Source of the DNA: Eubacteriales bacterium
Lineage (GTDB): Bacteria > Bacillota > Clostridia > Lachnospirales > Lachnospiraceae
Direction of reading: 5' to 3'
Length of the DNA stretch: 64,000 nucleotides
NCBI GenBank assembly: GCA_030524135.1
Contig: JAUNHA010000002.1
Coordinates: forward strand, 36,186-100,185
This document shows, one piece after another, positions 1 through 64,000 of the stretch (the first letter of the stretch is position 1; each line of letters begins with the position of its first letter). The notes beneath the pieces are model-generated. The model ran no database searches and was not told where the DNA came from. It was given only the letters and a program-made list of their open reading frames with translations. Position numbers and translations under genes: made by a program.

Positions 1-419
1 AATGCGAGCACATCCGCCGTCCCGCATTCGATGCCGAGGTAGAGCTCCTGCACGCCGAGTTCATGCAGCCGATTCAGTTCCTCATCGCTCTTCTGTGAGA
101 TATTGGTCACCGTTGCGTCCATATTGACAGAAGCGCAGTCCGGAAAATAGCACCGGATCATCTCAAGAATCTCATACAGGCGCTCTGTCGGAAGCCCGAA
201 CGGATTCCCGTCCCCCAGGAATATCTGCTTCGGATGTCCGCCGAGATTCTTTACGCGCAGAAGCTCCGCCTCTACCTGTGAAAGCGGAAGCTCACGGAAT
301 TTCAGGTGCTTGAACAGCGTACAGAATGTACACCGGTTATAAGAACAGCCTACCGCGACCGGCAGCATAAAAGACGCCCGTTCCATGGGCGGTCTGCAGA
401 TTTGACCCTCATACTCCAT
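1..419 (-). CDS. Radical SAM protein (N-terminal part; runs off the window)
   Basis: The gene starts at 419 with ATG behind an AAGGAGGG ribosome site and leaves the window at base 1, so only about 139 residues are visible. The N-terminal region carries three cysteines at about residues 25, 30 and 33 (GCSYNRCTFC), typical of a radical SAM 4Fe-4S site, followed by a FLGDGNPFG segment. That suggests the radical SAM TIM-barrel fold related to Elp3/HemN-type proteins (COG1032-like). The cysteine spacing reads CX4CX2C, one residue longer than the usual CX3CX2C. The substrate cannot be told from this fragment. Family call is fairly safe; function is not assigned. Confidence 0.8.
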   Translation of the reverse strand, partial: MEYEGQICRPPMERASFMLPVAVGCSYNRCTFCTLFKHLKFRELPLSQVEAELLRVKNLGGHPKQIFLGDGNPFGLPTERLYEILEMIRCYFPDCASVNMDATVTNISQKSDEELNRLHELGVQELYLGIECGTADVLA

Positions 420-494
420 AAAAATTCCCTCCTTCACTTTTTCCGTAATTGATCCGGTTATTTCAATCAGTATACCACAAATCTGACAAAACAA

Positions 495-543
495 AAAGGA
501 CGGCTGCCCGGAAAACGGTCATATTTCCGAACTGCTGTCCTTT
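495..543 (-). terminator. Rho-independent terminator of the NlpC/P60 gene
   Basis: On the minus strand AAAGGACAGC pairs with GCCGTCCTTT around a 29-base loop, followed by TTGTTTTG. It lies 30 bases after the NlpC/P60 stop codon. Confidence 0.6.
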
Positions 544-572
544 CCTTCCTTTCATTCAAGCTGCCTCTATGA

Positions 573-1196
573 TCAGATGATCCTGCGGATCGAGCGGACG
601 CTTTTATACGACGCATTTGAAATTTTAATACCACTGCGTTCCGTGCTCGCGTGCACGATCTTTCCGCCCCCGATATATATCCCGACATGCCCGCTGTAGC
701 AGATCAGATCGCCGGGGATAGCATCCGCGAGGTTCGTTCCGATATTTCTTCCCGCTCCGGCGAGCGCTGATGACGAATGCGGCAGAGACACACCAAAATT
801 CCGGTATACACTCATCACAAACCCTGAACAGTCAGCACCGTTTGTCAGACTGGTTCCGCCATAACGGTAGGGATTTCCGACAAACTGCACCGCATAATCG
901 GCCACCTGCTGCCCCGCGCTTTTTGTGATCGCCTGCTCCGCCGCCGCTGCCGCTGCCGTCCCGACAGCCTCCCCGGTCACTTCATCAAGCATGAAAAATC
1001 CCAGGCTCTCCGGCTCTGCCGTATTCTCCGCGTTTTCTTCCGCGCCCTGCTCCATACCCGTATCTGAAGCTGTATTCGTATCCGTCTCAACCGGTATGAT
1101 CACCGCTGCATGCGCTCTGATCAGCCCTGTTCCCTTTCCCGTCATCATCGCAAATACACACAGTCCAAGTGCTGCCGCATACTGAATTTTTCTCAA
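573..1196 (-). CDS. Secreted NlpC/P60 family (C40) peptidoglycan hydrolase
   Basis: Predicted cell-wall endopeptidase cutting peptide cross-links or stems. The protein has an N-terminal signal peptide (RKIQYAAALGLC then a hydrophobic run to about residue 31), an acidic Thr/Glu-rich linker, and a C-terminal NlpC/P60 domain over the last ~110 residues. The catalytic set is visible: Cys123 in GADCSG, His170 in SGHVG and His182 in IVHAS. The start is uncertain. The longest frame begins with TTG at 1241 and in-frame ATGs lie at 1214 and 1205, but the only good ribosome site (AGGAGG, 1206-1211) is 9 bases before a TTG at 1196, which also gives the most natural signal peptide. Family call is secure; the start is a judgement. 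Confidence 0.85.
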   Translation of the reverse strand: MRKIQYAAALGLCVFAMMTGKGTGLIRAHAAVIIPVETDTNTASDTGMEQGAEENAENTAEPESLGFFMLDEVTGEAVGTAAAAAAEQAITKSAGQQVADYAVQFVGNPYRYGGTSLTNGADCSGFVMSVYRNFGVSLPHSSSALAGAGRNIGTNLADAIPGDLICYSGHVGIYIGGGKIVHASTERSGIKISNASYKSVRSIRRII

Positions 1197-1352
1197 ATAA
1201 CCCATCCTCCTCATCGTTCTACGGGTCAGTATATCAGACAAATATGTCGATTTTCGCCGGATTTTACGGTCAATAAATTTAAGGTTCCCTTAAGGATATG
1301 AATTTTTTATAACCAGTGATGGTTTTTCAAATCCCCTGAGAACCTTTGTTAT

Positions 1353-2048
1353 TTAAACATCCTTTTCCTTCATGAAGCCGAACTTATATGCCAGCAGATA
1401 GCACAGGAAGCTGATCACGATGAAGCCCAGCATAAAATAGCTGTAGTGTGCCGACATAAAGCTGTAGCCAAGTATCAGATACAGCGCGCATGCCGCGATC
1501 ACGGTCGGTGTGCTAAGCTTCTTATTTTTAATGAAGTACGGTGCAGCAAGCGCTCCGGTAAGCGCCGGTGTTACATTGTTGAAGGCCGGAGCAAGTGCAG
1601 GTCCCGTGATGATCGGCACGACCAACTGTCCAAGGAACAGCATGCCGAGAAACAGGATCAGGGTCGTAACGATCGAGGACGCACCGATCGCAAGTGTTGT
1701 GATCACCTCTCCTTTTTCCGTTCCATGCTGTACGCCATAAACACGCAGCGCATTCTGGGCTGCCGGAAGCTTCATATTCATGATATTGCCGGTAATGAAG
1801 GAAAGATAGGTTCCCGCCGATCCGAGAAACGGGGAGAAGGACACGACCTCCACAACGCTTACGACGCCGTAGATCGCGGTAAGCGTGATGATCGCGCTGA
1901 TCGTATTGGAGAACTGGATCTCCACCTCACTTCCGTAAGCGATCGTGATCACGACCGGTACCATTAAAATCAGCAGAATCGCAATCGTGTCCGAGATCTT
2001 TCCGATGCGGTGTGTGCTGTTGATATAATCCTCATGCTTTGAGCTCAT
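1353..2048 (-). CDS. Multi-pass membrane protein, partner of the DUF5058 protein
   Basis: A 231-residue protein with a short hydrophilic N-terminus (MSSKHEDYINSTHRIG) and about six to seven hydrophobic segments. I do not recognise a named family. It is the last gene of a three-gene operon, 15 bases after the DUF5058 gene, itself 14 bases after an M20 amidohydrolase. The pairing of two unrelated small membrane proteins with a cytosolic hydrolase suggests a two-subunit permease feeding the enzyme; that is inference from context. The start has an AAAGGGG ribosome site 5 bases upstream. Confidence 0.7.
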   Translation of the reverse strand: MSSKHEDYINSTHRIGKISDTIAILLILMVPVVITIAYGSEVEIQFSNTISAIITLTAIYGVVSVVEVVSFSPFLGSAGTYLSFITGNIMNMKLPAAQNALRVYGVQHGTEKGEVITTLAIGASSIVTTLILFLGMLFLGQLVVPIITGPALAPAFNNVTPALTGALAAPYFIKNKKLSTPTVIAACALYLILGYSFMSAHYSYFMLGFIVISFLCYLLAYKFGFMKEKDV

Positions 2049-2063
2049 AAAAACCCCTTTCTG

Positions 2064-2795
2064 TTATCTCAGAAGATTAACAAGATACGCGCCTGCCATT
2101 CCAAAGATCATTCCGCCCGGGAATGAAAGCTCCAGCAGGAACTTCTTTCCGGTCTTCTTTGCGAGCCAGTTGAACAAAAGCGCAAAGGCTGCCGCTACAA
2201 GAAGCGCCGCGAGCGCCAGAATCTGATCCGGTTTTTCTGTCCAGTAGGTCAGGTAAGGCGCGCAGAACCAGCCCATCATTGCGATGAAAATGCCGTCGAT
2301 CAGGAGATTATAGATGACCGGCTTTTTCTGCTTGAGCGCCGTCATCGATTTATCCAGCTTTTTCTGGCCGAAGATGACCAAAAGCGGTTCATACAGGATG
2401 CAGATCGACATCGCCCACATTGTCGAGATAAAAATGGAAGCGTTGTAGCCTTCATCCGTATAGGACAGAAGTCCGAAGGAACGGGCCGCAATGTTTGCCG
2501 CTACATTTTCATAGGAGCTCGAACCGATCACGGAAAGTCTCAGCCACGGAAAATAATTGCCAAGCACGGACATCAGCATAACGAGAATGATCAGGATCGG
2601 AATGCTCGGCACGATCGAGAACAACGCGCTTCCGGTGATCACGCTCTTCATTTCACCCGCAGTAAGACCGATCTCTTTTCCGTGCTTCCATGCGCGGCGC
2701 ATAAAGAATACCGACTGCAGGAGCACATACAAAATTACGATCCCGCATGCGATAAACATGATCGGGGAGTTCGCGATTACGTGATAGTCTATCAT
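2064..2795 (-). CDS. DUF5058 family membrane protein
   Basis: A 243-residue integral membrane protein. The N-terminal segment (YHVIANSPIMFIACG) and the central FPWLRLSVIGSSSYE stretch match my memory of the DUF5058 family, found in Clostridia next to M20 peptidases. About six membrane segments are visible. It sits between the M20 amidohydrolase (14-base gap) and a second membrane protein (15-base gap), so all three are probably one transcript. A transport role for a peptide-like or N-acyl amino acid substrate is a context inference only. An AGGAGG ribosome site supports the start. Confidence 0.75.
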   Translation of the reverse strand: MIDYHVIANSPIMFIACGIVILYVLLQSVFFMRRAWKHGKEIGLTAGEMKSVITGSALFSIVPSIPILIILVMLMSVLGNYFPWLRLSVIGSSSYENVAANIAARSFGLLSYTDEGYNASIFISTMWAMSICILYEPLLVIFGQKKLDKSMTALKQKKPVIYNLLIDGIFIAMMGWFCAPYLTYWTEKPDQILALAALLVAAAFALLFNWLAKKTGKKFLLELSFPGGMIFGMAGAYLVNLLR

Positions 2796-2809
2796 CTGAA
2801 AACCTCCTC

Positions 2810-3985
2810 TTATTTCGCGTGATTTTTCAGCCAGTCAAGCGCCACGCACACATACGATGCGGCCGCCGTGGGCAGACACTCCTCATTGAATAAAACATTC
2901 GGGTTGTGATGACCGACGATCTTGCTCTTATCCTCCACTGCCGCTCCGATCGAGAAATAGCAGGACGGCACGCGTTCGGAAATAAATGCGAAATCCTCGG
3001 ATCCCATCACATGATAGGTCGGCACAAGATATTCATCCGGCTTCATCTCATGGAGACATGCCACAAATTCCCTGGAAAGCTCCGCGTCATTCTGTACAGC
3101 CGGCACATCATAGAGCACCTCGAGCTGTGCCTTCGTACGGTAGGTTTTTGACACGCCCTCCACGATCTCGCTGATTCTTCTGATCAGGTTTTCACGGACC
3201 GCTTTATCAAATACGCGCAGGGTTCCCTTCAGCACCGCGGTATCCGGAATCACATTTGCAACCGTTCCCGCCTGGAATGCACCGATCGTAAGCGCCGCTT
3301 CCTTCATGGACGGGCACTCTCTGGCGATCAGCTCCTGCAGCCCCATATAGATATGAAGACCGGTATTGATCGGATCTACGCCAAGCTCCGGTGTGGATCC
3401 GTGGCCGCCCACGCCCTGGAGCTTTATCTCAAATCCGTATACAGCCGCCATAGGCACCGGACCGTATGCGATGCACTGCGGCGTAAAACCGGAGCCGACA
3501 TGCATGGCAAATGCCGCGTCTACTTTTGGATTCTCCAGAAGCCCGTCCTCGATCGCTGCCTTCGCTCCGTGGAATGTCTCCTCGCCCGGCTGGAAGACAA
3601 GCTTTACAACGCCCCTGAGCTCTGCCTCATGCTGCTTCAGGATCTTTGCGGCGCCGAGCAGTGTTGCCGCGTGCAGGTCATGACCGCAGGCATGCATTCT
3701 TCCGTTCTTTGACGCAAAAGAGAGGCCTGTTTCCTCCGCCATCGGAAGTCCGTCCATATCGCTTCTTAACAGAAAGCAGCTGTCGCCCTTTCCGAGAAGC
3801 GCCACCACGCAGGAACCGCCGCATAAAAGCTTATACGGAATTCCCATCTTCTGCAGCTCCTCCTGCACAAACGCGCTGGTCTGCGGAAGGTCCAGATCAA
3901 GCTCCGGCATCTGATGAAACGATCTTCTCCATGCTACGAGCTCCTCCTTCATTGCCTGTGCCTCTTTTAAAATTTCCTGATACAT
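2810..3985 (-). CDS. M20 family amidohydrolase/metallopeptidase (hippurate hydrolase-like)
   Basis: Cytosolic dinuclear metal amidohydrolase of the M20D type (hippurate hydrolase / IAA-amino acid hydrolase / N-acyl amino acid deacylase). Visible features are the MHACGHDLHAATLLGAAK metal and catalytic region, FQPGEE with the catalytic Glu, the dimerisation-domain GVGGHGSTPE segment, and a C-terminal MGSEDFAF metal ligand region. Length, about 391 residues, is normal. The first ATG (3991) touches the GGGGG ribosome site, so I prefer the second ATG at 3985. It heads an operon with two membrane proteins and is divergent from a LysR gene, which probably controls it. The exact substrate is unknown. 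Confidence 0.9.
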   Translation of the reverse strand: MYQEILKEAQAMKEELVAWRRSFHQMPELDLDLPQTSAFVQEELQKMGIPYKLLCGGSCVVALLGKGDSCFLLRSDMDGLPMAEETGLSFASKNGRMHACGHDLHAATLLGAAKILKQHEAELRGVVKLVFQPGEETFHGAKAAIEDGLLENPKVDAAFAMHVGSGFTPQCIAYGPVPMAAVYGFEIKLQGVGGHGSTPELGVDPINTGLHIYMGLQELIARECPSMKEAALTIGAFQAGTVANVIPDTAVLKGTLRVFDKAVRENLIRRISEIVEGVSKTYRTKAQLEVLYDVPAVQNDAELSREFVACLHEMKPDEYLVPTYHVMGSEDFAFISERVPSCYFSIGAAVEDKSKIVGHHNPNVLFNEECLPTAAASYVCVALDWLKNHAK

Positions 3986-4062
3986 ATGCATCCCCCTTTT
4001 TCGTATTGAGTTTTCTTCTGTTTTCCAAAAAGCTGTGCTGCCGCAGCAGCTTCGTTATCCAA

Positions 4063-4110
4063 AGACTAGCATATTTTCGGGGAATACAGGTTATACTTTT
4101 CCAAAAGTAT
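4063..4110 (-). promoter_or_regulatory. Promoter of the M20 operon with a perfect 18-bp palindrome
   Basis: Reading leftwards, an extended -10 (TGC then TAGTCT, hexamer at 4063-4068) lies upstream of the M20 operon. 4093-4110 is a perfect palindrome, ATACTTTTCCAAAAGTAT, also close to the divergent LysR start (4164). A TATAAC half-site lies 21 bases from the -10, close to but not exactly the geometry shared by four other promoters in this window. It is probably the binding site of the adjacent LysR protein. Confidence 0.55.
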
Positions 4111-4163
4111 GTTATAATGAAAACATTATAATGAAATTTTAAGTTATAAGGGGAAAAACGGAA

Positions 4164-5084
4164 ATGAACTTCTCGCATTTAAGGAACGCCGCCGCGGTCG
4201 CAGACTGCGGCTCCATCAATAAAGCAGCTGCCGGGCTCTTTGTTTCCCAGCCCTGTCTGAGCAATTCCATTAAGCTTCTGGAAAAGGAGCTGGGGTTTCC
4301 GATCTTTCAGCGCAGCAAAACCGGTGTTGTACCAACGCCAAAGGGAGAAGAATTTCTCGGAATCGCAAAAGACATTCTGAAGGATTATGAGCGCCTGGAA
4401 GCGCTTTCCGCGCATCAGAACAGACGTCCCCTCTCCATTGCCGGCTATCCGCTTTCCTATCTTGCCGCGAGCCTTCTGCGCTTTCAGAAGCAGGATGAGC
4501 AGAAATTCCCGGACAGGCATATCGAATGCGGCAATCTGCGGGCGCTCGATACCGTCGCCTCCGGAGCCGCCAGAATCGGCTTTGTATTTTTCGCATGCAC
4601 GGAACAGCCGCGCCTTCTTGAGCATGCCGAAAAGCGCGGTCTTAAGTGTGAAAAATTATTCTCTCCAATCCCGATGTATGCGGTTGCAAACCGTTCCCAT
4701 CCGCTCACAAAATACAAAAAAATTTCTTTTGAAGAGCTGATCCGCTACCCGCTTGTCGCCTTCAGCGACCACTCCACGCTGACCTTTCTGAAAAAGCTCG
4801 GTTATCAGCTTCACCCCGCCTCTCTCTATGTACCGGACCGCCGCATGCTCTTTGATGCCGTCCGCAGCGGTGAATATGCCTCCATGATGACCGTGACAAA
4901 GCGTTCCCTGAGCCAGGACCTCGTCTATATTCCAATTGACGACGAACGCTTCTTCATGGGAATTTACTGCGTCATGCCAAAGGTCTACCGCATGGATGCG
5001 CGTGAAAAAGCATTTCTCAAATTTCTGAAGCAGGATGTGAAATTTCTGCAGACAACAGACGAAAAAATGCCTCCGGAGGCGTAA
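4164..5084 (+). CDS. LysR family transcriptional regulator (divergent from M20 operon)
   Basis: A 306-residue LysR-type regulator. The N-terminal winged helix-turn-helix is clear (MNFSHLRNAAAVADCGSINK, then VSQPCLSNSIKLLEKELG), followed by an effector-binding domain. It is a paralogue of the LysR genes at 7966 and 24426, which share the MNFSHL/MNLNHL start and VSQPYLSG recognition helix. Divergent placement implies that it activates the M20-DUF5058 operon, probably in response to the substrate of those proteins; this is inferred from the usual LysR arrangement. The start follows AAGGGG. Confidence 0.92.
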   Translation: MNFSHLRNAAAVADCGSINKAAAGLFVSQPCLSNSIKLLEKELGFPIFQRSKTGVVPTPKGEEFLGIAKDILKDYERLEALSAHQNRRPLSIAGYPLSYLAASLLRFQKQDEQKFPDRHIECGNLRALDTVASGAARIGFVFFACTEQPRLLEHAEKRGLKCEKLFSPIPMYAVANRSHPLTKYKKISFEELIRYPLVAFSDHSTLTFLKKLGYQLHPASLYVPDRRMLFDAVRSGEYASMMTVTKRSLSQDLVYIPIDDERFFMGIYCVMPKVYRMDAREKAFLKFLKQDVKFLQTTDEKMPPEA

Positions 5085-5113
5085 TGCAAAAAGTATTGTC
5101 CGGAAGCATTTTT
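5063..5113. terminator. Bidirectional terminator between LysR and amidohydrolase genes
   Basis: AAAAATGC (5063-5070) pairs with GCATTTTT (5106-5113), with an inner TCCGG/CCGGA helix. T runs lie at both ends. It overlaps the last codons of the LysR gene and serves convergent genes. Confidence 0.6.
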
Positions 5114-5162
5114 AAATAATTTTATTATATTTTCCTGTCTGTCGGATTATGATTCTGCCGAC

Positions 5163-6809
5163 TTATTCTGCCTTATAAGCGGTTTCTCCATTGACCAGAG
5201 TCTCAAGCACTTTGATATCCCTGATCTTCATCGGGTCGCAGGTAAGCGGATTTTCCGCGAGAATAACGATATCCGCATACTTTCCCGCCTCAAGAGAGCC
5301 TCTCTCCTTTTCCTCATGGTGCTGATATGCCGCATGGATCGTGTACGCCTTGATCGCGTCCATAACGGAAATACGCTGCGCCTCTCCGAGCACCTGTCCT
5401 TCGTATGTCACGCGGTTCACTGCCGTCCAGATCGTCTGAAGCGGGTTCTGCGGGAATACCGGCGTATCACAGTGAATGGAGAACGGCATGCCTCTTTTCA
5501 CCAGAGACGCCGCCGGGCTCAGGCGCTCCGCGCGCTCCGGGCCGAGGAAGGTATCCTTATGTCTGTCTCCATAGTAGAAAATGTGCGGCGGGAACAGGGA
5601 AAGAAATACACCCTGATCCTTTGCCCGGTCGATCTGATCCTCTCTGATCGTCTGCGCATGAATAATGTTGTGGCGGATATCCGGAAGCGGGTGCTTTTCC
5701 TGCAGCTCCTTATATCCGTCCAGAATATCATCCATACCCGCATCTCCGTTGCAGTGAATCAGAATCTGCTTTCCTCTCTCATGGATAAAGGTGAAATCTT
5801 CCATCAGCTTTTCCTTCGTCAGCGACGGATATCCGCAGTAGGAGGCATCTCCCTTGTACGGCGTATAATACGGCTTTGAAAGGTAAGCGCTCATGTTCTG
5901 GATCGTGCCGTCATACATCAGCTTGATGCCTCCCATATGCAGCCATTCCGGATCCAGATCAAATGCATCCACCTGATCCAGATATTCCGCTCCGCTCACA
6001 GTGCGGTACGGATAGAACGGATTGAACACGACTCTCGTATGCAGTCTTCCCTCTGCCGCGCCTTTCTGGTAGGTCGGGATATCCTTCAGCATCGTACCGC
6101 CGTCATTTGCGGTCGTAACGCCGCAGGACGCATACTTCAGCGTCGCTGCCTCGATCTTTGCCACCGGATCCTTGACCGTTCCGATATCGCCGAGTTTTCC
6201 AGCCGTCAGCATATTGGTCACATTTCTTGCAGCCTCCTCTTCAAGGATACCGTTCGGGGTCTTTCCGTCTTCCTCTCTCCAGATCACGCCGCCAACCGGA
6301 TCCGGCGTATCTGCATTGATGCCCGCGCGCTCAAGCGTTACGCTGTTGACATAGAGGTAGTGAAGCGTCTTATCCAGAATATAGATCGGATTGGTACTGG
6401 ATATCCCATCCAGCTCCTTTCTCAGAAGTCCGCGTTTTTCCTTCACGCCGTTCTCCGTAAATCCGCTTGCATAGATCCATGCGCCCGGCGGTGTGATGGC
6501 AGCTCTTTCTCTCAGAAGCGTGAGGCACTTTTCGATCGTGTCCACAGTTCCGACAGGCGGCGCCTCCAGATTGACAAAATGGCTGTACAGCGCAACCTGA
6601 TGCACATGGCTGTGCCCGTCATAAAAGCCCGGAAGAATCGTTTTCCCCTCCAGATCAATGACCTCGGCATCCTGCCCGAACTGCTCCAGCATCTTTGCCT
6701 TCGTGCCAACGCCCGCCACCTTTTTACCGGCTACGGCAATTGCCTCGCACACGCTGCTCTTTGCGTCTGCAGTTATGACCGTGCCGTTCACATAGATTTT
6801 CGTTTTCAT
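5163..6809 (-). CDS. YtcJ-like metal-dependent amidohydrolase (amidohydrolase family 3)
   Basis: A 548-residue cytosolic amidohydrolase. It opens with the small beta-sandwich that flanks the barrel, then GFYDGHSHVH with the HxH metal ligands (about residues 65-67). Further likely ligands lie in QILIHCNGDAG and FSIHCDTPVFPQNP. The C-terminus (GKYADIVILAENPL) is typical of the YtcJ/DAN deaminase-like group. The substrate is unknown; relatives act on amides, cyclic ureides or formyl groups. It follows an EamA permease by 73 bases on the same strand, probably as one transcript under the LysR gene at 7966. A GAGGGGA ribosome site supports the start. Confidence 0.87.
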   Translation of the reverse strand: MKTKIYVNGTVITADAKSSVCEAIAVAGKKVAGVGTKAKMLEQFGQDAEVIDLEGKTILPGFYDGHSHVHQVALYSHFVNLEAPPVGTVDTIEKCLTLLRERAAITPPGAWIYASGFTENGVKEKRGLLRKELDGISSTNPIYILDKTLHYLYVNSVTLERAGINADTPDPVGGVIWREEDGKTPNGILEEEAARNVTNMLTAGKLGDIGTVKDPVAKIEAATLKYASCGVTTANDGGTMLKDIPTYQKGAAEGRLHTRVVFNPFYPYRTVSGAEYLDQVDAFDLDPEWLHMGGIKLMYDGTIQNMSAYLSKPYYTPYKGDASYCGYPSLTKEKLMEDFTFIHERGKQILIHCNGDAGMDDILDGYKELQEKHPLPDIRHNIIHAQTIREDQIDRAKDQGVFLSLFPPHIFYYGDRHKDTFLGPERAERLSPAASLVKRGMPFSIHCDTPVFPQNPLQTIWTAVNRVTYEGQVLGEAQRISVMDAIKAYTIHAAYQHHEEKERGSLEAGKYADIVILAENPLTCDPMKIRDIKVLETLVNGETAYKAE

Positions 6810-6882
6810 CTTAATGTCCCCTCTCCCATTTTGACTTTATTGTTCAGCGGGTATGCACCCGCCTGTTTCCTGCTTTTTTGTT

Positions 6883-7749
6883 TTACTGCAGTGCCGCTTC
6901 CTGAGAAACCGTTTCTTTTCCGGACAGAATGAGCGGAAGCACGCGCAGCACAACCGCCGCCAGCACGATCACACCGCCCAGGAATGACAGCATGCCCGGC
7001 CGTTCTCCCACGACCAGAAATACCCACACCGGATTTAGGATCGGGTCAAGGATCGGAAGCAGAGAAGATTCGATCGCCGTCAGATGCGCCGTGGACTTTG
7101 CGTAAAGTGCATACGAAATTCCCGAAATGAGCCCCGTCGTGAGCAGGCCTGTCAGCGCGCTGCCGCCTTCCATAATAATGCCGCTTGAAAGCAGTGCCGG
7201 TAAGCCGATCACCCCTGCGATCAGGCTGCCGAAGCAGACATTGTAGACAGGATTGCTGTTCTTCTGAAGTCTGAGGAAAATGATCGTAAAGGAAAACGTT
7301 ATCGCACTTCCAATTCCGACGAGATTGCCCCAGACAGAGCTTGCACCAAAGTTATCACAGAAGAACAGCGCCATGCCGACTGCCGAAACCACAATGCAGA
7401 TCTTATCCTGCTTCGTCAGCTTTTCCTTCAGGATCGCCCAGCTCAGCACTGCGACAAAGATCGGCGATGTATACTGCAGCAGCACCGCATTTGCCGAGGT
7501 CGTCAGATGCGTGGCAAAAATAAAGCAGAACGTAAATGCCGCGTAAGCGATCGAACCGCCGACAAGCGCCCAGGAGAATTTCGGCTTTGCGCCGAGCACC
7601 ATCGGAAGCATGACAATGCCTGCGATCAGACCTCTTCCTCCTACAAAAGCGAGCGTATCCATCGATACCGTTTTCACAAATACGCCGGCACTGCTCCACA
7701 TAATTGCAGCTATGACCGTCATAAGAACTGCTTTTCTGCGCTGATTCAT
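6883..7749 (-). CDS. EamA/DMT superfamily permease
   Basis: A 288-residue drug/metabolite transporter with about ten membrane segments and two EamA repeats (the second begins near NPVYNVCFGSLIAG). It starts MNQRRKAVLMTVIAAIMWSS, where IMWSSAGVF is a common EamA opening. The longest frame begins at 7812, but ATG 7749 has a GGGAGGGG ribosome site and the familiar family start. It probably imports or exports the substrate of the amidohydrolase downstream. Expression is likely from the shared-type promoter at 7872-7917 and under the divergent LysR. Confidence 0.87.
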   Translation of the reverse strand: MNQRRKAVLMTVIAAIMWSSAGVFVKTVSMDTLAFVGGRGLIAGIVMLPMVLGAKPKFSWALVGGSIAYAAFTFCFIFATHLTTSANAVLLQYTSPIFVAVLSWAILKEKLTKQDKICIVVSAVGMALFFCDNFGASSVWGNLVGIGSAITFSFTIIFLRLQKNSNPVYNVCFGSLIAGVIGLPALLSSGIIMEGGSALTGLLTTGLISGISYALYAKSTAHLTAIESSLLPILDPILNPVWVFLVVGERPGMLSFLGGVIVLAAVVLRVLPLILSGKETVSQEAALQ

Positions 7750-7871
7750 AATCCCCTCCCGTATTTCCAAAAAGCCGCGTGTCTTCTCCGGGGTCATCGT
7801 CAAAACAGACACCGTATCTTGTTCATTCCGGGCTTTTGTGGTAGATTTATAGTAATATTTTTTCTGCAGTC

Positions 7872-7917
7872 AGTATAACAGGACGGGGCTTTTTTGCGTT
7901 ATCCCGAGTAATTTATA
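7872..7917 (-). promoter_or_regulatory. Shared LysR-regulon type promoter of the EamA-amidohydrolase operon
   Basis: Reading on the minus strand: TATAAA, 8 bases, GATAAC, 17 bases, TGT, then TATACT as extended -10 (hexamer at 7872-7877). The same order and spacing recurs at 25411, 31174 and 32663. The two ATAA half-sites are direct repeats 14 bases apart, and the proximal one abuts the -35 position, where LysR proteins commonly activate. Confidence 0.6.
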
Positions 7918-7965
7918 GAATATAAGCGTTTACTTATGTTCCTGTCAGGGAAGGAGGAATCGGTT

Positions 7966-8865
7966 TTGAATTTCAGTCATCTCACCTATGTTGTTACGGT
8001 TGCAAAGGCCGGCTCCATCAGCCGCGCCTGTAAGGAACTTCTCGTTTCCCAGCCGTATCTGAGCGGTGTGATCAAAAATGTGGAAGATGAACTGGGCATT
8101 CAGATCTTTCAGCGTACAAGTACCGGTGTGGCGCTTACGGAGGCGGGCGAAGCATTTATGCAGAGCTCGGAGCGTATCCTTTCTGAATGGCAGATTCTTC
8201 AGAGCCTGCGCGAGAGTTCCGGAGACCGTCTTAAGATCGTTTCCTACTACTCTTATTTTTTCCTGCGCTGCTTTCTCAACATGCGCACGGCAGGCGGGAG
8301 CCTTTCCCAGGACAGCTTTAAGGAAATGCCGCTTGTAGACTGCTTTCGCGCGCTTTCTTCCGAAAAGGCCAATCTGGGGCTGGTCTGCTATGCGGATATT
8401 TATGCGGATTACTATCATAAAATGGCGGCTTCCTACCAGTGCCGCATGGAAACACTGTTCCCAAGCGTCGCTCCTCAGGTCATGATGCGGCCGGGACACC
8501 CGCTTTCCATACAGAGCAGGGTTACGGTTCCGGAACTCCTGCAGTACCCGATGGTCTGCTACAAAGATGCCGCCCCGCTTCTGAAGCGCCTCGGCATCGG
8601 TCAGCACCCTGATCTTCTGCTGGTTACTGACCGGGGAACCTATCTGGAGGCAATGGAAAACGGGGATTACATCTCCATCAACTCCATTATCATCGACAAA
8701 GCCTATTCCAATCAGCGCTTTTCCTTCGTTCCGCTGGAAGGCTCTCCGTTCGGATTTGAGTTTTCTTATGCAGTCCGGGACAGATACCGCATGAACGGAC
8801 GCGAACGCAAATTTCTCCGTCTCGTGCGGAGCATGGAGAAAAAAGCGCTGGAAAAAGAAAAATAA
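7966..8865 (+). CDS. LysR family transcriptional regulator (divergent from EamA operon)
   Basis: A 299-residue LysR-type regulator. The longest frame starts at ATG 7936, but the paralogues begin MNFSHL/MNLNHL. Here the equivalent residue is a TTG at 7966 with GGAGG 8 bases upstream, and this gives the same length as the LysR at 24426 (299). The winged-helix domain (SISRACKELLVSQPYLSG) and effector domain are intact. Placement opposite the EamA-amidohydrolase operon makes that operon the likely target. Confidence 0.92.
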   Translation: MNFSHLTYVVTVAKAGSISRACKELLVSQPYLSGVIKNVEDELGIQIFQRTSTGVALTEAGEAFMQSSERILSEWQILQSLRESSGDRLKIVSYYSYFFLRCFLNMRTAGGSLSQDSFKEMPLVDCFRALSSEKANLGLVCYADIYADYYHKMAASYQCRMETLFPSVAPQVMMRPGHPLSIQSRVTVPELLQYPMVCYKDAAPLLKRLGIGQHPDLLLVTDRGTYLEAMENGDYISINSIIIDKAYSNQRFSFVPLEGSPFGFEFSYAVRDRYRMNGRERKFLRLVRSMEKKALEKEK

Positions 8866-8878
8866 CGTTCCGGCAAGC

Positions 8879-8926
8879 AAAAAGCGCCGGTATACGGTTT
8901 CATATCATCCGTATACTGACGCTTTT
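8879..8926. terminator. Bidirectional terminator
   Basis: AAAAGCG and GTATACGG pair with CCGTATAC and CGCTTTT across an 11-base loop, leaving a T-rich tail each way. It lies between the convergent LysR and 5'-nucleotidase-like genes. Confidence 0.65.
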
Positions 8927-8953
8927 CTTTTTGATTTTGATGGCCTGAAGCAA

Positions 8954-10558
8954 TTACCAGATCACACGGTAGCTCTTTTCCTCTGCAAGCTCCACCTTTG
9001 GATGAGTTCCCAGATAATCGATCATAAGCTCTGTCATTTCCGTATTGATCTCTTTTATCACCTTAAGCCCCTGATACATCTCATACCCACCTGCTCCGGA
9101 AGCGCGGTAATTGTTAAGGCAAAGAGAAAATGTATCCGTGTCCTCTACCGGCTTTCCCTGACGGGTGAGGCTCACGATCCGGCTTCCTGCCGGTTTTCCG
9201 GCGTCGATCACATAGTCGATCCCAGCAAAATAATCATAATTGTAATGCTCTACCTTCGGCTTGATAAAGCAGTCCGCAACCCGGATTCCATCCTCTGCTG
9301 CCGCATCCGGCTGGAAATATTCCGCCGTCCGCTCAAGCGCTTTTCTGAGCGTCTTTCCGTCGATCTCCAGTACCATAAGGGTATTCGGATAGGGGTAAGA
9401 CGCGATCACATCCCTTGTCGTCACAGATGTTCTGAAGCCCCCGACTTCATTGGCAAGTCCGCAGCACGCAATCTGGGCACCGCTGTAATATAGCTGTATC
9501 TGGTTGATGAAATCCGCGATCGGAGAGCCGTTTGCTGCCATGCGGATCTTGGTATCCGGAGAAAGCTCCCGGGGAAGCGTTCCCAAGGGCTCGTCCAGCC
9601 AGGTCTGGGTCTTCTGCTCGAATGGAAGCAGTGCTTTTGCCGCATATTTCACTCGGGAAAGCTGCTCCGTGTCCTCTGTCGCTGTATCTGCCATATCTTC
9701 GGAAATCGCAGAATATACAGCCTTTGCATCCGCTTCCTTCACAGGAACCAGCTCTGCCTCCACATGCAGTCCGTCGCCGTAGACCGTACCGCTAAGATGC
9801 AGATATTTCTGCGCCTTATCCGGCACCTGCGCCGTAAAGGTTCCGTTGATCCATTTGCCGGAAAAAGCCATGTGCTGATGTCCCGTAAGCAGGATATCCA
9901 CCGGAAGCGTCGTGCAGATCTTATAACCCACATCCTCTCCCGTTGTACTTAGAATGCGTCCTGTCTCCAGATCCGCCTCATAGCCGCCATGATAAATGCA
10001 AACGCGAAGATCCGCCCGGTCGCCGATCTCATCGATCACCTGCTTGAGCGCCTCATAGGGACTGCTGATCTCAAAGTACTCCAGATTTTCCTTCTGCTCC
10101 CAGACATTCACATAATCCGTTACGATACCGATCACCGCCACGCGGAGGCCATTTTCCAGACGTACGATATGATACGGCTGCACGAGATTCCGGTCCTCTT
10201 CCTTTTTGATCCTGAGATTTGCACAGACCGCCCTTGCGTGGAGCTTTTTCAGATATCCGGTCAGATAATCATAGCCGTAATTAAAATCATGATTACCGAT
10301 CGTCACAAAGTCATATCCCGCCGCATTCATGGCTTCTGCCTGTGCCGTCGTGTCTCCTGCAAACTTCTGGCAATACATGTCGAAGGCAGAGCCCTGCAGC
10401 ATATCGCCGCCGTCCAGCACCAGCGTATTCTGATCTTTCCGAAATCCGCAGGCAGCAGCGAGAAGCCCAAGCTGCTTCCTCTCTCTGTCCGCATAGTTTT
10501 CCGGATACAGATATCCGTGAATATCCGAAGTAAAATAAATGCTGAAATTCTGTTCCAT
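8954..10558 (-). CDS. 5'-nucleotidase / 2',3'-cyclic phosphodiesterase family protein, apparently cytosolic
   Basis: A 534-residue UshA/CpdB-type metallophosphoesterase. Metal-binding motifs are TSDIHGYLYPENY (near residue 10), LDGGDMLQGS and IGNHDFNYGYD. The C-terminal substrate domain includes NGSPIADFINQ. Family members are usually exported, but this protein begins MEQNFSIYFTSDIHG with no signal peptide or anchor. The start at 10558 lies one base after the PhnE stop, so it is the last gene of the phnD-C-E-E-type operon. It may release phosphate from an imported phosphoester inside the cell; this is inference from position and missing signal peptide. Confidence 0.85.
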   Translation of the reverse strand: MEQNFSIYFTSDIHGYLYPENYADRERKQLGLLAAACGFRKDQNTLVLDGGDMLQGSAFDMYCQKFAGDTTAQAEAMNAAGYDFVTIGNHDFNYGYDYLTGYLKKLHARAVCANLRIKKEEDRNLVQPYHIVRLENGLRVAVIGIVTDYVNVWEQKENLEYFEISSPYEALKQVIDEIGDRADLRVCIYHGGYEADLETGRILSTTGEDVGYKICTTLPVDILLTGHQHMAFSGKWINGTFTAQVPDKAQKYLHLSGTVYGDGLHVEAELVPVKEADAKAVYSAISEDMADTATEDTEQLSRVKYAAKALLPFEQKTQTWLDEPLGTLPRELSPDTKIRMAANGSPIADFINQIQLYYSGAQIACCGLANEVGGFRTSVTTRDVIASYPYPNTLMVLEIDGKTLRKALERTAEYFQPDAAAEDGIRVADCFIKPKVEHYNYDYFAGIDYVIDAGKPAGSRIVSLTRQGKPVEDTDTFSLCLNNYRASGAGGYEMYQGLKVIKEINTEMTELMIDYLGTHPKVELAEEKSYRVIW

Positions 10559-10559
10559 C

Positions 10560-11387
10560 TTATCCTCTCGCAAGCTTTGTTCTGATCTTTGTCGAAATGA
10601 CCTCAATAATGAGAATGAGCACGATCAGTCCGCAGAGAATCGCACCTACCTCGTTCCAGCGATAGGAATTCATCGCAAAGATCAGAGGCGCACCGATACC
10701 GCCCGCGCCTACGAGACCGAGTACCGTAGCGTCGCGGAGATTGATATCAAAACGATAAATGATCGTTGATACAAAATCCGGGAAAAGCTGCGGCAGGATA
10801 CCGTAGCGTATCTTCTGGAACAGATTGCAGCCGGACGCATCCAGAGATTCCAGAATGCGCGTATCCATATCCTCAATATATTCCACATACATCTTGCAGA
10901 GCATGCCGATCGAGCACAGAGACATCGTGAGAAGTCCCGCAAATGCACCCGGACCCGTCACACGGATAAACATAAGGCCGTATACAAAGGCCGGAATCGT
11001 ACGGATCGCCATAATAAACACACGGAACAGAACTGCAACCGGCTTCGGTACAATATTGGTCGCCGACAGAAACGCAAGCGGAACCGCAAGCACCGCTCCT
11101 ACGATCGTTCCCAGAAACGCAATGCAGACCGTCTCAAGCAGCAGATATCCGACGCCCTGCGTGGTCGGATTAAACAAAAGCTCTGTATCCGGATGAAAAA
11201 TACCGTTCAGAATTCCAATCGCGATCTTCATTCCGTCAAGTCCCGATGCCGCGATCTCAACCGTAGAAGAAGACCATGCGAGCAGCGCGACGATCACAAG
11301 CGCAATTCCCAGATTAACGGCAAAGCGCTTCGGCTCTTTTTCATAGGCAGCCTGAATTTCCCTTGAAATATGTTCGCTATTACTCAT
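10560..11387 (-). CDS. phnE: Phosphonate/phosphate-type ABC transporter permease (PhnE family), second copy
   Basis: A 275-residue BPD-type inner membrane permease of the PhnE family. It has about six membrane segments and a cytoplasmic EAA-type loop near residues 180-200 (LESLDASGCNLFQKIRYGIL) that should contact the ATPase. It follows the first PhnE by 12 bases with an AAGGAGG ribosome site. Two PhnE-like permeases probably form a heterodimer with PhnC. The imported compound (phosphonate, phosphite, phosphate or an organophosphate) cannot be settled from sequence. Confidence 0.88.
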   Translation of the reverse strand: MSNSEHISREIQAAYEKEPKRFAVNLGIALVIVALLAWSSSTVEIAASGLDGMKIAIGILNGIFHPDTELLFNPTTQGVGYLLLETVCIAFLGTIVGAVLAVPLAFLSATNIVPKPVAVLFRVFIMAIRTIPAFVYGLMFIRVTGPGAFAGLLTMSLCSIGMLCKMYVEYIEDMDTRILESLDASGCNLFQKIRYGILPQLFPDFVSTIIYRFDINLRDATVLGLVGAGGIGAPLIFAMNSYRWNEVGAILCGLIVLILIIEVISTKIRTKLARG

Positions 11388-11399
11388 CGCCTTGCCTCC

Positions 11400-12281
11400 T
11401 TAAGTCAGCCTGCTTCTGATGAAGTGGCTGATATATTCGATCAGAACGACCGTGACAAACAGCACGATCAGGATCATGCCGACAGAATCATACTCACGCC
11501 AGCCGATCTTCTCATTGAGGATAAGGCCAAGTCCGCCCGCACCCACGTATCCGAGGATCGCCGCATAACGGACATTTCCCTCAAAGCAGTACAGCGCCGT
11601 GCTCAGATAGGTCGGAAGCACCTGCGGCATGATCGAACGCCACAGCGCCCTCGGCTTTGAAAGGCCCATCGCCTCACTGGCCTCGTATGCGCCCATATCC
11701 ACGGTATCGATCAGCTCGTAGAGCTGCTTTCCGATATAAGCAAAGGAAAAAATAGCGATCGCTGTCGTACCGGCAAGCGTGCCGAGACCGAAAATATATG
11801 TCGCGATCAGCGCGGTAACCAGTGTCGGAAGCGTACGCAGAATGCTCAGAAAAACCTTGGTCACGCCGAGTACGATCTTGTTTTTTACGATATTGCTCGC
11901 TGCAAGCACGGCAAACGGCACGCAAAGCACCGAACCGACAAAAGAACCGAGCAGCGACATTTTGATCGTATCGAACAGCGGTCCCCAGATGCTGCCGAGA
12001 TAGGACAGCTTCGGCGGGAACATCGCGCCGAGAATTACAAAAAACTGGTTTCCTCTTTTTAAAATCGTTGCGAGATTGAAGCCGGTGATCTTGACGGAAA
12101 GGATCGTCATCAACAGAAGGAGCAGCAGCACAAGCGGTGTGCGTGACGCTTTTTCATAGCTGATCTTTCCGTTCGGAAGCTCATACATTTTGGGTTTGAA
12201 AAGCTTATCATACAGGGAAAGCTCCGCAGCTTTCGAAGCATTTCCGGAAGCGCCCGCGGATGTCTTTTTCTTATCGCTCAT
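11400..12281 (-). CDS. phnE: Phosphonate/phosphate-type ABC transporter permease (PhnE family), first copy
   Basis: A 293-residue PhnE-family permease with an unusually long hydrophilic N-terminus (about 45 residues) before its first membrane segment. The EAA-type loop is EASEAMGLSKPRALWRSI. The longest frame starts with GTG at 12284, but GTG is only one base from the GGAGG. ATG at 12281 overlaps the phnC stop as TGATG, a classic coupled start. It pairs with the downstream PhnE. Confidence 0.88.
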   Translation of the reverse strand: MSDKKKTSAGASGNASKAAELSLYDKLFKPKMYELPNGKISYEKASRTPLVLLLLLLMTILSVKITGFNLATILKRGNQFFVILGAMFPPKLSYLGSIWGPLFDTIKMSLLGSFVGSVLCVPFAVLAASNIVKNKIVLGVTKVFLSILRTLPTLVTALIATYIFGLGTLAGTTAIAIFSFAYIGKQLYELIDTVDMGAYEASEAMGLSKPRALWRSIMPQVLPTYLSTALYCFEGNVRYAAILGYVGAGGLGLILNEKIGWREYDSVGMILIVLFVTVVLIEYISHFIRSRLT

Positions 12282-13087
12282 CACGCCTCCTTTGCCGTCT
12301 GCTCTGCCGCGGCGGCCTTTTTCTGCATAACCTTATCCTTCTCCTCGTCCTGTCCGCCCTTGTAGATCTCGTCAAGGACTTCCGGCGTTACATTTTTGGA
12401 AGGGCCGTCGTATACGATACGTCCGGCGCGGATGCCGATGATGCGGTCCGCATAGTCGAGCGCAAGCTCCACATGGTGAATGTTGATGAGAACGGAGATA
12501 TTAAGCTCCTGATTGACTTTTTTGAAGTCATCCATGACCTGCTTTGCCGTCACCGGATCCAGCGCCGCAACCGGCTCGTCCGCAAGAATGATCTTTGGAT
12601 TCTGCGCGAGCGTTCTTGCAAGCGCCACTCGCTGCTGCTGTCCGCCGGAAAGCTGGTCCGCTCTCGTATACGCCTTGTCAAGGATGCCAACCTTATCCAG
12701 ATTTTCAAGCGCGCAGAGCTTCTCCTCCTTCGTGTATACGCCGAATATCGTGCGCCACAGAGGCATCTCCGGAACCATTGCCGTCAGTACGTTTTTGATA
12801 ACCGTAGTGCGGTTTACCAGGTTGAAGGACTGGAAGATCATGCCAATGCCGCGTCTGAACTTCCGGAGTTCTTTTCCGCGAAGGCCGGATACGTCCATGC
12901 CGTTTACAGTGAGCTTTCCGTCCGTAATATCGTGCATCTTGTTGATCGTACGGATCAGCGTGGATTTACCTGCGCCGGAAAGACCGATAATGCCGACAAA
13001 TTCACCCTGTTCGATCGTGAGATTTACGTCATCAAGTCCTTTTACGCCGTTCGGATAAACCTTGGATACATGATTAAACTCTATCAT
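12281..13087 (-). CDS. phnC: Phosphonate/phosphate-type ABC transporter ATP-binding protein
   Basis: A 268-residue ABC ATPase with Walker A GLSGAGKSTL (about residue 35), signature LSGGQQQRVALART, and Walker B ILADEPVAALDP. It starts MIEFNHVSKVYPNGVKGLDD, a usual PhnC opening. A charged C-terminal tail of about 25 residues extends past the normal end. The gene is 214 bases downstream of the binding-protein gene, with a stable hairpin between, and is translationally coupled to phnE. Confidence 0.92.
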   Translation of the reverse strand: MIEFNHVSKVYPNGVKGLDDVNLTIEQGEFVGIIGLSGAGKSTLIRTINKMHDITDGKLTVNGMDVSGLRGKELRKFRRGIGMIFQSFNLVNRTTVIKNVLTAMVPEMPLWRTIFGVYTKEEKLCALENLDKVGILDKAYTRADQLSGGQQQRVALARTLAQNPKIILADEPVAALDPVTAKQVMDDFKKVNQELNISVLINIHHVELALDYADRIIGIRAGRIVYDGPSKNVTPEVLDEIYKGGQDEEKDKVMQKKAAAAEQTAKEA

Positions 13088-13235
13088 ACCTTTCTTTTCT
13101 CCCTTTTATACCATTCCTCGGGCAGCGCCCTGTGCCCGGCAGACCGGCAGCTGCTTTCTGCCGCTTTTTTCCTCCGGTCCGTCCGGCACAAACCGCCGTC
13201 TGTGCCTCCATAAGTTTCTGTAAAAATAACGATAA

Positions 13236-13284
13236 GGACAGCCGCGGAAATTCACGGCCCTTATGCCTTTTTCCGCAGCTGTCC
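13236..13284 (-). terminator. Strong intra-operon hairpin between phnD and phnC
   Basis: On the minus strand GGACAGCTGCGGAAA pairs with TTTCCGCGGCTGTCC (15-bp arms, one mismatch), followed by TTATCGTTATTTTT. It is probably a partial terminator or 3' stabiliser giving more binding-protein message than transporter message, a common arrangement in ABC importers. Confidence 0.65.
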
Positions 13285-13301
13285 CCCTCTGTTTCAGATC
13301 A

Positions 13302-14363
13302 TTAGTTTGCAGCCTGCATCTGCTTGATGATCTCCTGTGCCTTTTTCTCGTTTTCGTAGTCTTCCTTGCTTGCCTTCTCGTATCCCTGGTGGCTGTAAAT
13401 AGAGATGACCTTCTTGCCTTCATCTGTCTTTGCGATCTCAATGAAAGCATTTGCAAGTGCCTCTTTCTCGGCGTCGTCCATATCGCCTCTTACAGAGATC
13501 GTGTCATTGTAGATCGGAGCCGTAACGCCGATAACGTCCGTCTCATCCCAGACACCCTTCTCGCGTCCGAATTCGGTCTGCCACTTATCCTCATAGTCAC
13601 GTCTGCCGTCTGCATATACGCAGAGAACATCGACCTGGCCGGAAGCCAGTCTTGCGAAAGAAGAGCCGTAGGAATCAGCCTGTACCGCATGGGACAGATC
13701 CGTGATGGACTTTCCGTAATTATCCTGCAGCCAGATGGTCGGATAGATATAGCCTGCGGAAGAAGAAGATCCCATAACAGACCAGTTTGCGCTGTCAAGA
13801 TCCTCCCAGGTAAGCGCCTCGCCGGCATTTACCTTATCAGCCAGCTCGCGTCCCTTTGCAGACGGTCCTGCAATGATAAGCGCTCTGTAGAACGTAACCT
13901 GCTGATCAGATGCCGTGGTCGGCTTATTCTCATTCCATACCTTCGGATCATCAGATTCGATTGAAAGTCCGTCTCTCGTTGCGGTCAGGATAACGTCCGC
14001 TCCGTCCTCGTACAGCACATAGGTGCCGCCCGGGATCAGACCTACATCCGTAGTGCCTGCCGTAAGCGCTTCGCCGACTGCCTCATAGTTCGTACCAACA
14101 GTGATGTCAACCTCTCCGATGTCATAGCCCTGCTTCTTCATCTCATCCTTCAGAAGTCCTTTCAGCGGCTCAGTCGCCGTTACGATCTCCTCTGGCTCAC
14201 GGGACGGAACAAAGCTTACCGACAGCGTATCGATCTTCTTAAGGCCGTCAGCCTCTGCGGAAGCTTCGCCTGCTGCAGCCGTCTCGCTGCTGCTCTGTCC
14301 GCAGCCTGCAAGCATGGAAGCCGCCAGTGCCATGGAAAGGGTTACTGCATAAAATTTTCTCAT
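13302..14363 (-). CDS. phnD: Phosphonate/phosphate-type ABC transporter substrate-binding lipoprotein (PhnD family)
   Basis: A 353-residue periplasmic-binding-type lipoprotein. It has a signal peptide ending in the lipobox LAGC (Cys21), a Ser/Ala/Glu-rich linker, then the PhnD fold. Recognisable parts are SFVPSREPEEIV near the mature N-terminus, TDVGLIPGGTYVLY and the SSSSAGYIYPTIWL phosphate/phosphonate contact loop. The protein would be anchored outside the membrane and deliver ligand to PhnE-PhnE-PhnC. Ligand identity is open. A good promoter lies about 90 bases upstream. Confidence 0.9.
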   Translation of the reverse strand: MRKFYAVTLSMALAASMLAGCGQSSSETAAAGEASAEADGLKKIDTLSVSFVPSREPEEIVTATEPLKGLLKDEMKKQGYDIGEVDITVGTNYEAVGEALTAGTTDVGLIPGGTYVLYEDGADVILTATRDGLSIESDDPKVWNENKPTTASDQQVTFYRALIIAGPSAKGRELADKVNAGEALTWEDLDSANWSVMGSSSSAGYIYPTIWLQDNYGKSITDLSHAVQADSYGSSFARLASGQVDVLCVYADGRRDYEDKWQTEFGREKGVWDETDVIGVTAPIYNDTISVRGDMDDAEKEALANAFIEIAKTDEGKKVISIYSHQGYEKASKEDYENEKKAQEIIKQMQAAN

Positions 14364-14450
14364 TGTTTTTTCTCCTCTTTACGAAACTTTCTCTTACTGA
14401 GATATTTCATTCGTACGGGTCCCGCCTCTCCGGAATGACCCGCAAAAATT

Positions 14451-14479
14451 AGTCTAGCACAATGGTTTTTCATTTTCAA
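14451..14479 (-). promoter_or_regulatory. Promoter of the phnD operon
   Basis: TTGAAA (14474-14479), 17-base spacer, TAGACT (14451-14456) with TGC just before the -10. A CGGGTC/GACCCG hairpin follows in the leader. Confidence 0.6.
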
Positions 14480-14502
14480 GACAGCACATTGTAAAAATTA
14501 TG

Positions 14503-14784
14503 TCAAGCCAGCTGATATTCATCGATCAGATGCTGCACCATTTCCGGTCCGTCCGGCAGGAATACCTTATCGTCAATGACCAGGCAGGGGATGCCTGCGC
14601 GGTGTTCCTTTCTGACGCCTTCCAATACCGGCGATGTGTCGCGCAGCGTTAAAAACAGCTTCAGCTTTCCGACGCTCTCACAAATATCCACATACAGATA
14701 CTTAACTCCATTCTGGGAAAGAACCTCTTTCACCGGCGGACATCCGCCTCATGTTCCGGTTCCGTATAATATCACCTTTCTCAT
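14503..14784 (-). CDS. Glutaredoxin-like selenoprotein (COG4545-like, UxxC), in-frame TGA
   Basis: The frame runs from ATG 14784 (AAGGAGG 6 bases upstream) to TGA 14503. It crosses one in-frame TGA at codon 12 (14749-14751): MRKVILYGTGT-U-GGCPPVKEVL. Downstream it matches the small glutaredoxin-related family (LKLFLTLRD, AGIPCLVIDD), in which the first active-site residue is Cys in a CxxC; here it is UGA, giving UxxC with Cys15. A SECIS-like hairpin follows. The start signal and the homology both require the upstream part, so a selenocysteine codon explains the data better than a pseudogene. It is probably a cytosolic thiol/selenol redox protein. A gene-caller will show only a truncated ORF at 14503-14733. 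Confidence 0.8.
14715..14734 (-). promoter_or_regulatory. Bacterial SECIS-like element in the glutaredoxin-like gene
   Basis: The minus-strand sequence 15-34 bases after the TGA folds as GG, bulged U, GAAAG, loop AGGUU, CUUUC, CC. A bulged U and G residues early in the apical loop are the SelB-contact features known from E. coli fdhF, here about three bases further from the UGA. A second hairpin (GGCGG/CCGCC) lies directly between the UGA and this element. Confidence 0.7.
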
Positions 14785-14815
14785 AAACATCCTCCTTCTT
14801 ACCGTGCAATTCTTC

Positions 14816-14859
14816 AAAACACAGAAGAACCCCCTTACGGGGATTCTCCTTCTGTGTTT
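14816..14859 (-). terminator. Terminator after carB
   Basis: AAACACAGAAG pairs with CTTCTGTGTTT, with an inner GAATCCCC/GGGGGTTC helix and a GTAA loop. It lies 16 bases past the carB stop and upstream of the glutaredoxin-like gene. Confidence 0.75.
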
Positions 14860-14874
14860 CGCCACATATTTATA

Positions 14875-17800
14875 TCATAAACGCGCGATATCTACAAGTG
14901 TCAGATCATTTTCACGGTTTTCAAGGCTTGTGATCAGTGCCTCCGCCGTATCCATCGCAGTGATCACATTTACGCCGGTCTCGATCGCATTGCGGCGGAT
15001 CAGGAAGCCGTCGCGGCTGTGTTCCACGCCTCTCGGAGGAATATCGATCACAAGATCAAGCCTGTGTCCGAGGATCAGATCCATCAGGTTCGGAGACGGC
15101 TCTTCATATTTATTGATCGTCTCCGCGTTAATTCCCGCTGCGCGAAGGTCTTCCGCCGTACCATCCGTCGCATAAATATGGTATCCAAGCGCCTCAAAAC
15201 GCTTTGCGATCGGGATCACCTCCGGACGGTCGGATTTCCGTACGGTAATGACCATGTTTTTATATTTCGGCAGGCGGATGCCCGCTCCGAGAAATGCCTT
15301 GTAAAGCGCCTCATTAAAGGATTTCGAAATACCCAGGCATTCTCCGGTGGACTTCATCTCAGGCCCCAGATTGATGTCGGCGCCGCGGATCTTTTCAAAG
15401 GAAAATACCGGAATTTTGATCGCGTAATATCCGGCCTCCTTCTGCAGTCCCGGCTCGTAGCCCATTTCCTTAAGCTTCTTTCCGAGAATAACGCCCGTTG
15501 CGAGCTTTACGATCGGAATCCCCGTCACCTTGCTGATATACGGCACGGTACGGCTCGAGCGCGGATTGACCTCGATCACATAGATCTGCCCGTCGCAGAG
15601 AATAAACTGGATATTCAGCAGTCCGATGATATGCAGCTCTCTTGCAAGCCTTGCCGTATAGTCCGTAATAACCGCCTTTATTTCAGGGTTCAGATCCTGT
15701 GCCGGATAAACGGAAATGCTGTCGCCCGAATGAATGCCTGCGCGCTCGATATGCTCCATAATACCCGGGATGAGGATGTCCTCCCCGTCACAGACCGCAT
15801 CCACCTCGATCTCCTTGCCCATCAGATATTTATCCACAAGGATCGGGTGATCCTGCGCGATCCGGTTGATATTTTCGATAAAGCGCTCGATGTCATGGTC
15901 ACTGATCGCGATCTGCATGCCCTGACCGCCGAGCACATAGGACGGCCGCACGAGCACAGGATAGCCAAGGGAATGAGCAGCCTCAAGCGCTTCTTCGACT
16001 GTATAGACCGTATGTCCTGCCGGACGCGGAATACCGCAGTTTTCCAGCACCTTGTCAAAAAGCTCACGGTCCTCCGCCGCGTCTACATTTTCCGCGGAGG
16101 TTCCAAGGATCGGCACGCCCATCTTAAGGAGCGCTTCCGTCAGTTTGATCGCCGTCTGTCCGCCGAACTGCACGACTGCGCCATCCGGCTTTTCAAGCCT
16201 TACGACATTTTCCACGTCCTCCGGCGTCAGCGGCTCAAAGTAAAGCTTATTTGCAATATCAAAGTCCGTCGAAACCGTCTCCGGATTATTGTTGATGATA
16301 ATGGTTTCGTAGCCTTCTTTCTCGAATGCCCATGCGCAGTGCACGGAGCAGAAGTCAAACTCGATTCCCTGACCGATCCGGATCGGTCCGCTTCCGAGGA
16401 TCAGAATCTTCTTTTTGTCCGAGGCCGGATCCGCCTCATTTTCTCCATCGAATACGGAGTAATAATACGGTGTCTGTGCGGCAAATTCTGCTGCGCAGGT
16501 ATCTACCATTTTAAATGCAGCCGTGATTCCGAATGAAATCCGGAGTTCCTTCACATCTTCCGCAGTCCTTCCGCTGAGGGATGCAATCACATGATCCGGA
16601 AACTCAAGGCGCTTTGCCTCTCTTAAAAGCGCCTCCGTGAGCGGCTCCTCCCTGAGGCGTTTTTCCATCTCCACGAGCACGGCGATCTTGTCGATGAACC
16701 ATTCATCGATCCTGGAGATCCGGTGGATGGTCTCATAGCCGATGCCGCGTCTCAGGGCCTCCGCGATGCGCCAGATGCGCCTGTCATCCACGATCGACAG
16801 CGCTTCCCTGAGTTCTGCCTCACTTAAATGAGAGAAATCATAGGACATAAGCGAATCCACATGCTGTTCCAGAGAACGGATCGCCTTCATCAGCGCGCCT
16901 TCAAAATTCGTACAGATCGACATGACCTCTCCGGTCGCCTTCATCTGCGTACTCAGATTTCGCTTTGCGCTGATGAACTTGTCAAACGGCAGCCTCGGCA
17001 TCTTTACAACACAGTAATCAAGCGCCGGTTCAAAGCTTGCGTAGGTCTTTCCGGTCACGGTATTTTTGATCTCATCAAGCGTATATCCGAGCGCGATCTT
17101 CGCGGAGACCTTTGCGATCGGATATCCCGTAGCCTTGGATGCGAGCGCCGAGGAACGGGACACGCGCGGATTTACTTCTATGACATAGTATTCGAAGCTT
17201 TCCGGATGCAGCGCATACTGCACATTGCAGCCGCCCGTGATGCCAAGCTCTGAAATGATATTGAACGCAGAGTCTCTGAGCATCTGATATTCCTTGTCGC
17301 CAAGCGTCTGAGACGGCGCCACAACGATGGAATCGCCGGTATGCACGCCGACCGGATCCAGGTTTTCCATGTTGCAGACGGTGATGCAGTTGCCGGCGCC
17401 ATCGCGCATCACCTCATATTCGATCTCCTTCCAGCCCGCGATGCATCTCTCTACAAGGACCTGACCGACACGGCTCAAACGAAGGCCGTTTTCCAGGATG
17501 GTCTCAAGCTCCTCCCTGTCGGACGCAATGCCGCCGCCGCTTCCGCCGAGCGTATAGGCAGGACGGAGCACGACAGGATAACCGATCTCCTCCGCAAACG
17601 CGGCTCCATCCTCAACTGTCTCAACGACCTTCGAAGGCGCCACCGGCTCATGGATCTTCTCCATGGTGCGCTTAAATTCAAGCCGGTCCTCCGCCTTTTT
17701 GATCGTGAGTGCGGTCGTACCGATCAGTTTCACATTATGCTCTTTCAGAAAACCGGCCTCTTCAAGCTCCATCGCAAGATTGAGACCCGCCTGTCCGCCG

Positions 17801-18061
17801 AGCGTCGGCAGCACGCTGTCCGGCTGCTCCTTCAAAATCAGCTGTTCAAGCACCTCCGCAGTCAGCGGTTCGATATATACGCGGTCGGCAATATCTCCGT
17901 CCGTCATGATCGTTGCAGGGTTGGAATTTAAGAGTACGACTTCTACCCCTTCTTCCTTCAGGGAACGGCATGCCTGTGTGCCTGCGTAGTCAAATTCCGC
18001 TGCCTGTCCGATGACGATCGGACCGCTGCCGATCACAAGAACTTTTTTTATTTCCGGATGT

Positions 18062-18069
<8 letters not shown>
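14875..18069 (-). CDS. carB: Carbamoyl-phosphate synthase large subunit
   Basis: A 1064-residue protein, close to the usual ~1070. It makes carbamoyl phosphate from bicarbonate, ammonia (channelled from CarA) and two ATP, for pyrimidine and arginine synthesis. Both homologous halves are present: the N-terminal half opens KKVLVIGSGPIVIGQAAEFD, the second ILILGSGPIRIGQGIEFD near residue 555. Each has ATP-grasp signatures (EVNPRVSRSSALASKATG and EVNPRSSRTVPYISKVTG). The last ~130 residues form the MGS-like allosteric domain. It overlaps carA by 8 bases. Confidence 0.97.
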
Positions 18070-19171
<1,102 letters not shown>

Positions 19172-19247
19172 AAAAGGCCCTCCTGTTCATAAAGGGACAG
19201 AGGCGAATGCCGCGGTATCCCTTACATCCATACACAAAATTTTTGCT

Positions 19248-19276
19248 ATTATACTCCCGTTTTTTCGCGCTGTAAA
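19248..19276 (-). promoter_or_regulatory. Promoter of carAB
   Basis: TTTACA (19271-19276), 17-base spacer, TATAAT (19248-19253). The predicted leader is about 70 bases. Confidence 0.7.
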
Positions 19277-19487
19277 TGAAAAAATCGGAACAAATTTTAT
19301 GCGTTTTTTTTGAAAATTATACAAAAAATCAAAATAGTAATGCCCGGAGGACAATCTGCTGCGGCATGTATTTATTCATACAGGCATAAAACTTAAATCT
19401 CTTCTTTTCCCTCTGTCCCTCTTTCTTATTCCATGTGTTCATGATAGAATAGCTTCGGTTATATCTTTAGGGGTGGGGAACAGTATT

Positions 19488-20855
19488 ATGAAACAACAGA
19501 CAAATCAAATCACGGAGGGGGTTATCTGGAAGCAGCTTTTGCTGTTCTTTTTTCCGATTCTGTTCGGAACCTTTTTCCAGCAGCTCTATAATACAGTCGA
19601 TGCCGTCATCGTCGGAAATTTTGTCGGCAAGGAAGCGCTTGCAGCCGTCGGCGGACCGGCGTCTACGATCATAAATCTTCTGGTCGGCTTTTTTGTCGGT
19701 CTTTCTTCCGGTGCCGGCGTTATCATTTCCCAGTACTTTGGCTCACGGGAAAAGGAGCGCCTTGAAAGCGCCGTGCATACATCCGTTGCGCTGGCAGTTG
19801 TCGGCGGCGCCGTCATGATGGTACTGGGTCTTCTTACGACTACGATATCCCTGCGTCTTCTGAATACGCCGGAGGATATCATGCCGCCGTCCGTTACCTA
19901 CATGCGCATTTATTTCACCGGAATGATTCCTTCCATGGTCTACAACATGGGAGCTGCCATTCTGCGCGCAATCGGCGACTCCAAAAAGCCGTTCTATTTC
20001 CTGATGGCTGCCTGCCTTACAAATATCGTGCTCGACCTTCTGTTTGTACTCGGCTTCGGTATGGGAGTGACCGGCGTTGCGATCGCAACCGTGCTTTCAC
20101 AGGTCGTATCCGCCATTCTCACGATGTATGTGCTGATGCGTACCACGGATATCTACCGCGTTACGCTTTCCAAGATCAGATTTCAGGCACAGATGCTGCG
20201 GTCCATTCTTACGATCGGACTGCCGGCCGGCCTGCAGTCTGCGATGTACTCCATCTCCAACCTCGTGATTCAGGCGGCGATCAACAGCTACGGCACCGAT
20301 ACGGTAGCAGCATGGACTGCCTACGGAAAGGTGGACAGCTTCTTCTGGATGACCGTAAACGCATTCGGCATCGCGGTCACGACCTTCGCAGGCCAGAATT
20401 TCGGCGCCGGAAAGGTTGACCGTATCAAAAAGAGCGTACGCATCTGTCTTATGATGGCCGCAGGAACCTGCGTCTTCTTCAGTTTTGTAATTCTTACCTT
20501 CGGGCACATTATCCTGCGCCTGTTTACGCAGGATCCCGTCGTCATCGAGATCTGCATGGGCATGATCCGCATCGTGACGCCGACCTACATTACCTATATC
20601 TGTATTGAGATCCTGTCCGGTGCCTGCCGCGGCTGCGGAGATTCGTTCTATCCGATGATCATCACCTGTTTCGGTGTCTGCGCGCTGCGCATCATCTGGA
20701 TCGCACTTTCCTCCGCGCTTTTCCCAAGCGTAGGAGCAGTATGTCTGTCCTATCCGATCACCTGGACAGTGACCTCAACGCTGTTCATCCTCTATTACAG
20801 GCGCGGAAAGTGGCTTCGGCATGCGGGGACGCGGATGGTATATATGCAGGAGTAG
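19488..20855 (+). CDS. MATE family efflux transporter
   Basis: A 455-residue multidrug and toxin extrusion (MatE) protein with twelve membrane segments and the two-repeat MATE fold. Typical pieces are FGTFFQQLYNTVDAVIVGNF and VGKEALAAVGGPA in the first repeat and AWTAYGKVDSFFWM in the second. It should couple export of cationic or other compounds to a Na+ or H+ gradient. The longest frame begins with GTG at 19473; ATG 19488 gives MKQQTNQITEGVIWKQLLLF and is preferred. It stands alone, divergent from carA and convergent with the zinc-ribbon genes. Confidence 0.92.
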   Translation: MKQQTNQITEGVIWKQLLLFFFPILFGTFFQQLYNTVDAVIVGNFVGKEALAAVGGPASTIINLLVGFFVGLSSGAGVIISQYFGSREKERLESAVHTSVALAVVGGAVMMVLGLLTTTISLRLLNTPEDIMPPSVTYMRIYFTGMIPSMVYNMGAAILRAIGDSKKPFYFLMAACLTNIVLDLLFVLGFGMGVTGVAIATVLSQVVSAILTMYVLMRTTDIYRVTLSKIRFQAQMLRSILTIGLPAGLQSAMYSISNLVIQAAINSYGTDTVAAWTAYGKVDSFFWMTVNAFGIAVTTFAGQNFGAGKVDRIKKSVRICLMMAAGTCVFFSFVILTFGHIILRLFTQDPVVIEICMGMIRIVTPTYITYICIEILSGACRGCGDSFYPMIITCFGVCALRIIWIALSSALFPSVGAVCLSYPITWTVTSTLFILYYRRGKWLRHAGTRMVYMQE

Positions 20856-20900
20856 AAATTTCCTAATCGCCCCTGATGTACCCTTTATTCAGACTATACA

Positions 20901-20944
20901 AAAGAGCTTCCTTCAGCGTTATCTGCGCCGATGAAGCTCTTTTT
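20901..20944. terminator. Terminator after the MATE gene
   Basis: AAAGAGCTTC pairs with GAAGCTCTTT, followed by TT. It can act both ways between the convergent MATE gene and the gene ending at 20971. Confidence 0.7.
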
Positions 20945-20970
20945 GACATAAATATGCTGCATTGCAACGC

Positions 20971-22284
20971 CTAGTTTAAACTGTCTCTAATTGCAGCCAG
21001 GGTCTTTATGTTTTCTTTTTCATACCCATTGAACACCGAATCATCAAATTCACTGGCTGAGTAACGTGGTGTGTACCAGTTTTTCGATGAGAAATACGCA
21101 TTCAGATCCACTGTATCAAACTGTCTCCCATGCCTTGCGTATACCTCATTGATCGCAAGGCGTAAGGTTTCCTTATCCAGCCAGTCATAGTCATCTGCAC
21201 TGATATATTCCTGATCAACATCCGGAATAAGATATCCGTCCGGATCGCTCAACGCCGCATTGATGTGATCCGCAATATAATAACCATCTGCCTTAACGCC
21301 ATATTGAATGCTGTAATCTTCATCCGTATCTCCAACATCCCCCTCATCAGCCATATTGGCAGCTGCTGTCTGAGGCGCTGCAGAAGTTTCTCTGTAGCCC
21401 TCTGCCGGATTTCCCGAATTTGATTCAAAACCCTGAGATGGCTCCGGCTCAAAGACCGGTTCACTGAACTGCGTTTCGTCTGATCCCGGATCGTCATAAC
21501 CATCATATCCATAATCATCGAAGAGATCATAGTCATAGTCATAGCCATAATCATAATCATAACCGTAATCGTAGTCATCATAGTCTGACACACCGGACAT
21601 AAGGGAACCGAATAAACCAGCCACCATGAGCACAATCACAATTACAGTCACAATTCCGTAAAGCAGGGATGCTCCAATTCCTCTTCCGATCGACGGATCC
21701 GGCGAATTGTTTCCCTTCCGGAGCTTTGTTTCAACATGTGCTTTATACAGTTTATTAAATCTGACCGCAAACAAAATCTGCTGAATTGCAAGAACCGCTT
21801 CAGAGAGTCCAAGCAGAATTACAGAAATAACCGATAAAGCAGGTACGCCCAGATATGCAATCACTGCCAGCAGCAAGGAAATGCCAACCATGATCAGGGA
21901 AACTTTCATGGCTTTCAGCCATTCTCCGATCATGTTTCGGTAGCCCGCATGAAAGAACCCCAGGAAAAAAGACGCCCAGTTCATTTTGTTTTTTCCGGTC
22001 TCATCCAACTGCTTAAAACGTGTTTGATAATAGTTGAGATTCGACTTAATGATTGCTGTATAGTCAGCCGGTCCTTCCTGTGCGCCTGAACCCGCCTGCA
22101 TTTTTGGAGCAGACTGTACATTTGCCGGTGCCGCTGATGTTGGTACCTTCGTTACCGGTTTCGCGGACGAATTCTCTGCTTCCGCTTCTTTCATCTTAAA
22201 CGCATTTCCGCATACTGCACAGAATTTTGCTTCTTTATCCTGCTTTGCGCCGCATTTCGTGCAAAACTTTATATTATTCTCCAT
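20971..22284 (-). CDS. Zinc-ribbon, DUF2628 and YARHG-domain membrane protein
   Basis: A 437-residue protein. From the N-terminus: a zinc ribbon (FCTKCGAKQ then FCAVCGNAF), a Ser/Ala/Pro linker, a DUF2628-type membrane domain (MNWASFFLGFFHAGYRNM and several hydrophobic segments), a strongly acidic Asp-Tyr-Gly repeat tract (about residues 250-280), and a C-terminal YARHG domain (INEVYARHGRQFD, ENIKTLAAIRDSL). The true start is ATG 22284, overlapping the previous gene by 11 bases with a GGAGG site; the longer frame to 22350 is not supported. Function unknown. The YARHG domain would lie outside the cell if the zinc ribbon is cytosolic. Confidence 0.82.
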   Translation of the reverse strand: MENNIKFCTKCGAKQDKEAKFCAVCGNAFKMKEAEAENSSAKPVTKVPTSAAPANVQSAPKMQAGSGAQEGPADYTAIIKSNLNYYQTRFKQLDETGKNKMNWASFFLGFFHAGYRNMIGEWLKAMKVSLIMVGISLLLAVIAYLGVPALSVISVILLGLSEAVLAIQQILFAVRFNKLYKAHVETKLRKGNNSPDPSIGRGIGASLLYGIVTVIVIVLMVAGLFGSLMSGVSDYDDYDYGYDYDYGYDYDYDLFDDYGYDGYDDPGSDETQFSEPVFEPEPSQGFESNSGNPAEGYRETSAAPQTAAANMADEGDVGDTDEDYSIQYGVKADGYYIADHINAALSDPDGYLIPDVDQEYISADDYDWLDKETLRLAINEVYARHGRQFDTVDLNAYFSSKNWYTPRYSASEFDDSVFNGYEKENIKTLAAIRDSLN

Positions 22285-22870
22285 AATTCTCTCCCTCCTG
22301 GGTTTCCTTCTGCAATTTCTGCCCACATACTTCACAAAATACATCATCATCCCGAATCACGCTTCCACAGGACGGGCATCTTAATCCCTGTTCTGTTTCC
22401 GCCGATGAGCCATCTTTTTCCACCTGCTTCATCTCATCCGGCACTGCTTCACCTGGCATTTGTTCTGCCTGCGGTTCGGTTCCTGAAGTTTCCGCTGCCT
22501 GTGCAGAGCTTTCGTCCCTTCCCCTGCCGCTTACCTTGCCGATCAGCTTGTATATCCCGTACACAGCCCCGCCAATAGCCGCAATAACCGCTGCTATTTT
22601 GATCAGCGAAATAAGAATTCTAAGAAGGAACATTACGATGGAACCAATGCCCTGTACCGCAAACAGGATCAGTCCTCCGACCATCGACACGATCCAGGTG
22701 GAAATCATTCCGCATACGACAAATTCCATAATGATCGTAAAGATCATATTACTCATGCCGCCGAAGTAAATCCGCGTGACAAAATTGTGAAATGTTGTCC
22801 ATAAGATAACCGTCAGAATAACGATCGCAATCAATGCCGCAATTCCTCCGATATTTGCTATAATACCCAT
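22274..22870 (-). CDS. Membrane protein with C-terminal zinc ribbon
   Basis: A 198-residue protein with three to four hydrophobic segments in the first ~120 residues, a charged linker rich in Glu/Ala/Ser, and a C-terminal zinc ribbon (LRCPSCGSVI then FCEVCGQKL). I do not recognise a named family for the membrane part. It is co-transcribed with the DUF2628/YARHG gene (11-base overlap), and the zinc ribbons sit at opposite ends of the two proteins. The promoter region carries a 40-base element also found before the gene at 23129. Confidence 0.7.
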   Translation of the reverse strand: MGIIANIGGIAALIAIVILTVILWTTFHNFVTRIYFGGMSNMIFTIIMEFVVCGMISTWIVSMVGGLILFAVQGIGSIVMFLLRILISLIKIAAVIAAIGGAVYGIYKLIGKVSGRGRDESSAQAAETSGTEPQAEQMPGEAVPDEMKQVEKDGSSAETEQGLRCPSCGSVIRDDDVFCEVCGQKLQKETQEGENYGE

Positions 22871-22942
22871 TTTCCCCTCCTTAAGCCTGTTTTATCCCTG
22901 TCAGCCTATCCGGATTGCTGACGCCTGGTGAACATTCTTTGT

Positions 22943-22982
22943 CTATATGATAATCTTTGAAAAAGACAGTTTTTGTCATTCA
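22943..22982 (-). promoter_or_regulatory. Twin promoter element, copy 1
   Basis: A 40-base block identical at 35 positions to 23611-23650. On the minus strand it reads TGAATGACAAAAACTGTC, then a TATCAT -10-like hexamer. GACA and TGTC form a dyad around AAAAC where the -35 should be. It ends 73 bases before the start at 22870. Confidence 0.6.
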
Positions 22983-23025
22983 GATAATTATTTTTAAAAA
23001 AATAAAATGTATGAAATCAGCTCCA

Positions 23026-23062
23026 CTGAAAAAGCCGGCGCTCATCACACCGGCTTTTTCAG
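23026..23062. terminator. Perfect bidirectional terminator
   Basis: CTGAAAAAGCCGG pairs perfectly with CCGGCTTTTTCAG around an 11-base loop, with U-rich 3' arms in both directions. It serves the gene at 23129-23539. Confidence 0.8.
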
Positions 23063-23128
23063 TATAGTCCTCAAACTCACATGAGCTTTGAAGACCTGTC
23101 TTATATGTTTTCAGAAAGGAGACATGCA

Positions 23129-23539
23129 TTAGAGATAGTCCTGAATAAAATCCGCATTCAGGATCGTATCGATATAATCGTTGCTTTGTTTTCTGATCAC
23201 CCCCTTACGTGAACCGCCGCCTGCTGTCAGAATTTCCTTAAACCTGGTTCCAATATCTTCAGCCGATACGGCGGGATCGATCAATTTATCCAATCCCTGA
23301 TTTAACACCACAAATTCAGTTGCATCGTTGACAAACCGTCCCATTGTGGATCCGCCAAAAAATGAACTTCCTCCGCCATAGCCACATGCCGGCATCATGT
23401 CATCCTCCATCGGTTCCGGCTGATCGTAAAGCAAATAATTCGCCGTGGTTTCTTTGAATGTATTCAGCAGTGACATGAAAGCCTCGTTGCGTCTTACCTT
23501 CTTCAGAAGATCCATAATTGTTTCCTTGTTGGTATCCAT
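23129..23539 (-). CDS. Small hypothetical protein sharing a promoter element with the zinc-ribbon operon
   Basis: A 136-residue soluble protein, largely helical at the N-terminus (MDTNKETIMDLLKKVRRNE), with a Gly-rich centre (CGYGGGSSFFGGSTMGRF) and no membrane segment. Family not recognised. The longest frame starts at 23569; ATG 23539 has GGAGG upstream and places the start 72 bases from the shared promoter element, matching the 73 bases in the neighbouring operon. That supports both the start and joint regulation with the zinc-ribbon membrane proteins. Confidence 0.65.
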   Translation of the reverse strand: MDTNKETIMDLLKKVRRNEAFMSLLNTFKETTANYLLYDQPEPMEDDMMPACGYGGGSSFFGGSTMGRFVNDATEFVVLNQGLDKLIDPAVSAEDIGTRFKEILTAGGGSRKGVIRKQSNDYIDTILNADFIQDYL

Positions 23540-23610
23540 TCTAAGTTCCTCCATATGTTCCCATTTCATTCAGTCCGCCGGTATAACCGACCTATCTGTA
23601 TGTTCCTGAT

Positions 23611-23650
23611 CTATATAATAAGCTTTAAAGAGGACAGTTTTTGTCATTCA
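23611..23650 (-). promoter_or_regulatory. Twin promoter element, copy 2
   Basis: This is the second copy of the element at 22943-22982, with five single-base differences spread along it. It includes the same GACA-AAAAC-TGTC dyad and a TATTAT -10-like hexamer, and ends 72 bases before ATG 23539. Confidence 0.6.
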
Positions 23651-23675
23651 TTATTTTTTTAATGTCAAAAACCAG

Positions 23676-23704
23676 TGTCAATTTCATTTTTCTTATGTTA
23701 TAAT
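23676..23704 (+). promoter_or_regulatory. Promoter of queT
   Basis: TATAAT at 23699-23704, with a weak -35 (TGTCAA at 23676-23681) 17 bases upstream. It precedes the riboswitch by about 80 bases. Confidence 0.5.
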
Positions 23705-23783
23705 ACCCCTCGTTCTTTATTACCAAGGTCGCGGAGCGCTTTTGAAACAGCCATTTTTCAGAAATCCGCCCGCACAAACGACC

Positions 23784-23826
23784 GGTGTGTTCGAGACCTT
23801 CCACACCTAAAACAAAACTAAAGGAG
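23784..23826 (+). promoter_or_regulatory. preQ1-I riboswitch of queT
   Basis: P1 is GGTGTG (23784-23789) with CACACC (23802-23807). The 12-base loop contains CCTT, which can pair with AAGG of the ribosome site AAGGAG (23821-23826) through the A-rich tail TAAAACAAAACTAAAGG. This H-type pseudoknot layout is that of preQ1-I aptamers that hide the ribosome site on ligand binding. The gene downstream, queT, fits a preQ1-repressed importer. Confidence 0.8.
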
Positions 23827-23835
23827 TAACTTAAT

Positions 23836-24351
23836 ATGAAAGAACTGTCTAAGAACATGGGGAATGTTCATTTCCTCACGACCGCTGCGATCATCGCGGC
23901 TCTCTACCTGGCGCTTATGGTGCCGTTCCAGCCCATTTCCTTCGGGCCCATCCAATTCCGGATCAGTGAAATGCTCTGCGTGCTTCCGTTCTTTACGCTT
24001 GCGGGAATTCCCGGCGTCACGATCGGCTGCCTGCTCGGAAACTTTCTCCTCGGCGCGCCGCTTCCGGATGTGATCTTCGGTACGCTTGCGACCCTGATCG
24101 GTGCCTTCGGAACCTACTATATCAGCCAGATGCCGGGACGTCATACCCGCACGCTTTCCCTGCTGCCGCCGATCTTAAGCAACGCGCTCATCATCCCGTT
24201 TGTGCTGAAATATGCGTACGGTGCGGAGGACCTGCTGCCGTTTATGATGTTCACCGTAGGATTTGGCGAGGTGCTCGCTGTCGGTGTGCTCGGCTCCATC
24301 CTCATGGGCGTACTTGAGCGCTACCGCTCAGTGATCTTTAAATATGCATAA
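23836..24351 (+). CDS. queT: QueT family queuosine-precursor transporter
   Basis: A 171-residue QueT (ECF S component-like) membrane protein with five to six hydrophobic segments. Typical parts are ITTAAIIAALYLALMVPFQP-like start residues, GPIQFRISEMLCVLPFF and GNFLLGAPLPDVIFGT. It imports preQ0/preQ1 or queuine-type precursors for tRNA queuosine, presumably with a shared ECF energising module encoded elsewhere. The preQ1-I riboswitch directly before it, overlapping the ribosome site, supports both identity and regulation. It stands alone, convergent with a LysR gene. Confidence 0.93.
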   Translation: MKELSKNMGNVHFLTTAAIIAALYLALMVPFQPISFGPIQFRISEMLCVLPFFTLAGIPGVTIGCLLGNFLLGAPLPDVIFGTLATLIGAFGTYYISQMPGRHTRTLSLLPPILSNALIIPFVLKYAYGAEDLLPFMMFTVGFGEVLAVGVLGSILMGVLERYRSVIFKYA

Positions 24352-24367
24352 CAAAAATTGAACTGAA

Positions 24368-24413
24368 AAAATGCCGTACGGCTCAGGATCTCATTCCGGC
24401 CATACGGCATTTT
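24368..24413. terminator. Bidirectional terminator between queT and LysR
   Basis: AAAATGCCGTA pairs with TACGGCATTTT (11 bp), with T/A runs on both sides. It lies between convergent genes. Confidence 0.75.
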
Positions 24414-24425
24414 CTGTCTTTGTCT

Positions 24426-25325
24426 CTATTTCTTTTCCGCCAGGATACTGTGATCCCTGACATACTTCAGGAACTCCCGTTCCCTTGCATTCAGCTTGTA
24501 CTGCTCCCGCACCGCATAGGAAAAGCTCATCCGTACCTCCGTGCCGGTAAGCGGCCTGTAGCTCATCTCGTCATGCACCGGACGTCCGCCCGCAATGATC
24601 GGCATGATCGTCAGATAATCCCCGCTTCTCATAAAATCAAAGTAGCTGCCCCTGTCTGAGATCGTGATAAGACCCGGATATGCCCCAAGCCCGATCGAGC
24701 GGACCAGGGAGAGCGCGTCCTTATCCCCGAAATAGACAAACGGATAATTGTGCAGATCTTCAAGTGAAACAGTATCCTTCTCTTCAAGCGGGTGTCCTTT
24801 CCGCATCATGACGGAAAACGGAACGCAGGGAATCAGATCCTTCAGCACGCAGTGGAAGGATTCCGCCTTCTGCGCATAATATTCCTTTGCATATTCCGCA
24901 TACGCCACGAGCGCCAGATTGACCGTCTGCAATGAGAGCGCACGGAATGCCGCCTGCATGGGCATTTCCTGAAAACTGTCGTGCAGAATACTGCCGGAGC
25001 TTGCGCGCATATCCAGAAAGCACTTGATAAAATAGGGAGAATAACAGGATGCAAGCTTCAGGCTCTGAACGCCTGTTTCACCGAGGCTTCGCATCTGCTC
25101 GATCTCCGCGAGCACGCGTTCCGTGCACTTTAAAAATTCCTCTCCGAGCTCCGTCGGTTCGATCCCCGTACTGGTGCGCCGGAAGATCTGTATCCCCATT
25201 TCCTTTTCAATATTTCTGATCGTTCCGCTCAGATACGGCTGCGAAACCAGCAACTCCTTTGCCGCACGGTTAATTGACCCGTTTCTCGCCACTGAGACCA
25301 GATATTCCAGATGATTCAGATTCAT
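24426..25325 (-). CDS. LysR family transcriptional regulator (divergent from first MFS gene)
   Basis: A 299-residue LysR regulator and a close relative of those at 4164 and 7966. The N-terminal wHTH (MNLNHLEYLVSVARNGSINR, then KELLVSQPYLSGTIRNIEKE) and the full effector domain are present. It faces away from the MFS gene at 25508, with the shared promoter motif between them, so this MFS gene is the likely primary target. The second MFS gene and the second M20 gene carry the same motif but have no LysR neighbour, and may also be its targets. Confidence 0.92.
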   Translation of the reverse strand: MNLNHLEYLVSVARNGSINRAAKELLVSQPYLSGTIRNIEKEMGIQIFRRTSTGIEPTELGEEFLKCTERVLAEIEQMRSLGETGVQSLKLASCYSPYFIKCFLDMRASSGSILHDSFQEMPMQAAFRALSLQTVNLALVAYAEYAKEYYAQKAESFHCVLKDLIPCVPFSVMMRKGHPLEEKDTVSLEDLHNYPFVYFGDKDALSLVRSIGLGAYPGLITISDRGSYFDFMRSGDYLTIMPIIAGGRPVHDEMSYRPLTGTEVRMSFSYAVREQYKLNAREREFLKYVRDHSILAEKK

Positions 25326-25410
25326 ATATTCCCTCTTTGGACTGAAAGGCAGTCCTGTACCTGTTCTATACTCTTTTTCCGATTCCCCTTATAACATATT
25401 CAGTATAACA

Positions 25411-25456
25411 CATAAAACCATATGGATAAGATTTTTTTTACGTTTCATGATAAATT
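25411..25456 (+). promoter_or_regulatory. Shared LysR-regulon type promoter of the first MFS gene
   Basis: CATAAA (25411-25416), 8 bases, GATAAG (25425-25430), 17 bases, TGA, TAAATT (25451-25456). Spacing is identical to the elements at 7872, 31174 and 32663. Confidence 0.65.
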
Positions 25457-25507
25457 TATACATATTCCACAAGGTCCATATTTATATCATGTTACAGGAG
25501 GGGTTAT

Positions 25508-26815
25508 ATGGAGACGAAAAAGAAAAATAACAGCATCTACCACTGGGTGATTCTCGTCTGCTGCGTGCTGACGCTGATGTTCACCTATGCGACACGTTTC
25601 AGTCTTTCGCAGCTTTTCAGCACGGAAATTCTGTCGGAGACCGGATTTGCAAGCAGCGCTTATTTCCTCAGCACGACGATTGCAAGCGTAGTCTGCATCT
25701 TTACTTCACCGATCGCGGGTAAACTTCTGCGCGGCAAATACATGCGCCTTACTTTCCTGATCTGCTGTATCGGTACCATGGGATTTTATTCCTGCTACGG
25801 CCTCTGCCGGGAACTCTGGCAGTTCTGGCTCGTAGGCGCGCTTCAGGGCTTCTTTGCAATGGGTGCCTGCACGATGCCGGTCAACATTATGATCACCAAC
25901 TGGTTTGAAAAAAGCCGCGGTCTTATGATCAGTATTGCCACCATGGGCATCAGCATCGGCGGTACGGTATTAAGCCCGTTCATCTCCTGGTGCATCCAGA
26001 ACTACGGCTGGCGTAAGGCTTATTTCATGCTCGGCGCGCTCTGCCTCGTATTCATGATCCCGATCGCGGGCTTCATCGTACGCCGCACACCGCAGGAGGT
26101 TGGTCTTGAGCCCTACGGACACGGAGAGGAAATCACTGCCGGCAAGACAAAGAAAAAAGCAGTTGTACAGAGCAGCTGGAATGCGACGCTTAAGGAAGCG
26201 AGACAGACTCCTATTTTCTGGATGTTCATCATTGGCGCATTCCTGATCTACTTTACATCCTGTATCATGGGTCACATGAGCTATTATCTGCGCAGTGAGG
26301 GCGGCTTTGACGCAGGCTCCATCGCAGCCTATATCTCACTTTATTCCACCATTGCGATCTTCGGAAAGCTTGTACTCGGTGCGATCTTCGACCGCTTCGG
26401 CTCCAAGGCGGGAATCGCATTCGGCTGCGGTACCTTTTTCCTGTTCCTTATGGCGTTTTATCTGGTTCAGGGAAGTCAGTTCATGCTGTATGCGGCAGCC
26501 GTACTGTACGGCTTCGGAACCTGCGCTGTAACTGTCAGCATTCCGATCATGATCACCAGCATCTTCGGCGCGAAGAACTACAGCGAGATCTACGGCTTCA
26601 CCTGTTCCTTCACCATGGCTGCAAGCGCAATCGGTCCGTCTGCGATCGGCCTGATCTATGACCTGACCGGCTCTTACAGACCTGCTATTCTGGCACTCGC
26701 GATCCTTACGCTGCTTTCGATCGTGATCATGTTCATCTGCATCAACCTCGGACAGAGCAGAAAATCCGCCCAGACATCTGCAGAACAGAACGGTGCCCAG
26801 GCGGCAAAGGCCTGA
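25508..26815 (+). CDS. MFS transporter, oxalate/formate antiporter-like (OFA) family
   Basis: A 435-residue major facilitator with twelve membrane segments. It begins METKKKNNSIYHWVILVCCV, and the MFS loop motifs are partly seen in FDRFGSKAGI. Spacing, length and the GTVLSPFISWCIQNYGWRKAY segment fit the OFA-like group of monocarboxylate/anion carriers. The paralogue at 31273 differs at a minority of positions, a recent duplication. The substrate is unknown; co-regulation with amidohydrolases suggests a carboxylate or N-acyl amino acid. A GGAGGGG site precedes ATG. Confidence 0.9.
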   Translation: METKKKNNSIYHWVILVCCVLTLMFTYATRFSLSQLFSTEILSETGFASSAYFLSTTIASVVCIFTSPIAGKLLRGKYMRLTFLICCIGTMGFYSCYGLCRELWQFWLVGALQGFFAMGACTMPVNIMITNWFEKSRGLMISIATMGISIGGTVLSPFISWCIQNYGWRKAYFMLGALCLVFMIPIAGFIVRRTPQEVGLEPYGHGEEITAGKTKKKAVVQSSWNATLKEARQTPIFWMFIIGAFLIYFTSCIMGHMSYYLRSEGGFDAGSIAAYISLYSTIAIFGKLVLGAIFDRFGSKAGIAFGCGTFFLFLMAFYLVQGSQFMLYAAAVLYGFGTCAVTVSIPIMITSIFGAKNYSEIYGFTCSFTMAASAIGPSAIGLIYDLTGSYRPAILALAILTLLSIVIMFICINLGQSRKSAQTSAEQNGAQAAKA

Positions 26816-26876
26816 TCTGAAAGTTCTGATCCGAAAACCTGATCCGTTTTATTCAGGTTCATATAAACACCTATAC

Positions 26877-26922
26877 AAAAGGGATGGCATACATCACATA
26901 ACCGTGATGCGCCATCCCTTTT
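26877..26922. terminator. Strong bidirectional terminator
   Basis: AAAAGGGATGGC pairs with GCCATCCCTTTT, with an inner CATCAC/GTGATG helix. It separates the convergent MFS and ABC exporter genes. Confidence 0.85.
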
Positions 26923-26973
26923 TATTCCCTGAATTCCATGGAACCCATGGAAGCCCTGAAAATCAGACAGATC

Positions 26974-28797
26974 TTATGCAAACTGGCTGTAATAAAGCTC
27001 TGCATAAGCTCCGCCCGCCCTGAGCAGGCTCTCATGCGTCCCCTGTTCGATGATATTACCATTCTGCATAAACAGGATCAGATCCGCATCCACGATCGTG
27101 GACAGTCTGTGTGCGATCACAAAGCTCGTTCTGTTTTTCATAAGCTCCTTCATGGCTTTTCCGATTTCTATCTCCGTTCTCGTGTCAACGCTGGAGGTCG
27201 CCTCGTCCAGAATCAGCACCGGCGGGTTCCGGAGAAAGACCCTTGCGATCGTAAGCAGCTGCCTCTGTCCGACAGAAATATTTTCCGCGTCATTGCTGAG
27301 AACGGTATCGTAGCCGTGCGGCATGGTTCGGACGAAAAAGTCCACTCTCGCCGCCTTTGCCGCCGCAATGATCTCCTCCCGGGATGCCTCCGGCCTGCTG
27401 TAGGCGATGTTCTCCGCGATCGAACCGCCAAACAGCCAGGTATCCTGCAGCACCATGCCGAACTGGTCTCTCAGATTTGCCCGCGTCATCGCCGTCGTAT
27501 CTGTTCCGTCCAGACTGATCTTACCGCCGCAAAGTTCATAGAAACGCATGAGCAGGTTGATCAGCGTTGTCTTGCCCGCCCCCGTACTGCCGACAATCGC
27601 CACCTTCTGTCCCGGCTTTACGGAAAAGCTGATATCCTTCATCAGGATATGCTCCGGCGTATAGCCAAAACGTACATTCTGAAACTCCACCACTCCCTCA
27701 GCATGCAGAAGCACTGCAGGCTTCTCCGGATCCGCGGTGATCTCCTCCTCATCAAGCATCTCATAAATGCGTTCCAGGGAAGCCAGCGCGGACTGCATGG
27801 TATTTACCATATAGGCAACCTCCGTCAGCGGCTCTGAGGCCTGGTTGACATACTGGAAAAATGCCTGAAACACACCGACGGTGAGCGTACCCGTAAGAAG
27901 CATCCTGCCCGCCAGAACGGCCAGTACGACCTGTCCGAAGCGGTTGATCAGACGTATGGCAGGATTGATCGCATTCATCATAAAATCCGCCTGTCTGGTC
28001 GCCTCAGCGAGCTCCTCCACTGCCCTGTGCATTTTTTCAGAGCTGCTTTTCTCCTGGTTGAATGCCTTGATGATCACCCGGCCGCTGTAAGCCTCTTCCA
28101 CCTGCGCCGTCACGTTGCTCACACATTCCTGCCTGCGCACTGCGCATTTCAGGGTTTTGGCAGAGACAAATTTTGTCGCTGCCAGCGCGATCCCAGTAAA
28201 GATCAGAAATACGGCTGTCAGCAGCAGGCTGAAGCGCAGCATCATGATCAGCGAGCCGACTACCATGCCGACCGCGGTAAACAGCTTCAGCATACCGGTC
28301 TGCAGCGCCTCTGCCATCTTATCAAGGTCGTTGACCGTGCGGCTGAGTACCGCTCCCGTTTTCGTCCGGTCAAAGTACGCAAGAGGAAGTCGGTTCAGCT
28401 TTTTGCTGATATCCGTTCTGAGACGCAGGCTGAGTTTTTCGGCAAAGCTCGCCATCAGATAGGACTGCAGCGTGTAAAAGAAAGCGGTTGCCAGATAGAT
28501 CAGCAGCAGAAACCAGATATCCCTGCCGCCATCAGCCCATGTGATGTGAAAGAACTGCCCGCCCGAAAACGCTTCCCTGATCTTATTCCAGAGCAGATCC
28601 ACAATCTGTGCGCTGTACAAAGGCGCCGCGATCGACAGCAGGGTATACAGAATAACCGACACCAGTACGATCGCAAGGCGTCTGTGCTGGTCATTTACGG
28701 ATGTCCAAAGTCTTTTTACCGTCGGCCATGCATGTTTCGGCATTTCGAATTCCGGATCTTCTTCCATCAGCTCCGTTATATTCTGATTCTCATCCAT
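26974..28797 (-). CDS. ABC exporter subunit of a heterodimer (canonical Walker B, degenerate signature)
   Basis: A 607-residue half-transporter with an acidic N-terminal extension (~30 residues), a six-helix exporter domain and a C-terminal ATPase. Walker A is VGSTGAGKTTL and Walker B ends LILDEATSS with the catalytic Glu. The signature reads ISVGQRQ, not LSGGQ. Its partner has the mirror-image change, so this subunit supplies the Walker motifs of the active ATP site and the defective signature of the degenerate site, as in BmrCD and TM287/288. Likely a multidrug or lipid-linked exporter. It overlaps the partner gene by 8 bases. Confidence 0.92.
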   Translation of the reverse strand: MDENQNITELMEEDPEFEMPKHAWPTVKRLWTSVNDQHRRLAIVLVSVILYTLLSIAAPLYSAQIVDLLWNKIREAFSGGQFFHITWADGGRDIWFLLLIYLATAFFYTLQSYLMASFAEKLSLRLRTDISKKLNRLPLAYFDRTKTGAVLSRTVNDLDKMAEALQTGMLKLFTAVGMVVGSLIMMLRFSLLLTAVFLIFTGIALAATKFVSAKTLKCAVRRQECVSNVTAQVEEAYSGRVIIKAFNQEKSSSEKMHRAVEELAEATRQADFMMNAINPAIRLINRFGQVVLAVLAGRMLLTGTLTVGVFQAFFQYVNQASEPLTEVAYMVNTMQSALASLERIYEMLDEEEITADPEKPAVLLHAEGVVEFQNVRFGYTPEHILMKDISFSVKPGQKVAIVGSTGAGKTTLINLLMRFYELCGGKISLDGTDTTAMTRANLRDQFGMVLQDTWLFGGSIAENIAYSRPEASREEIIAAAKAARVDFFVRTMPHGYDTVLSNDAENISVGQRQLLTIARVFLRNPPVLILDEATSSVDTRTEIEIGKAMKELMKNRTSFVIAHRLSTIVDADLILFMQNGNIIEQGTHESLLRAGGAYAELYYSQFA

Positions 28798-30532
28798 TGA
28801 GCGTTCCTCCTTTCATCTGGGATTTTGCAATATCCTGATAGACAGAACAGCTTTCCATAAGCGATTTATGATCGCCTGTTCCGACGATCCGACCCTCTTC
28901 CAGTACAATGATCTGCTCCGCATTGATGATCGTGCTGACACGCTGCGCAATGATCAGCACGGCTGCATCCCGCACCTCTCCTGCGAGCGATTTTCTGAGC
29001 GCCGCATCGGTCTTAAAATCCAGAGCGGAAAAGCTGTCGTCAAAAATATACAGATCCGCTTTTTTGATCAGCGCCCTTGCAATGGAAAGACGCTGCTTCT
29101 GTCCGCCGGAAAAGTTAGTGCCGCCCTGTGATACACGGGAATGAAGACCGTCCGGCAGCTTGCTGACGAAATCAGCCTGGGCGATGCTCAGCGCATGCTC
29201 CATCTGCTCTTCTGAGGCCGCCTCATTTCCATGACGGAGATTATCTTCGATCGTGCCGGAAAACAGCCAGGCCTTCTGCGGTACGTAAGAAATACGGGAC
29301 CTCAGCTTCTCCTGTGTCATCCCGCGGATGTCGCTGCCATTCAGCAGGATCGCACCGGACGTCACATCATGAAAGCGGAGAATGAGCTTTGCGATCGTGG
29401 ACTTGCCGCTTCCCGTACTGCCGATGATCGCAGTCGTCTCTCCTCTTCTGCAGACAAAATCCAGACCTCCAAGCGTATCTTCATCGGCATCCGCAAATCG
29501 GAATCCCGCATTTTGAAAGCGGATGACCTCATCTGTCCACTCATCCTGGGCCTCTGTCCTGTCCGCTGCCTCTTTTCCGTCTCTGATTTCCGGCGTAAGG
29601 CTCAGGACATCGGAGATCCTCCGGACGCAGATCATTGCTCTGGGAATCAGAATGATGACCATCTGCGCCATGATGATATAAAACAGGATCATGATCGCAT
29701 ACTGTGTCAGAGCCGTGATATCTCCGATTTCCATAAAGCCGGCACCGATCCGGTTTCCGCCAAGCCACAGGATCAGCACAATACTTAAGTTGATCGCAAG
29801 GAGCGCAACGCTCTCAAGACCGGCAAACAGCCGGTTCGCCCTGATGGATACCTCCGCATAATCCTCGAAGGACTTCCGCATGCGTCCTTCTTCATGCTTT
29901 TCTTTGTTAAAAGCACGGATCACACGCACGCCCGTGACATTTTCCCGAAGCACCACGTTCATCCGGTCCAGAAATTTCTGCAGCTTCTCAAAGATCACTG
30001 CCGCCTTCCGCGTTACAAAAACTGCAAGCAGGATGATCAGAAGCGTCACACCGATCAGAAGAAAGCCCATCATCCGGTCTATGGAAAATGCCATGGCAAT
30101 TCCCATAATGCAGACGGCAGGCACCGGAAGCACCATCTGAATAAACCACACAATCCCCTGCTGTACCATATTCACGTCGTTAAGCGTTCTCGTGATCATG
30201 GAACCGGTTCCGAACTGTTCAAAATCATAGGCTGAAAACAGAAGCGATTTATCATAGAGCGCATTTCTCATATCCCGCCCGATCTTCGCGGACAGCGATG
30301 CGCTGAGCCAGCTTCCGAGAAGCCCGCCTGAGCTCGTCACGACAGCGATCAGAAGCATCAGAAGTCCGCTTCGCAAAAGATACTCCATATCCCCTCCGCC
30401 GATTCCGGCATTGATCATGTTCGCCGTGACAGTCGGGATCAGAATGCCTCCCGCAACGTCCAGAACCATCACGAGCAGTGTAAAGATGCACAGCAGTTTA
30501 TACGGTTTAATAAACCGCAGGATCAGTTTCAT
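28790..30532 (-). CDS. ABC exporter subunit of a heterodimer (canonical signature, Asp in place of catalytic Glu)
   Basis: A 580-residue half-transporter. The membrane domain starts MKLILRFIKPYKLLCIFTLL. Walker A is IGSTGSGKST, the signature NFSGGQKQRLSIARAL is intact, and after Walker B the sequence is YIFDDSFSALD, with Asp where the catalytic Glu normally stands. Together with the degenerate signature of the partner this gives one active and one inactive ATP site. The gene lies 46 bases after marR and is probably on the same transcript. Confidence 0.92.
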   Translation of the reverse strand: MKLILRFIKPYKLLCIFTLLVMVLDVAGGILIPTVTANMINAGIGGGDMEYLLRSGLLMLLIAVVTSSGGLLGSWLSASLSAKIGRDMRNALYDKSLLFSAYDFEQFGTGSMITRTLNDVNMVQQGIVWFIQMVLPVPAVCIMGIAMAFSIDRMMGFLLIGVTLLIILLAVFVTRKAAVIFEKLQKFLDRMNVVLRENVTGVRVIRAFNKEKHEEGRMRKSFEDYAEVSIRANRLFAGLESVALLAINLSIVLILWLGGNRIGAGFMEIGDITALTQYAIMILFYIIMAQMVIILIPRAMICVRRISDVLSLTPEIRDGKEAADRTEAQDEWTDEVIRFQNAGFRFADADEDTLGGLDFVCRRGETTAIIGSTGSGKSTIAKLILRFHDVTSGAILLNGSDIRGMTQEKLRSRISYVPQKAWLFSGTIEDNLRHGNEAASEEQMEHALSIAQADFVSKLPDGLHSRVSQGGTNFSGGQKQRLSIARALIKKADLYIFDDSFSALDFKTDAALRKSLAGEVRDAAVLIIAQRVSTIINAEQIIVLEEGRIVGTGDHKSLMESCSVYQDIAKSQMKGGTLNG

Positions 30533-30578
30533 ACTATCTTATTTCCTCCATATACCTGTATTCCGTTCCGAAAAACGA

Positions 30579-31016
30579 TCATAATTCTCCGAGCTTTTCC
30601 CTGAGGCTGTCCATGTACTTTCTCATAAGGCGCAGAAGCTCTGCCTGTTCCTTCGGCCGCAGCGCCATGAAGGAAGCATTTTCCCTTTCCACAACAGGTA
30701 CGATGTTTTTATTCACAAACTCTCTGCCTCTTTCCGTCAGGAAAATATGCTTATCCCTGCCGCGTCCCTGCTCCAGATACAGATATCCATCCTGCTCCAG
30801 TCTGCGGATCGAAGAATTGACCGTCTGCTTGTTTGCAAACGTGTCATTGCAGATATCCCGCTGCAGACAGCCGTCTCCGCGGTCATACAGAATATAAAAA
30901 ATACAGAATGCGCTGTCTGATATTCCCATCTTCAGCGCGACCTCATGATACAGATCATTGAACTCCTTATCTATCATATTGAAATCCCTCAGAAATTCAT
31001 TTGCTTTTTCCGGCAT
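30579..31016 (-). CDS. MarR family transcriptional regulator of the ABC exporter
   Basis: A 145-residue winged-helix regulator with helical dimerisation ends and the MarR wing (LYLEQGRGRDKHIFLTERG). It heads the operon with the two ABC exporter genes and is almost certainly their repressor. Three copies of a 16-bp imperfect palindrome cover its promoter. Inducer unknown; in such operons it is often a substrate of the pump. Confidence 0.92.
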   Translation of the reverse strand: MPEKANEFLRDFNMIDKEFNDLYHEVALKMGISDSAFCIFYILYDRGDGCLQRDICNDTFANKQTVNSSIRRLEQDGYLYLEQGRGRDKHIFLTERGREFVNKNIVPVVERENASFMALRPKEQAELLRLMRKYMDSLREKLGEL

Positions 31017-31030
31017 GGTACGGCCTCCTT

Positions 31031-31046
31031 AGTATGATTTCAGACT
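31031..31046. promoter_or_regulatory. MarR operator copy 1
   Basis: AGTATGATTTCAGACT, an inverted repeat of AGTnyGA arms. It lies in the 5' leader of marR and ends close to the ribosome site. Confidence 0.55.
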
Positions 31047-31059
31047 TAAAGCAATGGGC

Positions 31060-31088
31060 ATTATAGTATGAAATCGGACTTATGCCAA
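31060..31088 (-). promoter_or_regulatory. Promoter of marR-ABC operon with MarR operator copy 2 in the spacer
   Basis: TTGGCA (31083-31088), 17-base spacer, TATAAT (31060-31065). The spacer is almost filled by the operator AGTATGAAATCGGACT (31065-31080), so bound repressor would block polymerase. Confidence 0.75.
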
Positions 31089-31103
31089 GTACGGTTTCGG
31101 ACT
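31088..31103. promoter_or_regulatory. MarR operator copy 3
   Basis: AGTACGGTTTCGGACT is the third copy of the palindrome. It starts at the upstream edge of the -35 hexamer. Confidence 0.5.
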
Positions 31104-31173
31104 TGTTTCTTTTCATTTTTTTATATTTTCCATATAACCCTTTTATTACCTGTATAACTCTTTTGCTATGGAG

Positions 31174-31219
31174 CATAAATTATTGAGGATAAGTTTTTCT
31201 GCCGGTTTTATGCTAGATT
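31174..31219 (+). promoter_or_regulatory. Shared LysR-regulon type promoter of the second MFS gene
   Basis: CATAAA (31174-31179), 8 bases, GATAAG (31188-31193), 17 bases, TGC, TAGATT (31214-31219). Geometry is the same as at 25411, although no LysR gene is adjacent. Confidence 0.65.
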
Positions 31220-31272
31220 ATTCTCATCAGATAACAATATTTCCATATCGTATATCATTAGGGAGGGGTTAT

Positions 31273-32574
31273 ATGGAGACGAAAAAGAAAAACAGAAGCA
31301 TGTACCACTGGGTGATCCTCGTATGCTGTATTCTGACGCTGGTATTCAATTACGCGACGCGTTTCAGCCTTGCACAGCTCTTTACGGTAGAGGTCCTCAA
31401 TGAGACCGGATTTCCGATCAGTGCACTCATGCTCGGCACCACGATCGCGAGCGGCGTATGCATTTTCACTTCACCGATCGCAGGCAAGCTTTTGCGCGGC
31501 AAATACATGCGCATCACGTTCTTTATCTGCTGCGTCGGCACCATGGGATTTTATTCCTGCTACGGCCTCTGTCATGAGCTCTGGCAGTTCTGGCTTGTAG
31601 GCGGCCTTCAGGGCTTCTTCGCAATGGGCGCCTGCACGCTTCCGGTAAACGTACTTATTACCAACTGGTTTGAGAAAAACCGTGCGCTCATGATCAGTAT
31701 CGCTACCATGGGCATCAGCATCGGCGGCACCGTTCTCGGTCCGTTCATCACCTTTTGCATCCAGAACTACGGCTGGCGCAACGCTTACTTCATGCTCGGC
31801 GCACTTTGCCTGATCTTCATGATCCCGATCTCCGGCTTCATCATCCGCCGTACACCTGAAGAGGTGGGCCTCGAGCCTTATGGACACGGAGAAGAAGCAG
31901 CACCGGGAAAGAAGAAAAGCAATGCTGTTGTTCAGAGCAGCTGGAATGTATCACTGAAGGACGCAAGAAAATCCCCGATCTTCTGGATGTTCATTCTCGG
32001 CGCGTTTACGCTGTACCTGACCTCCTGCATTCTTGGTCACATGAGCTACTATCTCTATGGAGAGGGATTTGATGCTGCGACCGTCACGGCATATATTTCT
32101 CTTTATTCCATCGTGGCACTCTTTGCAAAGCTGATCCTCGGTGCAATTTTTGACCGTTTCGGCGCAAAGGCAGGCGTTACCGTCGGACTTGGAACATTTT
32201 TCCTGTTCTTCGTGTGCCTCTATCTGGTGCGCGGCAGCCAGTTCTTCTTATACTCGGCTTCCGTTCTCTATGGCATCGGTACCTGCACCATTACCATCGG
32301 CGTTCCGATCATGATCACCAGCATCTTCGGCGTAAAGCACTACAGTGAGCTCTACGGCTTCACCTGTTCCTTTACGATGGCTGCAAGCGCATTCGGCCCG
32401 TCCGCGATCGGCCTTGTATATGATCTGACCGGTTCCTATAAGCCTGCCATCCTGACACTCGCCGCTCTTACGGTTCTGACGCTTGTCATCATGATCACCT
32501 GCATCAATATGGGACAGAAACGGGCAGCTTCAGACACTCCGGAAGCTAACGGTGCACAGGCAGCAAAGGCCTGA
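31273..32574 (+). CDS. MFS transporter, OFA-like, paralogue of the gene at 25508
   Basis: A 433-residue twelve-helix major facilitator, very similar to the product of 25508 along its whole length (same METKKKN start, same IQNYGWRNAYFMLGALCL region, same NGAQAAKA end). The longest frame starts at 31168, but ATG 31273 with GGGAGGGG upstream matches the paralogue. The two copies flank the MarR-ABC operon, so they arose by duplication with or without later insertion of that operon. It precedes an M20 amidohydrolase that carries its own copy of the same promoter. Confidence 0.9.
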   Translation: METKKKNRSMYHWVILVCCILTLVFNYATRFSLAQLFTVEVLNETGFPISALMLGTTIASGVCIFTSPIAGKLLRGKYMRITFFICCVGTMGFYSCYGLCHELWQFWLVGGLQGFFAMGACTLPVNVLITNWFEKNRALMISIATMGISIGGTVLGPFITFCIQNYGWRNAYFMLGALCLIFMIPISGFIIRRTPEEVGLEPYGHGEEAAPGKKKSNAVVQSSWNVSLKDARKSPIFWMFILGAFTLYLTSCILGHMSYYLYGEGFDAATVTAYISLYSIVALFAKLILGAIFDRFGAKAGVTVGLGTFFLFFVCLYLVRGSQFFLYSASVLYGIGTCTITIGVPIMITSIFGVKHYSELYGFTCSFTMAASAFGPSAIGLVYDLTGSYKPAILTLAALTVLTLVIMITCINMGQKRAASDTPEANGAQAAKA

Positions 32575-32597
32575 TCACAGCTGATGTATACTGTCAT

Positions 32598-32636
32598 CCG
32601 GAGGGGCACGGCCATATCCGCCGTAAACCCCTCCGG
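32598..32636 (+). terminator. Terminator after the second MFS gene
   Basis: CCGGAGGGG pairs with CCCCTCCGG around a 21-base loop, followed by CTTCTTAT. The stem is strong but the T tract is poor. Confidence 0.5.
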
Positions 32637-32660
32637 CTTCTTATAACTTATAACATATAA

Positions 32661-32708
32661 CACATAAAGTATTGGAGATAAGTTTTATCCCGTGTTTCAT
32701 GTTAAATT
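32661..32708 (+). promoter_or_regulatory. Shared LysR-regulon type promoter of the second M20 gene
   Basis: CATAAA (32663-32668), 8 bases, GATAAG (32677-32682), 17 bases, TGT, TAAATT (32703-32708). This is the third exact CATAAA/GATAAG copy. Confidence 0.65.
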
Positions 32709-32748
32709 AAGAACAGGGTTATAGCAGATTTGGAAGGAGAAGATTATT

Positions 32749-33969
32749 ATGAGATACAATTATCTTGCAGAAGCGGAAAGCTTCAAGGATGAGCTCATCC
32801 ACCACAGACGTCATATTCATGAAAATCCGGAAGTCGGGCTCTCGCTTCCCGAAACCAAAGAATACGTCATCAGCGTGCTGAAAGAATACGGCTACGAGCC
32901 AATGATGTACGGTGAATCCGGCGTTGCAGTACTTGCGGGCGGAAAAAAGCCGGGCAAATGCATCATGCTCCGCGCTGACATGGATGCGCTCCCGATCACA
33001 GAGGAAAGCGGTGTGGAGTTTGCTTCTAAAAATAAAGGCTGCATGCATGCCTGCGGTCATGACAATCATACCGCGATGCTGCTCGGTGCGGCAAAGCTTT
33101 TAAAGCTGCATGAGGATGAGATCGAGGGAACCGTAAAGCTTCTGTTCCAGCCCGGCGAAGAGTGCCTGAGAGGCGCAAAAGAGATGATCGATGCCGGCAT
33201 TCTGGAAAATCCGCACGTAGATGCGGCGCTGATGTTCCATGACATTGCAGGAAGTCCGGTAAAAGAGGGTTGCGTAGGCGTATTTGGTCCCGGTGCGGTC
33301 TATGCTTCTGCCGACTGGTTTGAGATCAATATTCAGGGCGTGGGCGGTCACGGATCCGCTCCGGAATGGACTCACGATCCGGTAGGCGCTATGTGCGCGA
33401 TCTATCAGGGCATTCATGAGATCATTGCCGAACACCGCGCACCCTCCGATGCATGTACGATGACCGTCGGAAGATTGTCCGCGGGTACGACCGGAAACAT
33501 CATTCCGGACAGCGCCTATATGCAGGGAACGATCCGTACCTTCAGCGAAAAAGTACGCGAAAAGCTGAAAAATGACCTTGTACTTCTGGCAGAATACACC
33601 GCTAAAGCAAAGGGTGTGACCGCCACCGTTACATTTGGAGATGCCTGCCCTCCGCTTATGGCTGACGGGGAATTCAAAAAATCCTTCCTCGCTTCCATGA
33701 AGGAACTTTTTGGAGAAGAGGCCTTTGATATGGAACAGATCTGGGGCGGCGCATTTAAGCGCACCACAAGCTCTGAGGATTTCGCTTATTTCTCTGAAAA
33801 GGTACCGTCCGGCATTGGCTGGATCTTCCTCGGAGACAGCCGGGAGGGCCGCAAATGGAGCTGCCACAACCCGAAGGTTCTCTTCAATGATGAATACCTT
33901 TACCGCGGCTCTGCTGCCTATGTAAAAGCAGGTCTTGACTGGCTTTACAACCAGAACGCAGTCAATTAA
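32749..33969 (+). CDS. M20 family amidohydrolase (second copy)
   Basis: A 406-residue M20D-type enzyme related to the one at 2810. Metal and catalytic regions: CMHACGHDNHTAMLLGAAKL, FQPGEECLRGA with the catalytic Glu, GVGGHGSAPEW in the dimer domain and TSSEDFAYF near the C-terminus. It is likely to hydrolyse N-acyl amino acids or small amides in the cytosol. GGAGAAG precedes ATG. It is the third hydrolase in the window under a LysR-type element and lies next to the second MFS gene, so uptake and cleavage of one compound class is the simplest reading. Confidence 0.9.
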   Translation: MRYNYLAEAESFKDELIHHRRHIHENPEVGLSLPETKEYVISVLKEYGYEPMMYGESGVAVLAGGKKPGKCIMLRADMDALPITEESGVEFASKNKGCMHACGHDNHTAMLLGAAKLLKLHEDEIEGTVKLLFQPGEECLRGAKEMIDAGILENPHVDAALMFHDIAGSPVKEGCVGVFGPGAVYASADWFEINIQGVGGHGSAPEWTHDPVGAMCAIYQGIHEIIAEHRAPSDACTMTVGRLSAGTTGNIIPDSAYMQGTIRTFSEKVREKLKNDLVLLAEYTAKAKGVTATVTFGDACPPLMADGEFKKSFLASMKELFGEEAFDMEQIWGGAFKRTTSSEDFAYFSEKVPSGIGWIFLGDSREGRKWSCHNPKVLFNDEYLYRGSAAYVKAGLDWLYNQNAVN

Positions 33970-34025
33970 GATTCCACAGTTAACTTACCTTTTACCGGTA
34001 TATTATTTAACAATCCACTACAGTC

Positions 34026-34062
34026 AGGAAAAGCCCGCGGTTTGTCGCCGCGGGCTTTTCCT
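34026..34062 (+). terminator. Perfect 15-bp terminator hairpin after the second M20 gene
   Basis: AGGAAAAGCCCGCGG pairs perfectly with CCGCGGGCTTTTCCT around a 7-base loop. The U-rich part lies in the 3' arm. Confidence 0.8.
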
Positions 34063-34110
34063 AATAAAGCACCATCATATTCATAGATAATATTTTATCC
34101 TAAATAAGCA

Positions 34111-34152
34111 AAAAATGCAAGAAACAGATAATATATTATCCATTTCCTGCAT
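34111..34152 (-). terminator. Terminator after the FAD/NAD oxidoreductase gene
   Basis: On the minus strand ATGCAGGAAA..GATAA pairs with TTATC..TTTCTTGCAT with small mismatches, followed by TTTTTTGC. It lies 60 bases past the stop at 34212. Confidence 0.6.
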
Positions 34153-34153
34153 C

Positions 34154-34187
34154 TCGTTTTACAATTGAGATCGTTTTACAATTGAGA
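34154..34187. repeat. 17-bp perfect tandem duplication
   Basis: TCGTTTTACAATTGAGA occurs twice in direct succession, followed by a degenerate third part (GATTGAGAATTGAGAG). It lies between two convergent genes. No function is apparent. Confidence 0.7.
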
Positions 34188-34211
34188 GATTGAGAATTGA
34201 GAGGAATGATT

Positions 34212-35423
34212 TTACCCGATCTCATCATATCCCACATGGTTTTTGAGCGCCGTCATCAGCTTTCCCATGGAGGAAGTATCGCCGATCAGAATCGCGCCGC
34301 AGAGCTTTCCATCCGTAAAATAATACTTCTGATAGCTTTTCTTTTCCGCATCACGTGTTTCTTTTGTCTGATATGTAAGTTCTGTGTTCTTTCCGGTATC
34401 CCCGGCTGCAAACAGCGCGGTGTTCATGCCGCGGAAAATGATCGCTGCATCCTTCGGCTGATAGGTGAGTTCTCCGCCTGCCGCCTGATTTCCGGCGATC
34501 TTTCCCTGCTCCATCGCCTGCGCAAGGATCGCATTATTCACTCCGTTATACTGCGCACAGTCCCCGCAGGCATAGATGCACGGATCACTTGTCTGCATTT
34601 TTTCATTGACCACAACGGCACGCTCCACGGTAAGCCCCGCCTCTTTTGCAAGCGCGGTATTTGCCCGCACGCCGCAGGAAATGAGCACAAGCTCCGCAGG
34701 AATGACCGTTCCGTCCGCAAGCTTTACCCCCTCTGCATGACCGGCTCCTGTGATCGCTTCAATCGTAACACCGGTGCGGATGTGCACGCCTTCCGTTTCT
34801 CCGATCTCCTGCAGCAGGGCGCCGCCCTCTGCATCAAGCTGTTTTTCCATCAGCACCGGGGCAAGCTCCAAGACTTCCACTTCACAGCCTGCCTTTTTTA
34901 ACTCCCAGGCAGCCTCAAGTCCAAGCACACCGCCGCCGATCACGACCGCATGCTTTGCTGTCTGAAGCGCCGCAAGCACCTTCTCCGTATCCGCAAAGCG
35001 GCGGACGGCGATCACTCCATCTTTATCCGCGCCTTCGATCGGCGGAATAAAGCACTCCGCTCCCTGCGCATAGATCAGCTTTCCATAGCCAACCGTATTT
35101 CCCCCGGTAAGCACGACCTGCTTTTCTGCCGGTCTGACTGCTTCCACCGTACAGGAAAGAAGCTGATCAATCTGCATCTCCTCATACCAGCCCTCCGGCT
35201 TGATTGCGATCGCTTCGATCGTAAGCGCCTCTGTCAGCGTCTTCGTAAGCATCGGCCGGTTATAGCTTCGATATGCTTCATCTGAGATCATCAGAAGCGT
35301 TCCTTCTTTATCCTGCGTCCTGATCGCTGCGGCAGCGTTATGACCTGCCACACCGTTTCCCAAAATCACATAATCATATGTATTAAGGATATCATCTCTT
35401 CCTGCCGTCAGTTTTCTGATCAT
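34212..35423 (-). CDS. FAD/NAD(P)-dependent oxidoreductase (rubredoxin/nitrite reductase-like)
   Basis: A 403-residue flavoprotein disulfide-reductase-fold enzyme. The FAD dinucleotide motif is VILGNGVAGHNAAAAI (about residue 20), the NAD motif VVIGGGVLGLEAAWELKKAG (about residue 165), and the second FAD motif IYACGDCAQ (about residue 285). No redox-active CxxxxC is present, so it belongs to the NADH:rubredoxin reductase / NirB-N-terminal group. It may supply electrons to the rubrerythrins encoded about 12 kb away, but nothing local proves this. The start has GGGAGGG upstream. Confidence 0.85.
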   Translation of the reverse strand: MIRKLTAGRDDILNTYDYVILGNGVAGHNAAAAIRTQDKEGTLLMISDEAYRSYNRPMLTKTLTEALTIEAIAIKPEGWYEEMQIDQLLSCTVEAVRPAEKQVVLTGGNTVGYGKLIYAQGAECFIPPIEGADKDGVIAVRRFADTEKVLAALQTAKHAVVIGGGVLGLEAAWELKKAGCEVEVLELAPVLMEKQLDAEGGALLQEIGETEGVHIRTGVTIEAITGAGHAEGVKLADGTVIPAELVLISCGVRANTALAKEAGLTVERAVVVNEKMQTSDPCIYACGDCAQYNGVNNAILAQAMEQGKIAGNQAAGGELTYQPKDAAIIFRGMNTALFAAGDTGKNTELTYQTKETRDAEKKSYQKYYFTDGKLCGAILIGDTSSMGKLMTALKNHVGYDEIG

Positions 35424-35496
35424 TTATTTCCCTCCCGGACTGTATCTCAAAATTATAAGCTGCAAACCTTCATTATTTCCTGCTGTTATCCGTTTA

Positions 35497-37119
35497 TTAC
35501 CGTCTGATCACCCGACCCAGTCTCAGGATCGTGCGTCCGAGCGGCATTTTTTTCAGCTCTTCCTCCGTCACCGCGTGCATCAGCATAAGCAGAACACCGT
35601 AGAGCACCGCTCCGCAGGCTGCCGCGCACAGGACCGCCGCCGCATTGGAATGCAGCAGGGCATGTACGCCTTCATAGATTCCCCTTGCCGCGGCACCCAT
35701 CAGCACGGACGCGATGAGCGGAAGCAGAAAGGTGGTCTTTACCTCCTGCCGGTAGGAAAGCGTTTTCCCGATCGCGCGCCAGTTCAGAATGCAGACGACA
35801 AGCGCAAAGGTTACATTGCCGATCACAAGACCGTAAACGCCAAGCTCAAGTTTTTCAAGCATGATATAAACCAGCACGACGTGTATTCCGAGAGAAATCG
35901 CCGAATGCGTCACCGACTTTCGCATCAGGTCAATGCCCTGAAGCACCGCGTTTGTCACCGTCGAAAGTGAGAAAAAGATCACTGCCGACGCACCCATCAT
36001 CAGAATCTGTCCCGTCATTTCCGTTCCGTCTCCGAATATAAACCGCATCAGGGGCGAAGCGAGGAAAAACATTCCGCATGCACAAGGAATTGCAAGCAGC
36101 ATATTGAATTTGATCGTCATGTAGATCTTGTCCTGCACCCCTGATTTCTCACCGCGCACCCTGGACATCACGATGCTGGGGATCATGGACGCGCCGAGCG
36201 AAGATGCGATCGCCACCGGAACATTCGTAAGCAGACGGTATTTGCCTCCGTAAATGCCCAGCAGGAACATGCGCTCCTTTTCAGAATATCCTTTTCCGCC
36301 CATAATAAGGCCGAACATCGAATTGTCCACGGAACCGGAAAGCTGATATACAAACTGGCTCAGAATGATCGGCGCAAAGGTCAGGAGCAGAAGCTTCATG
36401 ATCTGGCTATAGTCTGATTCCGCCTCCATTCCGGCTTCCATTCTCCGGTTATCGCGCTCCTGTATCATCAGCACCGCAAGCAGCAGAAAAGCTGCAAGTG
36501 CACCGATCAGGGTTCCCAGCGTACCGCCCGCCGCGCCGTAGGAAGCCGGATTATCCGCCGCCGCAAATCTCCGCATGAAATCGTAGGAAGCCCAGATACT
36601 GACCGCCGCATGTACGACCTGTTCAATGATCTGGGAAACCGAGGTCGGAATCATATTGCCGTGTCCCTGAAAATATCCGCGGAATACGCCCATGACGGCA
36701 AATACGAGTATGGTCGGCGCCATGACCTTAAGCGGCAGCGCACTTCCGGGACTGTTGAAGATCACGCTTGCGATATGATTTGCCCCGAACAAAAGCAGCG
36801 CCGTCATCAGCCCGCCGGTGACCACGCCGACGGCAATGCCGCAGCGGAACACCCTGCCGGCATCCCCGCGCAGTCCCTCCTCCTCTTTCTTTGCGATCAG
36901 CTTTGAAACTGCCAGCGGCAGGCTGTAGGATGAAAGGATCAGCCCGATATTGTAGATCTCGTATGCCGTATTATAGTATCCGATGCCCTCATTGCCGAGG
37001 ATCCGCGTCATCGGAATTTTATATAAAAGCCCGATCAGCCGGACAATGATTCCTGCCGCAGCAAGAATACTGCCCTGCACCAGATAATTGCTTCCCGTAT
37101 TTTTTTTCGTTTCATTCAT
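35497..37119 (-). CDS. SpoVB-like polysaccharide/lipid II flippase family protein (MOP superfamily)
   Basis: About 540 residues with fourteen hydrophobic segments. The N-terminal SNYLVQGSILAAAGIIVRL and YKIPMTRILGNEGIGYY motifs are typical of the SpoVB/YkvU/YtgP flippase group of Clostridia and Bacilli. It probably moves undecaprenyl-linked intermediates across the membrane. Start uncertain: the longest frame begins with GTG 37155, directly abutting its GGGAG, whereas ATG 37119 gives the familiar MNETKKNTG start but a weak ribosome site. A clear promoter lies just upstream. Confidence 0.87.
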   Translation of the reverse strand: MNETKKNTGSNYLVQGSILAAAGIIVRLIGLLYKIPMTRILGNEGIGYYNTAYEIYNIGLILSSYSLPLAVSKLIAKKEEEGLRGDAGRVFRCGIAVGVVTGGLMTALLLFGANHIASVIFNSPGSALPLKVMAPTILVFAVMGVFRGYFQGHGNMIPTSVSQIIEQVVHAAVSIWASYDFMRRFAAADNPASYGAAGGTLGTLIGALAAFLLLAVLMIQERDNRRMEAGMEAESDYSQIMKLLLLTFAPIILSQFVYQLSGSVDNSMFGLIMGGKGYSEKERMFLLGIYGGKYRLLTNVPVAIASSLGASMIPSIVMSRVRGEKSGVQDKIYMTIKFNMLLAIPCACGMFFLASPLMRFIFGDGTEMTGQILMMGASAVIFFSLSTVTNAVLQGIDLMRKSVTHSAISLGIHVVLVYIMLEKLELGVYGLVIGNVTFALVVCILNWRAIGKTLSYRQEVKTTFLLPLIASVLMGAAARGIYEGVHALLHSNAAAVLCAAACGAVLYGVLLMLMHAVTEEELKKMPLGRTILRLGRVIRR

Positions 37120-37170
37120 GGTAAAATCCAACCGGTTTTCTGTATTTCCGGACACCTCCCGGACGGTATC

Positions 37171-37199
37171 ATTATAAGAGAATCAGGAATGAAACTCAA
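37171..37199 (-). promoter_or_regulatory. Promoter of the SpoVB-like gene
   Basis: TTGAGT (37194-37199), 17-base spacer, TATAAT (37171-37176). Confidence 0.65.
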
Positions 37200-37274
37200 T
37201 AGTGAATCATTTTCCCGCTTTTTGTGGTATGATGATACGAACAGCATATCAATGCAGAAAGAAGGGACAAAAGC

Positions 37275-38681
37275 ATGGCAGAGCTCCCCTTAAGCCCCGG
37301 GCGGGACGCACAGCTCGAAGAAGCGAAGCTTCTTGGTCTTTGTAATGAGATTCTAAAGAATACGCAGAGTGAACTTTCTTTAAATCTGCGTTTCCTTGAC
37401 GTCGCGCTTTCCGCGCTTTCCTTTGTTCCGGACGGCTCTCTTTCAGAAAAAGGCAATACACTTGGCTTTGCGACTGACGGAAACAGTTTTGCTTATGCGC
37501 CGTCCGCTCTCACAGGCATGTACCTGCACGGCAGGATCAATGTCAACCGGGTTTTTCTTCATTCACTTCTGCACTGCATCTTCTGCCACTTCGCAAACAG
37601 GGGCACGCGCGATCCCTTTCTGTGGGATCTCTCCTGCGACATTGCCGCAGAATATATTGCTGACAGCCTCCAAAAGCCCGGTATCAGGCTGCCGGATCGT
37701 CCGATGCGCAAGGAGGTCTATCAGCAGCTTCTGAAAGGCGGCGATACGCACCGTCCCCTGAAGGTTCTGAATGCAGAGGGTATTTACAGATCGCTCTCTG
37801 AACAGGCCCCCGGCAAATCCAGACTGATTTCCCTCTCGCAGCTCTTTGCGCGCGACAATCACTGTCTCTGGGATACAGAGCCGGACAAACCGGATATACG
37901 GATGCAGCTCTCTGTGAAGAATAAATGGCAGGACATCAGGGACAAAATGCAGACGGCGCTTGAAACGGGCGACCGGGATCCCGGAAAAGAACGGGATCCG
38001 CTTTACGAAGACCTCCGGGCAGAAAACAGAAGGCGCTACGATTACCGGGATTTTCTGAGACGCTTCAGCATCCTGAAAGAGGAGCTTCACGCGGATGAGG
38101 ACAGCTTTGATTACATCTACTATACCTATGGACTTTCGCACTACGGAAATATGCCCCTGATCGAACCGCTTGAGACAAAAGAAGTATTTGCCGTCGAAGA
38201 ATTTATCATCGTGATCGACACCTCCTTTTCCACAAGCGGAGAGCTCGTGCGGAAATTCCTTTCGGAAACCTGGTCGATTCTTTCCGAACGGAACAGCTTT
38301 TTCCGAAGTATCCACATCCGCATCATCCAGTGTGATGACCGCGTTGAATCGGATGTGCGCATCACCTCTCAGGAGGAGATGGAAGGCTATCTTGAAAGCT
38401 TCAGACTGATCGGGCAGGGCGGCACCGACTTCAGACCCGCCTTTTCCTATGTAAACGGGCTGATCCGGCAGCATGAATTCAAAAAGCTGCGCGGACTGAT
38501 TTATTTTACCGACGGAAAAGGCATCTACCCTTTGAAGCGTCCGCCATATGAAACGGCATTCATATTCCTTGACGACGATTATCAGGATTACGATGTCCCT
38601 CCGTGGGCCATGCGCCTGTTCATCCGAAGCGAGGATCTGGAAGAGACCAGCAGCAAACAACAGGAGAATCTGAAATCATGA
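37275..38681 (+). CDS. VWA-like / putative metallopeptidase domain protein (COG3864-like)
   Basis: A 468-residue protein with an N-terminal DUF2201-type region and a C-terminal VWA-like domain (FIIVIDTSFSTSGELVRKFL, with DTSxS as a MIDAS-like motif, and GGTDFRPAF). In the metallopeptidase-like part the expected HExxH reads HSLLH followed by CIFCH, so the catalytic Glu is missing. It overlaps the next gene, a MoxR-type ATPase, by 4 bases (ATGA). MoxR/VWA pairs usually act as chaperone-like machines that assemble or insert cofactors into a client; the client here is unknown. Confidence 0.82.
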   Translation: MAELPLSPGRDAQLEEAKLLGLCNEILKNTQSELSLNLRFLDVALSALSFVPDGSLSEKGNTLGFATDGNSFAYAPSALTGMYLHGRINVNRVFLHSLLHCIFCHFANRGTRDPFLWDLSCDIAAEYIADSLQKPGIRLPDRPMRKEVYQQLLKGGDTHRPLKVLNAEGIYRSLSEQAPGKSRLISLSQLFARDNHCLWDTEPDKPDIRMQLSVKNKWQDIRDKMQTALETGDRDPGKERDPLYEDLRAENRRRYDYRDFLRRFSILKEELHADEDSFDYIYYTYGLSHYGNMPLIEPLETKEVFAVEEFIIVIDTSFSTSGELVRKFLSETWSILSERNSFFRSIHIRIIQCDDRVESDVRITSQEEMEGYLESFRLIGQGGTDFRPAFSYVNGLIRQHEFKKLRGLIYFTDGKGIYPLKRPPYETAFIFLDDDYQDYDVPPWAMRLFIRSEDLEETSSKQQENLKS

Positions 38682-40015
38682 ACATACAGGAAGCGAAGGA
38701 AGAAATCCTTCATACAATCGAAGCTTATTTTGCAAAAAACGAAGATGGCAGCTACCGGATCCCTGCGCTCCGCCAGCGTCCGCTCCTGCTGATCGGACCG
38801 CCCGGCGTGGGCAAAACACAGATCATGTCACAGGCTGCAGAAGAGGCCGGCATCGGGCTTGTTTCCTATACCATTACGCATCATACGAGACAGTCCGCGA
38901 TCGGACTGCCCAAAATTGAACAGAAAAATTTCGGGGGCAGCGCGTATTCCGTAACAGAGTACACCATGTCGGAAATCGTTGCTTCCGTATATGAGCGGAT
39001 CGAAGCCGGATATCCTGAGGGCATTCTGTTTATCGATGAGATCAACTGCGTCTCGGAAACGCTTGCGCCTACAATGCTGCAGTTTCTGCAGGCGAAAACC
39101 TTCGGCAACCATAAGCTGCCGGATGGCTGGCTGATCGTAGCCGCCGGAAATCCGCCCGAATACAACAAATCCGTCCGTGAGTTTGACATCGTGACCCTGG
39201 ACCGCATCCGGCGTCTTGACATTGAGCCCTCGTTTGAAGCATGGCAGAAATATGCTGCAAGAAAGCTTCTGCATTCAGCCATCACGACCTATCTCGGAAT
39301 CAAACCACAGAACTTCTGCCGGTTTGAAACGACCGTAGACGGACGTTTCTTTTCCACGCCGCGCGGATGGGAAGATCTTTCAGAGCTCATGTATGCCTAT
39401 GAGGCGCTGCATATTTCCGTATCCCGCGAGATGATCGGGGAATTTATCCAGCATCCGGAGATCGCAAGAGATTTTTCAAACTACTATGATCTTTATAACA
39501 AATATGAGGCGGAATATCAGGTGGATGAGACCCTGGACGGGAAGATCCGGGAAGAGCTCTGCGACCGCTTAAAGAAAGCGCCTTTCGATGAAAAATTCTC
39601 TGTCGTAAATCTCCTGGCCGCAAAGCTTTCTGCGCTCTGTAAGGATCTTGATCAAAGGGCGGATCGCCTGACCGCGCTTAGGGATGCCTTCCACAAAGCG
39701 GAAACGGCGGAAGGCGAAGGCGGCCAGGAGCGCTCCGCCGAAGCGCTTCGCGAAGAGTTTAACCGGCTTTCCGATGCCTATGAGGATGCATTTGATGAGA
39801 CAGGGCTCAAGCTTGAACATGCCTTCAACTTTATGGAAGCCGCTTTCGGCGCAGGGCAGGAAATGGTGCTGTTTATGACCGCCATTACCTCAAGCTACTA
39901 TCTCATGCGTTTCCTGAAGGACTATGAATGCGAGCGCTATTACCAGTACAACCGGGATCTGATGTTTGAGGACAGAGAGGCGGCTATTCAGAAAGAGCTG
40001 CGAAACCTGTCCTGA
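38678..40015 (+). CDS. MoxR-type AAA+ ATPase
   Basis: A 445-residue AAA+ protein. Walker A is LLIGPPGVGKTQ (about residue 35), Walker B GILFIDEINC, and the sensor 1 region follows WLIVAAGNPPEYNK. The longest frame starts at 38603, but ATG 38678 overlaps the VWA stop as ATGA and gives the sensible start MNIQEAKEEILH. The C-terminal half carries a long charged helical region (residues 290-370). It is translationally coupled to the VWA protein and is its likely functional partner. Confidence 0.9.
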   Translation: MNIQEAKEEILHTIEAYFAKNEDGSYRIPALRQRPLLLIGPPGVGKTQIMSQAAEEAGIGLVSYTITHHTRQSAIGLPKIEQKNFGGSAYSVTEYTMSEIVASVYERIEAGYPEGILFIDEINCVSETLAPTMLQFLQAKTFGNHKLPDGWLIVAAGNPPEYNKSVREFDIVTLDRIRRLDIEPSFEAWQKYAARKLLHSAITTYLGIKPQNFCRFETTVDGRFFSTPRGWEDLSELMYAYEALHISVSREMIGEFIQHPEIARDFSNYYDLYNKYEAEYQVDETLDGKIREELCDRLKKAPFDEKFSVVNLLAAKLSALCKDLDQRADRLTALRDAFHKAETAEGEGGQERSAEALREEFNRLSDAYEDAFDETGLKLEHAFNFMEAAFGAGQEMVLFMTAITSSYYLMRFLKDYECERYYQYNRDLMFEDREAAIQKELRNLS

Positions 40016-40021
40016 TCCCGG

Positions 40022-41245
40022 TTATGCAAATTTCTCAGCCAGATTTCCGAGGATCTCCACAGCCTTTTCCATTGCCTGAATCGGGATGAACTCATGGCGT
40101 CCGTGGCAGGCATGTCCGCCTGTTCCCAGATTCGGACACGGCAGTCCCATATAGGACAGGGTTGCGCCGTCCGTGCCGCCTCTGATCGGCTCCTCGATCG
40201 GTGCGATGCCGGCTTCCCTGATCGCCTCGCGTGCGTATTCGATCAGCTCCTCGTGATCCGGTACGATCTGCTCATACATATTGCGGTAGGAATCAGTGAT
40301 CTTAATTTCTGCGGTACCTTCGCCGTATTTCTGATTAATGTAATCCGCCGCGCTCTGCATCAGCGCTTTTCTTGCTTCAAGCTTTCCGGCATCATGGTCT
40401 CTGATAATATAGGAAAGCTCCGCCGTCTCCGTCTTTCCTTCCATGTTGTTCAGGTGGAAAAATCCCATGCGGCCCGTCGTAGTCGCCGGCGTATCAAACG
40501 GCGGCAGCATCGCGTGAAATTCCATTGCGATCAGAAGCGCATTCTTCATAATGCCGAAGGATGCGCCCGGATGTACGCAGACACCGTGAATCGTCACCGC
40601 TGCGGAAGCCGCGTTAAAGTTCTCATACTCGAGCTCTCCGATCTCCTCACCGTCTACGGTATAGCCGTAGGAAGCGCGAACCTTATCCATATTGATATAT
40701 GCCACGCCGCGTCCGATCTCCTCGTCCGGCGTAAACACGATGCGCACCTCAGGATGGCGGATCTCTCCTGCAAGCATGCGCTCTGCCACGGCCATGATCT
40801 CCGCAGCGCCTGCCTTGTCGTCCGCGCCGAGCAGGGTCGTTCCGTCCGTCACGATCAGGTCCTGTCCCACATACTTCTTAAGCACCGGAAAATCCGCAGT
40901 CTTCGTTACAATGGAAAGCGCCTCATTCAGCACAATATCGTTTCCGTCATAATTCTCAATGATCCGCGGCTTCACATCCTTACCCGACATATCCATCGCG
41001 GTATCCATATGTGCAACCAGTGCAAGCACCGGCTTTCCCTCCGAGCCCGCGGATGCCGGGATCGTCGCATAGACATAGCCGTTCTCATCCAGCTCCGCAT
41101 CCTTTGCTCCCATTTCCTTAAGCTCTGCAAGCAGCACCTCCGCAAGGCGCTTCTGCTTTTCCGTAGACGGAATCGTCTCACTGCGCTCGTCAGACTGCGT
41201 GTCAAAGCTGACATACTTTAAAAATCTGTCCTGAACCTTTGTCAT
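40022..41245 (-). CDS. pepT: Peptidase T (tripeptide aminopeptidase)
   Basis: A 407-residue M20B metallopeptidase that removes the N-terminal residue from tripeptides in the cytosol. Motifs: LVAHMDTAMDMSG with the first metal His, GADDKAGAAEIMA, FTPDEEIGRG with the catalytic Glu pair, NFNAASAAVTIHG in the dimerisation region, and RGGTDGATLSYMGLPCPNLG. The length matches PepT. It ends 6 bases from the convergent MoxR gene with no terminator between them. Confidence 0.95.
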   Translation of the reverse strand: MTKVQDRFLKYVSFDTQSDERSETIPSTEKQKRLAEVLLAELKEMGAKDAELDENGYVYATIPASAGSEGKPVLALVAHMDTAMDMSGKDVKPRIIENYDGNDIVLNEALSIVTKTADFPVLKKYVGQDLIVTDGTTLLGADDKAGAAEIMAVAERMLAGEIRHPEVRIVFTPDEEIGRGVAYINMDKVRASYGYTVDGEEIGELEYENFNAASAAVTIHGVCVHPGASFGIMKNALLIAMEFHAMLPPFDTPATTTGRMGFFHLNNMEGKTETAELSYIIRDHDAGKLEARKALMQSAADYINQKYGEGTAEIKITDSYRNMYEQIVPDHEELIEYAREAIREAGIAPIEEPIRGGTDGATLSYMGLPCPNLGTGGHACHGRHEFIPIQAMEKAVEILGNLAEKFA

Positions 41246-41343
41246 TTTCCTTCTCCTTATTTCAGCGCTGTTTCAGCGCATATTATGATCCATATTCTTA
41301 ACCCCTGCGGGTCTCTTTCTGATATGAAAACGGAACCTGATCC

Positions 41344-42132
41344 CTATATCAGTCCCAGCTCCTGCATCGCATAGGCGATGCCGTCGTCTTCCAGCTTTTT
41401 CGTGATAAAGCTTCCGTAATATTCCAGCTCCGGCGCATGCGCACCCATAACGACCGCATGCGGCACCGCACGCAGCATCTCGAGATCATTTACACTGTCC
41501 CCGAATGCATAGGCGTTTTCCAGCGGTATCCCGCAGTATTCCAGGGTTCTTAAAAGCGCTTTTGCCTTATCATGGCCCTGCGGTACGCACTCGTAAAATC
41601 CGCCCGACTGATCCATCATATGAAACCATCTGCCGTATTTTTTAAGCATTGCCTGATAATCCGAGCTTTCATTTCCCTGCATGCAGAATTTTGAGACCTT
41701 CGAAAGTGCCTGAAAGCCTTCAGCGGCCATTCCGCCCTGATTCAGCACATTCTGCTCTACCTCTCCGGACCATCTGACCCGAAGCTCCGGAGAAAACGCG
41801 ATGCCTTCCGGTCCCTCCAGCCACATATCAACGCGGCAGTTCCCGCTGTCCTTTTTTAATTCCTCCACAACATCCGGCGGAAGGATATATGTATAAATAC
41901 TTTTTTCTCCCAGAAGGATCTCCGTCCCGCAGCCGCACAGCAGCCCGTCCGTTTCAATGAACCGGTTGATATATTCCGCAAGCGGTTTTACCCTCCCGGA
42001 ATTAACAAATATCAGATGTCCCCGTTTTCTTGCTGCCCGGATCGCATCCACCGCACTCTCCGGCACATGCCCTGCATCATCGAGAAGCGTTCCGTCTACA
42101 TCAAAAAAGAGCGCCTTTTTCTCCGTGTTCAT
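41344..42132 (-). CDS. HAD-IIB (Cof-like) phosphatase
   Basis: A 262-residue HAD superfamily hydrolase. Motif I is FFDVDGTLLDD (Asp nucleophile about residue 10), motif II FVNSGR, and motif IV AFGDSVNDLEML. The cap is of the Cof/IIB type. It overlaps rpiB by one base (TAATG arrangement) and follows a heptose-kinase-like gene, so it may dephosphorylate a sugar phosphate in the same pathway. The specific substrate is unknown. Confidence 0.9.
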   Translation of the reverse strand: MNTEKKALFFDVDGTLLDDAGHVPESAVDAIRAARKRGHLIFVNSGRVKPLAEYINRFIETDGLLCGCGTEILLGEKSIYTYILPPDVVEELKKDSGNCRVDMWLEGPEGIAFSPELRVRWSGEVEQNVLNQGGMAAEGFQALSKVSKFCMQGNESSDYQAMLKKYGRWFHMMDQSGGFYECVPQGHDKAKALLRTLEYCGIPLENAYAFGDSVNDLEMLRAVPHAVVMGAHAPELEYYGSFITKKLEDDGIAYAMQELGLI

Positions 42133-42578
42133 TAAGCTCTGTCCTCAATCTCCATGATCATATCGACACGGCGCTGATGGCGTCCGCCTTCTTCAAATTC
42201 TGCTGAAAGCCAGGTATCGACGATCATCTTTGCAAGCTCGCTTCCAACAACGCGCGCACCGAAGCAGAGTACATTTGCATTGTTGTGAATGCGGGACATC
42301 TGTGCGCTGTAGGGCTCCGAGCATACGACCGCGCGCACGCCCTTTACCTTGTTCGCCGCAAGAGAGATACCGATACCCGTTCCGCAGATCGCAATGCCGA
42401 GATCTGCTTCTCCGTTCACTACGGCACGGCCTACCTTTTCTCCATACACCGGATAATCACAGCTCTCCGCCTTATCCGTGCCGATATTTTCCACTTCATA
42501 GCCCTGTTCCTTAAGGTGCTCCATGATCACATTTTTCAGTTCAACAGCCGTATGGTCATTTCCGATAATAATCTTCAT
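42132..42578 (-). CDS. rpiB: Ribose-5-phosphate isomerase B family
   Basis: A 148-residue RpiB/LacAB-type isomerase: MKIIIGNDHTAVELK at the N-terminus with the substrate-binding region, the catalytic Cys in GIAICGTGIGIS (about residue 66), and RIHNNANVLCFGARVVG. It should interconvert ribose 5-phosphate and ribulose 5-phosphate, or act on a related aldose phosphate. It lies between the kinase-like gene (18-base gap) and the HAD phosphatase (1-base overlap), so all three are one operon. Confidence 0.93.
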   Translation of the reverse strand: MKIIIGNDHTAVELKNVIMEHLKEQGYEVENIGTDKAESCDYPVYGEKVGRAVVNGEADLGIAICGTGIGISLAANKVKGVRAVVCSEPYSAQMSRIHNNANVLCFGARVVGSELAKMIVDTWLSAEFEEGGRHQRRVDMIMEIEDRA

Positions 42579-42596
42579 CTCATTCCCCTTTCACAA

Positions 42597-43598
42597 TTAC
42601 ACTTCTTTTTCATAATTTTCCGGTGCATAATGGATCACCGAGGTTCCATTATTTTCGAATTCAAACGGAATATGCATCAATCCGCTCATTGCTTCGATCA
42701 CATTCTGTTTATTTTCAGGTTTTGTATAAAAAAGCAGGAACCCGCCGCCGCCGGCTCCAAGCAGTTTCCCACCCAGCGCTCCGGCATCCATCCCCTTCTG
42801 ATACATGCCGTCTATGCTGTCTGTGGAGATTCCGCCGGCGATTCCGCGCTTCAGACACCAGCTGTGGTGCAAAAGCCGTCCAAATTCATCGAGATCTGTA
42901 TTCCGGTCCTCAAGAATGTGTTCTGCCTCATCGACAAGCGCGTACATTTCCTTAAGCTCTGAAACCTTGTCCTTCAGCGCCTTCTGTGTACCTGCCTGAA
43001 TATCAGAAGAAAATCTGGAAAATCCTGTGAAAAACAGAAGCAGGTTTTCATTCAGCTGTTTTTTCCTGTCAGGGCTTATGATAATGGGATTCACGCGGTA
43101 TCCGTCCGCATCAAAATCAATGCGGTTAAGGCCGCCGAATGCAGCCGCGATCTGATCCTGCACGCCGCCCGTCTCATTGCAGAGCGTGCGTTCCAGAAAA
43201 ATAGCCTGATCCGCGAGCTTCCTTTTGTCCGCATACTTCCCCTTCAGTGTGCTGAAGGCATTCAGCATGCCGACCGCAAAGGAGCTGGAGGTTCCAAGCC
43301 CCGATCTTGCCGGCAGATCCGCATCGTAGGTCAGTCTCAGCTCATGCATATCCATCATCTGCATTGCGTTCCGGATTGCCGGATGTGCGATATCAGCCGT
43401 ATGAACGACGCGTTCGATCTTTGAATAGATCAGCTCATTCCGGTAATCAAAAAACCGTGGAAGATGTCTTACGCTCACATAACAATATTTATCAAAGGTC
43501 GTGGAAATAACCGCGCCTCCGTATTCCTTATAGTAGTCAGGGAAATCCGTTCCGCCGCCGAAAAAGGACATGCGGAAGGGGGTCTGTGTAATAACCAT
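42597..43598 (-). CDS. GHMP kinase, D-glycero-D-manno-heptose 7-phosphate kinase-like
   Basis: A 333-residue GHMP-family sugar kinase. It begins MVITQTPFRMSFFGGGTDFP, a hallmark of the HddA group. The phosphate loop is LPARSGLGTSSSFAVGMLNA (about residue 90) and the third motif LLGAGGGGFLLF is near the C-terminus. The frame extends to 43658, but ATG 43598 has AAAGGA upstream and the standard start, and the extension runs through the terminator of the previous gene. It probably phosphorylates heptose 7-phosphate at C1 for nucleotide-heptose and surface glycan synthesis. The substrate assignment is by resemblance only. Confidence 0.82.
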   Translation of the reverse strand: MVITQTPFRMSFFGGGTDFPDYYKEYGGAVISTTFDKYCYVSVRHLPRFFDYRNELIYSKIERVVHTADIAHPAIRNAMQMMDMHELRLTYDADLPARSGLGTSSSFAVGMLNAFSTLKGKYADKRKLADQAIFLERTLCNETGGVQDQIAAAFGGLNRIDFDADGYRVNPIIISPDRKKQLNENLLLFFTGFSRFSSDIQAGTQKALKDKVSELKEMYALVDEAEHILEDRNTDLDEFGRLLHHSWCLKRGIAGGISTDSIDGMYQKGMDAGALGGKLLGAGGGGFLLFYTKPENKQNVIEAMSGLMHIPFEFENNGTSVIHYAPENYEKEV

Positions 43599-43623
43599 TG
43601 TATTTCCTTTCAGTACAGCAAAA

Positions 43624-43647
43624 GGGCCGTCGCAGTTGTGACAGCCC
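43624..43647 (-). terminator. Hairpin after the trigger-factor-like gene
   Basis: GGGCTGTC pairs with GACGGCCC (one G-U pair) around 8 bases, followed by CTTTTGC. It lies 14 bases past the stop at 43661. Confidence 0.5.
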
Positions 43648-43660
43648 GGTTGTTTCATTT

Positions 43661-44884
43661 TTATTCAGCGGAGGTCTCGGTTTCAGTTTTGGTTTCAGTT
43701 TCCGTTTCTGCAGCAGTTCCGGTCTCAGCCTCTTCCGTCTCCGTATAGGTGATCTTTGCGTTATCGATCACGAAATCGACTGCCATCTGCTCAAGCGTCG
43801 CCGTCCGGATCTCTTCTTCGTCAACGTTTTCCTTAAGTGCGTCGAGAGTCGTATTGTTGTCCGCTGCAAAGGCTTCCATCGCCGCAGTATCCGCCGTCAG
43901 GTTTTCTTCCTTTGCGATCTCATCCATAACAAGGATCTGCTTTATGCTTTCCTCGGCAACATCTCTTAAATCCGCTTTAAACTCCTCGATCGTCTGTCCC
44001 TGCATGGCAAGCATATCAGCCACACCAAGACCATATGACTGAGTCATCATCGGCTCGTAATAGTTTACGATCAGATCCGCCACCTTCCAGTCAATGGCCT
44101 CTTCCGTCGCTGTTACCTCGGAAGCCTGTACGACCTGATCGATCGCCTGATAAGAAAGGCTCTGACGGTTGGAATAGTCCTCATTGTCCTGCAGCATTGC
44201 ACGGGTCTTTTCCCTGTACGCATCTGCCGTCGTTACTTCCGGATCGATCTGCGCAGCCAGGCCGTCCGTAAGCTCCGGCGTACGCTTCACATCGTTGACC
44301 GTTACATCAAACGTAACCGCAGCTCCTGCAAGCTCCTCATTGCCGTAATTCTCCGGGAAAGTCAGATTGAGCGTGGTCTTGTCGCCTTTCTTAAAGCCGA
44401 TCAGTCCATCCTCAAATCCATCGATGAAATTCCCTGAGCCGATCACAAGATCATAGCCCTCAGCCATGCCGCCGTCAAAGGCAACTCCGTCCTTTTTCCC
44501 GACATAGTCGATATTGACAGTATCTCCCTCTTTAATTGCATCATCCACAGATTCGATATAAGAAGGAAGCACATAGTAGCTGATATAATTGTCAACATCC
44601 AGATCCGTGATCTGATATGGCTTTTCCGCGGAAATCTCAATCCCCTTGTACTGACCGAGCTTTACCGATCCCAGAGATGCCGGCTTCGGAAGCTTCCTGA
44701 GCTCCTCAAGCTCTGCCTCTGCCGCGTCCGTATCGGCAGCTGATTCCGAAGCGGTTTCCGTCTCTGTTTCTGCCGCTGCCGTCGTTCCCGTCGTTTCTTC
44801 CTTGCTGCCGCCGCATGCGCTCAGTGAAAGTGCCGCCAATGCTGCTGCCGCCAGAATCGTTTTTCTTACTTTGTATTTCATCAT
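43661..44884 (-). CDS. Trigger-factor-like FKBP peptidyl-prolyl isomerase lipoprotein
   Basis: A 407-residue exported foldase. The signal peptide ends in the lipobox LSAC (about residue 24), then comes a Thr/Glu/Ala-rich linker. An FKBP domain follows (KEGDTVNIDYVGKKDGVAFD, then GSGNFIDGFEDGLIGFKKGD), then a helical trigger-factor-C-like domain and a Glu-Thr repeat tail. The ribosome-binding domain of trigger factor is absent, so this is an extracytoplasmic chaperone like those found in several Lachnospiraceae, not the cytosolic Tig. It lies 30 bases after signal peptidase I, which fits a role in folding secreted proteins. Confidence 0.87.
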   Translation of the reverse strand: MMKYKVRKTILAAAALAALSLSACGGSKEETTGTTAAAETETETASESAADTDAAEAELEELRKLPKPASLGSVKLGQYKGIEISAEKPYQITDLDVDNYISYYVLPSYIESVDDAIKEGDTVNIDYVGKKDGVAFDGGMAEGYDLVIGSGNFIDGFEDGLIGFKKGDKTTLNLTFPENYGNEELAGAAVTFDVTVNDVKRTPELTDGLAAQIDPEVTTADAYREKTRAMLQDNEDYSNRQSLSYQAIDQVVQASEVTATEEAIDWKVADLIVNYYEPMMTQSYGLGVADMLAMQGQTIEEFKADLRDVAEESIKQILVMDEIAKEENLTADTAAMEAFAADNNTTLDALKENVDEEEIRTATLEQMAVDFVIDNAKITYTETEEAETGTAAETETETKTETETSAE

Positions 44885-44914
44885 CGTTTTGCTATTATCT
44901 CCTTAAATTCATTC

Positions 44915-45796
44915 TTACTTCAGCAGGGACGGATTCGGGAAGTAGCGGAAGAGCACCTTCGCCACCATCTTCTCATCGCTGATATACGGGTTATTCCAGA
45001 AACGTGCATCCCTCGAATTGTTCCGGTTGTCCCCCATCATAAAATAACAGTTTTCCGGCACCTCAAAGTGCATATCTCCGGTATAGAGCATCGGCTCCTT
45101 CAGATAGTCTTCCGTGATCTTTTCCCCATTTACATAAACCGCTGCCGTGGCAAGCTCAGCATCATCGGAAGGGCTGTCCACAAGTCCCGGCGGGATTTCC
45201 GAAAGCTCGGAAGCCTTTACGCTTCCCTCCTGCTTAATCTCGATCACATCTCCCGGCATACCGATCACGCGCTTCACATAGTACAGCGTCTTTGGCTTCG
45301 TGATCTTCTTGCCGCAGAGCGGACAGATCTCCGGCGGCTCGCCTTCTCCCATCGCTTTTTTACAATGCTCGCAGATCCAGCCGAATTTGAAGATCGCAAT
45401 ATCCCCGCGGTCCGGTTCTCCGAAGGTATAGCTCAGTCTGGAACCGATCACTCTGTTATGCTCATTGATCGTAGGCTCCATGGAACCGGTCGGCACCTCT
45501 GAGTTTGCGATCACAAAGGTATTGAGCACAAACGCAATGATCGCCGCTGTTACGATCACCTGGAGCCAGCTTATGATCTCCGAAACAACGCCGTTCTTCT
45601 TTACCTGCTTCCTGCTTCTGCCTCTGTTTTTGCCTGTTACGCTGCTTTGGTCCCCGACGGCATTTTCCTGCTCCGCATGGTCCTTCGGCTTTGCGCCCTC
45701 GCTTTCCTGATCCCGTTCTTCACTGGCATATGTTTCCTGCTCCGGAAAAACGATCAGTGTTTCATCCTGTTTTTTGGTCTCGTTCTCTTTATCCAT
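44915..45796 (-). CDS. lepB: Signal peptidase I with an inserted four-cysteine zinc-ribbon-like loop
   Basis: A 293-residue type I signal peptidase. A charged cytosolic N-terminus of about 70 residues is followed by one membrane helix (VIVTAAIIAFVLNTFVIANS). The catalytic Ser105 is in VPTGSMEPT and Lys175 in YYVKRVIGMPGD; box E is GDNRNNSRDARF. Between Ser and Lys there is an insertion holding Cys142, Cys145, Cys158 and Cys161 (ICEHCK ... ICPLCGKK), which looks like a zinc ribbon on the outer face. It is probably co-transcribed with the trigger-factor-like lipoprotein. Confidence 0.92.
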   Translation of the reverse strand: MDKENETKKQDETLIVFPEQETYASEERDQESEGAKPKDHAEQENAVGDQSSVTGKNRGRSRKQVKKNGVVSEIISWLQVIVTAAIIAFVLNTFVIANSEVPTGSMEPTINEHNRVIGSRLSYTFGEPDRGDIAIFKFGWICEHCKKAMGEGEPPEICPLCGKKITKPKTLYYVKRVIGMPGDVIEIKQEGSVKASELSEIPPGLVDSPSDDAELATAAVYVNGEKITEDYLKEPMLYTGDMHFEVPENCYFMMGDNRNNSRDARFWNNPYISDEKMVAKVLFRYFPNPSLLK

Positions 45797-45886
45797 AGTG
45801 TATTAATAATACCCCAAAGAGGTAGGGAATGCAAGTTGGAAGGTCTTAAGAATTTCTAATCAAATATAAAATCTTCAGCACTGTAT

Positions 45887-46510
45887 TTATCCCTTTAATA
45901 TCCATCTGCTTAATCCGTCATGCGGCCGTTCGGGTTTTCGTTCAAATATATTGATAAAGCCGGTATCCGTCGTCCGGTCCCGAAAAGCCGGGTATAAAAA
46001 GCCATACTCCGGAAGCTCCGGTTCGTATTCTCCGGCAAGCGGACAGACTGTGCAGATGAGATAATCATATATTTCCTCAGAGCCTTCCAGCCACTCGTTA
46101 TCACTTCCCTTTACCGGCACGTCATATCGTCCGTGAAACAGGAGGCAGGCATACGGATATCCCGGACGAAACTTCTCTCCGATAAGCTCGTAAAATACAT
46201 CGTTCAGCGCATCATTCTTCATTTCCGATGCCCGGATGCCGTCAAGCAGCTGCCAGAGGCTTCCCGGTTTGCGTATCTCTTTTAAGATCCGGAAATCCTT
46301 AAGCTGTTCGTTTGTCTCTGAGATCAGAATCTCCTTTGCGATCTTAAGTTCCTTTGTCCGCTCCGGCACTGACAGCTTTAGGAAATTGGTATTAAAAGTG
46401 CCGTCCACATACCCCTCTTCATCATAATATGCGCCGGCGATCCTCACGATCGAAGAGCGCGCCGGCGTCATCCGCCTCGTAAGCTCCAGCATGTCGTTCC
46501 TGTTGATCAT
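45887..46510 (-). CDS. DUF4317-like protein, possibly shortened
   Basis: A 207-residue soluble protein. The N-terminus (MINRNDMLELTRRMTPARSS, then RIAGAYYDEEGYV) and the later IYDYLICTVCPLAGEYEPEL resemble the DUF4317 family of Firmicutes, whose members I recall as nearly twice this length. No frameshifted remainder was found downstream, so this may be a short variant or a C-terminally truncated copy that ends in a TAA. ATG 46510 with GGAGAG is preferred over the longer frame, which would cross a terminator hairpin. Function unknown. Confidence 0.6.
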   Translation of the reverse strand: MINRNDMLELTRRMTPARSSIVRIAGAYYDEEGYVDGTFNTNFLKLSVPERTKELKIAKEILISETNEQLKDFRILKEIRKPGSLWQLLDGIRASEMKNDALNDVFYELIGEKFRPGYPYACLLFHGRYDVPVKGSDNEWLEGSEEIYDYLICTVCPLAGEYEPELPEYGFLYPAFRDRTTDTGFINIFERKPERPHDGLSRWILKG

Positions 46511-46544
46511 TTTTGCTCTCCGTTTATTGTTTAAAATACGAGAT

Positions 46545-46582
46545 AAACCTGCGAGGGCAAACGTGCACACCTTCGCAGGTTT
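46545..46582 (-). terminator. Hairpin after rubrerythrin
   Basis: AAACCTGCGA pairs with TCGCAGGTTT (10 bp, perfect). The minus-strand tail is only moderately T-rich (TTTATCTCGTATTTT). It lies 74 bases after the rubrerythrin stop and just before the DUF4317-like gene. Confidence 0.5.
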
Positions 46583-46655
46583 TCTATTATCATTTCTCTT
46601 TATTTTATTTGTTTCGCTTTAACAGGTCAATCCTTTTCCGGTCTGTTGCCCGGCT

Positions 46656-47195
46656 TTAATAGTTTTCAGCCAGTCTCTCGAAATATGCCTTCGGGTGATC
46701 GCAGCACGGACATTTATCCGGCGCTTCCGTTCCCTCATATACATATCCGCAGTTGCGGCACTTCCAGAGGATCGGAAGCTCCTCGCTGAAGGTCGTCCCC
46801 TCGGTATAACGCTTCAACAGCGCTTTGTAACGCTCCTCATGATGTGCTTCAACAGAGGCAACCATACGGAACTTTGCAGCAAGCTCAGGGAAACCTTCCT
46901 CTTCCGCCTCGCGCGCCATTCTCGCATACATATCCGTCCACTCATAGTTCTCTCCTGCCGCCGCATCCTTCAGATTTTCTGCCGGATCAGAGATATCATG
47001 CAGCTCTTTATACCACATCTCCGCATGCTCCTTCTCATTTCCCGCTGTCTCGAGATACAGTGCCGCCATCTGCTCGTATCCGGCCTTCTTAGCCTTTGAA
47101 GCATAGAACGTATACTTGTTTCTCGCCATGGACTCTCCTGCAAATGCCTCCTGCAGATTCTTCTCCGTTTTTGTTCCCGCATACCTGTTTGACAT
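46656..47195 (-). CDS. rbr: Rubrerythrin
   Basis: A 179-residue non-haem iron peroxidase that reduces hydrogen peroxide in anaerobes. The N-terminal ferritin-like domain carries the diiron ligands ([37 protein letters not shown]). The C-terminal rubredoxin domain has [12 protein letters not shown] and [11 protein letters not shown]. The frame extends to 47285, but ATG 47195 gives the classic start [18 protein letters not shown]. It lies in a cluster with a reverse rubrerythrin and PerR, so peroxide control is likely, though I saw no clear Per box directly upstream. Confidence 0.95.
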
Positions 47196-47314
47196 AATAA
47201 TACCTTTTCCCTTTCCTAATGATTTTGGCTTTGTTTTTACAGCCCTCCCTGTTTCCCCTACTGTATTATATGATAGCACAAGCATACTTCTCTATCAACG
47301 GATTATTTGGGATA

Positions 47315-48733
47315 CTATGAATACCCCTTGCACACCCAGCCGGTCTGATATTGCTTTAAAAACTCATACTTTCTAGAGCCGCACGACGAACAGCACAATG
47401 TTGCCATCGCAGGCGCTCCCACTTCTTCATCATTGCCCGTTTTTCCATGAATACAGACTCTGCTGCTTCCCAGACAAATTGCAGGAAGCACGCTTATGCG
47501 AATACTCTTTTTCTGACCGCAAATACCGCATATTGTATCCGGTTCCTTTAAGATATCAGACTTAATTATCAGATCCGAAGCTTCTTTTATAACTTCCGAA
47601 CTACGGTATCCCCGGCATTCTGTAACGATCTCACAGCTCAGCGCCTCTTCCCGCTTTTCATAATTGCAGTTTCCGCATATTTCCTCTGAGGTTCTGTCAA
47701 ATATTCCTGTCTGATCTGTTCCATAAGCAAAATGTCTGCATGGCTGTACCCCGGATTTCTGTTCCGATCCATATCTCACTGTTTTTGTCAATGTATCGTC
47801 ACCACATGACGGACACCTTAAATCAAATACCTTATAGTCTCTGCCTTCCGCATACACCGGCTGCAGCATTGTCAGCAATAGAAATCCGACAGCTACACAG
47901 GTCACGATGCGGCGGTGTTGCTTTTTCCTGATATAAAACAGTCCTTCGATTCTCTGCCGTATATTTCCGGAAAACAGCGCCGTATGCGCCCGCATTTTTT
48001 CCTCTGTTCCGTTTCGACTTAACAGCAAAACTGCATAATTTTTCCTCTGAGCCGGCTGCATGCTTTCTGTTGCCGCCTCATCACAGGCCATCTCAAGATC
48101 CAGACAGGCATACCGCTTCCAGATCCAGATCGCGGGGTTGTACCAGTAAAGGCAGCACAGCAGCAGATAGAATTCCTTTTTCAGAATATCCCTTCTTCTC
48201 ACGTGTGTGCACTCATGCCGCAAAATCATTTGTTTATGAGCTTCACAAAGCCCTTTCGGCAGACAGATCAGTGGATGCAGGATTCCAAATACAAACGGTT
48301 CCATGATCTTATCAGAACTGCAGACCGGAATATGACAGACTGCAGTTTCTTCCTTTTCCGTTCTCGCATTTTTTACAAAACATGCAAGCTGAATGTATTG
48401 GACAGCTTTGAATATGATCAGGCACGTGAAACCGGCAGCCCAAATGCTAAACATCCAGGTTTCCAGCGGCGGCTGTCTTGTCACCGCATCCGTATATAAC
48501 GTTCCCGCTACCGGAGCAGCCCATCCTTCTGTCTGCCTGACAGAAAAGGAAACCGGCATCGCCAGCGGAACAGAGAATATTCCAAACGGAAGCATAAAAC
48601 GAATTCCTAAAAGCAATTCCATGAAAGCAAGATCTCTGGCATACACTGCCTTTAACAGCGCCGGATGCAACCTGACCAGCACGAGGGCAGTGCATATGAT
48701 AAATACATTTCTATATAATATTTCCTGCAGCAT
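47315..48733 (-). CDS. BlaR1/M56 family membrane metallopeptidase with a cysteine-rich outer domain
   Basis: A 472-residue protein. The N-terminal half has four membrane segments and the cytosolic M56 zinc peptidase site HECTHVRRRD (residues 173-177 for HECTH). After a final membrane segment ending in PVYA, the C-terminal ~180 residues hold at least four CxxC pairs (CPSC, CGNC, CGIC, CSSC) instead of the penicillin-binding sensor of BlaR1. It lies 31 bases after a BlaI-type repressor, so it is the likely signal-transducing protease that inactivates that repressor. The signal is not a beta-lactam by structure; a metal or redox cue is possible. The start at ATG 48733 has GGAGGAGGGG. Confidence 0.87.
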   Translation of the reverse strand: MLQEILYRNVFIICTALVLVRLHPALLKAVYARDLAFMELLLGIRFMLPFGIFSVPLAMPVSFSVRQTEGWAAPVAGTLYTDAVTRQPPLETWMFSIWAAGFTCLIIFKAVQYIQLACFVKNARTEKEETAVCHIPVCSSDKIMEPFVFGILHPLICLPKGLCEAHKQMILRHECTHVRRRDILKKEFYLLLCCLYWYNPAIWIWKRYACLDLEMACDEAATESMQPAQRKNYAVLLLSRNGTEEKMRAHTALFSGNIRQRIEGLFYIRKKQHRRIVTCVAVGFLLLTMLQPVYAEGRDYKVFDLRCPSCGDDTLTKTVRYGSEQKSGVQPCRHFAYGTDQTGIFDRTSEEICGNCNYEKREEALSCEIVTECRGYRSSEVIKEASDLIIKSDILKEPDTICGICGQKKSIRISVLPAICLGSSRVCIHGKTGNDEEVGAPAMATLCCSSCGSRKYEFLKQYQTGWVCKGYS

Positions 48734-48764
48734 TTCCCCTCCTCCGGCCACTTAAGCCCTGGAA

Positions 48765-49118
48765 CTATTTCTGCTCTTCTATGAACCTCAAAAGTTCCTT
48801 TCTATCCGTATCTCCGATTTCTTCTGTCTCAAAAAATGCCGCCAGAAAATCTCTTTTGGAATTTTTGAATAGTTTTCGAATTAACTCTTTTGTTTCCTGC
48901 TGCTGAACTTTTTCACGGGACAGTTTTGCCGTACAGATAAACCCGGGATCTTTTCTCTCAATCGCGCCTTTTGCAAGACATTTTTTTATAACCGTATACG
49001 TCGTGTTTTTATTCCATCCGATATCTTCGCCTAATTTTTTTGCGATATCGCTTGCGCGCATGGATCCGCGGTCCCATAAAAGATCCATGACTCTCAATTC
49101 TGAATCAAATAACTTCAT
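48765..49118 (-). CDS. BlaI/MecI/CopY family repressor
   Basis: A 117-residue Penicillinase_R-type winged-helix repressor: MKLFDSELRVMDLLWDRGSM at the N-terminus and the recognition region WNKNTTYTVIKKCLAKGAIE. It is the first gene of a two-gene unit with the M56 protease. Two ACTA-n6-TAGT palindromes cover its promoter. A TTG at 49121 also lies in frame; ATG 49118 is used here. Confidence 0.93.
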   Translation of the reverse strand: MKLFDSELRVMDLLWDRGSMRASDIAKKLGEDIGWNKNTTYTVIKKCLAKGAIERKDPGFICTAKLSREKVQQQETKELIRKLFKNSKRDFLAAFFETEEIGDTDRKELLRFIEEQK

Positions 49119-49152
49119 CAAATGATCTGCTGCCTTTCTTCACCGTCGTTTA

Positions 49153-49168
49153 GACTATTGCGATAGTC
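49153..49168. promoter_or_regulatory. BlaI-type operator 1
   Basis: GACTATTGCGATAGTC is an inverted repeat just downstream of the predicted transcription start of the blaI-like gene. Confidence 0.7.
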
Positions 49169-49176
49169 TTGTCTTT

Positions 49177-49205
49177 ATACTACTGGAATAGTCCGGATAT
49201 GTCAA
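49177..49205 (-). promoter_or_regulatory. Promoter of the BlaI-M56 unit with operator 2
   Basis: TTGACA (49200-49205), 17-base spacer, TAGTAT (49177-49182). The second operator, ACTACTGGAATAGT (49179-49192), overlaps the -10 and spacer, 26 bases from operator 1. Confidence 0.75.
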
Positions 49206-49280
49206 GGTTAATCTCATTTATTTAACCGAACGCTGTTCTTAATTAATCGCTGTACAAGAGAATGAAACTATTTACATACA

Positions 49281-49310
49281 AAAAAGGAAGCCATCTCTGA
49301 CTTCCTCTTC
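49281..49310 (-). terminator. Terminator after reverse rubrerythrin
   Basis: AGGAAG (minus strand) pairs with CTTCCT around 10 bases and is followed by TTTTT. It is short but well placed, 26 bases past the stop. Confidence 0.5.
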
Positions 49311-49335
49311 TGTGCCTTACAGCAGGCTGTTATGC

Positions 49336-49881
49336 TTAACCGAAATATCTCTGAAGCAGACCAGCGAATGCCTTGCCGTGTCTTGCCTCGTCACGAGCCA
49401 TCTCGTGTACAGTGTCGTGGATCGCGTCAAGGTTCAGTGCCTTTGCTCTCTTTGCAAGGTCAACCTTACCAGCGGTTGCGCCGTTCTCGGCAGCAACTCT
49501 CATCTCAAGGTTCTTCTTGGTGCTGTCGGTAAGAACCTCGCCCAGAAGCTCAGCAAATTTTGCTGCATGCTCTGCCTCTTCAAGACCTGCTCTTCTCCAG
49601 TACTCTCCGATCTCCGGATATCCCTCTCTGTATGCAACACGTGCCATAGCAAGATACATACCAACCTCAGAGCACTCGCCCTCGAAGTTTGCGCGAAGGT
49701 CAGCCTTGATATCTTCCGGAGCGTCAGAAGCAACGCCTACAACGTGCTCTGCTGCCCAGGTCATGCTATCCTCTTCCTGCAGCTTAAACTTTGATGCCGG
49801 TGCATGGCATACCGGGCACTCTGCCGGCGGATTCTCTCCCTGTGCTACATAACCACATACTGTGCAAACCCAAGTCTTCAT
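49336..49881 (-). CDS. Reverse rubrerythrin (rubredoxin domain at the N-terminus)
   Basis: A 181-residue protein with domains in the order opposite to classical rubrerythrin. The rubredoxin-like domain comes first ([22 protein letters not shown], fewer than 40 residues in all), then a ferritin-like four-helix domain with ligands in [25 protein letters not shown] and [10 protein letters not shown]. Such proteins act as NADH-linked peroxide and oxygen reductases in clostridia and are usually PerR-controlled. Single-gene unit with its own terminator, close to perR. Confidence 0.93.
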
Positions 49882-50013
49882 AATTCAGTTCTCCTTTTCT
49901 TAAAATAGTTATTTTTCCCTATGATATAAATTGCTTTGCGGGACCGCCCTAATCAGTCCCGTTTTCTATATTATAAATGCTTTCGCATCTATAAGCTTTT
50001 TCATCCGCAGCAT

Positions 50014-50430
50014 TTACTGCTGCATATCGGCATCTTTATGCCGTTTCAGACAGTCCGTACAGTTTCCGTAAAATACAAGATCGTGGGAATCCACTTCGCC
50101 CGGCGCATGCTCTCTGATCGCATTGTCGATGAGCTCCATGGTCTCGACAGGCATATCATATACACGCCCGCAGTCTCTGCAGATAAAATGATAATGCTGC
50201 GACGTATTGTAATCAAAATGATCCGGTCCCGACACATAGCTCATTTTTCTGATCTCACCGTTTTCCGCAAGCTGATTCAGATTGCGGTAAACCGTACCCA
50301 GACTGATATTCGGAAACTGCCTGCGGATCGCGGCATACACTTCATCGGCCGTCGGATGTCCGTGGTTTCCGTCAAGAAATGTCTTGATCGCCTCTCTCTG
50401 TTTTGAATACTTCGTCGTCTTCATTTCCAT
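50014..50430 (-). CDS. perR: PerR-type Fur family peroxide-sensing repressor
   Basis: A 138-residue Fur-family regulator. The DNA-binding half includes HPTADEVYAAIRRQFPNISL and GTVYRNLNQL. PerR-like regulatory metal ligands are His25, Asp73, His79, His81 and Asp92. The structural zinc site is Cys84/Cys87 with Cys124/Cys127. The Asp at the fifth ligand position favours PerR over Fur. A near-perfect Per box covers its own promoter, so it should be autoregulated. It probably also controls the rubrerythrins nearby. Confidence 0.9.
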   Translation of the reverse strand: MEMKTTKYSKQREAIKTFLDGNHGHPTADEVYAAIRRQFPNISLGTVYRNLNQLAENGEIRKMSYVSGPDHFDYNTSQHYHFICRDCGRVYDMPVETMELIDNAIREHAPGEVDSHDLVFYGNCTDCLKRHKDADMQQ

Positions 50431-50487
50431 CTGTTGTCTTCCTGCTTTTCCTGTCCTCCGCCTTCTCTTTGGAGTTAGCCTTCTCTA

Positions 50488-50510
50488 ATAACAGTAATCA
50501 TTACTGTTAT
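50488..50510. promoter_or_regulatory. Per box at the perR promoter
   Basis: ATAACAGTAAT-C-ATTACTGTTAT is a perfect 11-1-11 inverted repeat with the TAATnATTA core of Per/Fur boxes. It sits just downstream of the -10. Confidence 0.8.
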
Positions 50511-50514
50511 CGAT

Positions 50515-50543
50515 ATAATAACAAAGCGGCTGACGAAAGTCAA
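50515..50543 (-). promoter_or_regulatory. Promoter of perR
   Basis: TTGACT (50538-50543), 17-base spacer, TATTAT (50515-50520). The Per box begins 4 bases downstream. Confidence 0.65.
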
Positions 50544-50550
50544 CCGCTTT
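50523..50550 (-). terminator. Hairpin after the lactonase-like gene, overlapping the perR -35
   Basis: AAAGCGG-TGAC pairs with GTCA-CCGCTTT around GAAA, about 100 bases after the stop at 50651. The tail (GTTATTATAT) is only partly T-rich. The same bases form the perR -35 region. Confidence 0.4.
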
Positions 50551-50650
50551 TCCCGATTCTTATGTTCCTTTTTTCGTGCAGAAGCGACTGGAAAACTGCG
50601 CTCCGCTATCATACAGCTTCCGCATCGTCCGCCGCCTCTTTCCCGTCCAT

Positions 50651-51703
50651 TTACAGCTTTACAAACCGCACGCAGTTCGGCTGATTCACTTCAACGCTCC
50701 TGTCGCTCATGATCAGAAGCCCTCTTTCGTAGTCAACTTTAAAAAAGGTGATCTCATTTGACTGATGATTTGCCACGGCCAGATGCTTTCCGTCCGGAAA
50801 CAGGCTGATATCCTTGGGATAGTCGCCGCTGATCGGCATCGATGAAAGATACGTAAGCAGCCCGGTGTCCTCATCCCGGCTGAATATTGTTACGGTATTT
50901 TCTCCGGCATTTGATACCAGCACGTTTTTACCATCCCGGGTCAGTCTGATCGCGCAGGCTGCCGTCATCGACTCATCCCCCTTGCCGCTGGTCGTTCCGA
51001 TCGTCTGGATCTTTTCAAAAACAGGTCCGCGGTCGCCGGCATCATAGGTATAGACCTCGATCACATTTTTGATCTCATAGATCAGATATAAATACTTTCC
51101 GTCAGGGCTGAAGCGGAAAAACCGCGGGGACGATCCCCTTTCACAGCGGATCGCATCCACCTGGCGCAGCACCTCGTCACTCGGATGGTATTTGAAAATT
51201 TTCACCTGATCGATACCGGAATCACAGGACATGATATACTTGCAGTCCGGCGTAAAGCGGCTGCAGGTCACATGCGGCCGGAAGTTTCTTTCCGCAACGC
51301 TTCCGTATCCGCTGTCATAGACCTCATACTTGATTTTTCCCATGCTGCCATCCGGATTGATCTCGAGGATCGTCATCTTGCCGTCATGATAGCCGGACAC
51401 GCAAATATACTTATCATGCGGGCTGATACTCAGATGACACCCGCGCAGGCCGTTGATCTTTACGCTGTTAAGACGCTGCAGCGTTCCGTTTTTCAGGATG
51501 CGGAATGCCACCACGCCCTCGTCAGCAATCGAATAAAGCCTGTCGGCGGTATGTGAGTTGATCACGTAGGAGGAATTGTCCACCTCTACCTCACAGCGCT
51601 TCGTGAAATGTCCCTTTTCAACATCCACATCATAACAGGTGATGCCCTTCGCCTTTCCCAGATAGGAATAGGAGCCTACATAGGCCATGTATTTCTCTGC
51701 CAT
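50651..51703 (-). CDS. Lactonase family protein (YbhE/COG2706 seven-bladed beta-propeller)
   Basis: A 350-residue protein of the 6-phosphogluconolactonase-like propeller family. It starts MAEKYMAYVGSYSYLGKAKG and shows repeated blade elements (GCHLSISPHDKYICVSGY, RPHVTCSRFTPDCKYIMSCD, SPRFFRFSPDGKYLYLIYEI, FPDGKHLAVANHQSNEITFF). No signal peptide, so it is cytosolic. Relatives hydrolyse sugar lactones, but several are uncharacterised, so the reaction is tentative. It stands alone between perR and recX on the minus strand. Confidence 0.85.
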   Translation of the reverse strand: MAEKYMAYVGSYSYLGKAKGITCYDVDVEKGHFTKRCEVEVDNSSYVINSHTADRLYSIADEGVVAFRILKNGTLQRLNSVKINGLRGCHLSISPHDKYICVSGYHDGKMTILEINPDGSMGKIKYEVYDSGYGSVAERNFRPHVTCSRFTPDCKYIMSCDSGIDQVKIFKYHPSDEVLRQVDAIRCERGSSPRFFRFSPDGKYLYLIYEIKNVIEVYTYDAGDRGPVFEKIQTIGTTSGKGDESMTAACAIRLTRDGKNVLVSNAGENTVTIFSRDEDTGLLTYLSSMPISGDYPKDISLFPDGKHLAVANHQSNEITFFKVDYERGLLIMSDRSVEVNQPNCVRFVKL

Positions 51704-51784
51704 ACCAAAACTCTGCCTTTCTGCTGTTTTCGCATTTCAATATCCGTTATTTTACCACAGAACAGGCCGGAGCGTACACGAAAT

Positions 51785-52429
51785 TTACACTTCCTGCATA
51801 AAATCCTGCGAAAATCCATCCGAAACGAGCGCATGGAATGCATGCTCAATCGCATCATAGGAATATCCCTTACGTGCAAGAAAAGCATATGCCTTCTGCC
51901 TGTCAGGATCGGAGAGCTCCGTCCGTTTCCGTCCGAGCCTTCCTCGCAGCGCCTTTTCGCAGGCTGCATATTCATCCTCAGGATTCAGATTCTCAAGAGC
52001 TTCCTGGATATCGCTTCCCGATATACCGCGCTCCTTAAGCTTCGCAATGATCTCACGCCGCGACTTCTTCCCCTTAAGTTCCCCGGTATAGGTTTCCGCA
52101 TAGCGTTTGTCGTCCACAAACCGATGACGTTCAAGAAAAGCAAGCGCGTCTTCGATGATCTCCTGCGGATATCCTCCCTGCTTTAGCTTCAGCCTGATCT
52201 GCGCACTTGTTTTATCGCTGTCCTTCAGATAGTAAAGCACCTTCTTTTTTGCCCGCGGCTTAAGAATTTCCTCAAATATCTTTTCCCTTTGCGCGCCCGA
52301 AAGTTCTTCTCCTTCCCTGAGCGCGAGGGTTCTCAGCTCCCCGTTATACAGGAGAAAGCTTTCCGCCCCCTCATCCAGGATGATCTTTTTTCTTTTTTTA
52401 TCAAATTCCCTGATTCCGCTTATCAGCAT
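51785..52429 (-). CDS. recX: Regulatory protein RecX
   Basis: A 214-residue RecX, the RecA-binding modulator of filament growth. The protein has a basic N-terminus (GIREFDKKRKKIILDEG) and the three-helix repeats typical of the family (YYLKDSDKTSAQIRLKLKQG, RRFVDDKRYAETYTGE-like region, then AYAFLARKGYSYDAIEHAFH). ATG 52429 with GAGGAGGGG is preferred over the longer frame to 52576, which would overlap recA. It follows recA by 112 bases on the same strand, the usual arrangement. Confidence 0.93.
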   Translation of the reverse strand: MLISGIREFDKKRKKIILDEGAESFLLYNGELRTLALREGEELSGAQREKIFEEILKPRAKKKVLYYLKDSDKTSAQIRLKLKQGGYPQEIIEDALAFLERHRFVDDKRYAETYTGELKGKKSRREIIAKLKERGISGSDIQEALENLNPEDEYAACEKALRGRLGRKRTELSDPDRQKAYAFLARKGYSYDAIEHAFHALVSDGFSQDFMQEV

Positions 52430-52541
52430 GCCCCCTCCTCTGCAATTCCTGCTATATACAACGGGAGTACGCATTCCTGCGTACTCCCGGATCCTGAATG
52501 GTTTTACTGCCGGCATAGTATATCGTATACCCTGCCTGATC

Positions 52542-53585
52542 TTACTGTTCAGATGCGTCTGCTCCTGCCTCAGCATCCTCAGACGGAAGCAGTCCCTTTC
52601 TTACGCGGATCTCGTGATCGAGCGTCTCGAATACCTCCGGATGCTCCTGCAGATAGATCTTTGCATTCTCACGGCCCTGACCGATCTTTTCACCCTGATA
52701 GGCAAACCAGGCTCCGCTCTTTTCCACGAGGCCTTCCTTTACCGCAAGATCGAGTACATCTCCTTCTCTGGAAATCCCTCTGCCGTACATAATATCAAAT
52801 TCAGCCTCTTTAAAAGGCGGTGCGATCTTGTTCTTTACGATCTTTACCTTTACATGGTTGCCGACCGCCTCCGTGCCCTGCTTCAGGGTCTCAACGCGGC
52901 GTACATCCATACGTACCGAGGCATAGAACTTAAGCGCGCGGCCTCCGGTCGTCGTCTCCGGATTTCCGAACATCACGCCGACCTTTTCACGCAGCTGGTT
53001 GATAAACACAACAATACAGTTTGACTTTGAGATCACGCCGGTCAGCTTTCTGAGCGCCTGTGACATCAGTCTCGCCTGCAGGCCTACGACAGAATCTCCC
53101 ATCTCGCCCTCGATCTCCTTGCGCGGCACAAGCGCTGCAACGGAGTCGATGATGATAATGTCCACGGCGCCGCTTCGCACCATCGTGTCCGCGATCTCCA
53201 GCGCCTGCTCGCCGTTATCCGGCTGCGAAATATAAAGATTGTCGATATCCACACCGATATTTCCCGCATAAACCGGATCGAGCGCATGCTCTGCATCGAT
53301 GAAGCCCGCGATACCGCCCTGCTTCTGCACCTCTGCCACCATGTGCAGCGCCACTGTCGTCTTACCGGAGGACTCCGGACCGTAGATCTCCACGACTCTG
53401 CCGCGCGGCACACCGCCAAGTCCGAGTGCGATATCCAGGCTGAGCGCACCGGTCGGCACCGTCTCAATATTCATATTGTGGCTGGAATCGCCAAGCTTCA
53501 TCACGGCGCCCTCGCCGAAATCCTTCTGGATCTGCTTGATCGCGGCGTCCAGCGCCTTCATTTTATCGTCTTTGTTAATTGCCAT
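52542..53585 (-). CDS. recA: Recombinase RecA
   Basis: A 347-residue RecA, the DNA strand-exchange and SOS co-protease protein. Walker A is [16 protein letters not shown] (about residue 65), Walker [15 protein letters not shown], loop L2 [19 protein letters not shown]. The C-terminal tail is acidic ([13 protein letters not shown]). In-frame upstream ATGs exist at 53654 and 53618; ATG 53585 gives [19 protein letters not shown], the usual RecA start. A promoter lies about 100 bases upstream. Confidence 0.98.
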
Positions 53586-53667
53586 TCTCTGTCTACTCCC
53601 TTTCCTTGCCACTGCCATCGTGGTAGGTCCCTGTCCTGTATAAGGGAGGTTCACGGCTCCCTATAAT

Positions 53668-53681
53668 CGAACATCCTTTTG
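53668..53681. promoter_or_regulatory. Degenerate LexA-box-like sequence upstream of recA
   Basis: CGAACATCCTTTTG has one perfect half of the Gram-positive LexA box (CGAAC-n4-GTTCG) and two mismatches in the other. It lies near the predicted transcription start. It is suggestive only. Confidence 0.3.
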
Positions 53682-53688
53682 CCTGTTA

Positions 53689-53717
53689 ATCATAGCATAA
53701 GGCATCAAAAGCCGCAA
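53689..53717 (-). promoter_or_regulatory. Promoter of recA
   Basis: TTGCGG (53712-53717), 17-base spacer ending TGC, TATGAT (53689-53694): an extended -10 promoter. Confidence 0.55.
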
Positions 53718-53785
53718 GCATTTCCACGCGGGAACCCTGGAGAAATCCGGATTTAATTATGATTTCCATACAGGTAAAACGGACA

Positions 53786-55084
53786 TCAGTCATCAATGGA
53801 AACATAGCCGTCCACGGCCCACTGATAGGTGTTAACAGACTGCAGCAGATTGAGCTTTGCAAGCTTTGCGGAAGCCTCATAGCTGATGCAGGCGAGCTGC
53901 TGTCCTTCATATTCCGCCCTGCCAAGCATGCCGAGCTCATACCGCTTTTTCGCAGCGTTTTCTGAAAGCCTCGCCCGCTCCAGGGTCGTAAGCGAAGCCT
54001 CATACAGCGCCTTTTTCTCCTTCATATCCGCATAAAGGCTGTCCATCTTTGCGACCAGCAGGCCCTTTTTTTCATTTTCCGTACGGTCACGGATCTCCAT
54101 GCCGAAGCTTCCGGCATGCTGTGCCTTTCCGGCTTCTATGATCTCCCTGTTATGCATGATCGCCGCCGTTTTATCCGCATCCGGGTTTGTGGTATCCACA
54201 TAGGAGACCTCGGGTTCCGGAACGGCCCCGATCTCCGGAAGTGTAATGCCGTCCCAGCCGAGCTGCAGACCGATCGCGCGGCGGATACTGTCCAGTCCGT
54301 TATCCAGCTTCGAAAGCGTATTCTGCGCTGTCTGAAGCTCCTGCTGCGCGGACAGTACGTCATAATCCGTTGCAAGCCCCTGCGCCCTTAATCTCTGCTG
54401 CGTTTCCAATGTCGTCTGATACAGGGCGACCTGCTGCGCAACAGTCTCCCTGTTGGCAAGTGTCTGCTCATAGCTGAACACAACGCCCTGCATCGCCTGC
54501 GTGAGCTGTTTTTTTACAGGCATGAGGCTGCGCTCGATCGACTTTGAAGTATTGGTGATACTCCTTGATGAGCTCCTGATTCCGCTCCTGATATCGCTCA
54601 TACTTTTTCTGGTATTCCGGATCGTTTCAGACAACACCTTCTCCGCCTCATTTTTACTGAGCGGCTTATCCGTGATCCCGGTAATCGGAGGCAGTTTCGT
54701 TCCGTCCGACATCTTTGCGATCTGTTCCTGCAATTTCTTAAATTCCTGCAGCATCTCATCCGCCGTATCAAGCGCTGCATGCATATCCTTTACAAATACA
54801 GGATAGGCTGTCTGCATGATCGTCACATTTCCGGATGCCGAATCAAACGCCTTCGTATACGCCGGATTATAATACTGTACCAGATCTCCGATCTCGTCCC
54901 ATTCAATCAGGTTATCCTGCATCCTGTTCCAGGTCTCTTCGGAGCAGCCTTCCGGAATGTGGTCATACGGCGGCATGGCATGTGCTGCAAGCGGCATACC
55001 CGCCGAAAGGCAGGCTGCCAGAAGGAGCGCCGTACCAGACGCTCTCACAGCCGTTCTGCATCCGTTGTTCCCGTTTCGTTTCAT
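53786..55084 (-). CDS. TolC-like outer membrane efflux protein family, second copy
   Basis: A 432-residue exported protein. A signal peptide (AVRASGTALLLAACLSAGMP, to about residue 36) is followed by long amphipathic helices with the internal duplication typical of TolC/OEP proteins (TLANRETVAQQVALYQTTLE, then AKMDSLYADMKEKKALYEAS). It overlaps the first TolC-like gene as TGATG (ATG 55084). It is the last gene of the RND operon. In a monoderm cell a TolC-fold protein has no outer membrane to cross, so its role is open; a wall-spanning or adaptor-stabilising tube is speculation. Confidence 0.82.
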   Translation of the reverse strand: MKRNGNNGCRTAVRASGTALLLAACLSAGMPLAAHAMPPYDHIPEGCSEETWNRMQDNLIEWDEIGDLVQYYNPAYTKAFDSASGNVTIMQTAYPVFVKDMHAALDTADEMLQEFKKLQEQIAKMSDGTKLPPITGITDKPLSKNEAEKVLSETIRNTRKSMSDIRSGIRSSSRSITNTSKSIERSLMPVKKQLTQAMQGVVFSYEQTLANRETVAQQVALYQTTLETQQRLRAQGLATDYDVLSAQQELQTAQNTLSKLDNGLDSIRRAIGLQLGWDGITLPEIGAVPEPEVSYVDTTNPDADKTAAIMHNREIIEAGKAQHAGSFGMEIRDRTENEKKGLLVAKMDSLYADMKEKKALYEASLTTLERARLSENAAKKRYELGMLGRAEYEGQQLACISYEASAKLAKLNLLQSVNTYQWAVDGYVSIDD

Positions 55085-56289
55085 CACTGCGTTCCTCCCG
55101 TGGAAGCAAGACCGTTTACCGCACTGTCATATGCCGCCCAGGCAGTAAATACCGCGAGTTCCTTCTGGCGCGCTGTGTTCTCAAGCGTTTTTACTTCATT
55201 TTCAGCCGCGGCATATTCCATGCGGCTGATCGTTCCAAGCCCGTACTGACGGGCGCTTTTTTCAAAATTTTTCTGCTTCAGTGTAAGCTCCGCTTTTGCC
55301 GCGTCGCTGTCCGTCTTTGCAAGCGTCAGGCTGTCGTAAGCCGATTTTACGGAAGCGCGGATCTGCTGCTGATCCGTATTTACCGTCTTCTGGTACTGTT
55401 CCCTTAACGTGCTGTCCGGCGCGTTCGCAAGCTTTCTCGTATCGATCATGAGCTGCCAGTTGTTCTGAAGTGCCGTTTCAGTATCGGCATCAGGGTCGAT
55501 TGCAAGGATCGAATCCGCTTCAAATTCCGGAAGCGCTCCAATCTCGGCATCCGCCTCATAATTCCAGCCGCAGAGCACCTGCATCTTTTTCTTATAGCTG
55601 TTGATGGACGCATCCGCCGAAAGCAGGGCAGCCTGCGCATTCTGCAGATTTTCCTTTGCCTCGAGTACCTCAAGCTGCGTGCCGGTGCCGACATTTTTCC
55701 GGTTCTCTGCCGAGCGAAGCAGCTGCTCCATGTAAGGAACTTTTATCTCACCGGCTTCCTTTTCCAGCAACGCCTGATAATAGCCGATGAAATCATTTCG
55801 CACCGCCTGCACGATGCTTGCCTCCGCCTGGCTGTACTGCCAGCGGATCACATCACTGTCCGCTACATTATTATCCGCACTGCTCCGGAGCTGTTCTGCC
55901 TGAATGCGGTACTGAACCGCCGTCATATCGCCGCCTTCTCCGTTTCCTTCCACCTGGCTTGCGAGCTCATCCATATCGTCTGCCGCATCCAGAAGCGCAT
56001 TCCGGTATTCCTGTGCATCCTGACCGGAATCCTTCTGATACGCCTTTTTATTGTTGAGAACGGTCGCGTTATATTCATTGACAAGTCCGGGGATCTCGCT
56101 CCACTCGAGCTTATTGTCACGCAGCGCATCCCACTCCTCCGCGCTTCTGGCGAATTCCGGCGCTGCCTGCGCGCAGAGCATCCCCTTCGGTACAAGTACG
56201 GAAAAGCAGAGCGCCGCAGCGAGGCAGGTCACGGCAAATGCCGCCCTGCTCCGCTGTCCCTGTATACTGCTGTTCTGTCTTCTTCTCAT
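55084..56289 (-). CDS. TolC-like outer membrane efflux protein family, first copy
   Basis: A 401-residue exported protein of the same family as its neighbour. The signal peptide spans about residues 15-42 (AAFAVTCLAAALCFSVLVPK). Helical repeats include EVLEAKENLQNAQAALLSAD in the first half and AKAELTLKQKNFEKSARQYG in the second. The longest frame begins at 56370; ATG 56289 behind GAGGGTGAAGAA is preferred because it leads straight into the signal peptide. The gene is 111 bases from the RND permease stop. Two non-identical TolC-like proteins may form a mixed trimer. Confidence 0.82.
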   Translation of the reverse strand: MRRRQNSSIQGQRSRAAFAVTCLAAALCFSVLVPKGMLCAQAAPEFARSAEEWDALRDNKLEWSEIPGLVNEYNATVLNNKKAYQKDSGQDAQEYRNALLDAADDMDELASQVEGNGEGGDMTAVQYRIQAEQLRSSADNNVADSDVIRWQYSQAEASIVQAVRNDFIGYYQALLEKEAGEIKVPYMEQLLRSAENRKNVGTGTQLEVLEAKENLQNAQAALLSADASINSYKKKMQVLCGWNYEADAEIGALPEFEADSILAIDPDADTETALQNNWQLMIDTRKLANAPDSTLREQYQKTVNTDQQQIRASVKSAYDSLTLAKTDSDAAKAELTLKQKNFEKSARQYGLGTISRMEYAAAENEVKTLENTARQKELAVFTAWAAYDSAVNGLASTGGTQ

Positions 56290-56400
56290 TTCTTCACCCT
56301 CATCCGATATTCTTCCGTCCGCAATGTGCGTCTTTTTCTCCATTATAAAGAAGCTTTTTCCCGCACACAACTTACGTTTACCTTACAGCGGCGGATGTAT

Positions 56401-59400
56401 TTAATCTTCAAGTCTGCTGCCCTCATCCATCACGGAGGTCACGCTGTCCACGTCCACAGCCTTCAGTCTGCGTTCTGTTTTTCTGTTCATAAGCGCATAG
56501 TAGACCGGAAGCACCAGGAGCGCCATCAGCGTAGAGGCGCAGAGACCGCCGACGTCAACGAGCGCAAGGCCCTGCATGAGCTCTCCGGAATCTCCGTAGC
56601 CTGCTGCCATCGGCACCATCGAAACGACCGTGGTAAGCGTCGTCATCAGGATCGGACGAAGTCTCGTCGCGCCTGCCTCTATCAGTGCTGTCTTTAATGA
56701 CATTTTTTCCCGGTACTGGTCCACCGTATCTACATAAAGAATACCGTTATTTACGACGGTACCGATCAGCATCAGGAAACCGATCAGAGACGGCATGGAG
56801 ATCGGAGCATCAAACAGCCACAGGCAGAAGAAGGAGCCGATCAGCGCAAACGGTATCGTCGTCATAACCATGAACGAGAACCGCGGCGATTCAAACTGGG
56901 CTGCCATGACTACGAATACGAGGAATACAGCGATCACAAGCGCCATAAACAGATTTGTGAACTCCTCGTTCATCATCTCCATCTGCGCATTCACCTGTTC
57001 CTCCACGCCGTTTGTGAGATTCGGCGTGACATAGCTGTCATACAGGCTCTGTTTTGTCGAAGCGTCCGCAAGACTTGTATAATCCGCCGTGATCTCCGCC
57101 TGATACTGCTTATCCGAGCGGGTCAGGGTCTTCGGGCTGTCCTCAAAGCGGATATCCGCAATGTCCTTGAGCAGTACCTTTCCTCCGGTGCCTGTTCCGA
57201 TCAGAATATTTTCCACCTGATTCAGCGTTTTAAATTCATCCTTCGGATATTCCACCTGAACGGAAAGCTCCTCTCCGTCCACATCCATGGTATCCGCCTC
57301 CCTGCCGCCGAGCATGAGGTTCAGGTTTGCCGCTACCTGCGCCGGCGCAAGGCCTTCCGCCGCTGCCGCCACCGGATCAATATCCACCTTGATGAGCGGC
57401 GATGCATTCGCAAGGGAAGAGCTTACGCGCGTTACGCGCGGATCATCCATAAGCGCCTCGGTAATTCTGTCCGCTGCCTCTTTCAGATCATCATAATCCG
57501 CATTCGCGATCGTAAGGTCAAATCCGCTGCCCGCATTCATCATGGAGGTCGTTGAATACGCCTCAACCGAAATATCCGCATTCGAAACGGCCTGCAGCCT
57601 GTCCTTCCAGAGCTCTACCGTCTCATCCGTCGTCTTTTCACGGTCTTTTTTCAGGTATCCCGTAACGGAAGCGGTACCGCCGCCCGACATGCCTGACATG
57701 CCTGAACCTCCGGATGAAAGCATATAGGACTCCAGATCGCTGTCAGCCGTAATGATCGCTTCGATCTGCCGGTAGGTCTCCTCCTGTTTTTCAATCGTAA
57801 GGTCCGGCTTCATGGTGATGGAAATGCTCACCGTTCCCTCATCCGTCTCCGGCATCAGCACTGCCTTCAGCTGCCCCGCAAGCATAAATGCAAGGACCAG
57901 CATCAAGACCGTTCCGGCCATGATCATTTTTTTATGCCGGAGGATCTTCTCCATGAGATTTCTGTAGGCATTCTGCATGGTACGGATTCCCCGGTAGGCA
58001 CCCGCCTGCGGATTTTCCTGCGGCCTGTAAAATACAAAGCACAGCGGAACGATCGCGACTGCAGACAGCAGGGATGCCACCATACAGAATACGATGGTCA
58101 TGCCGAGCGGCTGGAAAAACTGGCCCGACAAACCGCTTAAGAAGCCAAGCGGCAGAAATACAACGCAGGTCGTAAGCGTCGAGCCGAGCACCGAATCGCC
58201 CACGGTCCTGGTTCCGCGCAGGGCTGCGCTCACATAATTTTTGAACTCCCGGCGCGGCTCTTCTCCCATCGCACGGAAGCACGCCTCAAGCACAACGATG
58301 GAGTTATCCACCATCATGCCGACGCCGAGCACGATCGAGCTCAGCGTGATGACGTTAAAGGAATATCCCATGGCCCACATCATGATCAGCGCTGCCAGAA
58401 TGGAGATCGGAATGGAGGTCGCAACGATCAGGGAGCCCTTCACATCTCCAAAGAAAATAAAGAGGATCGCGACGGAGATCACGATTGCCATGAGCATCGT
58501 GGACACGACGGATTTCAGCGAGCTGATGATCTGGTCCGCATTGTCGTTTACGACCTTATATTCCAGATTCGGATCTGATGCCTGCAGATTTGTAAATGCC
58601 TTTTTTACCTGCGACGAGACATCGACCGCCGTATATTTCTGGTTTCTGTTGATGCCGAGGATCACGGTATCCTGTCCGTTATAGCGTCCCACCGCCGAAG
58701 CATCTTCCTGCTTCTGGCTTACGACAGCGATGTCCTCAAGATAAATGATGTTTCCGTTTCCTGTCGTGATCGGAATGCGCTTAAGGCTTTCCGGCGTTTT
58801 GTATTCCACGCCGGCAGAGACATTCAGATTCGTATTTCCAACGCCCGTGTCACCCGCAGGATAAGTAAAGGACGCAGCGCCCACCAGCTGGGCCACCGTG
58901 CTCAGGTCCAGATGATACTGGGAGAGCCTTTCCGGAATCAGCTCGATGCTGATATATTCCTTTGATCCGCCTGACACATCCACCGAAGCGACTGCCGAAA
59001 GCTTTTCAAGCTCCGGTACGACTTCCTTTTCAACATAGTTATAGACATTGTCGACGCCCTTATTGTTTACGCTCATATAGACGGATGCCATGGCGTTCAC
59101 ATCCATTTCCAGAATGTTCGGCTCGTTCGCATCCTCCGGAAGCGATGATTTTACCAGATCCAGTTTTTTTCTCAGGTCCGAATAAGCGTTATCCATATCC
59201 GTGCCGTACTCATACTGCAGCAGCACCATGGAATAGCTGTCGGCTGACTGGGAAGTCATCGTATCGATTCCGCTCAGTGTATTGACTTCATTTTCGATCG
59301 GCTTTGTGATCAGCTCATCGATATCCTCCGGACCTGCGCCCGCATATACCGTCGTTACAACGAGCATCGGCATGTTGATCTCGGGTGTGAGCTCAAGCTT

Positions 59401-59499
59401 TGACGAAAAAATGGACATGGCGCCAAAAAACACCAGACACAGCACCATGAGGAGCGTCGTAACGGGACGCTTTAAGACAGCCTTTGTAATTCCTCCCAT
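56401..59499 (-). CDS. RND efflux permease (AcrB/HAE1-like)
   Basis: A 1032-residue RND proton-driven exporter. Two halves each have a large extracytoplasmic domain and six membrane helices. Typical stretches are TTLLMVLCLVFFGAMSIFSS at helix 1, PEINMPMLVVTTVYAGAGPE, VGMMVDNSIVVLEACFRAMG in helix 4 with the conserved Asp, and GFLMLIGTVVNNGILYVDTV in the second half. Helix 4 has the VGMMVDNSIVV form, matching AcrB/SwrC-type pumps. It is encoded between the HlyD-like adaptor (12-base gap) and the TolC-like proteins, and is controlled by the TetR gene heading the operon. Confidence 0.95.
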   Translation of the reverse strand: MGGITKAVLKRPVTTLLMVLCLVFFGAMSIFSSKLELTPEINMPMLVVTTVYAGAGPEDIDELITKPIENEVNTLSGIDTMTSQSADSYSMVLLQYEYGTDMDNAYSDLRKKLDLVKSSLPEDANEPNILEMDVNAMASVYMSVNNKGVDNVYNYVEKEVVPELEKLSAVASVDVSGGSKEYISIELIPERLSQYHLDLSTVAQLVGAASFTYPAGDTGVGNTNLNVSAGVEYKTPESLKRIPITTGNGNIIYLEDIAVVSQKQEDASAVGRYNGQDTVILGINRNQKYTAVDVSSQVKKAFTNLQASDPNLEYKVVNDNADQIISSLKSVVSTMLMAIVISVAILFIFFGDVKGSLIVATSIPISILAALIMMWAMGYSFNVITLSSIVLGVGMMVDNSIVVLEACFRAMGEEPRREFKNYVSAALRGTRTVGDSVLGSTLTTCVVFLPLGFLSGLSGQFFQPLGMTIVFCMVASLLSAVAIVPLCFVFYRPQENPQAGAYRGIRTMQNAYRNLMEKILRHKKMIMAGTVLMLVLAFMLAGQLKAVLMPETDEGTVSISITMKPDLTIEKQEETYRQIEAIITADSDLESYMLSSGGSGMSGMSGGGTASVTGYLKKDREKTTDETVELWKDRLQAVSNADISVEAYSTTSMMNAGSGFDLTIANADYDDLKEAADRITEALMDDPRVTRVSSSLANASPLIKVDIDPVAAAAEGLAPAQVAANLNLMLGGREADTMDVDGEELSVQVEYPKDEFKTLNQVENILIGTGTGGKVLLKDIADIRFEDSPKTLTRSDKQYQAEITADYTSLADASTKQSLYDSYVTPNLTNGVEEQVNAQMEMMNEEFTNLFMALVIAVFLVFVVMAAQFESPRFSFMVMTTIPFALIGSFFCLWLFDAPISMPSLIGFLMLIGTVVNNGILYVDTVDQYREKMSLKTALIEAGATRLRPILMTTLTTVVSMVPMAAGYGDSGELMQGLALVDVGGLCASTLMALLVLPVYYALMNRKTERRLKAVDVDSVTSVMDEGSRLED

Positions 59500-59511
59500 T
59501 GTACGCCTCCC

Positions 59512-60816
59512 TTATTCCGCTGCCGTTTCAGTTGCTGTTTCAGTTTCAGTTGCCGTTTCAGCTGCCTCTGCGGAGGGCTCAGACGTTTCCGCTTCACCCG
59601 TAGTTCCGGACTGTTCTCCCGCATCCGCGGTCAGCACCTGTACCTGCGCGCCTTCATACAGCTGATTCGTCCAGCTCGTGATCACAAGATCCGTATCTGA
59701 AATGCCGGAAATGATCTCTGTTCTGTCCGTATCGGAAAGTCCTGTTCCGACCTCGATCTTGTGCACGGTACCCGCACGGTTTCCGTCCATGATCGTGACA
59801 CGGCTTCCCGCTTCATCCTGTGCAATATCGCTCTCATCAATATAGCTGAGCGTATAAATATAATTCTTTCCGCCGTCATAATATACCGCATCCGTCGGTA
59901 CAGTCAGGACATTATCCGCCCGGTCGGATACAAAATAAACCTTTACGCTGGCGCCTGCCGGAATCGCGCCGCCATCAGCAATATTCGCCTCGATCTGATA
60001 GAGCCCTGTTGCCTGATCCACAAGTGTTGAAACGGCGGTCACGCTGCCCTCATAGGTCTGTCCCTGTTTTTCCGCTCTGATCACGGTTCCCACTGAAAAT
60101 GCTGGAAGCATGCGGTCCGTCACGGAAAACTTAAGCTTCTTTGCACCGTTTCCGGAGATCACGCACAGTTGTGAGCTCTGGGAAGCCATCGCGTTAAGCT
60201 CCATCGATTCTGTTTCAATTCTTCCGCTCACCGGTGCGGTCACAACGGAGAATTCCACCTGCGTATCATACTGAAGCTGCGCGGACTGAAGCTGCAGTCT
60301 GGCGCTCTCAACGCCTGCCGCAGCCTGATCATAGCCGGACTTCGTCTGCTCATACGCCTGGCTGGAGATATCTCCGGTCTGCAGAAGCGCCGTCATGCGG
60401 TCGAGATTTGTACGCGCCGTCTGAAGGCCGTCCTGCGCGTTGCTGACTGCCACCTGCGCACTGTCCAGCGCGATCTTTGCAGCGTCGATCTGCTTCTGAT
60501 TATCGATTTTGCAGATTGCCTGACCTTCTGTTACCGTATCTCCCTGCCCGACATAGATCTCCCGGATCTCGCCTGCGACCTTAGGCATTACATAATAAAC
60601 GTCCCCCGCTGCAAGCTGCCCGACCAGGCTCGTCTCGATCCCGATCGTCCCTCTCTGCGGCGTATCCACCGTCACGGTCGGAAGCGGCGCTGTTACAACA
60701 GCATCCGCAGGCTTCGTGATCCGTTTTGCAACCGCAGCCAGAAGTAATATGATAAATAATACCAAAAGGATCTTCCAAACCCTTACTCCGGTCTTCTTTT
60801 CTCCAGTCTTATTCAT
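59512..60816 (-). CDS. RND efflux adaptor (HlyD/AcrA membrane fusion protein family)
   Basis: A 434-residue membrane fusion protein with one N-terminal membrane anchor (VWKILLVLFIILLLAAVAKR). A lipoyl-like half (GTIGIETSLVGQLAAGDVYY then GDTVTEGQAICKIDNQKQID), a helical hairpin (AQVAVSNAQDGLQTARTNLD ... ARLQLQSAQLQYDTQ), a second lipoyl half (FSVVTAPVSGRIETESMELN) and a beta-barrel follow. The C-terminus is a Glu/Thr/Ala repeat tail. It overlaps the tetR-like gene by 8 bases. Confidence 0.92.
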   Translation of the reverse strand: MNKTGEKKTGVRVWKILLVLFIILLLAAVAKRITKPADAVVTAPLPTVTVDTPQRGTIGIETSLVGQLAAGDVYYVMPKVAGEIREIYVGQGDTVTEGQAICKIDNQKQIDAAKIALDSAQVAVSNAQDGLQTARTNLDRMTALLQTGDISSQAYEQTKSGYDQAAAGVESARLQLQSAQLQYDTQVEFSVVTAPVSGRIETESMELNAMASQSSQLCVISGNGAKKLKFSVTDRMLPAFSVGTVIRAEKQGQTYEGSVTAVSTLVDQATGLYQIEANIADGGAIPAGASVKVYFVSDRADNVLTVPTDAVYYDGGKNYIYTLSYIDESDIAQDEAGSRVTIMDGNRAGTVHKIEVGTGLSDTDRTEIISGISDTDLVITSWTNQLYEGAQVQVLTADAGEQSGTTGEAETSEPSAEAAETATETETATETAAE

Positions 60817-61429
60817 GTTTTAAAGCTCCTTCCTTCACAAATCTCATTCTGAGCCGGTAATCTTCCATTACCGGTCCCGCATTTTCCGGTCTCTGGCAGA
60901 TCTCCACGACCGCGATCATCAGGTTCATATAGCAGCACATCATAAGCGCAAGCATTTCCCCGGCATCCTTCACGCAAAGACGGGATATATCCGCATTTTC
61001 ATAAATCCATTCGGCAAGCGCCATATGTTTTTCCCGCTCCGAACTGTTGTGTTCAAATGCATGCATCGGATTAATGTTCGCATGGATCGCCACATTTTTC
61101 TGAAAACGGAAGATCTTCGTCTCCCTCAGGTGTTTGAGACAGGCATCCAGAAAAAGATCCATCGCGGCAAAAAAATCTCCGTTTGCTTTCCGTACGCAGT
61201 CCTTGATCACCTCATCATGCGTTTTCCGCATGACTTCTCCCAGAAAACACAAAAGATCCTGCTTGTCCTCAAAATAAGTATAAAAGCTTCCTCTGCTGAT
61301 GCCTGCTTCTTTAATAATGCGGTTGATGGAAACCGCCTCCAGCGGTTCATTGCAGTATTCGTGCATGGCTGCAGCAATGATTTTCTCTTTTTTGTCTTCC
61401 GGCAGCTTCATAAATCGTTCACTTGCCAT
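60809..61429 (-). CDS. TetR family repressor of the RND operon
   Basis: A 206-residue TetR-type regulator. The N-terminal helix-turn-helix region is VSINRIIKEAGISRGSFYTY (about residues 34-53), followed by a ligand domain with long helices. It heads the operon with the RND adaptor, permease and two TolC-like genes and overlaps the adaptor gene by 8 bases. Two TGACA-n3-TGTCA palindromes within the promoter are its probable operators, so the pump should be self-regulated. Confidence 0.93.
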   Translation of the reverse strand: MASERFMKLPEDKKEKIIAAAMHEYCNEPLEAVSINRIIKEAGISRGSFYTYFEDKQDLLCFLGEVMRKTHDEVIKDCVRKANGDFFAAMDLFLDACLKHLRETKIFRFQKNVAIHANINPMHAFEHNSSEREKHMALAEWIYENADISRLCVKDAGEMLALMMCCYMNLMIAVVEICQRPENAGPVMEDYRLRMRFVKEGALKHE

Positions 61430-61503
61430 TCGGTCTTCCTCCCTGAATAAACCGGTCCGTTTTCCTTACACGATCACCTCTCTTTGCTCCTGCGCACAGA
61501 AGG

Positions 61504-61516
61504 TGACATCCTGTCA
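61504..61516. promoter_or_regulatory. TetR operator, distal copy
   Basis: TGACATCCTGTCA, a TGACA-n3-TGTCA palindrome, lies just downstream of the -10. Together with 61526-61538 it forms a larger inverted repeat with 15-base arms (one mismatch). Confidence 0.7.
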
Positions 61517-61517
61517 C

Positions 61518-61546
61518 ATCATAAATGACAGCATGTCACCCGTCAA
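61518..61546 (-). promoter_or_regulatory. Promoter of the tetR-RND operon with operator copy in the spacer
   Basis: TTGACG (61541-61546), 17-base spacer, TATGAT (61518-61523). The spacer contains the second operator TGACAGCATGTCA (61526-61538). Confidence 0.78.
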
Positions 61547-61637
61547 TAGACAAGATGCATAATTTATATTTATTTTACAAATCCGACCCGGTTACTCTTT
61601 TCATGCGGCGGGATTCCGCGTCATACCCGCCATATAC

Positions 61638-61669
61638 AAAAAAACGGCACGGCCCGCAGGCTGTACCGT
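61638..61669 (-). terminator. Terminator after the GntR gene
   Basis: On the minus strand ACGGTACAGCC pairs imperfectly with GGGCCGTGCCGT, followed by seven T. It lies about 70 bases past the stop at 61738. Confidence 0.7.
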
Positions 61670-61737
61670 CTCTGTGCTTTATTAAGTTTTGTTGCGCCAT
61701 GCCCGCCGGCATCCGCACCGGAGCGCTGATCTTCCCA

Positions 61738-62442
61738 TCAGCGTTTTTTCGGTTTCTTCTCCCGTTCCTTTTCTTCCTGACGAACGCGCGTAATGACCGC
61801 CTTTTCCTGGTTTTTGATATGCCGCTCCGTCACATCCATACCGGACGCGACATCCTTGTTCTTGAATGCCTCAATGATCGAATCGTGTTCCCGGATCAGC
61901 GACTTTCTGTAGTTTTCATCCTTCAGATATTCCAGACGATAGCGGTACATGTTTTCCTTGAGACCATGCAGGATCTCTTTGAGTTTTTCATTTCCTGCCG
62001 CATCATAGATTACAAAATGGAACTGTTCATCCGCCTCCGCCATGCTGATCAGCTTCGCGCCTTCGATCGCCTCCCGGAATGCCTTCTCCGCCTCTTCCAG
62101 TTTTTGAATGTCCTCAAGTCCCGCACGGGTGATCGCAAGCTTTAAAGCCAGCTCCTCAAGGGTCATGCGGATCTCCAGAACATCCTTCAGCATCTTCTCG
62201 GAAATACCGGCAACTTCTGCTCCCTTGCGCGGTACCATGATCACGAGGCCTTCCTTTTCCAGCCTGCGGATTGCTTCCCGGATCGGAGTACGGCTGACGC
62301 CCATCTTCTCGGCGAGCTGTATCTCCATAAGCCGCTCTCCCGGCTGAAGCTCGCCCTTCAGAATCGCCTGTCGCAGCGTTGTATATACCAGATCCCGAAG
62401 CGGCATATACTCATTGAAATTGACTGTAAAATCTGTGCCCAT
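61738..62442 (-). CDS. GntR family regulator, FCD (FadR) subgroup
   Basis: A 234-residue regulator. The N-terminal winged helix includes AILKGELQPGERLMEIQLAE and MGVSRTPIREAIRRLEKEGL, the GntR signature. The C-terminal FCD domain is all-helical with likely metal-binding positions (EADEQFHFVIYDAAGN, EHDSIIEAFKNKD, TERHIKNQEKA). The effector is unknown; FCD members often sense small organic acids. It ends in a basic tail. It stands alone between the tetR operon and ispE. Confidence 0.93.
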   Translation of the reverse strand: MGTDFTVNFNEYMPLRDLVYTTLRQAILKGELQPGERLMEIQLAEKMGVSRTPIREAIRRLEKEGLVIMVPRKGAEVAGISEKMLKDVLEIRMTLEELALKLAITRAGLEDIQKLEEAEKAFREAIEGAKLISMAEADEQFHFVIYDAAGNEKLKEILHGLKENMYRYRLEYLKDENYRKSLIREHDSIIEAFKNKDVASGMDVTERHIKNQEKAVITRVRQEEKEREKKPKKR

Positions 62443-62576
62443 AGCTCACCTTTCTGTCTTCCCTGTATCTTCCCCAAGATATAATTTCATGCCCCTATGT
62501 CTCACATACCATTATATTGTATATAAAAAAGTACAAGTCCGCAAGCAAATTTCACATAAAAACTGTCCTTTTTCCA

Positions 62577-63518
62577 CTATAATGCCGTAATTCTGTAAAA
62601 TGAAGTCTCGATCACCTCATCGCACAGCTCCCTGTATACGCCGGTTCTCAATGCGTCCGCGGCTTTTCCGAGCAGTTCATTATCCGTAAACAAACCGAAT
62701 ACAGTCGGGCCGCTTCCGCTCATAAGCGTTCCCATCGCCCCGAGCTCAAGCATGGCCTCTTTTAATTTCGGCACCTCCGGCGCCAGCGGTATTGTCGAAA
62801 GCTCCAGGATGTTTCTCATTCTTGCCGAGAGACGTCTGATATTTTTATCCTGCAGCGCGGAGATCACCGCATCAATATCCGGATGCGCCTCTTCCGGTCT
62901 TTCATTGACGTGAAGCGCTTCATATACCGCCTTTGTCGAAACACCGCAGCCGGGCTTTGCCAGCAGCACGCGGCAGGGCGGTGCCGCCGGAAGTTCCGTG
63001 AGCACCTCTCCAATTCCCTCCGAAAGCGCAGTACCTCCCATCAGGCAATAGGGAACGTCCGCTCCGATCTTTACGCCAAGCGCCGCAAGCGTCTCTTCAT
63101 CCGCATGCAATCCAAAGAGCTCATTCATCCCCCGCAGCACGGCTGCCGCATCCGAAGATCCTCCTGCAAGCCCCGCAGCCGTCGGAATACGTTTATCCAG
63201 ATGCAGCCGCACACCATCTTTCAGCCCGAAGGTTTCCCGCATCAGTTTCGCAGCCTTGTACATCAGATTGCGTTCGTCAAAGGGTACCTCTGATAAGCTG
63301 TGTGCAGTCATTCCAGTTTGATTGGCAGCAGCCATATGCTCTTTATATGGTTCCAGTATGATTTTATCCTGGCCCGGGAGCATTTCCATATAAACATCAT
63401 CACACAGTGCCAGCGACTGCATCACCATGCGCACCTCATGATAGCCATCTTCACGTCTCTTCAGCACATCCAGGCTGAGGTTAATCTTTGCGTGCGCTTC
63501 CAGTTTGATCGTCTCCAT
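62577..63518 (-). CDS. ispE: 4-diphosphocytidyl-2-C-methyl-D-erythritol kinase
   Basis: A 313-residue GHMP kinase of the MEP isoprenoid pathway that phosphorylates CDP-methylerythritol. The N-terminal motif is AHAKINLSLDVLKRREDGYH with the catalytic region, the phosphate loop IPTAAGLAGGSSDAAAVLRG (about residue 105), and the C-terminal GTLMSGSGPTVFGLF. The frame runs to 63665, but ATG 63518 with AGGAAAGG gives METIKLEAHAKINLSL, the usual start. It suggests the organism makes isoprenoids by the MEP route. Confidence 0.95.
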   Translation of the reverse strand: METIKLEAHAKINLSLDVLKRREDGYHEVRMVMQSLALCDDVYMEMLPGQDKIILEPYKEHMAAANQTGMTAHSLSEVPFDERNLMYKAAKLMRETFGLKDGVRLHLDKRIPTAAGLAGGSSDAAAVLRGMNELFGLHADEETLAALGVKIGADVPYCLMGGTALSEGIGEVLTELPAAPPCRVLLAKPGCGVSTKAVYEALHVNERPEEAHPDIDAVISALQDKNIRRLSARMRNILELSTIPLAPEVPKLKEAMLELGAMGTLMSGSGPTVFGLFTDNELLGKAADALRTGVYRELCDEVIETSFYRITAL

Positions 63519-63797
63519 CGCATTCCTTTCCTGCCATATTGCACGGCATGGAGATATCCTCCTGCGGGACTTCTCCTTCATCAGTATTATCTTTATTATA
63601 TATGCCGGCCCCCAAAAGACGCAAGGACATCTGTCGTCTCTATCCGCTCTGTTCAATCTGTTCACATCCCGTTTACAAATCTTTTAATTTTTAGTTACTT
63701 CCTGCACATAGTTCAGACATGTTTCTTTTTTATACTGAGTAACGTAAGCAGCAGATGTTGATACTGCAAATGCTAATAAGATTTTTTCATAATACTT
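63519..63797. other. Intergenic stretch upstream of ispE
   Basis: About 280 AT-rich bases without a supported gene. A minus-strand open frame at about 63684-63790 reads like a tiny exported peptide but has no start codon in frame, so it is not called. No clear promoter for ispE was identified. Confidence 0.5.
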
Positions 63798-64000
63798 GCC
63801 CCGGATATCAGATATCCGGGGCTCCTCCCATTTCAGGGGAAAACCCTATCCATCATAACCACCGGCTAAACCGATGATTTGCAAAATAATAAGCAAAAGG
63901 CGATCCGGGTCGAGGTAAAAAGGCTGAAACAGAAAAATCCGATAAGCCCGGGAACTTGGGCCTGTTTTAAACTATGCCAAATGGGACAACTTCCGAAAGG
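63798..64000. other. Unassigned structured intergenic region, possible non-coding RNA
   Basis: It begins with a perfect 12-1-12 palindrome (63798-63822, GCCCCGGATATC arms) and continues to the window edge with no open frame. On the plus strand several short helices can form: ATCAT/ATGAT enclosing CGG/CCG near 63850-63880, CCGGG (63905-63909) with CCCGG (63947-63951), and A-rich loops such as GAGGTAAAAAGGCTGAAACA. I could not match it by eye to a known RNA family. It may be a structured leader or RNA running beyond the window. Orientation is not settled. Confidence 0.35.

Follow-up and report, generated by a model that had tools for sequence, protein, structure and literature searches.

Gene with an in-frame TGA

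In the window, that is, the whole stretch of 64,000 nucleotides of DNA that was analysed, a small gene with an in-frame TGA is located on the minus strand. The gene carB ends at 14875, 90 bp upstream of it. The frame runs from the ATG at 14784 to the stop codon TGA at 14505-14503 and encodes MRKVILYGTGT-U-GGCPPVKEVLSQNGVKYLYVDICESVGKLKLFLTLRDTSPVLEGVRKEHRAGIPCLVIDDKVFLPDGPEMVQHLIDEYQLA, with the in-frame TGA written as U; the protein starts with MRKVILYGTGT-U-GGCPPVKEVL and ends with EYQLA. On the plus strand of 14503..14784 there are two stops in the translated frame. The following features were assigned to this gene, hereafter the Sec gene:

14784..14503, minus strand: glutaredoxin-like gene with probable selenocysteine, 93 residues and TGA stop, PF00462 match
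14797..14791, minus strand: ribosome binding site, sequence AAGGAGG
14751-14749, minus strand: in-frame TGA at codon 12, very probably translated as selenocysteine and opening the UxxC motif
14740..14742, minus strand: TGT, second (predicted resolving) cysteine of UxxC, codon 15
14733..14503, minus strand: 76-aa open reading frame starting with GTG, the sole entry for the Sec gene in the mechanical ORF list
14850..14823, minus strand: terminator-like hairpin in the interval separating carB from the Sec gene, a weak candidate (one found, 0.6 expected in shuffles)

The first-pass annotation had described the frame MRKVILYGTGT-TGA-GGCPPVKEVL behind an ideal ribosome site, leaving the strand unstated, and had expected automatic callers to report only the short 3' part, or a pseudogene. 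The frame was borne out as a complete open reading frame of 93 residues on the minus strand, the ribosome binding site is present at the start, and the mechanical ORF list indeed holds just the 76-aa frame. When C was substituted for U in the query, the protein matched PF00462 (Glutaredoxin) with 30.1 bits, above the gathering cut-off of 22.9. Two further cysteines of the window protein, C35 and C67, are not conserved in distant members of an alignment of 18 Sec proteins.

Selenium machinery of the genome

The sel genes, whose absence had been named as an argument against selenocysteine, were all found in the window genome (G000; 2.23 Mb in 89 contigs, 92% complete). We identified selA with an E value of 1.4e-144 and selB with 363 bits (cut-off 242). 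A tRNA-Sec gene situated just upstream of selA was detected by ARAGORN as well as by Rfam (61.5 bits). The selD gene is of the Sec type: a TGA interrupts its frame as well, and downstream of this TGA lies a GC-rich hairpin with the same AGGUUCU core as in the Sec gene. TGA also terminates 11 of the 45 window ORFs of at least 200 aa (picked by length, some possibly spurious), and consequently serves as an ordinary stop as well.

Further candidate selenoprotein genes were noticed in the same genome. The frames of three GrdB-family genes end at a TGA within UGTCTRCG (UxxCxxC), and a frame with CFVU we take, by its motif, to be GrdA. The GrdA-like frame and the three GrdB genes are sited on contigs C71 (L078, L092, L093) and C41 (L094), and truncation by ordinary gene callers is to be expected for them too.

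Homologues with selenocysteine or cysteine

Homologues were collected in several searches. Among 61 genomes (the window genome and 60 relatives) 12 matched at E values up to 0.001. The matching gene contained a TGA in six of them (the window genome, four congeners and one member of another family) and was free of stops in the other six. An order-wide profile search of 392 genomes gave matches in 63 genomes at 1e-8, of which five contained a match with TGA: G000, G047, G102, G150, and G081, the last in one of its two copies. Scanning the species genomes yielded 20 loci: 13 with TGA (L053-L065, five of them from genomes already matched in the set of 61), four with cysteine (L066-L069), and three distant spirochaete matches (L070-L072). 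Ten more TGA genes came from an Alkaliphilus MAG and its relatives (60 genomes, 16 matched, none in five of the 16). The counts exclude the spirochaete matches, L010-L013, and duplicates: L080 is the gene of L063, and L002-L007 repeat the genes of the window, L053, L054, L062, L056, and L064. With each genome counted once, a total of 28 Sec genes with TGA at codon 12 was found in 27 genomes.

The window protein is 36-73% identical to the 17 other Sec proteins of the 18-row alignment. The second cysteine of UxxC is invariant in all 18 aligned proteins and present in the ten later sequences, hence in 28 of 28. As DNA control we used ten Cys relatives, setting aside the 23 order-level relatives L030-L052. 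In these ten homologues, which were chosen as Cys forms, the codon-12 column reads TGC or TGT, in agreement with the earlier proposal that the TGA occupies the position of the first cysteine of CxxC; nine of them have CxxC and L069 has CxxN.

A cysteine paralogue lacking an intact hairpin is located directly upstream of the Sec gene in L057 (5579-5863, plus strand) and L058 (365-646, plus strand). In L060 two Sec genes are arranged in tandem (6001-6276 and 6349-6624, plus strand), each with TGA and hairpin. The homologue L085 (1501-1737, minus strand) keeps the TGA and the hairpin; its start codon is lost and, compared with L081, its frame is shifted near the end. This copy looks damaged, either as a decaying gene or by a sequence error.

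Hairpin downstream of the TGA

The first-pass annotation had placed a stem–loop with a bulged U and a G-containing loop 15-34 nt after the TGA. These nucleotides do fold as described, giving GG-(bulged U)-GAAAGA-GGU-UCUUUC-CC. Three structures were considered as parts of a putative SECIS element:

14717..14731, minus strand: apical hairpin GAAAGA-GGU-UCUUUC, with 167 of its 168 pair cells preserved across 28 genes
14715..14734, minus strand: extended hairpin with bulged U, whose outer GG-CC pairs and bulge are missing from some homologues
14735..14748, minus strand: hairpin GGCGG-AUGU-CCGCC directly after the TGA, absent from the consensus structure of the homologues

The single consensus structure predicted by RNAalifold, with 18 genes and again with 28, is the six-pair hairpin with its three-base loop. 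The lower hairpin immediately following the TGA of the window gene was rejected as a part of the element, the consensus structure of the homologues being without it.

In the window gene the six-pair hairpin by itself is weak (-3.6 kcal/mol). Over 50 nt the fold reaches -16.8 kcal/mol with a z-score of -2.17, and 7 of 200 shuffled sequences folded equally well or better. The 13-nt core of the hairpin, AAAGAGGTTCTTT, occurs a single time in the genome (2.23 Mb). Of 17 Sec genes, 15, among them that of the window, share it unchanged, and the other two differ by one loop base. Because the core is both unique in the genome and shared in this way, the hairpin goes beyond what chance would provide.

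Codon usage was compared in the 17 Sec genes. Outside codons 13-24 the mean agreement of synonymous codons was 0.389 versus an expected value of 0.375, with single codons scattering around this mean. At codons 19-22, in contrast, synonymous identity was 1.00 among the genes sharing the residue: AAA and GAG are followed by GTT in 15 of the 17 genes (GCT in L074, TTT in L077) and then by CTT.

Base pairing was assessed in all 28 Sec genes, where standard pairs are present in 167 of 168 base-pair cells. Compensatory changes with both sides altered were found in six cells belonging to two pairs (G-C to A-U or C-G; A-U to G-C). Shuffling gave on average 0.5 such cells; six cells were reached in none of 500 shuffles and two pairs in 22 of 500. 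The number of further pair types in these genes was not above the shuffles (204 of 500). When the hairpin columns were slid along the alignment, just 36-80% of the cells were paired. In the ten Cys homologues 32 of 60 cells of the same columns are paired, which is no better than in shuffles.

PMC13188914 gives as criteria for a bacterial SECIS element a loop of 3-9 nt with G in the first two positions, a stem of 4-16 bp, a spacing of 16-37 nt, and a minimum free energy of at most -7.5 kcal/mol. The window gene falls within all of these limits with the loop GGU, a stem of six pairs, a spacing of 23 nt and -16.8 kcal/mol over 50 nt. The loop with G in the first two positions and the 23-nt spacing are present in 28 of 28 Sec genes. 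At least five of the six pairs are formed in every gene, all six in 27 (L084 has five). The energy limit over 50 nt is reached by 24 and missed by four of the 28. Rfam reported no SECIS family in the window with the gathering search, nor at 14690-14800 with a permissive search.

Co-occurrence with selA and exchange of selenocysteine and cysteine

Within the genus (25 genomes) a full-length selA was found in six genomes and the Sec gene in five, all five being among the six (p 1.1e-4, uncorrected for kinship). In two other genomes the SelA match was weak (E about 1e-12), and neither was scored as having selA. In all, 17 of the 27 Sec-gene genomes were searched for selA, and 15 of the 17 contain it in full length. 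It was not found in G436/G047 (77% complete) or in G150 (86% complete), both of which carry the Sec gene. Among four Cys-form genomes searched, two have selA.

In a tree of 52 rows, including 14 of the 23 order-level relatives L030-L052, a supported branch sets off 38 rows that comprise all 28 Sec rows and ten Cys rows. Along this tree, which is based on a short alignment, has many open forks and is midpoint rooted, the Sec/Cys label requires nine changes. As at least five of these changes are forced by supported branches, selenocysteine and cysteine have been exchanged repeatedly.

Neighbouring genes and possible function

Downstream of the Sec gene and on the same strand (8954-14363, minus) lie genes for a phosphonate-type ABC transporter, recognised with Pfam, followed by a gene of the 5'-nucleotidase family. 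Two loci from the same genus, L056 and L062, also showed PhnC/PhnE/UshA-like genes, recognised by eye, in the vicinity of the Sec gene, with a lipoprotein-like ORF occupying the PhnD position in L062. Beside L055, from Negativibacillus massiliensis, there are genes that were read as PhnX and PhnW, for which Pfam supports just a HAD hydrolase and a class-V aminotransferase. The tRNA 2-thiouridylase gene mnmA adjoins the Sec gene in L059, L063, and L097 (Pfam) and in L098 (by eye), and in L077 Pfam recognised a class-V aminotransferase (cysteine-desulfurase-like) and thiI beside it. A link to sulfur or selenium modification of tRNA is possible.

We considered a shared operon as a clue to the function and rejected it: judged by eye and partly with Pfam, the neighbours differ between the clades and follow no single theme. 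Since the neighbouring genes vary between species, the position next to carAB, to which the first-pass annotation had drawn attention, is uninformative.

One more specific role would be that of an electron carrier for the glycine-reductase-type selenoenzymes of amino-acid fermenting anaerobes. GrdB-family genes are present in all 27 Sec-gene genomes versus five of the seven genomes with a full-length selA in which no Sec gene was found, and the window genome contains the three GrdB genes and the GrdA-like frame mentioned above. The contrast between 27 of 27 and five of seven is, however, weak (p 0.037 for both misses falling among the seven, uncorrected for kinship), and PF07355 may include related reductases. 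Moreover, inspection of the genes flanking the Sec gene, mostly by eye, revealed no recognisable grd gene, and PMC13188914 names thioredoxin as the reductant of GrdA. The co-occurrence is suggestive at most, and we regard this role as unlikely. We are still more doubtful about the wider proposal of a selenoprotein family of Clostridia distinct from the Sec glutaredoxins catalogued so far, with repeated exchange of selenocysteine and cysteine, acting as dedicated electron carrier to the co-occurring Sec enzymes of the glycine reductase type.

Alternative readings of the TGA

We considered three alternatives to selenocysteine at codon 12. First, translation could stop at the TGA and restart at the GTG at 14733, so that the real product would be the 76-aa protein. 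The reading frame from this GTG is open, and ORFs beginning with the same codon were listed at other loci, which is due to codon 18 often being GTG. Codon 18 is, however, no start codon in L074, L076, and L077 (GCG) or in L061 (GTC). Furthermore, the homologues show conservation of codons 1-11, and the short protein would be missing both the first strand and the motif of the active site. This makes the short product very improbable.

Second, the TGA could be a broken cysteine codon in a pseudogene or a sequencing error. It is one base away from the TGC and TGT used by the Cys homologues, and the relative L085 appears damaged elsewhere. On the other hand, the TGA is found at codon 12 of 28 genes, of which the 17 aligned others encode proteins 36-73% identical to that of the window, and identical damage would have to recur repeatedly; the hairpin, too, is fixed while the synonymous codons outside it agree just as chance predicts. 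The homologues, which the first-pass annotation had suggested inspecting for a sequencing error or frame loss at this point, have TGA or cysteine at codon 12 and no frame loss. With the TGA in 28 genes we consider this explanation to be already refuted.

Third, a variant code or a suppressor could insert another amino acid, e.g. tryptophan, for which we found no supporting evidence and which is extremely improbable given the use of TGA as the terminal codon of 11 of 45 long window ORFs, the cysteine at codon 12 of the aligned relatives without TGA (rows chosen as Cys forms), and the presence of tRNA-Sec and SelB in the window genome.

Proposed function of the Sec gene

We are highly confident that 14784..14503 (minus strand) is a genuine selenoprotein gene in which SelB and the hairpin direct selenocysteine to codon 12, and that its product is a glutaredoxin-like oxidoreductase. 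Computation established the reading frame, the presence of the sel genes and of a conserved hairpin, and the conservation of UxxC. Selenocysteine at the TGA is very probable because codon and RNA signal recur together in related anaerobes, most of them with selenium machinery. The proposal of a glutaredoxin-like protein with selenocysteine at an in-frame TGA is supported, nearly all computational tests for a selenoprotein gene having turned out in its favour.

According to this model, SelB would bind the Sec-tRNA-Sec and the hairpin situated at a spacing of 23 nt after the UGA (14751-14749), and selenocysteine would be inserted at codon 12. The product is predicted to be a dithiol/selenol oxidoreductase with a thioredoxin fold resembling glutaredoxins. 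Sec12 would act as the attacking nucleophile and Cys15 as the resolving residue, so that disulfides or similar substrates would be attacked and released. The host is presumably an anaerobe, and the reductant is probably the thioredoxin system rather than glutathione.

The gene would represent an overlooked selenoprotein of gut and other anaerobic Clostridia, which a plain ORF list truncates and whose window representative no NCBIfam model recognises above its cut-off. A hairpin within a small conserved gene, together with the Sec/Cys paralogues of L057 and L058 and the Sec/Sec tandem of L060, offers a clean natural setting in which to study the advantage of selenocysteine over cysteine and the gain and loss of SECIS elements.

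Comparison with known redoxin families

The chemistry of UxxC redoxins is already known, and the Sec gene was compared with the families described. Eight NCBIfam models matched the window protein at E values up to 1, all of them below their cut-offs. The best was the YruB family TIGR02196 with 31.3 bits (cut-off 88.55). The matches of eight relatives also stayed below the cut-offs, the best of them reaching 45.0 bits with TIGR02196. The UXX-star models NF041212, NF041114, and NF041211, to which the N-terminal half of the window protein is similar in being Grx-like, gave 20.6, 14.1, and 16.3 bits, far under their cut-offs of 66, 72, and 100, respectively. According to PMC13188914, the motif is UxxT in NF041114 and GxGU in NF041211. 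In the subfamily of the window protein, by contrast, UxxC is invariant. A 2022 review (PMC9312934) assigns to TIGR02196 a UxxT protein named "distant Grx-like protein 1". The window protein differs from the YruB type by having UxxC instead of UxxT and, in addition, a conserved LKxFLxxRD segment.

Known relatives of the cysteine type are found in Lachnospiraceae and other Clostridia. They share the motifs CPDC...LKxFLxxRD...GIP and belong to the same family, the window protein being 37-60% identical to seven aligned Cys rows. They differ in having cysteine at codon 12 and in hairpin columns that pair at the level of shuffles (n=10). COG4545 is presumably the name for these glutaredoxin-related proteins.

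We take the PDB entries 4TR0 and 4TR1 to be the Sec-type glutaredoxin of Clostridium oremlandii. It resembles the window protein in being a small redoxin with selenocysteine first in UxxC. Entry 4TR0 ("Glutaredoxin 3") was absent from the 17 phmmer matches at E values up to 1 and was matched with an 8-row profile only (2.4e-4), where six glutaredoxin or thioredoxin chains ranked above it. With 4TR0 being just a remote match, the window protein would belong to another subfamily of glutaredoxins.

Sec glutaredoxin (Grx, PF00462, UxxC) is catalogued in PMC13188914, where it is attributed to Kim et al. 2011, and in a survey from 2006 (PMC1794560) Alkaliphilus metalliredigenes is credited with two Sec glutaredoxins, one of which could belong to the subfamily described here. 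Since the window protein scores below every matching NCBIfam cut-off and is remote to 4TR0, and Sec glutaredoxins with UxxC are already known, its sequence points to a new, as yet unlabelled subfamily of the known Sec glutaredoxins, some member of which may have been listed earlier.
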